Origin: a virus
IMG/VR virus record: IMGVR_UViG_3300042879_004314
Coordinates: 1-20,199 of that record
DNA length: 20,199 nucleotides
Direction: 5' to 3' (one strand)
In this document: positions 1 through 20,199 of the stretch, piece after piece
Layout of the letters: the number at the start of each line of letters is the position of its first letter
Numbering within the stretch: position 1 is the first letter of the stretch
Notes under the pieces: generated by a model
The model's database searches: none
The model's input: the letters and a program-made list of their open reading frames with translations, nothing else
Told to the model about the DNA's origin: nothing
Program-made: the position numbers and the translations under genes

Positions 1-467
1 AAACGGTGTGGTATTAATGGTTTAATTTGATTATACACGGTTTCACACAGTTCATAGTGTTTTGATACCGGTATTATACGATTGGTATCTTGTTTTTGTG
101 GAAATCGTTGATAAAAATGTTGGTGTGTAAAAGTGGGTTGTATATCTGTAGGAGATATTAGTGATATATCGCAACATGCTTTTATCTGAAAGTAGTATAA
201 AAATTGTTTCTTATTGCGTACCCACAATTCTGGAATGTCTTTTAAAACACTTTCAACATGATTTTTACTTATGTGTAATGTTTCACTGTGGTTAACACAT
301 ATTAGATATCCTTTAGTATCATCAAGTGGTCTAATATAGACTAGTGATACTTTATTTAATGCAGGATGGATATTAGAATTGAATGGAATTACCTCAACAA
401 ATGCTTTTTGTGTCTTAAGATTGTATAAGACTTTTAGTTGATCTAATGTTTCAATAATATAATACAT
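1..467 (-). CDS. Partial CDS running off the left edge; possible N-terminus of a nuclease or DNA polymerase
   Basis: The minus strand is open from an ATG at 467 to the window edge, giving 155 codons without a stop and no 3' end. The start MYYIIETLDQLKVLYNL is followed by AFVEVIPFNSNIHPALN, SLVYIRPL and LWVRNKKQFLYYF. The alternation of hydrophobic strands with an early acidic residue in FVEVI and an N/K pair in VRNKKQF recalls an RNase H-like 3'-5' exonuclease fold, as at the N-terminus of family A DNA polymerases. The usual DxE exo I motif is not intact, so this is only an inference. It lies 48 bases downstream of the 201-aa gene and has an A/T-rich leader without a Shine-Dalgarno sequence. 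That the ORF is real is likely, since it is long and well formed; its function is uncertain. Confidence 0.6.
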   Translation of the reverse strand, partial: MYYIIETLDQLKVLYNLKTQKAFVEVIPFNSNIHPALNKVSLVYIRPLDDTKGYLICVNHSETLHISKNHVESVLKDIPELWVRNKKQFLYYFQIKACCDISLISPTDIQPTFTHQHFYQRFPQKQDTNRIIPVSKHYELCETVYNQIKPLIPHR

Positions 468-515
468 AACCTATTTTAGGCTATAATATACTAAATAAAA
501 ATTAGACAGCCAAAT

Positions 516-1121
516 TTAAACATAATACTTTGTAAAGTCGAATTTTAAGTAAGCATCAAATTGAGGTAGTGATAAATTTTTCATAGTTAATAAAACTATG
601 TTACGATTTACTGTTGCAACTTGGTCTTTAACACCTATTAAGTTCCAAGGAATATCAAATGGTTGATATAATGACCAAAGTATATCTAAAGATTTAGATA
701 TTAATTTATCAAATGTTGTTTTATCTATTTCAATATACATAATTTCATTTGTTTTTTTACAAAAATAACGTCTGTATTCTCCTACTTGATAATCTTGTTG
801 AGTTGGGATATTTGGATTAAATACTGGTTTGTATAAAACTGTTGTAGGTTTTGATACTAGATTATTATATGAATAACCAGTAACAGTTATTACTTCAGGC
901 AGTTTTATTTCATCTGATGTAATTAAAGGATTAACAAATGTTTCTATAGTTGTTTGGGTTAATTCTTCTACTGGTGTATCATTTTGATTTTTACCTGTAA
1001 AATATTTACCAGTTGAAGTAATAAAGTAATATCCAGTATAATTTTGGCCTGTAGATTTGAATTGAAATTCTCCTCCATTAGTGTATTGATTAGGTGTTAT
1101 TTGAGATAAAGGATAATACAT
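516..1121 (-). CDS. Hypothetical protein, probably virion/baseplate-associated (201 aa)
   Basis: I do not recognise a named family. The N-terminal 60 residues are Tyr/Gly/Thr-rich, with two YF segments around STGKYFTGKN. The C-terminal half is more globular, with RRYFCKKTNEIMYIEI near residue 120, IPWNLIG near 157 and an aromatic end (FDFTKYYV). There is no signal peptide or membrane segment. It starts 6 bases after the stop of the hub-lysozyme gene and so belongs to the same operon, which suggests a baseplate or fibre-attachment role. It is the last clearly tail-linked gene before the partial gene at the left edge. Its first three residues (MYY) match those of that next gene, which is probably chance. 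No Shine-Dalgarno sequence precedes the ATG. Confidence 0.7.
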   Translation of the reverse strand: MYYPLSQITPNQYTNGGEFQFKSTGQNYTGYYFITSTGKYFTGKNQNDTPVEELTQTTIETFVNPLITSDEIKLPEVITVTGYSYNNLVSKPTTVLYKPVFNPNIPTQQDYQVGEYRRYFCKKTNEIMYIEIDKTTFDKLISKSLDILWSLYQPFDIPWNLIGVKDQVATVNRNIVLLTMKNLSLPQFDAYLKFDFTKYYV

Positions 1122-1127
1122 TATTTT

Positions 1128-4100
1128 TTATTTTAATAATTCTTGAATCCAAGCTGTTCTATTAATTGAATTTAAAGCTCTTTGATAATCTAGTATAATA
1201 GCACTACTTGCTCCTCTATTTTGAGTTTTAGTTATTGCTGTTGCGTTATTAGTATAATCAATATCTTTATCTAATTCATTACCAAATATACCCTTATATT
1301 TACCTAATACTAGAATTCTAATAGATAGATTTTCATCAAGTACACTATCTGGGTTATTAACTATATTAATTCTTGCTCCTTCTACGATTAAAAGATTTTG
1401 AATTTTTTTATAATTACCTTTAGATGTAATTTGTGTTAATCCTCTACCTCTATATTTATATCCATCTCCTACTTCATCATTACTTCCTCCGCTATAAACA
1501 AAATTTGCTGTAGATTCAGGATTTGAAAATATATTTCTTATTTGTTGATCTGTTTTTCCTTTTGTTTTTGTTTTAAATATAGATTTAATTCTTGCTAATC
1601 CTTCTGGTGTATTTGCATTGTAACGTAAATTTTCTACTTTATTAGGAACTAATCCTGCTTCAGCTTGTGCTACAGTTAATATAGCTGTTAATTGTGATTT
1701 ATCTGTTATTCCATAACTAAGAGATGTTTGTATAATTTTTTCTACAATATCTCTATATGATTCAGGTATAGGATCTCCTTCATTAGTAGTGATACCACTC
1801 GCGTCATTTATAACATCATTTAAAAGAAATCTTGTTGGTTTATTTGTTGTTTTAGGTAATGATAAAGAGTCAATAGTTGTATTCCACATATTATTTTCAA
1901 TAGTGTGGTTTACTCCTTTAATTATAAATACCATTTCTCTATTATAATTAGAAGGTAAATAATTTGTATCAACTGTAAATTCTTGATAAATTTTCATTCC
2001 TGATAGGCCTGCCATAGTTAATGAAATATTAATAGGAATAAATCCAGTTGATGTAGTAGCTGATCCGGTCTGTTCATACATTAGTTGCTGACCATAAGAA
2101 ATAAATGTATTTAAAACAGAACTATAAGAACTAAATGCATTTGTATCCCAAACAGGTAATGCATTATTACCCATATTCATACTTTTAACAAATGTAATAT
2201 AATCATTTACAGTAGTTTTATATTGATTATCAAGTGATGATGATGGTAAAAGATAAGGATCACCAATAAACTCAATTAATCTACTATTTAATCCTTTATT
2301 TAATCTAGATAATGCAGTAGCATCTTCTCCTACTACTCTTTGACGTGCCGCGGCTCCAATAGTAATCATACTAGCAAATTGAGGTGTTAACTCAGTTTTC
2401 ATAGTAAAATCTTTTATAAAACCTGCTGAGCCTGAGCCTTCAGATCTTAATGGATTATATCCATATAAATCAAACACAGATGATTCTGTATTTAAGTTAC
2501 CAAGTCTAGCTAAAGCTAATGTTTCTTCACCAGCTACTCCTAATGGAACTTTTTTAGCTTCATTTATTTTATTATTAAAATAAGCTATTACTTCATCTTT
2601 TTTATATAATTTATTTTGATCTATAAAACGAAGTGTATTTGTATCTTCATCAATCACAGGAACTATATTATTAATACTACCTAAACAACTACCAATAGTT
2701 TGTCCTAATGATTTAAAAAAATCAACTAATGCTATTTTAGAACTTGGTGCTGTTATTAATTCATCTAATTTATCTTTTATAAATTTAAAATTAACATAAA
2801 CATTCATAAGATTTCCATATGTTTCTTCTTTAATAGATACTTCAAATGGAGAAGCAGTTGGTATAATTTTAACATCATTAATTCCTACTGTTATGTCTTT
2901 TTTTACTAATATTTTACTTGGATCAGTACTTAATTGAAAATCTAAACAATTTATTATATTAGTTTCAGAATTATAATCTATATTTAATATTTTATATTTT
3001 GAATTTCCTTGGTCAATAGTAGGTATAATACTTTGTTCAATTATTTTTAATAAAGCTCCTAATCGAATATAATAAGAAGGACTATCTTCAGTAGCACCTG
3101 ACCAGGTTTGTTTTAACACATCTTGTAATTTGTTATTACTTAATGATGTGGTAATTGATACACTATTAATATTTTTAGTTCCACTAGTAGCAGCATCCAT
3201 TAGCCTTTTTAGAGTATCTAATATAGCATGAATATTACTTTTATTACGTTCATTCACTATACTAGTAGGACTATAATCATCTCCTGCTGTTGCTGTTTCA
3301 ATAGATGTTAAAACTTTTGTTGCTACTGTATTTGGGTCAGCTGTTAATATATTTACTTTAAGTGATTCAATAATATCTCCTACACTTCTAACTGTTAATA
3401 CAATATTGTAACTTCCATCAGAATTAAAATTCCAATTAAAATTAACTACTTTACCTAATATAGCATCATAATTACCATTACTATCATAACGAGCATTAAC
3501 TATTTGACCTAAAAGTATATCTACATTAGGTGAATCACTAAAAAACTCATTTTGTAATGATTTAGGTGTTGTTTGAGGTGTTCCTTTATTATCAAGATAA
3601 ATAGTATGACCCCACTCTAATAACACATAAAAACCTAAACGTAAATATAATGTATCAATTATTTCAAATTGAGATTTATCCCAACATTTAATATTAATAG
3701 TTGCTGTTTTTAATGAACCTATATTTTCACTTTTAATATTAGCTGATGTTATACCAGGCATTGGTCTTAAACCAAAACTATTTGAATCTGTTCCCCATCC
3801 ATAAGAGTAATTATTAAAAACTGATGCTGTTGAAGGTTTTATTTTAGGTATACCTCCTTTTAAAGATCCTCCTAGTTCAGTTACACCAGCAAATAAAATA
3901 GCTTTTTTAGCTAATTCAGCTCCTGTTAAATTTAAAGTACCAATATATGGGTTATTAAGTTCTGCTGAGTTTTCAATGCTAACAGAAGACATTAATCTTA
4001 CAAATGATGTAGAGGCATTAATATAATTAACAAATTCTGGTGTTCTAGGGTTGTTAGAATTAAAACCAGAAGCTAAAGCTTTTTGACGAACTTTTATTTG

Positions 4101-4142
4101 ATTAGTTATAGTAGGATGAAATCCTTCTCCTAGAATATTCAT
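1128..4142 (-). CDS. Baseplate hub protein with C-terminal GH19-type lysozyme domain (1004 aa)
   Basis: This is a large two-part tail protein. Residues 1 to about 780 resemble hub/spike proteins of contractile tails, with RPMPGITSANI at 126-136, a WDKSQFEIIDTLYLRLGFYV segment and LLEWGHT near 174-180. The block closes with an FTVDTNYLPSNYNREMVFII stretch and a following W-N-T-T. Residues about 789-1004 form a glycoside hydrolase 19-like (chitinase/endolysin) domain. It has AQAEAGL with Glu828, VENLRYNA with Glu837 (aligning with the ESG...ENLNYSA pattern of phage GH19 enzymes), NPESTANFVYSGG, and GDGYKYRGRGLTQIT near 893-906. The predicted role is local cleavage of peptidoglycan during tail penetration, analogous to T4 gp5 but with a different lysozyme fold. 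The usual HE dipeptide is AE here. The ATG follows the preceding stop by one base. The domain assignment is confident; the hub assignment is moderately so. Confidence 0.85.
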   Translation of the reverse strand: MNILGEGFHPTITNQIKVRQKALASGFNSNNPRTPEFVNYINASTSFVRLMSSVSIENSAELNNPYIGTLNLTGAELAKKAILFAGVTELGGSLKGGIPKIKPSTASVFNNYSYGWGTDSNSFGLRPMPGITSANIKSENIGSLKTATINIKCWDKSQFEIIDTLYLRLGFYVLLEWGHTIYLDNKGTPQTTPKSLQNEFFSDSPNVDILLGQIVNARYDSNGNYDAILGKVVNFNWNFNSDGSYNIVLTVRSVGDIIESLKVNILTADPNTVATKVLTSIETATAGDDYSPTSIVNERNKSNIHAILDTLKRLMDAATSGTKNINSVSITTSLSNNKLQDVLKQTWSGATEDSPSYYIRLGALLKIIEQSIIPTIDQGNSKYKILNIDYNSETNIINCLDFQLSTDPSKILVKKDITVGINDVKIIPTASPFEVSIKEETYGNLMNVYVNFKFIKDKLDELITAPSSKIALVDFFKSLGQTIGSCLGSINNIVPVIDEDTNTLRFIDQNKLYKKDEVIAYFNNKINEAKKVPLGVAGEETLALARLGNLNTESSVFDLYGYNPLRSEGSGSAGFIKDFTMKTELTPQFASMITIGAAARQRVVGEDATALSRLNKGLNSRLIEFIGDPYLLPSSSLDNQYKTTVNDYITFVKSMNMGNNALPVWDTNAFSSYSSVLNTFISYGQQLMYEQTGSATTSTGFIPINISLTMAGLSGMKIYQEFTVDTNYLPSNYNREMVFIIKGVNHTIENNMWNTTIDSLSLPKTTNKPTRFLLNDVINDASGITTNEGDPIPESYRDIVEKIIQTSLSYGITDKSQLTAILTVAQAEAGLVPNKVENLRYNANTPEGLARIKSIFKTKTKGKTDQQIRNIFSNPESTANFVYSGGSNDEVGDGYKYRGRGLTQITSKGNYKKIQNLLIVEGARINIVNNPDSVLDENLSIRILVLGKYKGIFGNELDKDIDYTNNATAITKTQNRGASSAIILDYQRALNSINRTAWIQELLK

Positions 4143-4143
4143 A

Positions 4144-4440
4144 TTAACTATTTATAACGTTATAATTATTTAATACATTAGCTGGATAAGCTGGTATTCT
4201 TAATTGTACTCCTTCAGGTATGATTAAACTTCCAAGTGTAACTTGTGGATTAGCAGCCGCTATTATCCACCATAAAGAACTATCTTGAAAATATTGTTGT
4301 GCTAATACATCAAACCTATCTCCTTGCTCTGTGTAAACATAAATGTCTTCTGGAGTTAAGGCAATTTCTGGATAACGAACTGTTTTATAAGCTTGTTTTC
4401 CATTTATTTTAGTTAAAGGTATATTGATATATCTATTCAT
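4144..4440 (-). CDS. Small baseplate protein, LysM/gp53-like (98 aa)
   Basis: The protein is a single compact LysM-like domain. TEQGDRFDVLAQQYFQDSSL, WWIIAAANPQ and IIPEGVQLRIP (about residues 37-85) match the pattern D-x-x-D-x-L-A-x-x-Y-(x)n-LWW-I-I-A-x-A-N...I-P-x-G-x-x-L-x-I-P. That pattern occurs in T4 gp53-like wedge proteins and P2 gpX-like tail proteins. In these phages such domains sit in the baseplate and bridge the tube or hub to the wedge, and may touch peptidoglycan. The start codon shares its A with the stop codon of the 681-aa gene (TAATG), indicating translational coupling. Its own stop lies one base before the hub gene. Both neighbours and length support a baseplate role; whether it is gp53 or gpX is undecided. 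Confidence 0.82.
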   Translation of the reverse strand: MNRYINIPLTKINGKQAYKTVRYPEIALTPEDIYVYTEQGDRFDVLAQQYFQDSSLWWIIAAANPQVTLGSLIIPEGVQLRIPAYPANVLNNYNVINS

Positions 4441-6485
4441 TAAATGTAATTATTGGTATCATAATTGTTATGATCACCTGTGTTTAAAGCTATAAATCGT
4501 TCTGGGCCAAATGTTGATACTTGGTTACCTCTTAATTGATTTCCATTATTATCACGACCAGCTAATATGTTAGTTCCAGCGTAAGTGTTAGTTTGTTTTC
4601 TTGGAACAAAGTTATGTATTGGAGTAAAGTTAAATCCTGATACTCTAATTATATGTGGTAGTTCTTTAACTGAGTTGTCACTTTCTGCGTTTGTATCATT
4701 AATTCCTATTTCCCAAGGTGATTCTGATGGTACATCATAAGTTAAACTAGTTATAAAACCTGGTTGAGAATATAAATATCCTCCTACAGTAAGCCTAACT
4801 AAAGATCCTCTCATGTATCCTTCTTCACTATAATCAGGCATTAAATTTGAAGCTAAAAAATTTAGCTTTTGATACATTGGTATAAGTTCTTGTTTTGATT
4901 GAGCCGCTATAGTCCAAGACATATTTATTGTTCTATCAAAAGTATTATATGTGTAGAATTTTTCACCTCTACCTACATATTGGGCTGATGACCAATCTGC
5001 TGTGTAATTATCTGAAAATGAATCTATAAATGCTCTAAAATGTATAAATACTCCTTCTTCTGGATCTTTATTATTAATAGCTTCAATTCTAAATTTAACT
5101 AAATCGTTTGTATCTGTTTCTGCTACAGTACGAGAATTATATAGTTGTTTAGCATTAATTCTATCTAAAGGACCTAAAATCTTTCCTTCTGAATTTTTTT
5201 TACCCTCTGTATAACTAAAAATATTTCCTGCTGAACCAGGATTGCCTAAAAATATTCGACCTTTACCATCTAATCCTCCATTTATAGTTTGATTTTGTCC
5301 AATATCATAAGATGGAGCATTTGATAATACTTGTGATGAAGTAAATGGAGTATTATTTATATTTTTTCTTAATTCTGCTCTAAAATCTTGAAATTTAGGA
5401 GCTCCATAATTTTGTATATTATTAGAAGCTGATACTATTTGTTCTTGGTTATAAACATTTGTACTATTAGCTGACGCTAAAGGTGAAGGAGCGAATCCTT
5501 GACCTGGTTCTGGTTGATATACACTACGTCCTGAATCAAATAAATCAGCACCACCTGCTGTTAAATTTAATCCACCAATATCTTTACCGCCATTAAATTG
5601 TTTAGCTACAGCTGATGGGCTATTACTTAATCCAAATAATAAATCTTTACGCAAATCAATTTTAGGACGAGTAAAAGCAGCAAATCTTTTAGCTTCTACA
5701 GGAGGAGTTATAAAATCTTGTAAAACAAATCCTTTTGAATTTGATATTAAGGGATTTATAATATTAAGTCCTAAATTTGGATTTTTTACTCCTGCGTCTC
5801 CAAAAAAGTTAAGTAATGCTGGGTTGTTTTTTCCTGTTCTTTGGGTTTCTACATTAATAACAGTTTGACCAACACCTAAATCAGCTCCTGGGCCTCCTTG
5901 ATATGTTAATATATTAGTATCAGATGATTTAACATTTATTAACCTATTAGTTAATTCTACTAATCTATTTTCTGCTCCACTATCACCGCCTCTAACATAA
6001 ATTATAGTATCATTATCTCCATACTTAGGTAATCTAAATCCATTTGGAGTTAATCCTTGCTTATAAAAATGTAAACCGGCAGCACTTACTCCTACTTGAG
6101 CTAGTGTGTTAGTAGGAGTATAAGGACCTGCGTTTATTAATATATCAGGATTTGCGGCTTCATTAGCTTGAGTCCTAACATTTGTTTGTGATAATAAGTT
6201 TTGTTTAGCTATAAAAAGTAAACCAGGTGTGGTAGTAAAAAATTTCCCTAGACGAATAATGTCTTTACCTGATCTCGATACAATTAGAGCTGCTTCATTT
6301 GCTGTTGCATCAATAAGTCCTACACCAGTTGTTGAAAAAGGTGAAGTACCAAAAGGAGCAGCAGCATCCACAAACTCTTCTTTAGCAACAGGTGTTTTAA
6401 TAAATGGTTGTTTAGTACCACCTACTTGTCCATTATTACCGTATTTTAGAGATTTAAATTTAGTTTTTAGAGTTAATAAACCCAT
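4440..6485 (-). CDS. Putative baseplate/tube-cap structural protein (681 aa)
   Basis: The first 470 residues are low in recognisable motifs and rich in Asn, Gly, Ser and Pro. The region at about 476-630 is a defined domain. It includes VFIHFRAFIDSFSDNY, GRGEKFYTYNTFDRTINMSW, QKLNFLASNLMPDY, VRLTVGGYLYSQPGFITSLT, SPWEIGI and ELPHIIRVSGFNFTPI. The order (GR.E..Y.Y...R.I..S, then a Leu/Pro-rich helix, then a G-Y-L strand, then PWEI, then LP..I.V) is one I associate with tube-cap or tube-initiator proteins of contractile tails, as in T4 gp48/gp54-type roles. That role is an inference; virion structure is well supported by position. It begins on a TAATG overlap with the preceding 92-aa gene. Its first residues, MGLLTLKT, echo MGLLDKLKT of that gene. 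Confidence 0.72.
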   Translation of the reverse strand: MGLLTLKTKFKSLKYGNNGQVGGTKQPFIKTPVAKEEFVDAAAPFGTSPFSTTGVGLIDATANEAALIVSRSGKDIIRLGKFFTTTPGLLFIAKQNLLSQTNVRTQANEAANPDILINAGPYTPTNTLAQVGVSAAGLHFYKQGLTPNGFRLPKYGDNDTIIYVRGGDSGAENRLVELTNRLINVKSSDTNILTYQGGPGADLGVGQTVINVETQRTGKNNPALLNFFGDAGVKNPNLGLNIINPLISNSKGFVLQDFITPPVEAKRFAAFTRPKIDLRKDLLFGLSNSPSAVAKQFNGGKDIGGLNLTAGGADLFDSGRSVYQPEPGQGFAPSPLASANSTNVYNQEQIVSASNNIQNYGAPKFQDFRAELRKNINNTPFTSSQVLSNAPSYDIGQNQTINGGLDGKGRIFLGNPGSAGNIFSYTEGKKNSEGKILGPLDRINAKQLYNSRTVAETDTNDLVKFRIEAINNKDPEEGVFIHFRAFIDSFSDNYTADWSSAQYVGRGEKFYTYNTFDRTINMSWTIAAQSKQELIPMYQKLNFLASNLMPDYSEEGYMRGSLVRLTVGGYLYSQPGFITSLTYDVPSESPWEIGINDTNAESDNSVKELPHIIRVSGFNFTPIHNFVPRKQTNTYAGTNILAGRDNNGNQLRGNQVSTFGPERFIALNTGDHNNYDTNNYI

Positions 6486-6763
6486 TAGTCTGCTCTAACT
6501 TCGTTGTATTTTACTAATGAATTTGAATTTGTAATATCAAGTTGTGATGGTAATGGTAATCCATTAATTAAATCTCCATCATCATATGATGTATAAGCAT
6601 CATTTACTTCTGATTTGTAATCACCGTTAAGTGAATAACCTGGTGTATTACCAAAAGCATGTAATTTTGATTCTTTTGTAGCACCTACATTTGTTGGAGG
6701 AGTAGCACCGTTATATTTACTTTGGTTTGAACCTCCTGTTTTTAGTTTATCTAATAATCCCAT
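6485..6763 (-). CDS. Small hypothetical tail-module protein (92 aa)
   Basis: The protein is hydrophilic and probably extended, rich in Asn, Gly, Ser, Asp and Thr, with no membrane segment. It begins MGLLDKLKTGGSNQSKYNG, contains LHAFGNTPGYSLNGDYKS around residues 34-51, and has an acidic DDGD centre. I do not recognise a family. It lies between the tape measure and the large baseplate gene, and its stop overlaps the next ATG (TAATG), so co-translation with that protein is likely. A copy of the intergenic motif (6781-6795) lies upstream, so it may open the baseplate transcription unit. A minor baseplate component or chaperone is the simplest inference. Confidence 0.7.
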   Translation of the reverse strand: MGLLDKLKTGGSNQSKYNGATPPTNVGATKESKLHAFGNTPGYSLNGDYKSEVNDAYTSYDDGDLINGLPLPSQLDITNSNSLVKYNEVRAD

Positions 6764-6780
6764 TGTTTTATGTTTTTAAG

Positions 6781-6795
6781 TTTATTATAAATATT
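6781..6795 (-). promoter_or_regulatory. Candidate phage promoter motif upstream of the baseplate operon
   Basis: The minus strand reads AATATTTATAATAAA, identical or nearly so to copies upstream of the sheath, tube and fibre genes. It contains a TATAAT hexamer and lies 17 bases before the ATG at 6763. It sits in the short gap between the 92-aa gene and the tape measure stop. Function is inferred from recurrence and position only. Confidence 0.5.
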
Positions 6796-6799
6796 AATA

Positions 6800-9319
6800 T
6801 TATGTTGTTTTATAAGTACCCATTGAAACTGCTGTACCTAATCTAGTACTGTCTATATATATTACACCTTCTTTATTTAATATGTTGGTTAGTAATTTTT
6901 CTACAGCCATCATACGATCTACTAATGGTGTTAAGTTTATTTGAGATGTAGATGATGATCTTATATTTTTATCTAAAGGTGATTGGTTATTACCTTCTAA
7001 ATTAGTGCCAGCTACAATAGTATCATTATCATTAAAAGAGTATGTTCCTTCAGGTGCTGATAGGACACGCTTACCATATCCTGGCGATACAGCGTCATCA
7101 GCTAAATATGATTTACCTATAGCATAAATTGATGCTGCTGCTGCTGCTGCTAATAAAGCCCCTACAACTGGTATACCTATTACAGTGTTCATAGCTTTTA
7201 AAGCTAAAGTTCCTAATACTGATTTACCTTCTTTTTTGGCAAATAATAATTTTATTTTATCATAAGCGATACTAATTAATGTTTCATTATTTACTTTTTT
7301 TATAGCTAAATAAGATAAAGTAAAAGCACCAGCTAATACATAAGCTACATCCTTAGCTTCAGTTAATAATCCAACTATATAACCTAAACCTTCACCTATT
7401 TTACCTAAAGTATATGTCACTGGTGTTAATATAACATTAATTAAAGGTAATATGTTAGTAACTAAATTCATAAATGGAGATACTATTTGTAGTATAGGCT
7501 CGGCTAATGATACAAATAATTCTCTTAATTTTTCTATAGTGTTATTAAAACGCTCGGCTACTGATTGTTGTTGAAATTGTAATGCTAATTGATCATTACC
7601 TAAACGTTTTTTAGCTTCTTCTAAACTAGTTGATTTAACTAATCTATCAAAAGCTTGTTTTGCTGTTTCTCCTTCTTCAGCTGATAATGCTGCTAATGCT
7701 TCTCTATCTATTAATGATTGAGCTAAGTCATCTCTAGTTAATCCAGCAGCATTTGCAATAGCTTCTTGTTGGATTCTGTTCATATTAGCAAAATCAGCAG
7801 ATGTACCTACTTGTCTTGCTATTTCAGCGGCGGCTCCAATTGAGTCACCTTGTAATGCTAAATATCTAGCTTGTTCAAAATTTAAATCTTTACCAGTTAA
7901 TAATTCAGCTTCTAATTCATTTGATATTGATTGTTCAAAATTTAATAATCCTGATGCTATTTTATCAGCTTGTTCTAAATTTAAACCAAATTGTTTTGAT
8001 TTAACTACAGATTCAGCTAAAGCTGATGCTCCACCTTTTAATGATAATTTAAGGGCTGCTGATGCTTTACTAACTTCTCGTAAAACATCTTTTTCATTAA
8101 CTACTAATTTATTTTGAGCTGCATATGCTTCTGCTGCTCCTAATATTTCAGATGTATTATCTTCTAATGTTTTACCATTAACTAAAGATATTTTTTGAAT
8201 ACCTATTAATTCATCATTAGTATAACCTGCTTGTTCTCTTAATTTAGTAAAAGTAATTAAATCTTTTTCATTTAATACAGCATTAGAACCTAATGATTTA
8301 CCAACAGCTATTACACTTTCATTTAATCCTCTAGTATTAACAGCGGCGTCAGCGGTTAAATTTGCTGTTTGAGTTAATTGAGTATTTAATGTTAAAGCTT
8401 CTCTATAACTCATATTAAAGGCTTTAGCAGTATCACCTGCTAATTTGTCTGTACCTTTAAGAGCTTCTACTAACTCTTTTGTTAAAAGTGATAATGGATC
8501 TTTAAATGATTCTAATAATTGAGCTCCTGCTTCTTTGATTCCTACTTTTAATACTTTAAATTTATTAACAAAACTATTAACATATTTAGGATCTTTTTCA
8601 AGTTGTTCAGCGAATTCTCGCATTTTTTCATTAACTTTATCTAAACCTAAAGCATTCGCTAAACCTCCAAGACCTAATTTATCTAAAGCAGTTTGGACAC
8701 CACTAACAGCAGCGCCTCCTATACCCATTAATTTGCTAATTCTTTCTTCTTGTTTAATTCGAATATTAGCTTTATCAATAATAGTGTTTATACTAGAATC
8801 TTCATCTTTTAAAAAATTAACAGCTGACTTTTGTGATTCAGTAAGATTTTTAAAAATTGATGTTCTTCTATCTATTTTTTCATTGATGCCAGCTTCTTGT
8901 AATATTTGAGTAGCTGCTAATTTAGTTTCAGATTGGTATTTTAATATTTTTTCTTTATGCTGTTCTAATTGTTTTTTAGATAATTTATTGATGCCTTCTT
9001 CTTCATATTTAAGATTTTTAGCTTCTTTAATTATATTTTTAAAACCATTAGAAAACTCTTTAGTTGAACTTACAGCTTTTGGATCAATTTCTTTAACTAT
9101 TGCTTTTAAAGTTGTTGAAAGATCACTAAATGAAGATTTTGTATTTTCTACACGATATTGAACACCTTCTAAAGCTGTTTCTAATTGCTGGATAGTTGTT
9201 TCAGCATTTTTAATATTAGTAACATCCCAGTCCTTAAATGGATTTCGGTCGCCTAGTGCTTTATAAGCTTTCTCTATTCGTCCTAAAAGTTTTTCTATAT
9301 CTTCTTTACTAGTCGCCAT
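6800..9319 (-). CDS. Tail tape measure protein (839 aa)
   Basis: This protein sets tail length and is packed inside the tube. It is the longest helical protein in the module. The first 270 residues are Lys/Glu-rich and coiled-coil-like. The middle is Ala/Leu/Glu-rich. Hydrophobic stretches follow at about 625-680 and 715-735 (VVGALLAAAAAASIYAIG), which are typical of segments that enter the host envelope. The C-terminus has a DDAVSPGYGKRVLSAPEGTY element then DNDTIVAGTNL, a pattern I associate with tape measure C-termini of Bacteroidota phages. At roughly 0.15 nm per residue it would predict a tail near 125 nm. It is preceded by a hairpin and a promoter-like motif. The run of alanines at 7134-7151 is encoded by six GCA repeats on the coding strand. 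Confidence 0.87.
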   Translation of the reverse strand: MATSKEDIEKLLGRIEKAYKALGDRNPFKDWDVTNIKNAETTIQQLETALEGVQYRVENTKSSFSDLSTTLKAIVKEIDPKAVSSTKEFSNGFKNIIKEAKNLKYEEEGINKLSKKQLEQHKEKILKYQSETKLAATQILQEAGINEKIDRRTSIFKNLTESQKSAVNFLKDEDSSINTIIDKANIRIKQEERISKLMGIGGAAVSGVQTALDKLGLGGLANALGLDKVNEKMREFAEQLEKDPKYVNSFVNKFKVLKVGIKEAGAQLLESFKDPLSLLTKELVEALKGTDKLAGDTAKAFNMSYREALTLNTQLTQTANLTADAAVNTRGLNESVIAVGKSLGSNAVLNEKDLITFTKLREQAGYTNDELIGIQKISLVNGKTLEDNTSEILGAAEAYAAQNKLVVNEKDVLREVSKASAALKLSLKGGASALAESVVKSKQFGLNLEQADKIASGLLNFEQSISNELEAELLTGKDLNFEQARYLALQGDSIGAAAEIARQVGTSADFANMNRIQQEAIANAAGLTRDDLAQSLIDREALAALSAEEGETAKQAFDRLVKSTSLEEAKKRLGNDQLALQFQQQSVAERFNNTIEKLRELFVSLAEPILQIVSPFMNLVTNILPLINVILTPVTYTLGKIGEGLGYIVGLLTEAKDVAYVLAGAFTLSYLAIKKVNNETLISIAYDKIKLLFAKKEGKSVLGTLALKAMNTVIGIPVVGALLAAAAAASIYAIGKSYLADDAVSPGYGKRVLSAPEGTYSFNDNDTIVAGTNLEGNNQSPLDKNIRSSSTSQINLTPLVDRMMAVEKLLTNILNKEGVIYIDSTRLGTAVSMGTYKTT

Positions 9320-9330
9320 TTAAGTATTTT

Positions 9331-9342
9331 GTTATAAATATC
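9331..9342 (-). promoter_or_regulatory. Candidate promoter motif upstream of the tape measure gene
   Basis: The minus strand reads GATATTTATAAC, sharing the ATATTTATAA core with the other intergenic copies. It starts right after the hairpin at 9343-9369 and ends 11 bases before the tape measure ATG. It has one difference (C) in the TATAAT-like part and is the weakest copy. Confidence 0.4.
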
Positions 9343-9369
9343 AAAGGCATCTATTTTTTAGATGCCCTT
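9343..9369 (-). terminator. Possible intrinsic terminator overlapping a stop codon
   Basis: The minus strand forms an 8-bp perfect stem GGCATCTA/TAGATGCC around an AAAAA loop, extendable by one G-T and two A-T pairs. It is followed by TTTGATATTT. The 5' arm and loop encode the last residues of the second-frame ORF, whose TAG stop lies in the 3' arm. The T tract is interrupted, so termination may be partial. Confidence 0.5.
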
Positions 9370-9644
9370 GTATGATAAGTTGGTGTATTTGATTGTTGTA
9401 ATTTTTGTTTAGCTGATTTAACATCAGCAAAATCTATTTTATTAGGATCTGATTTTGTAGATTTTGAATATGCTTCTGATTCTTGTTGTTTTTGATCTGC
9501 TATAAAATTATATGTAGCCTGTCTTAACCATATTGGCATATTATATACAGTTTCATGATCATAACCACCATTTCCATAATAACATATATCATGGATGGTT
9601 TTAAATAGATATGATCTATAACTCAGAGTCAGGCCAAAAAAAGT
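9351..9644 (-). CDS. Tail-assembly chaperone second frame, probably expressed by +1 frameshift
   Basis: A stand-alone reading would start at the ATG at 9539 and give 62 aa. The same frame is open without a stop back to 9644, and between 9644 and 9539 it has no ATG, GTG or TTG. This upstream part reads as plausible protein (KTIHDICYYGNGGYDHE) running directly into TVYNMPIWLRQATYNF. The ATG at 9539 therefore looks like an internal methionine of a longer product. The frame overlaps the 3' end of the gp26/gp51-like gene by 29 bases and is +1 relative to it; a run of seven T lies in the overlap. Joined, the two frames would give 333 residues. Position between tube and tape measure is where frameshifted tail chaperones (G/GT type) sit. 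The C-terminal part is Gln/Lys/Ser-rich and probably helical. Expression as a separate 62-aa protein remains possible. Confidence 0.68.
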   Translation of the reverse strand, partial: TFFGLTLSYRSYLFKTIHDICYYGNGGYDHETVYNMPIWLRQATYNFIADQKQQESEAYSKSTKSDPNKIDFADVKSAKQKLQQSNTPTYHTRASKK

Positions 9645-10353
9645 TTAAATTAATTGGAATAGTGACCTCCGTACCACCATCTAAAACATATTTTAAATCT
9701 ACGTCAGGTTGAACTTGTTTAATATAATCTCTTAATGATCTAGAATCTCTAGCCAATAAATAATTATCTACAAATTCTCTAATTGTTTGTTCTTCTCTAT
9801 CACCATTAACTGATGTAATAATATATTTTAAACGAGTAGATAATTCAGGTGAATTTTCTTTGTTAATTTTTTTAAGACCTTCTAATTCTTTATCAATTTT
9901 CTTTTCGTCAGCTGATGTTAATATTTTAAATGTAATTTTAGTACCTAAATGAGGTAAAGTATATGAAAATTCATTAACTCCTTTAGTGATTAAAGATTCA
10001 TCAAATGGTTTATTATCTAATGATGATAAATCTACAGTATGTGATTGTCCATCATATTCAAATGTGTAATTACCTCCGTAACCTAAAATACGAGCAGCTA
10101 TAAATAAAGCGTTTTTATCACCAATAATTAAATCATCATAATTAATTTTAGTAATAATTAATGATTGAAGCATTTTATCTAAAACTGTACCTTGTTTGAT
10201 ATAATTCTGGTTAGTTAAAATATCTTCTTCTTTCGCCGTCATATATTTCATTTCGATTTTACCGCTTGATAACGGGTTATCTTCAGAATATAGCAAGCCT
10301 TTTGATGGTAGTTCTACCGTTTCTGTTGGGAATTTGTGTTTATTGTCTTCCAT
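9616..10353 (-). CDS. T4 gp26/gp51-like baseplate hub assembly protein / tail-assembly chaperone (245 aa)
   Basis: The protein matches the T4 gp26/gp51-like family by pattern. It has ETVELPSKGLLYSEDNPLSS near the N-terminus, then KIEMKYMTAKEEDILTNQNY, DLIIGDKNALFIAARILGYG, and the terminal INLNFFWPDSEL. In T4, family members catalyse assembly of the central baseplate hub. Here the gene sits directly after the tube and before the tape measure, so a tail-assembly chaperone role is also likely. Full family length supports a complete protein. Its 3' end contains seven T in a row at 9636-9642, followed by the TAG stop at 9616-9618 and the overlapping second frame. It is preceded by an 18-base AT motif at 10378-10395 and a terminator for the upstream unit. 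Confidence 0.8.
   Translation of the reverse strand: MEDNKHKFPTETVELPSKGLLYSEDNPLSSGKIEMKYMTAKEEDILTNQNYIKQGTVLDKMLQSLIITKINYDDLIIGDKNALFIAARILGYGGNYTFEYDGQSHTVDLSSLDNKPFDESLITKGVNEFSYTLPHLGTKITFKILTSADEKKIDKELEGLKKINKENSPELSTRLKYIITSVNGDREEQTIREFVDNYLLARDSRSLRDYIKQVQPDVDLKYVLDGGTEVTIPINLNFFWPDSEL
9636..9642 (-). other. Candidate frameshift or transcript-slippage site, run of seven T
   Basis: The coding strand reads TTA AAC TTT TTT TGG CCT in the upstream frame. Moving one base forward lets two Phe codons re-pair perfectly and enters the frame of the following ORF. The usable window runs from 9644 (after a TAA in the second frame) to 9616 (the TAG in the first). RNA polymerase slippage on the same run would give the same result. 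A sequencing error in the homopolymer is the alternative. Confidence 0.5.
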
Positions 10354-10377
10354 AAATTTGATTTGTTTATAACTATG

Positions 10378-10395
10378 TTTATATATATAAATATA
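10378..10395 (-). promoter_or_regulatory. Candidate promoter motif, AT-rich variant
   Basis: The 18 bases read TATATTTATATATATAAA on the minus strand and are identical to those at 18332-18349. They share the ATATTTATA core with the five other intergenic copies. The site follows the terminator at 10397-10428 directly and precedes the gp26/gp51-like gene by 24 bases, a logical place for re-initiation. Confidence 0.48.
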
Positions 10396-10396
10396 T

Positions 10397-10428
10397 GAGA
10401 AAAAAAGAAGCTCGCCAAAAGGCGAGCT
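10397..10428 (-). terminator. Intrinsic terminator after the tail tube gene
   Basis: On the minus strand AGCTCGCC pairs perfectly with GGCGAGCT around a TTTT loop, and the stem is followed by TCTTTTTTTCTC. It is a GC-rich 8-bp stem in a very AT-rich setting, 31 bases after the tube stop codon. This should end the fibre-sheath-tube transcription unit, at least in part. Confidence 0.85.
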
Positions 10429-10459
10429 ATCTTAATCCTGTATTTCGGGGGAGGGGTTT

Positions 10460-10948
10460 TTAGAAATTTAATACACAATAATCTGGTTGTACTGTCATTG
10501 TGATGTTTTGAGCCGCTGACTCATTATCCCAACTGTAATCACCAAAGTTTATGTCTGTAATTAAAGCACCAACAATGATCCATTCTGAAACGATATCACC
10601 TACTGGTCCTAATACGTTTAATGTTAAGTCTTTCTTGTAGAAATCACTGTAACCATCTCTACCAGTTACTGATTCGTGATGTAAACGTAGCCATTCCATT
10701 ACTGCCTGAGCTCCTGAAGGAGTGATTGGATCAAATAATGTCATTTGAATAGCACCCCATTTAGTTTTACCTTTCACAAAACGTTGAACGTTAATATGAT
10801 TTAAAACCACTGTATCTTGAGTTAATGACACTGCATTTACGCCTTTTACAATAAATGCTGGTATACCAGTCATGCTTAATAAAAAGCGGTTTTGCTGTTT
10901 TGGCTCAAATTGGGTGAAAAATATATCGTTTGAATTTACAATTGCCAT
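10460..10948 (-). CDS. Tail tube protein, T4 gp19-like (162 aa)
   Basis: The product forms stacked hexameric rings of the inner tail tube. The length is that of gp19-type tubes. Motifs typical of the family are QQNRFLLSMTGIPAFIVKGV near residues 18-37, GKTKWGAIQMTLFDPITPSG near 59-78, and the C-terminal DIVSEWIIVGALITDINFGD followed by YSWDN. It has no signal peptide or membrane segment. It follows the sheath gene, the classical order in contractile tails. A copy of the intergenic motif at 10976-10990 lies upstream, and a strong terminator lies downstream, so it may be transcribed both with the sheath and on its own, in keeping with the high copy number needed. The leader is A/T-rich without a Shine-Dalgarno motif. 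Confidence 0.9.
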   Translation of the reverse strand: MAIVNSNDIFFTQFEPKQQNRFLLSMTGIPAFIVKGVNAVSLTQDTVVLNHINVQRFVKGKTKWGAIQMTLFDPITPSGAQAVMEWLRLHHESVTGRDGYSDFYKKDLTLNVLGPVGDIVSEWIIVGALITDINFGDYSWDNESAAQNITMTVQPDYCVLNF

Positions 10949-10975
10949 GTTTTTATTTTGTTATGTTGTTTGTTC

Positions 10976-10990
10976 TTTATTATAAATATT
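10976..10990 (-). promoter_or_regulatory. Candidate phage promoter motif upstream of the tube gene
   Basis: The minus strand reads AATATTTATAATAAA, the same 15 bases as at 6781-6795, and contains TATAAT. It sits in the sheath-tube gap, 27 bases before the tube ATG. Two exact 15-base copies in gaps of unrelated genes argue for selection and not drift. Confidence 0.55.
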
Positions 10991-11004
10991 ATCTAATTTA
11001 ATCC

Positions 11005-12714
11005 TTACGCTGGGAAAGTTGCTCCTGTAGGTAAGATATTGAAATCTAAGTAAATAAATTCAGCTGTTCTTGTTGGTTGAATATAAATCTGACCAATTAA
11101 TTGATTTCTGTCAATTACGTCTGCTGTATTATTTGTATCATCCATAATTACTCTAAATGCATATAAACCTTGTCTTTGTTGAACTGATGTTAAATATGGA
11201 TTTACTTGTGATAAGAATGCGTTTCTAGTTGCTAATGTATTTTGTTCAAACACTAATGTGTTAGCAATTTGTGAAATGTAGTTCTTAAGAGCAATTAATA
11301 ATCTTCTAACATTTACTCTATCTAAAGCTGACGCTTGAGTTTGTAATGTTTTCTGACCATATACTACTGTACCTGTTCCAGGGAATGTAGCAATAGGATT
11401 TACTTTGTTTGTATATAAAGTATCTCTACTTGATTGAGGTAATTTTTGAGCTGCTCTAATTACTTGTAATCCACCTCTGTTAATACCAGCTGGTGCAAAC
11501 CAAGGCTCAGAAACTGAATCATTGAATGCGTAAACACCACCTATTACTGTTGAAGCTGGAACCCAAACATTTTTACCAGTTGATGAGTCAAGTACTTGAA
11601 CCCAAGGCCAATATGTTGCTGCATATGATGTATTTATTGAGTTAGCTACTGAAGTTACAGTTGATAAAGTTTGTGTACTATATCCAACTAAATCTACTAC
11701 ATATAAACTATCACCACGTGTTTGTGTGTTAGTAACAATAGTATTACATTGTGTAGCATGAAAATCTTTAATCAAACCTGGAGTTAAGATAATATTGAAT
11801 TTGTAATCATCTTGATTAGCTAATAAGTCAATCATATTATCATAACTAGTTCCTACTAATCCTTGAGTATCTGTAGCATCAATTTGATCATAGAATTTAG
11901 CTCCGGCTTTAATAGTACCTGTAGCTCCTGTGAATGAACCACTAGCGTTAACTGGGATCGATCCTGTAAATTGTGTTTTAGCAACTCCTGTATTATCAAA
12001 ATAGTTTGGTGTTAAATTATTAACCGCACTTACATATACATAACGTGATCCATTAAAATATGAACCTGATGTTTCGATTTGATTAGTTGTTGGGTTATAA
12101 TTTTGTACTTGATCGCCAATTACTCTTGAAATAAAGTTAGATGCAAATGGGTCTAATGATAAGTTAGTGAAAGTTTCTAATACAGTTTGATTATTTGTAT
12201 TATCATTTCCTTGACGAATTAATAAGCTAAATGTACCTGATGATGTATCAGAATTTAATATTTGCCATCTAACGTTATTTTCTGTACCAGAAGTTAATGA
12301 ACCGCTTAAATCTAAACTAGATGAGCTATTCATGATAGTACCTTTAGATATTGTATTTAATACAATAGTTGCTGAACCTGTAGCTCCGATACTTCCAATA
12401 GTTGTACTTGTTGCTACTGACCAATCAGCACTTTTACTTACTACTCTAGCTACTAATAATGAAGTACCATTGTTGTTAAAGTAATTAAATGCCGCTTGTG
12501 AAGTAAGATAAGCGTAACTATCACTACCACTTTGAAATGCTCCTCCAAATTTATTTAAATAATCACTATATGAAGTAACAATAGTTGGAATTTCGATAGG
12601 ACCTAAAACTGTAGGACCTATAATTGCTGCACCTACTGAAACTGGTTGCTGTCTGATAAACGATGAATCGTTTTCTCTTGCTAATACACCAGGGGAAATT
12701 AATGTTTCTGCCAT
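11005..12714 (-). CDS. Tail sheath protein, T4 gp18-like (569 aa)
   Basis: This is the contractile sheath subunit. The start ISPGVLARENDSSFIRQQPV, followed by AAIIGPTVLGPIEIPTIVTS, is the signature N-terminus of sheath proteins. The middle (about 110-280) is a variable Ser/Thr-rich surface domain. The conserved C-terminal part includes WPWVQVLDSSTGKNVWVPAS, GVYAFNDSVSEPWFAPAGIN, RGGLQVIRAA, NVRRLLIALKNYI and the final LDFNILPTGATF, which mediates ring-to-ring contacts in known sheaths. It lies between a small coiled-coil gene and the tube gene, with a promoter-like motif 23 bases upstream of its ATG. Length is within the usual range and no truncation is seen. Confidence 0.92.
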   Translation of the reverse strand: MAETLISPGVLARENDSSFIRQQPVSVGAAIIGPTVLGPIEIPTIVTSYSDYLNKFGGAFQSGSDSYAYLTSQAAFNYFNNNGTSLLVARVVSKSADWSVATSTTIGSIGATGSATIVLNTISKGTIMNSSSSLDLSGSLTSGTENNVRWQILNSDTSSGTFSLLIRQGNDNTNNQTVLETFTNLSLDPFASNFISRVIGDQVQNYNPTTNQIETSGSYFNGSRYVYVSAVNNLTPNYFDNTGVAKTQFTGSIPVNASGSFTGATGTIKAGAKFYDQIDATDTQGLVGTSYDNMIDLLANQDDYKFNIILTPGLIKDFHATQCNTIVTNTQTRGDSLYVVDLVGYSTQTLSTVTSVANSINTSYAATYWPWVQVLDSSTGKNVWVPASTVIGGVYAFNDSVSEPWFAPAGINRGGLQVIRAAQKLPQSSRDTLYTNKVNPIATFPGTGTVVYGQKTLQTQASALDRVNVRRLLIALKNYISQIANTLVFEQNTLATRNAFLSQVNPYLTSVQQRQGLYAFRVIMDDTNNTADVIDRNQLIGQIYIQPTRTAEFIYLDFNILPTGATFPA

Positions 12715-12737
12715 GTTATTTGTTAATAAGTTTAATG

Positions 12738-12751
12738 TTTATTATAAATAT
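12738..12751 (-). promoter_or_regulatory. Candidate phage promoter motif upstream of the sheath gene
   Basis: The minus strand reads ATATTTATAATAAA, identical in 14 bases to the copies at 6781, 10976 and 17504. It lies 23 bases before the sheath ATG, just after the stop of the coiled-coil gene. Confidence 0.55.
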
Positions 12752-12768
12752 GTTAAAGAGTCTTAAAA

Positions 12769-13020
12769 TCATTCATTTCCAATGAATTCTCCACTATCTA
12801 TATTAATGGTTCCTCTACCATATTTTGATTGAAGTTCTTGACTTAAAGTTATTTCATTTGATTTAAGTTCTTTAAGTTCTTCAGTTACTTCTTGCTTTTG
12901 TAATTTTAAATCTTGGATCGCCATTTCAATTGATCCATATTTATCAATTAATTCAGCTCTTAATTTTTGAATTTCTTTTACTGATGAAATTTCTTGTTCT
13001 GTTAGTTTTTCTGTTTTCAT
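12769..13020 (-). CDS. Small coiled-coil hypothetical protein (83 aa)
   Basis: I do not recognise a named family. Residues about 10-65 are almost entirely helical, with Leu/Ile at heptad-like spacing (EIQKLRAELIDKYGSIEM, then LKLQKQEVTEELKELK), so a coiled coil is likely. The end, LQSKYGRGTINIDSGEFIG, resembles the C-termini of small coiled-coil proteins near the tail genes of Bacteroidota phages. It lies between the fibre and sheath genes, 22 bases after the fibre stop, and has no promoter motif of its own, so it is probably co-transcribed with the fibre. A fibre-assembly chaperone or tail-completion role is possible but unproven. Confidence 0.72.
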   Translation of the reverse strand: MKTEKLTEQEISSVKEIQKLRAELIDKYGSIEMAIQDLKLQKQEVTEELKELKSNEITLSQELQSKYGRGTINIDSGEFIGNE

Positions 13021-13042
13021 AATTTTTATATTATTATTTTAA

Positions 13043-16000
13043 TTATCCTGTAGATACATTTACTGTTGTACTAATTGAATATATTATACCTTGTACTTCT
13101 GTATTAAACCAAATTGTTTGAGGACTTGTTATGCTTCCATTTATACGTACAGCAAAGTCACTATTTGCATTTGTTACTGCGTGATTAATTGAACCTGAAT
13201 TTGATATAGGTACAATATTACTACCTGAAACTATAGTATATGTAGGATTAAAATCTCCAATACCGCTTAATGTTGATGCTGATCCTGTTTCTGCAAGACT
13301 AGTCCACCAATGTATTAATTGTTGTGGTCGTGTTAACGCAGAACCATCTACATCTTTAAAATCAGCTATAAATGATTTATTATTTCCTGATGAAACTACT
13401 GATAAACTACAACTTACAAAATTATATGTTGAAAGTCCTATAATATTTCCTGTTACTGTTAATGAACCTGAAACTATTTGACTTCCTGTCACTACTAATG
13501 AACCTGTAACTATAGTATTACCATTTACATCTACTGTTGCATTTGGGGTTGCTGTTTTACCAAATGCTACTTGACTTCCTGTAGCATATAGTTGAACATT
13601 ACCTAATCCATCTGATAAAACTACTGTAGAGGTTAAAGCAGTTGTTCCAGCATATTTACCTATAATAGTATTATAATTCCCTGTTGTTATAGATTCTCCA
13701 GATCCAGATCCTATAAGAGTATTACTACCACCTGTAGTTAATAAATCACCGGCAAAAGATCCTACCGCTGTATTGTAAGCTCCGGATGATATTGAATATA
13801 ATGCTTGGTATCCTATAGCGGTATTTGCATCTCCAGTATTATTAGCAATTGTAAGACTACCGTTTAAAGCTTCAACTCCTACAGCTGTATTATTGCTAGA
13901 TGTCATATTATACATCGATTCAAATCCTATAGAAGTATTATTACTTTTATTTCGTGAGATAAATAAAGCTCTATGTCCTACTGAAGTGTTATTATCACCA
14001 TTAATGTTATAAGGTAAAGTTTCATACCCTAAAGCTGTATTATTAACACCTATAGTATTATCACGTAAAGTAATAGCTCCTAAAGCTGTATTTCTACTTC
14101 CTGTTGTAGTATTTTGTAAAGTAAAAAGTCCTACTGCTGTGTTGAATTGTCCTGTAGTAATCATATTCATAGAACCACTACCTACCATTGTATTTCCAGG
14201 TATATTAGAATTTCCTAAACCTATTTTTATAGTACTAACTGTTAAAATATTACCATCAAATATTAAATTAGAATTTCCGGCGGCGATATTAGATGAATTT
14301 TTATAAACTACCTGATTTGCTGAACCTGCTACAGGACCTGTTGCCCCTGATAAACCTGAGGTACCTGATAGACCTGAAGTGCCTGATAAGCCTGAAAGAC
14401 CTGATGTACCTGATAAACCTGATGTACCTGATGCTCCAGCTTCACCCATAGGTCCAAAACCTACATTAGTAAATCCTTCATTAGATGTACTATAATCTGA
14501 AATGAAATATAATGGATTTCCTATTGATCTAGCTGTTGTATGTCTTAATGTATTATTTTGATAATATCTTACATTATAACCATCATAAGTTATATAAAAT
14601 TTATCACTTAAACTATAGGTTCCAGTATATTGTACATTGGTTAATTCAGTAATAGTAAATTGATTACCACTTGCTTCAAATTGGAAACTAAAGTCTATTA
14701 AAGTCGGATCTTCTGGCGTTCCAGATATGGTTTCTATTAAGCCAAAAACTACAGCTATATTGTCATTTGTTGTTTGGGCAGTAGTGTAAACTCCTCTTGC
14801 ATATCCTTGAGTTGAATATACATAAGCGTCATAACTGCTACCACCTCCACCTGTGTTTATAAATGTTGATGAATTAGTTCCATAAGAAGTATTTGAAAAT
14901 ACAGGAGTAAAAATTGGAGTTCCTATAAGACCAGATAAACCTGAGGTACCTGATAGACCTGATTCACCTGAAAGACCTGATAAACCTGAAGTTCCGCTTA
15001 AGCCTGAAAAACCTGACAAACCTGAAGCGCCGCTTAAGCCTGAAAAACCTGACAAACCTGATGTACCTGAAAGGCCTGAAGTACCTGAAAGACCTGATGT
15101 ACCTGATAAACCTGATGTACCGCTTAAGCCTGAAAAACCTGATAAGCCGGATAAACCTGAAGTACCTGATAAACCAGATTCACCTGAAAGACCTGATAAA
15201 CCTGATGTACCGCTTAAACCTGAAAAACCTGACAAACCTGATGTACCTGAAAGACCAGATTCACCTGAAAGACCACTTGTGCCTGATAAGCCTGATAAAC
15301 CTGATGTACCTGATAAGCCTGAAAAACCTGATAAGCCAGATAAACCTGATGTACCTGAAAGGCCTGAAAGACCTGATGTACCTGAAAGTCCTGATAAACC
15401 AGAAGCTCCTGATAGGCCTGACGCGCCTGAAAGACCTGATGTGCCTGAGAGACCTGATGTGCCTGAGAGACCTGATGTGCCTGATAAACCTGAAAGTCCT
15501 GAAGTGCCTGAAAGACCTGATGTGCCACTTAAACCTGAAAGACCAGATGTACCTGAAAGACCAGATAAACCTGATGCACCCGATAAACCTGAAGTTCCAC
15601 TTAGGCCGGATAAGCCTGAAGCACCGCTTAAGCCTGATGCGCCTGATAAGCCTGAAGTTCCGCTTAGGCCTGAAAGGCCTGAAGTGCCACTTAGACCTGA
15701 AAGACCTGATGTGCCACTTAAGCCTGAAGTGCCACTTAAGCCTGATAAGCCTGAAGTTCCGCTTAGGCCTGAAAGGCCTGAAGTGCCACTTAAACCTGAT
15801 AGACCAGATGTGCCGCTTAGACCTGATGCTCCTGAAAGACCTGATGCTCCTGAAAGACCAGATGAGCCTGTTAAACTTAAATCAGTTCTATAGACTATAT
15901 CTCCTAAATTATTAGAGACTAATATTCTTGTTTCAGTTGTGCCGGCCGCTAAAGTAGGTAAAGCTAAACTTCCTAAAAGGGAAGTACTTCCTGTAACTTG

Positions 16001-17494
16001 AAAACTACCTGATATTTTAGTAGTTCCTATTAATGTTTGAATATCATTAGTAGCATCACCAAACTGGTTAGAACCAGATGAATAAATCACAGATGAAGTT
16101 TCATATATTGTTGTTAAATATGTTATACTACCTGTTCCGTTAACTGTTAAATTTCCAGTTACTGATAATGTTGTTCCGTCATAAGTGAAATTAGAAGAAC
16201 CTGCTGGATTATTAGATCCGTCTTTGTAAACTACTTGATTTGCTGAACCCGCTATAGGACCTGTTGCTCCTGATAAACCTGAAGTGCCACTTAAGCCTGA
16301 TGTACCTGAAAGACCTGATAAGCCTGAGGTGCCACTTAAGCCTGATAAACCTGATGTACCACTTAGGCCTGATAAACCTGAAGTACCACTTAAACCAGAT
16401 GTGCCACTTAGACCTGAAAGACCTGAAGTGCCACTTAAACCTGAAAGACCTGAAGTTCCGCTTAGGCCTGAAGTACCGGATAAACCTGATGTTCCATTTA
16501 AACCTGAAAGACCTGAAGTTCCGCTTAAACCTGATAGACCTGAAGTTCCGCTTAGGCCTGAAAGGCCTGAAGTACCACTTAAACCAGATGTACCTGAGAG
16601 ACCTGAAGTTCCGCTTAAACCTGATAGACCTGAAGTACCTGAAAGACCTGATGCGCCTGATAAACCTGAGGTGCCACTTATGCCTGATGTACCTGATAAG
16701 CCTGATAAGCCTGATGTACCTGATAAGCCTGATAAGCCTGATGTACCTGATAAGCCTGAGAGACCTGAAGTACCGCTTAAGCCTGATAAGCCTGATGTAC
16801 CTGAGAGACCTGATGTGCCTGATAAACCTGAAGTGCCATTTAAGCCTGAAAGACCTGATGTACCGCTTAAACCTGATAGACCTGATGTACCTGAAGTGCC
16901 ACTTAGACCTGAGAGACCAGATGTACCGCTTAAGCCTGATAAACCTGAGGTGCCGCTTAAGCCTGACAGACCTGAAGTACCGCTTAAACCTGATGTGCCT
17001 GAAAGACCTGATAAGCCTGAGGTACCACTTAAGCCTGAGAGACCTGATGTGCCTGAAAGACCTGATGTACCACTTAAGCCTGATAAACCTGAAGTGCCAC
17101 TTAAGCCTGATGTACCTGAAAGACCAGATAAACCAGAAGTACCGCTTAGGCCTGAAAGACCAGAGGTGCCGCTTAATCCTGAAGCTCCTGAAGCTCCTGA
17201 AACTGTAGGTGTAATAGCAAATGAAGCTGTTAATGCATATGAAGCTGATGTAGCTGTAAGCGCGTAAGAAGCTGTAGTAGATGTAAATGAATTTCCTGCG
17301 TAAGATGCAGTACCAGTAAATGAGGGAGCAGTAATATTGCCTGTTACATCTAATGGACCAATAACATTTAATGAACCACTTATAGTTATATCATAAGCTG
17401 AATTACCTGTTAAGGCATCAATTGATTGAGAAACTTGTTGAGCTTGTACGGTTGCACCTGTTGTTATGCCCGCATTAGACAGTACTTGAGCCAT
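13043..17494 (-). CDS. Large tail fibre with collagen-like Gly-X-Y blocks and lectin-like insert (1483 aa)
   Basis: This is a putative trimeric receptor-binding fibre. Residues 1-99 form the attachment end, with repeated TASYAL-type motifs. Block I (100-411) is an unbroken Gly-X-Y tract, mostly GLS and GTS. A spacer (412-542) holds a [17 protein letters not shown] module and GSL.V.G strands. Block II (543-857) is a second tract, with extra GFS, GES and GAS triplets. Residues 858-1013 resemble a concanavalin-like lectin domain ([16 protein letters not shown], then [20 protein letters not shown]). Block III (1014-1052) is short. A second [13 protein letters not shown] module follows, then eleven N-T-x-[VIL]-G repeats like a YadA-type head, and a C-terminal domain with [15 protein letters not shown]. 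Collagen-like tracts in phage fibres form triple-helical shafts. Proline is almost absent from the tracts, which is unusual. It follows a terminator and a promoter-like motif. Confidence 0.88.
13640..14200 (-). repeat. Eleven N-T-x-[VIL]-G repeats in the fibre head
   Basis: The encoded protein carries GNTMVG, FNTAVG, RNTALG, NNTALG, NNTSVG, NNTSIG, NNTAVG, ANTAIG, YNTAVG, SNTLIG and YNTIIG, each separated by about 12-25 residues. The spacing and the Asn-Thr-aliphatic-Gly core recall beta-roll head repeats of trimeric adhesins of the YadA type. Coordinates are approximate. Confidence 0.8.
14339..14455 (-). repeat. Collagen-like block III of the tail fibre
   Basis: Thirteen Gly-X-Y triplets (residues 1014-1052) connect the lectin-like insert to the second [13 protein letters not shown] module. 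It starts with GPMGEAGAS, one of the few places where proline enters a triplet, and then turns into GTS/GLS. Confidence 0.85.
14924..15868 (-). repeat. Collagen-like block II of the tail fibre
   Basis: About 105 Gly-X-Y triplets (residues 543-857) in units of 9 and 18 bases. Most are GLS and GTS. GAS triplets cluster in the first half, and GFS and GES occur only in the C-terminal half of this block. Codons for the same triplet vary (GGT TTA TCA, GGT CTT TCA, GGC TTA AGC), so the DNA is less repetitive than the protein. Confidence 0.93.
16262..17197 (-). repeat. Collagen-like block I of the tail fibre
   Basis: About 104 uninterrupted Gly-X-Y triplets (residues 100-411). Two GLN triplets, with AAT-type codons at 16836 and 16494, lie in matching contexts 342 bases apart, which suggests an older internal duplication. 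One GIS triplet also occurs. Glu and Phe triplets, present in block II, are absent. Confidence 0.93.
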
Positions 17495-17503
17495 TTAATA
17501 GTT

Positions 17504-17517
17504 TTTATTATAAATAT
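17504..17517 (-). promoter_or_regulatory. Candidate phage promoter motif upstream of the fibre gene
   Basis: The minus strand reads ATATTTATAATAAA. It lies 9 bases before the fibre ATG, closer than at other genes, and immediately downstream of the terminator at 17526-17554. The terminator-then-motif order also occurs at 10378-10428. Confidence 0.5.
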
Positions 17518-17525
17518 GGAAAGAT

Positions 17526-17554
17526 AAAAGAAAAACCGCTATTGCTAGCGGTTT
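17526..17554 (-). terminator. Intrinsic terminator after the 153-aa gene
   Basis: On the minus strand AAACCGCTA pairs perfectly with TAGCGGTTT around a GCAA loop, giving a 9-bp stem followed by TTCTTTT. It lies 21 bases beyond the stop codon of the upstream gene and separates the glycosyltransferase side from the fibre and tail operon. Confidence 0.88.
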
Positions 17555-17575
17555 AGTATATTATATAATATATAA

Positions 17576-18037
17576 TTAATCTATTTGGATTAATTTATAA
17601 AATACAGTATAATTATCTCTATTTTTAACATCATTAAATTCATTTAATTTAAATTCATGATGTTCAATTTCTTTTACTTCTTGTAATAAAGTATTAAACT
17701 CTTCTTGAAATTGTATAAATAATGGATTCAATTCAGCTGGGTTGATTATATTACCTGATTCATCTTTTTTTTCATTAATCCACATATTAAGACTAATATT
17801 GCCGTTTTCATCTTGTGAGCCATGTTTTATAACTAAATCTTCTTTGAATTGATCAATAATAGATTTTTCAGATGATGTTTTTTTAGCTAAATCATTTAAC
17901 CAGTATTTAGTAGGTAAATGTAAATCTTCACTTAATAAACCTAATGATATTGTTTCTCCAGTTGCTTGATCTACAAAACCATTAAGTTCTGTATCAAGTT
18001 TATAAATTTCATGTAATGTTAATTTAATATGAGCCAT
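17576..18037 (-). CDS. Conserved-looking hypothetical protein (153 aa)
   Basis: I cannot name the family. The N-terminus (IKLTLHEIYKLDTELNGFVD, then TGETISLGLLSEDLHLPTKY and WLNDLAKK) is amphipathic and helical. The middle is acidic, with an ENGNIS turn, and residues about 108-132 form a helix of the kind FIQFQEEFNTLLQEVKEIEH. It ends with NYTVFYKLIQID. There is no signal peptide or membrane segment. The ATG overlaps the stop of the preceding 88-aa membrane gene (TAATG), so the two are probably translated together. A strong terminator follows. Small proteins of this shape occur beside fibre and structural genes in related phages, but no function can be assigned from sequence. Confidence 0.72.
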   Translation of the reverse strand: MAHIKLTLHEIYKLDTELNGFVDQATGETISLGLLSEDLHLPTKYWLNDLAKKTSSEKSIIDQFKEDLVIKHGSQDENGNISLNMWINEKKDESGNIINPAELNPLFIQFQEEFNTLLQEVKEIEHHEFKLNEFNDVKNRDNYTVFYKLIQID

Positions 18038-18303
18038 TATTGATCAGCTTTAACTTGTTTTGGTTTTTTAGTTGATTTTGTTTTATTACTATAGTAATGT
18101 TTTTTCTTTTTCGCTGACTGTGTATGTTCAGTAAATGGTTTTTCTTCTGCTACCGGAGCGTCTTCAAAGTGAGGATAGTCTTCAACAGGGAATAAAGAAT
18201 TTGGTTTAGTGTTTGTAGATGTGTTTTCTTTTCCTACAATTACAGATACAAAAATAATTGCTGCTAATAGTGCAATTACAATAAAAATTAAAAATGATGA
18301 CAT
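18037..18303 (-). CDS. Small single-pass membrane protein (88 aa)
   Basis: Residues 3-23 (SFLIFIVIALLAAIIFVSVI, then V) form one clear transmembrane segment. An acidic Pro-containing linker (about 38-60) and a strongly basic tail rich in Lys (KKKKHYY, KTKSTKKPK) follow. By the positive-inside rule the tail would stay in the cytoplasm. No lipobox or catalytic motif is visible. It could be a small holin- or spanin-like lysis factor, an inner-membrane anchor, or unrelated; single-span phage proteins are too generic to tell. It overlaps the next gene by TAATG and lies downstream of an AT-rich motif at 18332-18349. Confidence 0.7.
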   Translation of the reverse strand: MSSFLIFIVIALLAAIIFVSVIVGKENTSTNTKPNSLFPVEDYPHFEDAPVAEEKPFTEHTQSAKKKKHYYSNKTKSTKKPKQVKADQ

Positions 18304-18331
18304 AATTTTTTAATGGGGTTTATGGGTTAAG

Positions 18332-18349
18332 TTTATATATATAAATATA
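18332..18349 (-). promoter_or_regulatory. Candidate promoter motif, AT-rich variant
   Basis: The minus strand reads TATATTTATATATATAAA, the same 18 bases as at 10378-10395, in the 69-base gap between the GT2 gene and the membrane-protein gene. It lies 28 bases before the ATG at 18303. No terminator is visible in the gap. Confidence 0.45.
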
Positions 18350-18372
18350 CAAGGATAATTTAAAAATCCAAA

Positions 18373-19119
18373 TTAAAGTTTACTTTTTCTTAGTTCTTTT
18401 AATTCTTCTAAATTATATTCTATAGATTCAATATCTCTATCTATAAAAGTACTATCTAAACCTTTATGAATTACTCCTCCTGGTAGGCATAGTATAAAAG
18501 GATTTTCAGTTAGTTTACCTGGTGATTTTGGATTCCAATGAGTTAATTCCCAATCTAAACCAGCATTCCATGATGCATTCATGTATGGATAATCATACAT
18601 TCTATCTAAAGGAATAGGCATCATATTTTTAATATCTTTAACACGCATAACCATATGTCCAGCTCTACAAGCTCTTTTTTCACATAAACATCCAAATTTA
18701 GTTTTAATCCAACTTAATTCTTCATGTTCTTTACTCATATAACCTGTAGCTACATACTTGTTAGGGTATGTATTTAAAATATCACAATATATACTTATTG
18801 GATCTTCAAATATATTATCTTGGTCTGTAAATTGAATAAAATCATAATCATCTAAGTTTATGTTTTCTAACATTTGAAGTAAAGCACCTCGTTGACCTAA
18901 ATTAAATTCTGAGTTGTAAACTATAAAGTTATTATTAATATTTTTATTAATAATTTTTAATATTTCCTCTTTATTTTCTTGATCTGAGTTTTCAACTATG
19001 TAAATAGTGTTTGTTAATCCAGATTCTTGGATATCTTTTAATGAGTTAATAACATTTTTAATATGATGAGGTCTATTAAATGATGTTAATAAAGTAATTA
19101 TTTTATTAGATTTTGACAT
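18373..19119 (-). CDS. Family 2-like glycosyltransferase (248 aa)
   Basis: This is a GT-A fold enzyme that would transfer a sugar from a nucleotide-sugar donor. It begins with IITLLTSFNRPHHIKNVINS (the nucleotide-binding start of GT2 proteins), has NLGQRGAL at 73-80, and a DXD-type metal site TDQDN at 98-102 (Asp99, Asp101). The later part shows GYMSKEHEELSW, CRAGHMVMRVKDI, ASWNAGLDWELTHW near 182-195 and GGVIHKG near 214-220, consistent with the acceptor side. There is no membrane segment, so it acts in the cytoplasm. The ATG follows the stop of the GT9-like gene by two bases, so both are one operon. The acceptor is not evident; virion protein, DNA or host surface glycan are all possible. 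Confidence 0.83.
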   Translation of the reverse strand: MSKSNKIITLLTSFNRPHHIKNVINSLKDIQESGLTNTIYIVENSDQENKEEILKIINKNINNNFIVYNSEFNLGQRGALLQMLENINLDDYDFIQFTDQDNIFEDPISIYCDILNTYPNKYVATGYMSKEHEELSWIKTKFGCLCEKRACRAGHMVMRVKDIKNMMPIPLDRMYDYPYMNASWNAGLDWELTHWNPKSPGKLTENPFILCLPGGVIHKGLDSTFIDRDIESIEYNLEELKELRKSKL

Positions 19120-19121
19120 TA

Positions 19122-20199
19122 TTATTTATTTAAAACCTTTAATATATCTTTTATTTGGATTAAATTCATACATTCTTTTCTTTCTGGTTGTTGAGCGTCT
19201 AACCACCATCTTCTATCATAGTAATTTTTACCACAATCTTTTTCTATATATTTTACTCTATAATGTTTAGCATGATCATTATAAAATGGTGTTAAACAAA
19301 TACCTACATTAGGTTTAATTGAAGAAGCAAAATGGTGAAAAAATGTATCTACACTTAACCATAAATCAGATTCTTCAATTAAACCAGCTAATTCAGGAAT
19401 TGATTTATCTAAAACTTTTTCATCTACTCCGGCTTGACAATAAGGAGAAACAGGTAATTTAGTATAATATGAAGGTAATTGGTTATCTTTATGAGAGCCT
19501 ACTTGAACAACATAATAACCTAATTTTTTTAATTCATATACTAATTTAAACCATTTAAGTTCTGACCAATCTTTATTAGAATCTTGTCCTCCAACTTTAG
19601 CAGCTGTAATACTAATTAAAGCTAATGGTTTGTTTGTGTTATTTGTAATTTTATTTTTAGGTCCTGTATATTTTAAAATATCATTTATTTCTCGTTTTTC
19701 TCCATATAATTCAAAAAATGCATCTATAATTGTAGTTATGTTATTTGTAGACCCATAAGTATAAACAAATCGTTTATATCCTCCAAATAATTCATCATCC
19801 CAACCAATAAATCCTTTACATTTAATATGTTCTAAAGAAGATGGATATACACAAGATATATAACAATCTTTACCTATTTTTTCTAATAAGGGATAAGCCA
19901 TAACATGATCACCTAATCCACCATCTATATAAATTATTCTGCTGTAGAATAAAGGGTGTGATCTTTTTTTATCATATCTTTCTGAATCTGAAGATATATC
20001 TGGATAGAATGATGCTTTAGTTTTTTGAGTAATTAAATCCGCTATAAACCATATTATAGATTGATATTTAGTGTCCCAATTAAGGCGTAATAAATCACTT
20101 GTTTTTGCTAATAAATAGGTATTATTAAGTATATCCCAGTCTTTAAAGTCAAAGTGTGTATTAGACTCATCTATAATTAAACTATATTCAGTTTTAGTT
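19122..20199 (-). CDS. GT9/heptosyltransferase-like glycosyltransferase, 5' end off the window
   Basis: The frame is open from the stop at 19122 to the right edge, giving 358 visible codons. The ATG at 19901 would give 259 aa but cuts off the donor-side N-terminus. Just before it lies IIYIDGGLGDHV continuing into MAYPLLEKIG, the glycine-rich G-x-G-D start of GT9 (ADP-heptose transferase-like) proteins. The C-terminal nucleotide-binding part includes IPELAGLIEESDLWLSVDTF then FHHFASSIKPNVGICLTPF, where a conserved D-x-x-x-x-H is visible. Residues upstream of the GT9 core (FYPDISSDSERYDKKR and others) are an extra N-terminal region whose start is not in view. The enzyme probably adds a sugar to a glycan or protein acceptor together with the adjacent GT2. 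Confidence 0.8.
   Translation of the reverse strand, partial: TKTEYSLIIDESNTHFDFKDWDILNNTYLLAKTSDLLRLNWDTKYQSIIWFIADLITQKTKASFYPDISSDSERYDKKRSHPLFYSRIIYIDGGLGDHVMAYPLLEKIGKDCYISCVYPSSLEHIKCKGFIGWDDELFGGYKRFVYTYGSTNNITTIIDAFFELYGEKREINDILKYTGPKNKITNNTNKPLALISITAAKVGGQDSNKDWSELKWFKLVYELKKLGYYVVQVGSHKDNQLPSYYTKLPVSPYCQAGVDEKVLDKSIPELAGLIEESDLWLSVDTFFHHFASSIKPNVGICLTPFYNDHAKHYRVKYIEKDCGKNYYDRRWWLDAQQPERKECMNLIQIKDILKVLNK

Follow-up and report, generated by a model that had tools for sequence, protein, structure and literature searches.

A probable +1 ribosomal frameshift at a conserved Phe-Phe site in a T4-type tail assembly chaperone gene of bacterial viruses

Background

Tail assembly chaperone genes of T4-like phages were reportedly identified by Vladimirov and co-workers in 2022. 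As this work is rendered in papers citing it, some T4-like phages possess separate short and fused chaperone genes (PMC10885494), and poly-T -1 signals occur in T4-like TAC-N genes (PMC12846349). Frameshifting in tail chaperones is of a known kind, T4 having been stated as the exception (PMC5009743). Here, we analyse a 20,199-base IMG/VR virus record from a virus of bacteria (the whole stretch is referred to as the window), in which a gene of this type is followed by an overlapping open frame displaced by +1.

Organization of the chaperone locus

The relevant features of the window are as follows:

10460..10948, minus strand: tail tube gene, gp19-like (phrog_4542, E 6e-24), directly upstream of the chaperone
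9616..10353, minus strand: frame-0 gene, TAC-N, assigned by its phrog_150 match to the T4 gp26/gp51 type; 245 aa, ending ...NLNFFWPDSEL
9628..9642, minus strand: putative shift site TTT TTT TGG CCT GAC, codons 238-242; under synonymous constraint, variants keep YUU followed by Y
9351..9635, minus strand: TAC-C, C-terminal domain in the +1 frame, 94 aa, beginning GLTLSYRSYLFKTIHDICYYGNGGYDHETVYNMPIWLRQATYNF...
9351..9539, minus strand: 62-aa ORF from an ATG within TAC-C, not regarded as a gene in its own right
6800..9319, minus strand: probable tape measure gene by position, 839 aa, directly downstream of the chaperone

On the minus strand, frame 0 (10353-9616) ends ...AAC TTT TTT TGG CCT GAC TCT GAG TTA TAG. 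The initial annotation had placed a run of seven T at 9642-9636, inside a 29-base overlap of the two frames, and had described the second frame as open from 9644 to 9351, including 105 bases before its first ATG (9539); these coordinates hold, as does its arithmetic, by which the span 10353-9351 comprises 1003 bases and a +1 shift gives a product of 333 residues. Its placement of the locus between tube and tape measure genes is likewise borne out by the phrog_4542 match upstream and, downstream, by Flavobacterium phage immuto, in which the gene at the tape-measure place is annotated as tail tape measure protein. A family search with the 839-aa probable tape measure protein itself gave no match. 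With the tube gene upstream and the tape measure position downstream, the locus occupies the position of a tail assembly chaperone.

Terminator-like hairpins flank the chaperone cistron on the minus strand at 10409-10428 and 9342-9370 (0.4 expected by shuffling). The former, which has a T tail, lies between the tube and chaperone genes, where Bacillus phage SP-15 has an annotated terminator at the same place; the latter overlies the end of TAC-C, ahead of the tape measure gene. The hairpins may determine in what proportions the tube, chaperone and tape measure proteins are made. Elsewhere on the minus strand, inspection by eye suggested that the product of 13043-17494 (1483 aa), in which long SGLSGTSG repeats occur, is probably a virion protein of the tail fibre or adhesin-like type, and that two glycosyltransferase-like ORFs (18373-20198) adjoin the tail genes.

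Identity and predicted structure of TAC-N and TAC-C

The sole family match of the frame-0 protein was phrog_150 (baseplate hub; E 4.3e-10, residues 5-239), to which T4 gp26 and T4 gp51 also belong. The related proteins of L084 and Rhodothermus phage RM378 pass the cut-off of PF12322 (Pfam T4_baseplate); the Pfam search with the window protein yielded nothing significant, PF12322 included. An hhalign comparison with cyanophage and T4 gp26 (probability 70.6, E 3.9e-5) covered the entire protein as far as its last Phe-Phe. The two halves were modelled separately. The AlphaFold model of TAC-N (pLDDT 90.6) resembled in fold the hub subunit of SP-15 and, with E 6.6e-13, predicted baseplate hub assembly proteins of the T4-like kind. 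No solved relatives were found by sequence, and a fold search of the PDB gave nothing significant; its second rank was the HK97 tail chaperone 2ob9 (E 0.87). Judged by sequence, the frame-0 gene is the N-terminal part of a tail assembly chaperone of the T4 gp26/gp51 type.

With TAC-C numbered from the codon directly following the site, its AlphaFold model has a pLDDT >90 over approximately residues 1-60, with predicted helices at residues 4-20, 27-31 (short) and 35-61 (long). Fold searches matched it to small, uncharacterised proteins of phages; a weak match (E 1.4) was the tape measure chaperone of Citrobacter phage Moogle. Comparison of TAC-C with the C-terminus of a single gp51 by hhalign gave E 0.34, though with GYDHETVYNMPIWLR aligned to NYSLNSISKMIPAER.

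Conservation of the +1 frame

A first set of 80 IMG/VR relatives of the window locus shared the +1 relation between TAC-N and TAC-C without exception (80/80), which is far more than expected by chance and confirms that the relation at this locus is real. Addition of relatives of Microcystis phage Mel-JY01 and of a 484-kb phage widened the set to 211 distinct junctions; in 208 of them, the +1 frame is open for at least 100 bases beyond the frame-0 stop, or as far as the contig reaches. Three junctions depart from this: those of L257 and L262, discussed below, and that of L020, which resembles a copy of a good site interrupted by an isolated stop. Cultured phages with the +1 relation are Flavobacterium phage immuto, Microcystis phage Mel-JY01 and Rhodothermus phage RM378.

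Among 138 diverged representatives whose sequence is readable there, the 30 codons after the site contain 541 stops in frame 0 and none in the +1 frame. The possibility that the C domain is carried by the -1 frame, as would apply to a shift of the X_XXY_YYZ type, failed the same test (269 stops). Differences at +1-frame codon positions 1, 2 and 3 numbered 505, 367 and 1152, respectively, in 111 independent pairs over the same codons. The excess at third positions and the lack of stops indicate translation in the +1 frame already ahead of the first ATG, in agreement with the initial annotation, in which these 105 bases read as plausible protein.

Constraint and variation at the proposed shift site

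Synonymous constraint was scored in 139 columns of the gene for 139 representatives, and the four most invariant columns were all codons of the site. The second Phe codon is TTT in 132/132 and the first in 133/137 cases, Pro is encoded by CCT in 137/139 (usage 0.41), and Asp by GAC in 94/96 (usage 0.26). Constraint on the Pro and Asp codons is accounted for by double coding, as the +1 frame here reads G-L-T; that on TTT is not explained in this way and points to a slip at these codons. TTT TTT T occurs only once in 350 other ORFs of the loci (116,212 codons). Since in-frame TTT-T recurs elsewhere in the window gene, the tetranucleotide alone is insufficient.

The 211 junctions comprise TTTTTTTGGCCT (175), TTCTTTTGGCCT (12), TTTTTTTTCCCT (5), TTTCTTTGGCCT (4), CTTTTTTGGCCT (3), TTTTTTTACCCT (3), TTTCTTTACCCT (2), TTTTTTTGGCCA (2) and singletons. 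In the family to which the window belongs, each variant whose +1 frame is open retains at least one codon able to re-pair at +1 (TTTCTTTGG, TTCTTTTGG, CTTTTTTGG, TTTTTTTTC, TTTTTTTAC, TTTCTATGG); TTTCTTTGG, TTCTTTTGG and CTTTTTTGG keep the YUU-Y slip codon, the T run being broken in most. The site of L049-L051, TTTCTTTGGCCTGAC, has no run of seven T, and the cultured phage immuto and other relatives have TTTCTTTGG, TTCTTTTGG or TTTCTATGG, without a long homopolymer but with a P-site codon that re-pairs at +1. In TTCTTTTGG, the second codon alone can re-pair at +1, and in TTTCTATGG or TTTCTATTC the first codon alone (UUU to UUC). Where the second codon is CTA (L084, L272, L274), slippage is again confined to the first codon (UUU C). 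Judging from these sequences, members may differ in the codon at which the slip takes place. The initial annotation had looked to relatives for conservation of both the frames and the homopolymer; the frames are conserved, but the T run is interrupted in most site variants.

The RM378 protein, about 26% identical to that of Mel-JY01, has the site TTTTTTTGGAAT (TTTTTTTGGAATAAG) with AAT in place of the Pro codon, so CCT is not essential. Slippage at CCU was considered as well and rejected; it would fit the constraint on this codon, but the conserved Leu (CTN) of the +1 frame explains it equally, and, apart from RM378, CCA stands at this place in two members whose +1 frame is open.

As to possible stimulators, the RNA downstream of the site folded no more strongly than controls (mean z -0.29 to -0.65, compared with -0.58 upstream as a control), and neither a Shine-Dalgarno sequence nor another purine motif was conserved at the spacing known from release factor 2 (RF2) in the aligned relatives. 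A rare A-site codon was rejected as a stimulator, since TGG is not rare (8.3 per 1000 codons). The A-site codon of members is TGG, TTC or TAC, and never a stop as in RF2.

Lineages without the proposed shift site

In L257/L269 (a 187,848-base contig) and L262/L270, the sites are changed to TTCTTGTATCCT and TTCCTTTGGCCA, respectively, the +1 frame is no longer open, and a distinct ORF in another frame, with its own ATG 2 or 5 bases past the stop, encodes the C domain. Both fall inside the window's family; the normal shift site is present in L271, to which L257 is 66% identical. The retention of CUU U in L262 despite its closed +1 frame is a point against the proposed mechanism. As far as the sequences tell, a slip site is no longer preserved once the C domain can start separately, and the frameshift seems to have been replaced in this lineage (L269, L262/L270) by a separate, ATG-started C-domain gene. 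The separate genes (in L269 at 2620-3200) have a new N-terminus (MENIDNLLREIQ..., MNIDRFLQELQ...).

Alternative explanations

The initial annotation had named transcript slippage besides a programmed frameshift, and had proposed that a sequence with six T would make the gene continuous. Homopolymers are indeed prone to assembly and base-calling errors; however, more than 200 distinct sequences as well as isolate genomes agree, some of them without a long homopolymer. Relatives with six T were looked for and none was found, nor any continuous version of the gene, all frame-0 products being 230-269 aa in length. This explanation is refuted by the relatives and can be dismissed with near certainty. 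A seven-base run is short for efficient slippage of RNA polymerase. Such slippage, which would produce a mixed mRNA population, could draw on the seven consecutive T of most members, but the variants TTTCTTT, TTCTTTT and TTTCTAT interrupt the run and yet still require the +1 frame, so that we regard it as very improbable. A -2 ribosomal shift as in Mu-type phages would reach the same frame, and both the T run and TTTCTTT permit re-pairing; at 12 distinct junctions with TTCTTTTGG, however, UUU would face UCU, with a mismatch in the middle, where a +1 shift pairs perfectly, and a -2 shift thus appears unlikely. It is the variants which break the T run while keeping YUU-Y that exclude a base-calling error and speak against transcript slippage and a -2 shift. 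Of the two processes named initially, the ribosomal +1 shift is thus favoured, and transcript slippage is unlikely.

Expression of the C domain could also dispense with frameshifting, if a separate downstream gene started at ATG 9539 or if ribosomes re-initiated after the frame-0 stop. The ATG is present in many members, and L257 and L262 do use a separate ORF. On the other hand, coding constraint extends over the 105 bases upstream of the ATG, which corresponds to residue 33 of TAC-C, so that a product starting there would miss the first two predicted helices. Its Met belongs to a conserved NMPIWLR motif, in which it is replaced in immuto (EFPIWLR), L271 (NFPIWLR) and L122 (ELPIHLR); the ATG is thus absent at that place, and of the 201 relatives whose +1 ORF is readable, 18 lack any ATG within it. 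Independent initiation would, moreover, leave the synonymous constraint on the T codons unexplained. In the relatives that do possess a separate start, the site has been lost. We consider it highly unlikely and judge from the sequences that the 62-aa ORF (9351..9539) is not an independent gene and that TAC-C would be made as a TAC-NC fusion only.

Proposed mechanism

The conserved +1 relation, the absence of stops and the constraint on the site leave a programmed +1 ribosomal shift to a fused tail chaperone, as suggested initially, as the best reading: very probably, two forms of a T4-type tail assembly chaperone, TAC-N and TAC-NC, are made from the locus, the latter via a +1 shift at the Phe-Phe site. 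Most ribosomes would terminate in frame 0, releasing TAC-N (245 aa), while a fraction would slip one base forward at the Phe-Phe codons, with the peptidyl-tRNA on YUU and a pyrimidine next. In the window, tRNA-Phe on TTT 9639-9637 (or 9642-9640) would move to the overlapping TTT, with GGC as the next codon, leading to TAC-NC (333 aa); in members with CUU_U, the Leu tRNA would re-pair on UUU. The initial annotation had envisaged re-pairing of two Phe tRNAs at +1; a single peptidyl-tRNA (Phe, or Leu on CUU) suffices, slipping one at a time. Slippage of the P-site tRNA by +1 on YUU_U at the conserved Phe-Phe motif is the most likely mechanism in view of the site variants. Formation of the +1 product would then need the YUU-Y codon. 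If the lambda gpG/gpGT pair is taken as a model, the tape measure protein would be covered by TAC-N, and the C domain of the less abundant TAC-NC would bring in tail tube subunits. Occurrence and efficiency of the shift, the slip codon used in each member, and these roles of both products we infer from homology and location.

Comparison with known systems

The T4-like chaperones share with the window locus membership in phrog_150 (PF12322 in relatives), the combination of a short TAC-N and a long TAC-NC, and a site at the Phe-Phe end of TAC-N. However, T4 has separate short and long genes, 26 and 51, and the poly-T shifts of T4-like phages, as far as they are reported in papers citing the 2022 work, are -1, in contrast to +1 on TTT TTT TGG in the window. 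The gp26-gp51 junction of cyanophages resembles that of the window in the homologous protein, a T-rich Phe-Phe site and a C domain in another frame; it differs in its T_TTT_TTC heptamer and in a -1 frame free of stops (P-SSM2 and 80 relatives, 81 loci). Residue 4 of this -1 frame is Met in 81/81 cyanophage loci (L312, L313-L392), and with the frame being free of stops, a -1 shift and separate initiation are both possible there.

Lambda (gpG/gpGT), P2-like phages and Adele also make their chaperone in two forms, from genes close to those of tube and tape measure, but their shifts are -1, on other slippery sequences (GTTTTT in Adele), and their proteins are unrelated or distant (PMC5009743, PMC12846349). 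The tail chaperone of the archaeal myovirus HSTV-2 of Halorubrum was reported to involve, very likely, a +1 shift as proposed for the window (PMC5009743); it is the sole +1 tail chaperone that we found cited, in a literature in which the 2022 T4-like work is represented by the papers citing it. The P-site slip itself resembles that of the release factor 2 gene prfB (CUU UGA C), where +1 slippage likewise proceeds from CUU/UUU onto UUU (PMC5009743, PMC10885494). The slip codon of this type, CUU/UUU U, is found in the window's family, and members with CTT TGG C differ from the prfB site solely by UGG for UGA. Unlike the chaperone site, with its sense codon, prfB has a stop in the A site, a Shine-Dalgarno stimulator and autoregulation, and neither of the latter two was found here. 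In Listeria phage LIS04, Streptococcus phage GXN1 and Bacillus phage SP-15 (L085, L086, L268), the +1 frame is also open after TAC-N; these phages share an NCC_CGA_TTY stretch, their slip context differs from that of the window, and a search with SP-15 gave no further relatives.

On balance, the sequences favour, if with some reservation, an undescribed +1 cassette, YUU_UGG_CCU, in a large group of T4-related phages widespread in the environment, at the homologous Phe-Phe site where cyanophages use -1; the direction of the shift would have switched inside a single protein family, at least one lineage having since turned to a separate, ATG-started C-domain gene. Some members of the +1 group have Bacteroidota hosts. 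The annotation of immuto, Mel-JY01 and RM378, in which the C domain is unannotated or hypothetical, is corrected accordingly. With no evident stop codon, RNA structure or Shine-Dalgarno sequence, the cassette could represent a minimal +1 shift at a sense codon. One homologous position would present several solutions, namely a -1 shift in cyanophages, a +1 shift in this group, a separate C-domain gene in L257 and L262 and separate short and long genes in T4, so that ideas on how the direction of frameshifting evolves can be tested at one and the same place.
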